Source: Candidatus Korarchaeum sp.
GTDB taxonomy: Archaea; Korarchaeota; Korarchaeia; Korarchaeales; Korarchaeaceae
NCBI GenBank assembly: GCA_020833055.1
Contig: JAJHQZ010000024.1
Span: 1-5,367, forward strand
Length of the DNA: 5,367 nt
Direction: 5' to 3'
Made by a program: the position numbers and the translations under genes. Below, piece after piece: positions 1 to 5,367 of the stretch. The notes beneath the pieces are model-generated. The model was not told the origin of the DNA and searched no databases. It saw nothing but the letters and a program-made list of their open reading frames with translations. Positions within the stretch are counted from its first letter, which is position 1; the number at the start of each line of letters is the position of its first letter.

Positions 1-127
1 TGAAATCTATGTATTCCTTCCCGTTGACATCGTATAGCTTCGCATTAACTCCCCTCTCTATAGTCACGGGATGGTAGAGGGCGACCCCCTTCATAACGTA
101 CTTGCTCCTCGCATCCAAGGGGTCCAT
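1..127 (-). CDS. Class III (PLP-dependent) aminotransferase, N-terminal fragment cut by the window edge
   Basis: Only the first 42 codons are visible. They begin at an ATG at 127 and run off the left edge. The encoded start contains YHPVTIERGVNAKLYDVNGK followed by EYIDF. This is the characteristic N-terminal strand region of class III aminotransferases (acetylornithine, ornithine, 4-aminobutyrate and related omega-aminotransferases). The PLP lysine and substrate-specificity residues lie outside the window, so the substrate cannot be named. The start is well supported: an AGGTGAT ribosome binding site sits just upstream and a TATA box about 40 bp upstream. Enzymes of this family transfer an amino group from an omega-amino acid or amine to a 2-oxo acid in the cytoplasm. 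Ornithine or 4-aminobutyrate as substrate would fit with the arginine-type catabolic operon further right, but that is inference. Family assignment is confident; specificity is unknown. Confidence 0.85.
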   Translation of the reverse strand, partial: MDPLDARSKYVMKGVALYHPVTIERGVNAKLYDVNGKEYIDF

Positions 128-130
128 GGA

Positions 131-137
131 ATCACCT
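131..137 (-). promoter_or_regulatory. Ribosome binding site of the aminotransferase gene
   Basis: On the minus strand this reads AGGTGAT, an extended match to the archaeal 16S rRNA 3' end (ATCACCT). It ends three bases before the ATG at 127. It fixes that start and shows that this transcript carries a short leader, unlike several neighbouring genes. Confidence 0.7.
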
Positions 138-160
138 GTCCTATTGATGAAGTTCCCACA

Positions 161-178
161 TAAATATAATTTTTTCGG
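161..178 (-). promoter_or_regulatory. Archaeal promoter (BRE plus TATA box) for the aminotransferase
   Basis: Read on the minus strand, CCGAAAAA (a BRE-like purine run) is followed directly by ATTATATTTA, a good box A. The expected transcription start about 26 bp downstream falls near position 140. That gives a leader of roughly 13 nt, just long enough to include the AGGTGAT site. The agreement of promoter, leader and ribosome binding site supports the call; no transcript data are available. Confidence 0.6.
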
Positions 179-226
179 ATGGATGACAATATCGATGGAG
201 GAAGATGGAAAGAAGTTTGGATATGA

Positions 227-736
227 GCGGGGAGGCAATTCAACTGGAAGCCCTATCTCATATTCTTGGATGAGCCAACATCATCCCTGGACATATCAGT
301 CCAAGCTCAAATACTTAATCTGCTACTGGATCTTCAGCAAAACTATGGAATGGCTTACGTCTTCATAACTCATGATTTGCTCACTGTTAGGCATATAAGT
401 GATAGGATAGCCGTTATGTACGCTGGGAAAATAGTGGAGCTCGCTACTACTGAGGGGATTTTCTCGGAGACCATGCATCCATACACAGCAACTCTCCTAC
501 TCTCCCTCCCAGTCCCCGATGTCGAATCGAGGGCCCAGAAGGATATACTGATTAAGAAGGGGGTTAGGGTATATGGAGAACCCCCGAACCTCATCGATCC
601 TCCCAGAGGCTGTAGATTCCATCCCAGATGTCCCTTCTCGATCGATTTGTGCAAGAGGGAGGAACCAGAGCTTAGGAGAGTGGATTCCCATCTAGTTGCA
701 TGTCATAGAGCTGGCGAGATAGATGTAAGGATTTGA
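227..736 (+). pseudogene. Oligopeptide/dipeptide ABC transporter ATPase (Opp/Dpp type), 5'-truncated remnant
   Basis: The C-terminal half of an Opp/Dpp-family nucleotide-binding subunit is intact. Walker B plus D-loop (LDEPTSSLD) lies at 266-292, the H-loop (ITHDL, His codon at 371) follows, and then the oligopeptide-transporter C-terminal domain with RGCRFHPRCPF at 605-637. Four cysteines (codons at 611, 629, 650 and 701) match the C-terminal Cys set of this subfamily, reported to hold an iron-sulfur cluster in some members. Walker A, Q-loop and about 170-180 residues of the usual ~320 are missing. Upstream in frame a TGA stands at 224-226. The residues between it and Walker B (AGRQFNWKPYLIF) look like a shrunken, frameshifted junction of the signature region with the 'KPYLIFLDEP' strand. 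A TTG at 266 could nominally start a 156-residue product, but it would begin inside Walker B. Without Walker A it could not bind ATP normally. No permease or binding-protein gene is nearby. Confidence 0.8.
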
Positions 737-755
737 AGGCGATCTTATTGATGGA

Positions 756-775
756 ACCTTCCTGAAGGTAGGAAG
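756..775. repeat. Overlapping short inverted repeats before the amidotransferase promoter
   Basis: ACCTTC (756-761) and GAAGGT (764-769) form a perfect 6-bp inverted repeat around a 2-base centre. The overlapping CTTCCT (758-763) and AGGAAG (770-775) form another 6-bp pair. They lie between the end of the ABC remnant and the TATA-like box of the next gene. An operator is plausible; a decayed hairpin is also possible. Confidence 0.4.
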
Positions 776-782
776 ATTTAAG
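775..782 (+). promoter_or_regulatory. Probable TATA box of the class II amidotransferase gene
   Basis: GATTTAAG is preceded by the purine-rich AGGAA. Its centre lies 27-28 bp before the ATG at 806, the spacing expected for a transcript that starts at or within a couple of bases of the start codon. A transcript from here could not contain a useful GTG at 791, which supports the downstream start. Confidence 0.5.
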
Positions 783-796
783 TCCTCGAGGTGCGT

Positions 797-803
797 AGGA
801 GGA
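797..803 (+). promoter_or_regulatory. Ribosome binding site-like AGGAGGA before the ATG at 806
   Basis: AGGAGGA matches the anti-Shine-Dalgarno sequence but stops only two bases before the ATG at 806, which is tight. If transcription starts about 26 bp after the TATA-like box, this motif would lie outside the mRNA and would not be used. It matters only if there is a further upstream transcription start. Confidence 0.35.
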
Positions 804-805
804 AT

Positions 806-1579
806 ATGTGCAGGATCTTACTACTGATCGGTTCAGATAGCAGCGAAGCCAGTTCCTTACTCGATGCCCTAGCTAAAGCTAGCGAATGCGATCCTTTGCT
901 CTCTAAATTGAGGGGGGAGGAATGCCCTAAGCACGATGATGGCTGGGGGTATGCCCTCATAGGCTTCAGGGATGGGAGGAAGCTCTCGAGATATTACAGA
1001 TCTACTTCCCCTATATTCGAGGATGGGGAGCTTGAGGTATTGAAGGGGAGTTTAAATAACTTGGATTCCTTCTACCTGATAGCTCACTCGAGGAAGATGT
1101 CGAAGGGAGAGGTGAGTATCTTCAATACGCACCCATTCCACTACTCCCATAAGGGCTTCGACCTCTGGTTCGCTCATAATGGTGCTGTGGACGATGTGGA
1201 GCTAGCGGCTGAGATGGGGCTCAGCTATTCCGAGGATATATCAGATAGCTACTACCTCGGGAGTTACATTTACGAGAGGGTAGATGATATCGCGAGCGCG
1301 TTCAGTCGAGCTAAGAGGTTCGTGAAAGAGGGGAGTGCTATGAACACAATCCTGCTAGCAGATAAGCCTTTAATCTCGGTAGCTACAGCTTACTATTTAG
1401 CTGAAGAGCCTAAGATCGATTACTACAGGCTCTTCATGTCGGATGGCGAGAATAAAGCAGTTTTCTCCTCATCGATAGGGGAATACATAGATCTGAGATA
1501 TGAGGAGCTGAGGAACGGTTTCGGGATAATATTCTCCATGAAAAACGGTGAGATCTACTCAAAAATATTCGAAATTTAG
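806..1579 (+). CDS. Stand-alone class II glutamine amidotransferase-like protein (Ntn-hydrolase fold)
   Basis: The predicted product has 257 residues, starting MCRILLLIG. In class II glutamine amidotransferases the Cys directly after the initiator Met becomes the N-terminal nucleophile once Met is removed. I therefore choose the ATG at 806 over a GTG at 791, which would bury that Cys at position 7. Further family landmarks are HDDGWGYA (43-50), AHSR (93-96, the glutamine-carboxylate-binding Arg), THPF (108-111), FAHNG (122-126, oxyanion-hole Asn-Gly) and D147 in SDSYYLGSYIY. The length and lack of a synthase or transferase domain resemble the YafJ/EgtC-like stand-alone group. The protein would release ammonia from glutamine, or hydrolyse a gamma-glutamyl amide, in the cytoplasm. 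No acceptor enzyme is adjacent, so the pathway is unknown. It converges on the gene at 1576-2466 and overlaps it by four bases. Family call is firm; substrate is not. Confidence 0.85.
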   Translation: MCRILLLIGSDSSEASSLLDALAKASECDPLLSKLRGEECPKHDDGWGYALIGFRDGRKLSRYYRSTSPIFEDGELEVLKGSLNNLDSFYLIAHSRKMSKGEVSIFNTHPFHYSHKGFDLWFAHNGAVDDVELAAEMGLSYSEDISDSYYLGSYIYERVDDIASAFSRAKRFVKEGSAMNTILLADKPLISVATAYYLAEEPKIDYYRLFMSDGENKAVFSSSIGEYIDLRYEELRNGFGIIFSMKNGEIYSKIFEI

Positions 1580-2466
1580 AGGCCCTTGATCCTGCGTATT
1601 AGATCCCTGATTTCATCAGCTCTCTTCCTCTTCCCCTCCAACAATTTTTCCATCTTCCTTATCTCAGCCTCAACTTCCCCTCTCTTGACTTCCTTCACCT
1701 CCACTCTAGCTCTCAGCTTCCTCAACTCCCCGCTTATATCCTCTATCTCCCTCTCCAGCTTAGCTAGATCTTCCTGAAGTCCTGGGAGCATGCTCTCTAG
1801 CTCGGATTGGATCCTCCTGATGTTAGAGGAGTACTCCTCCTTAAGCTCCCCATATTCCTTCTCCCCTATCTTCCCCTTCCTGCCCTCGAGCTCCTTGAGT
1901 AACTTATGGTACCTATCCCTCTCGCCCAACAGGTCGCTTATCCTGTATATCTTCCCCCTCCTCACCCTCCTCAATGATAGCTTCAGTATCACGTAGATTA
2001 TCCCTACCGCTATTAGGAGAGTGATGAGGAGGAAAGCTATGGAGAGCCAGCTGTAGAGCAAGTTCACCCTCATCTTAGTCGAAGCATTGCCTCCAGTAGT
2101 CTCAACAACAACTTCTACATCGAAGCTACCTGCGAATGGTATTAGGGGTATCTCTATAGTCCTCTCAATCACCTTCTGCTTCCCAGCCTTAACTAGCTCA
2201 GGTTTATCGAAGGGGAAAGCGTACTCACCTAGGTATATTGCTACAGGTACCCCGAAGAGCTCTCTAGATGTTATCCTGAGCCTTATCCCGTTCACCTCTA
2301 TATCGCTGCTCCCGCGATTGAAGACAGTCAGAGAGAACTTCTCCCTGTCCCCGGGCTTCGTTGATACTGAATTCGGGGATATAGTGGCCTCTATGCCCTG
2401 GCCGAGTACCTGAAGCTGATACATGAGGAGAATAGCTATGATGAGTAGAGGAAATATCCTCCTCAT
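1576..2466 (-). CDS. Membrane-anchored protein with signal peptide, beta-sandwich-like ectodomain and cytoplasmic coiled coil; function unknown
   Basis: I do not recognise a named family. With the ATG at 2466 the product has 296 residues. It starts with a signal peptide (MRR, then a hydrophobic run to about residue 23). An extracellular part of about 115 residues follows, rich in beta-forming segments and with the pattern KPGDREKFSLTVFNRGSSDI seen in Ig-like/CARDB-type archaeal surface domains. One transmembrane helix lies at about 141-163, followed by RRVRRGK (a positive-inside stop-transfer). A long charged cytoplasmic region (about 183-291) has heptad-like Leu/Ile spacing, predicted coiled coil. 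Inside it, GKIGEKEYGELKEEY resembles a short motif common in tails of prokaryotic membrane proteins. A longer frame opens at 2517, but a strong TATA box (2488-2496) lies inside that extension exactly 26 bp before the 2466 ATG. The shorter start also gives a cleaner signal peptide. A role in envelope sensing or scaffolding is only a guess. Confidence 0.75.
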   Translation of the reverse strand: MRRIFPLLIIAILLMYQLQVLGQGIEATISPNSVSTKPGDREKFSLTVFNRGSSDIEVNGIRLRITSRELFGVPVAIYLGEYAFPFDKPELVKAGKQKVIERTIEIPLIPFAGSFDVEVVVETTGGNASTKMRVNLLYSWLSIAFLLITLLIAVGIIYVILKLSLRRVRRGKIYRISDLLGERDRYHKLLKELEGRKGKIGEKEYGELKEEYSSNIRRIQSELESMLPGLQEDLAKLEREIEDISGELRKLRARVEVKEVKRGEVEAEIRKMEKLLEGKRKRADEIRDLIRRIKGL

Positions 2467-2487
2467 GAGCCCTATCATCAAGTTCAA

Positions 2488-2496
2488 CTTATAAAT
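2488..2496 (-). promoter_or_regulatory. TATA box of the membrane/coiled-coil gene
   Basis: On the minus strand this reads ATTTATAAG, close to the ideal archaeal box A. Its centre is 26 bp from the A of the ATG at 2466, so transcription should begin on the start codon itself (leaderless). No BRE stands out upstream. The box decides the start of this gene. Confidence 0.65.
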
Positions 2497-2593
2497 ATTC
2501 ATACGACGAGTTAGCAAACGATTCGCTTGAGAGGGATCTAATGATTGATAATACTCGAGTTAAATGCCTCTACTCCCCATTCACGCATTTTTC

Positions 2594-2676
2594 AGGAAAA
2601 TTTGAGGGGTTTCATGGCCTAAAATCGGTCGGGGACCCATTTTTATGGATCGGCTCATTGAATTAAAAATTTTCCT
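2594..2676. repeat. 10-bp perfect inverted repeat with a 63-bp spacer
   Basis: AGGAAAATTT at 2594-2603 is the exact reverse complement of AAATTTTCCT at 2667-2676. The arms are AT-rich, so chance is possible. The spacing would allow looping by a regulator bound at both arms. Confidence 0.4.
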
Positions 2677-2689
2677 AAAATATCGCTTG

Positions 2690-2705
2690 AATGCTGGATA
2701 GCATT
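2690..2705. promoter_or_regulatory. Candidate operator palindrome AATGCT-N4-AGCATT
   Basis: A perfect 6-bp inverted repeat around GGAT lies about 35 bp upstream of the TATA box of the carbamoyltransferase operon. The size and symmetry fit a dimeric winged-helix or Lrp-type regulator. It is not in the expected transcript, so a role as DNA site is more likely than an RNA hairpin. Confidence 0.45.
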
Positions 2706-2713
2706 ACGATTTA

Positions 2714-2723
2714 TTCGGCCGAA
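2714..2723. promoter_or_regulatory. Candidate operator palindrome TTCGGCCGAA
   Basis: This perfect 10-bp palindrome lies about 16-20 bp upstream of the BRE/TATA element of the operon and 8 bp after the AATGCT/AGCATT palindrome. That is a position where archaeal activators commonly bind. Function is inferred from symmetry and location only. Confidence 0.4.
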
Positions 2724-2738
2724 ACCCCTAGCAGGTAC

Positions 2739-2752
2739 GAAATATTTTTATT
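2739..2752 (+). promoter_or_regulatory. BRE/TATA promoter of the carbamoyltransferase operon
   Basis: CGAAA (BRE-like) runs straight into TATTTTTA (2743-2750). The TATA centre is about 26 bp before the ATG at 2773, and the bases just before that ATG (CCCTTCATCTT) contain no ribosome binding site. Both facts point to a leaderless first gene. Confidence 0.65.
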
Positions 2753-2772
2753 TTGCCCTGACCCTTCATCTT

Positions 2773-3711
2773 ATGCCTAGGAGTAGCCTCTTCGGTAGGG
2801 ACCTCTTGACTTGTCAGGATCTGAGTAGGGATGAGATCTGGCTCATATTCGAGACTACTAAGGAGATGAAGCACGCTTACTACAGGGGGGAGAGGCCCAG
2901 GCTCCTGGAGGGGAAGAACCTCGGTATGATATTCGAGGAACCCTCCACTAGGACCAGGGTCTCCTTCGAGGTAGCCATGAGCCAGTTAGGGGGCCATGCC
3001 CTCTACTTGAGGCCAGGGGAGCTCCACTTAGGGGTCAGGGAGACGATAGCTGATACAGCTAGGGTGCTGAGCAGGTACTTGGATGGTATAATGGCTAGAT
3101 TGCTCAAGCACGAGACTCTGGAGGAGTTGGCGAAGTACGCTACGATACCGGTGATAAACGGCCTGACCGATTGGTTCCACCCGGTTCAAGCTCTGACTGA
3201 TGTATACACCATGCTCGAGAAGTTCGGGGACCTCAAGAAGATAAAAGTAGCGTTCTTCGGCGATGCAACGAATGTAGCAAACTCCCTCTTAGTCCTAACA
3301 TCTAGGCTAGGGATGAACTTCACTTTCTGCGGGCCGAAGAAGTACTGGCCGAAGGAGAGAGTGATGAAGATGGTCGAGGAGAACGTAGCAGAGACTGGTG
3401 CGAATATAGAGATAACTGAGGACATAGATAAAGCAATAAAGGATGCTAACGTCGTCTACACAGATCTATGGTGGTGGATAGGGCAGGAGCATGAGGCTGA
3501 GGAGAGGAAAGCAGCTTTCCAGCCATATCAAGTGAACTCGAACTTGATGAAGAGGGCAGCTAAGAACGCAGTCTTCATGCACTGCCTCCCCGCTGCTAGG
3601 GGGATGGAGGTGACTGATGACGTAATAGATGGTCCTTGGAGCATAGTCTGGGATCAAGCTGAGAACAGGCTCCACGTGGAGAAAGCTATATTAGTTCTCC
3701 TCATGGGGTGA
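2773..3711 (+). CDS. Carbamoyltransferase, ornithine/putrescine carbamoyltransferase branch (catabolic ArcB/AguB-like)
   Basis: The product has 312 residues, within the family range. The carbamoyl-phosphate site is clear: STRTR at 58-62, HPVQ at 136-139, and R299 in AENRL. Residues that bind the amino substrate in ornithine enzymes are partly kept: N167 (GDATNV), D231, and HCLP at 270-273. The loop after D231 reads LWWWIGQE instead of the usual xWxSMGQE, so the Ser-Met pair that contacts ornithine is replaced by Trp-Ile. Several segments (LGMIF, GDATNV, GMNF, IPVING) resemble putrescine carbamoyltransferases as I remember them, but the C-terminal helix typical of those enzymes is absent; the chain stops at VLLMG. 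It leads an operon with a transporter and a deiminase, which implies the catabolic direction: carbamoylated amine or amino acid plus phosphate to carbamoyl phosphate. An anabolic ornithine carbamoyltransferase for arginine synthesis is the alternative. Family certain; substrate open. Confidence 0.92.
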   Translation: MPRSSLFGRDLLTCQDLSRDEIWLIFETTKEMKHAYYRGERPRLLEGKNLGMIFEEPSTRTRVSFEVAMSQLGGHALYLRPGELHLGVRETIADTARVLSRYLDGIMARLLKHETLEELAKYATIPVINGLTDWFHPVQALTDVYTMLEKFGDLKKIKVAFFGDATNVANSLLVLTSRLGMNFTFCGPKKYWPKERVMKMVEENVAETGANIEITEDIDKAIKDANVVYTDLWWWIGQEHEAEERKAAFQPYQVNSNLMKRAAKNAVFMHCLPAARGMEVTDDVIDGPWSIVWDQAENRLHVEKAILVLLMG

Positions 3712-3712
3712 T
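3707..3712 (+). promoter_or_regulatory. Ribosome binding site of the transporter gene, overlapping the previous stop codon
   Basis: GGTGAT spans the TGA stop (3709-3711) of the carbamoyltransferase gene and lies three bases before the ATG at 3716. This links translation of the two genes and supports that start. Confidence 0.65.
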
Positions 3713-3715
3713 GAT

Positions 3716-5095
3716 ATGTCGGTCTCATTCAAGAAGGTCCTTAAGTATTGGGACCTCTTCTTATTCAACGTTTGCGCAATAGTCGTGCTCGATACAGTGG
3801 CTTCATCAGCCGCTATAGGTATGCAGACATTCTTCTGGTGGTTCTTGACCCTCTTCCTCTTCTTCATCCCCTACGGATTGATAACAGCTGAGTTGGGCTC
3901 AGCGTGGCCCAGTGAAGGCGGCATATACGTTTGGGTCAAGGAGGCCTTCGGGGAGAAGTGGGCCGTCATGACTTCCTGGCTCTACTGGGTGAACGTAGCC
4001 ATATGGATGCCCTCAGTGTACGTGCTCTTCAGCGGGACTCTCGCTAAGGTATTCGCACCTGACCTCGGTATATGGGCTCAGACGCTGATAGCGATAGTGA
4101 TGACATGGGTAACCGTAGCTGCGGGTATATTAGAGCTTGGGAAGTCGAAGTGGATCCCTAACTTAGGCGCTATAGTGAAGGCCATAGTACTCTTAGGGGT
4201 AGGCGCGATAGGAGTTTACTGGACTCTTACCAGGGGCTTCGCGAATCCCTTCGCCCCTCAGGACTTGCTCCCCTCTTGGAGCGTAGCCCTAGCCTATCTC
4301 CCAGTGGTAGTTTACAACTACATGGGATTCGAGCTCGCTAGCTCAGCTGGGGAGGAGATGGTTAACCCCCAGAGGGACGTCCCTAGGGCTATAATATTCG
4401 CTGGGGCAGCTATATTCCTCCTCTACGTGATAGGGACCTTCGGCCTCTTGGCGATACTCCCCTTGGATAAGTTGAGCATAGTCACGGGTATAATAGATTC
4501 TGTTATAGAGTTCTCCAAAATATTGGGACCAACTGGAAGCGCTTTAACTTTGGCATTCGGTATAATGATACTGTACACATTCCTAGCCAATATGGTCACT
4601 TGGACGCTGGGCGCTAATAGAGTGCTAGCATCCACAGCGAGCGAGGGCCTCCTCCCCAGATCCCTCGGTCATTTGCACAGCAAGTACCTCTCGCCCGACT
4701 ACGCTTACTACTTGACTGGTATCATAAGCACGCTCCTCCTCATAGGGAATGCAATACCGGCTGAGACAGTAGCTAGTATATTCTGGACGCTCTTCGCACT
4801 CTCCAGCTTGATATTCCTCCTCCCATATCTGCTCCTATTCCCATCCTTCCTGAAATTGAGGTACAAGAGGCCCGAGGTAGCTAGGCCTTACAAACTACCG
4901 GGAGGCATGCCTCTAGCATGGATATCAGCGATATTGGGTGAGGTATTCATAGCTATGGCATGCGTATTCTTCTTCATGCCCCCCGAGGAGATAAAAGATG
5001 TCTTCCTCTATGAGGCTGAGCTCATAGGGGGGACCGCCGCAGTGCTCATAATTGGCTACTTGCTCTACATCTGGAGCAAGAGGTCGAGAGCGTGA
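3716..5095 (+). CDS. APC-superfamily amino acid/polyamine transporter, probable substrate/product antiporter of the deiminase pathway
   Basis: The product has 459 residues and about 12 hydrophobic membrane-spanning segments. APC landmarks are ELGSAWPSEGGIYVWVKEAF (59-78), YNYMGFELASSAGEEMVNPQ (200-219, continuing RDVPRAI), ANRVLASTASEGLLP (300-314) and RPYKLPGG (390-397). The PSEGGIYVWV stretch and overall length fit the branch containing glutamate/4-aminobutyrate and related antiporters. It sits between a carbamoyltransferase and a deiminase, starting four bases after the first gene's stop and overlapping the next start by four. The best inference is exchange of the incoming substrate (arginine or agmatine) for the end product (ornithine or putrescine), the role of ArcD or AguD in bacteria. 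Bacterial ArcD proteins may belong to other families, so the symbol is left blank. A plain amino acid importer is the alternative. Confidence 0.88.
   Translation: MSVSFKKVLKYWDLFLFNVCAIVVLDTVASSAAIGMQTFFWWFLTLFLFFIPYGLITAELGSAWPSEGGIYVWVKEAFGEKWAVMTSWLYWVNVAIWMPSVYVLFSGTLAKVFAPDLGIWAQTLIAIVMTWVTVAAGILELGKSKWIPNLGAIVKAIVLLGVGAIGVYWTLTRGFANPFAPQDLLPSWSVALAYLPVVVYNYMGFELASSAGEEMVNPQRDVPRAIIFAGAAIFLLYVIGTFGLLAILPLDKLSIVTGIIDSVIEFSKILGPTGSALTLAFGIMILYTFLANMVTWTLGANRVLASTASEGLLPRSLGHLHSKYLSPDYAYYLTGIISTLLLIGNAIPAETVASIFWTLFALSSLIFLLPYLLLFPSFLKLRYKRPEVARPYKLPGGMPLAWISAILGEVFIAMACVFFFMPPEEIKDVFLYEAELIGGTAAVLIIGYLLYIWSKRSRA
5080..5084 (+). promoter_or_regulatory. Ribosome binding site of the deiminase gene
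   Basis: GAGGT lies seven bases before the GTG at 5092, inside the last codons of the transporter gene. It supports the GTG as the start rather than a later codon. Confidence 0.45.
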
Positions 5096-5367
5096 GGGCA
5101 TCCCAACCAGCTGAGTGGGATAAGGCCAGAGTGGTCCTCCTCTGCCAGCCTAGTACGGAGACACTATTCGCGATACTGGAGACTAACTCCGCTAACTTCC
5201 TCTACCCATTCGATCTAAAGAAAGCTATCGAGGAGCACAAGAATTATAGGAGGAAACTTGAGGAGTTCGGAGCTAAGGTATATGATGTCAGGGAGATGCT
5301 CATCAATAAGTGCGATGATCCGGGTAACCTCAGGAGATTGAGGGAATTCGCCCTTAATAGTGTGAAG
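5092..5367 (+). CDS. Arginine deiminase-type guanidino hydrolase, N-terminal fragment cut by the window edge
   Basis: Ninety-two codons are visible, open to the right edge. The start is a GTG at 5092 that overlaps the transporter's TGA in a GTGA junction, so the two genes are translationally coupled. The sequence EWDKARVVLLCQPSTETLF matches the first strand of the arginine deiminase/amidinotransferase fold ('G.L..V.LHRPG.E'). It is followed by FLYPFDLKKAIEEHKNYRRK and LEEFGAKVYDVREML, matching the conserved '..A..EH..F...L...GVEV..L..LL' segment of arginine deiminases. It does not resemble the N-terminus of agmatine deiminases, which begins with a 'MPGE...W..WP' pattern. The catalytic Cys, His and acidic residues lie beyond the window, so activity is not proven. 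Likely reaction: arginine to citrulline and ammonia in the cytoplasm, feeding the carbamoyltransferase at 2773. A related amidinotransferase or dihydrolase cannot be excluded. Confidence 0.75.
   Translation, partial: MRASQPAEWDKARVVLLCQPSTETLFAILETNSANFLYPFDLKKAIEEHKNYRRKLEEFGAKVYDVREMLINKCDDPGNLRRLREFALNSVK

Follow-up and report, generated by a model that had tools for sequence, protein, structure and literature searches.

An archaeal sister lineage of putrescine carbamoyltransferase that lacks helix 13 and probably uses putrescine, in a presumed variant of the agmatine operon in Korarchaeum

Putrescine carbamoyltransferase (PTC, EC 2.1.3.6; Enterococcus faecalis structures 4a8h and 3txx in the PDB) is set apart from ornithine carbamoyltransferase (OTC) by a substrate loop in which the signature (Y/W)(G/W)(V/L/I)X replaces XSMG, by the loss of a lysine and by a C-terminal helix (PMC3282769). 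At the site of that lysine, before STRT, PTCs read FxQxSTRT and OTCs FxKxSxRT. Swapping the loop of E. faecalis PTC for VSMG favoured ornithine, and the authors of the PTC structure speculated that PTC and the OTC of Pyrococcus furiosus (1a1s/1pvv) are of hyperthermophilic archaeal ancestry, the C-terminal helix (helix 13) having been added to stabilise the trimer (PMC3282769). Putative proteobacterial PTCs, in Caulobacter, Parvibaculum and Photobacterium, are listed there too. PTC belongs to the aguBDAC agmatine operon, in which carbamoyltransferase, APC transporter and deiminase follow one another (aguBDA). Among archaea, Halobacterium salinarum carries an arginine deiminase (ADI) operon, arcACBD, on pNRC200, and a complete ADI pathway has been ascribed to Candidatus Korarchaeum cryptofilum, an assignment that enters into the debate about where the eukaryotic pathway came from (PMC5052871). 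In the ADI of Mycoplasma arginini, Arg180 and Arg232 bind the carboxylate of arginine (PMC3474736).

The window, i.e., the whole stretch of DNA that we analysed, comprises 5,367 nucleotides and is contig C24 of the 1.39 Mb genome (G000) of Candidatus Korarchaeum sp., a hot-spring archaeon. An open reading frame at 2773-3711 (plus strand) encodes a carbamoyltransferase of 312 residues with the Pfam domains OTCace_N and OTCace. This protein is one of four carbamoyltransferase-family members in the genome, alongside two OTC-like paralogues and one PyrB-like protein; it shares 99% identity with its counterpart in a closed relative of the same genus (G010) and 86% with that of Ca. Methanodesulfokora washburnensis, the nearest named relative found. 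Its stop codon is followed after 4 nt by the gene of a 459-residue APC-family transporter (3716-5095, plus; PF13520), whose stop overlaps by 4 nt the GTG start of an ADI-family deiminase. The window holds the N-terminal 92 codons of the deiminase (5092-5367, plus); the contig end splits the gene, and contig C12 carries the remainder at its end, while intact copies in G010, G012 and L005 are all assigned to PF02274. Judging by the sequence alone, a TATA-like, AT-rich segment some 30 nt before the start codon (ATG) of the carbamoyltransferase gene (2733-2746, plus; identical in G010) is a possible promoter of a leaderless mRNA. Farther upstream, at 249-736, the window contains about 400 bp that are missing from the otherwise 97% identical region of G010, including only the C-terminal half of an oligopeptide ABC-transporter ATPase (starting LDEPTSSLD), which may be a remnant or possibly an assembly artefact.

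A preliminary description of this DNA had drawn attention to an unusual substrate loop, DLWWWIGQE, at 3460-3486. The loop is real (residues D231 to E239), although its correct span lies one codon later, at 3463-3489 (plus), the former span translating as TDLWWWIGQ. In an ungapped alignment to the P. furiosus OTC, W235 and I236 stand on Ser-Met, and D231 and G237 on the OTC Asp and Gly, just as had been described; W233 is kept as well, and no neighbouring position supplies Ser-Met. Thus, where OTCs carry DxxxSMG the window enzyme reads DLWWWIG, and where they carry the lysine of FxKxSxRT, which contacts the substrate carboxylate, it reads FEEPSTRT, with Glu56 (2938-2940, plus) two residues before S58-T-R-T. 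As in PTCs, then, the lysine is absent, though the residue in its place is Glu and not the Gln of the characterised PTC. W234-W235-I236-G237 in turn falls within the PTC loop signature, an indication of the putrescine branch and not of an unknown kind of pocket. The earlier proposal that bulky residues reshape the pocket away from ornithine therefore stands in part: tree, motif and operon agree with a pocket not built for ornithine, but the loop is not outside the known range, since WWIG fits the published PTC consensus (PMC3282769).

Within that range the loop is rare. The 119 carbamoyltransferases that we collected carry SMG in 98 cases, YGLY in 11 and WWW[IV]G in seven. A search with the corresponding DNA pattern matched 5 of 29 genomes of the phylum (a reversed control matched none) and 2 of 162 genomes in the order to which the L006 genome belongs. 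Seven relatives of 54-100% identity share WWW[IV]G, and the three tryptophans are unchanged between the window gene and that of L006 despite 158 synonymous and 68 nonsynonymous codon differences, which argues that the loop is not a product of chance.

To place the enzyme, we built a tree of 60 proteins, including seven WWW enzymes (four from Korarchaeum and one each from Methanodesulfokora, an uncultured archaeon and a spirochaete, L007), six PTCs, 38 OTCs and 8 paralogues with an NTW loop. The seven WWW enzymes grouped with the six PTCs (support 99/98), separate from the OTCs and the NTW-loop paralogues, and this grouping survived removal of the pocket loops and columns and of the C-terminal extension (97/94). 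P. furiosus OTC fell outside it; an OTC of the same type (L088) grouped there with other archaeal OTCs. Monophyly of the WWW group alone was weaker (90/75 and 91/65), the spirochaete protein forming a long branch. This same protein has WWWIG and also Gln at each of the two positions where PTC has it, and so links the two loop types.

Profile scores showed a similar leaning. For the window enzyme the PTC profile TIGR04384 scored 425 bits and the OTC profile TIGR00658 418 bits, and TIGR04384 likewise outscored the OTC profiles for L005, L006 and L007, all four scores lying below the TIGR04384 cut-off of 500 bits, as does that of a Saccharibacteria PTC with a YGLY loop (469.5). The window enzyme passes the TIGR00658 cut-off (417.7 versus 280.85 bits), a threshold that does not discriminate because the characterised PTC passes it too (335 bits). 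For the NTW-loop paralogue, the OTC profile scored far above the PTC profile.

The window enzyme shares with E. faecalis PTC the P-G of the 80s loop and the motifs HCLP, STRT and HPxQ. Unlike PTC, it lacks the C-terminal extension of about 20 residues that forms helix 13, ending LLMG at residue 312, 17-33 residues short of the PTCs collected, and it has Glu and Asn for PTC Gln50 and Gln164 and Gly for Tyr233. P. furiosus OTC is its highest PDB match (58% identity) and has the same fold, the same carbamoyl phosphate motifs and likewise no C-terminal helix, but differs in having S-M-G where the window enzyme has W-I-G and Lys where it has Glu. An AlphaFold2 model (mean pLDDT 94.9, lowest in the 80s loop) matched OTC and PTC chains about equally (Z 45.7 for 1a1s, 43.7 for the best PTC) and does not decide between substrates. 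Overall, we regard the enzyme as a sister lineage of PTC that probably works like PTC; as it lacks helix 13 and falls below the profile cut-off, we do not name it PTC.

The neighbouring genes also resemble those of agmatine operons. Carbamoyltransferase, APC and deiminase genes come in the same order as the ptcA-APC-aguA genes of E. faecalis and L. backii, and the window transporter is 36% identical over 99% of its length to the APC of the L. backii agu operon and 31% identical to that of E. faecalis, yielding no significant match to Halobacterium ArcD. By profile search it is nearest to GadC- and TyrP-type antiporters, so that sequence does not settle what it carries. Of the full agu set, the carbamoyltransferase and exchanger are thus present in order, whereas the deiminase belongs to PF02274 instead of the AguA family (PF04371), which was found in none of the 31 genomes searched, and the carbamate kinase lies elsewhere, on contig C1, adjoining another carbamoyltransferase. 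WWW enzymes and ADI homologues scoring above 100 bits co-occur in the same 4 of 31 genomes, which is not independent evidence given that they are operon neighbours. In Crenarchaeota, one of the AdoMet_dc paralogues is an arginine decarboxylase; each Korarchaeum genome encodes two AdoMet_dc paralogues, and by this parallel Korarchaeum may make agmatine. Separately, two genes that are possibly polyamine-related lie convergent to the operon in three Korarchaeum genomes (L117:12807-14778): one resembles fold-III PLP decarboxylases, and the other, going by its sequence, probably encodes a deoxyhypusine synthase.

The operon deiminase keeps the catalytic Cys/His/Glu/Asp set and the first carboxylate Arg (M. 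arginini R180), but the second (R232) is Leu in the Korarchaeum and Methanodesulfokora proteins. The second Arg is retained in L. reuteri ArcA, P. aeruginosa ADI, other homologues and Halobacterium ArcA; in Halobacterium-type ADIs it follows an insertion, the aligned column showing K/N, and was assigned by eye. Against the arginine deiminase profile TIGR01078 (cut-off 489), the operon deiminase scored 69 bits. Pairwise HMMER alignment had suggested the loss of three carboxylate-side arginines (R185, R243 and R401); the multiple alignment keeps R185 and leaves only Arg243 to Leu, and the R401 site is uninformative, being Met in M. penetrans and lying in a Tyr-type loop in Halobacterium ArcA. 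The Arg-to-Leu change parallels the lost carboxylate contacts in the carbamoyltransferase, as would be expected for an agmatine pathway.

Taken together, these features make it rather probable that the window enzyme is a helix-13-less archaeal PTC-sister that uses putrescine within a modified form of the agmatine operon. As we infer its substrates and direction, it would most likely interconvert N-carbamoylputrescine plus phosphate with putrescine plus carbamoyl phosphate, D231 holding the distal amine, while the place where OTC receives the ornithine carboxylate would be occupied and made repellent by W234-W235-I236 and Glu56. The exchanger would bring agmatine in and carry putrescine out, the ADI-family deiminase, replacing AguA, would yield N-carbamoylputrescine, the carbamoyltransferase would phosphorolyse this product, and ATP would come from the carbamate kinase, whose gene lies outside the operon. 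This reading is favoured by the PTC loop signature, the absent Lys, the tree and profiles, the Gln residues of L007, the agu-like gene order, the AguD-like APC, the Leu at a carboxylate Arg of the deiminase, the presence of carbamate kinase in the genome and the paired AdoMet_dc paralogues, by which agmatine may be made. Against it stand the absence of helix 13, the TIGR04384 score, the Glu, Asn and Gly at PTC Gln50, Gln164 and Tyr233, a deiminase of the ADI family that keeps its other carboxylate Arg, the two arginines in the deiminases of L006 and G058, and a kinase outside the operon.

Part of this contrary evidence comes from relatives. In two archaeal genomes that lie outside Korarchaeota and belong to a single order (the genome of L006, and G058), the WWWVG enzyme has as its neighbour a shorter ADI/DDAH-like deiminase with both carboxylate arginines in place, which leaves some room for ornithine or another amine as substrate. 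The spirochaete copy adjoins an amidohydrolase and a branched-chain-type ABC transporter, with no ADI-family gene seen at its locus; the expectation that the WWW loop would mark a clade linked to deiminase genes thus holds in the archaea but not for this member. Neither the L006 genome nor the L007 genome, whose completeness is not stated, yielded a carbamate kinase. Given these conflicts, the clade may not share one pathway. As further observations, the WWW enzyme in two different archaea (L005:6655-12019 and L006:8982-14635) is linked with a second APC transporter and with metallophosphoesterase-like, nucleotidyltransferase-like and GSAM-like aminotransferase genes, with a saccharopine-dehydrogenase-like gene in addition in L005. 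The G058 locus also carries a PF04371 gene and a further carbamoyltransferase (L173:10550-11548). The latter lies on the same strand ahead of the deiminase and the WWWVG enzyme; its 80s loop is extended, it has the loop YAYYQYSFEAG, and none of the curated specificities clearly suits it.

Could the substrate be a different compound? A Trp-rich loop together with Glu56, unlike both PTC and OTC, the extra linked genes common to the L005 and L006 loci and the setting of the spirochaete copy would suit an enzyme whose substrate is some other amine or ureido compound (e.g., cadaverine, a lysine-type compound or a guanidino-acid derivative). We consider this rather unlikely, as the PTC relationship, the PTC-like Gln of L007 and the agu-like gene order point to putrescine first, and no neighbouring gene names a specific other substrate.

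A catabolic OTC with an altered loop, working in an ordinary ADI pathway (arginine to citrulline to ornithine plus carbamoyl phosphate), is unlikely. The OTC motif GD-x-x-N retains its Asn, the OTC profile cut-off is passed, the neighbouring deiminase is a PF02274 protein with homologues beside the L006 and G058 copies that have both carboxylate arginines, and K. cryptofilum is treated as having the complete pathway (PMC5052871). Yet the enzyme has no S-M and has Glu for Lys, it clusters with the PTCs, VSMG was what favoured ornithine in the E. faecalis enzyme (PMC3282769), the operon deiminase has lost one carboxylate Arg, and the genome encodes two other OTC-like paralogues. The arcACBD operon of Halobacterium salinarum, which also pairs its OTC with an ADI-family deiminase, differs in its DVFVSMG loop, in its dissimilar ArcD and in a deiminase that keeps the second Arg. 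YgeW-type and N-acetylornithine-type carbamoyltransferases were rejected on profile scores, the knotted YgeW type being related at the superfamily level only (79 bits versus a cut-off of 500).

An archaeal PTC-sister without helix 13 is the kind of protein with which the idea of PTC ancestry can be tested, and it would call into question the complete ADI pathway of Ca. K. cryptofilum. More tentatively, the locus may be an agmatine-fermentation operon of a thermophilic archaeon, combining a helix-13-less enzyme of the PTC lineage, an AguD-like exchanger and an ADI-family enzyme turned agmatine deiminase; the carbamoyltransferase would then stand for the archaeal lineage that may have given rise to bacterial PTC.

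The paralogues show motif changes of their own. The carbamoyltransferase directly preceding the carbamate kinase (C1:80513-82399 in G000; L115:9487-11406) has the loop NTWWSMG, with Asn for the OTC Asp231 but S-M-G and Lys retained; this NTW type, which forms its own clade, recurs across Korarchaeum and in Slackia exigua (L067), in which a DDAH/ADI-like gene is nearby. A third, OTC-like paralogue of Korarchaeia (L116:6003-6932; also L103, L105, L107, L108, L109 and L111) retains S-M-G and Lys and reads HCQP for the usually invariant HCLP.
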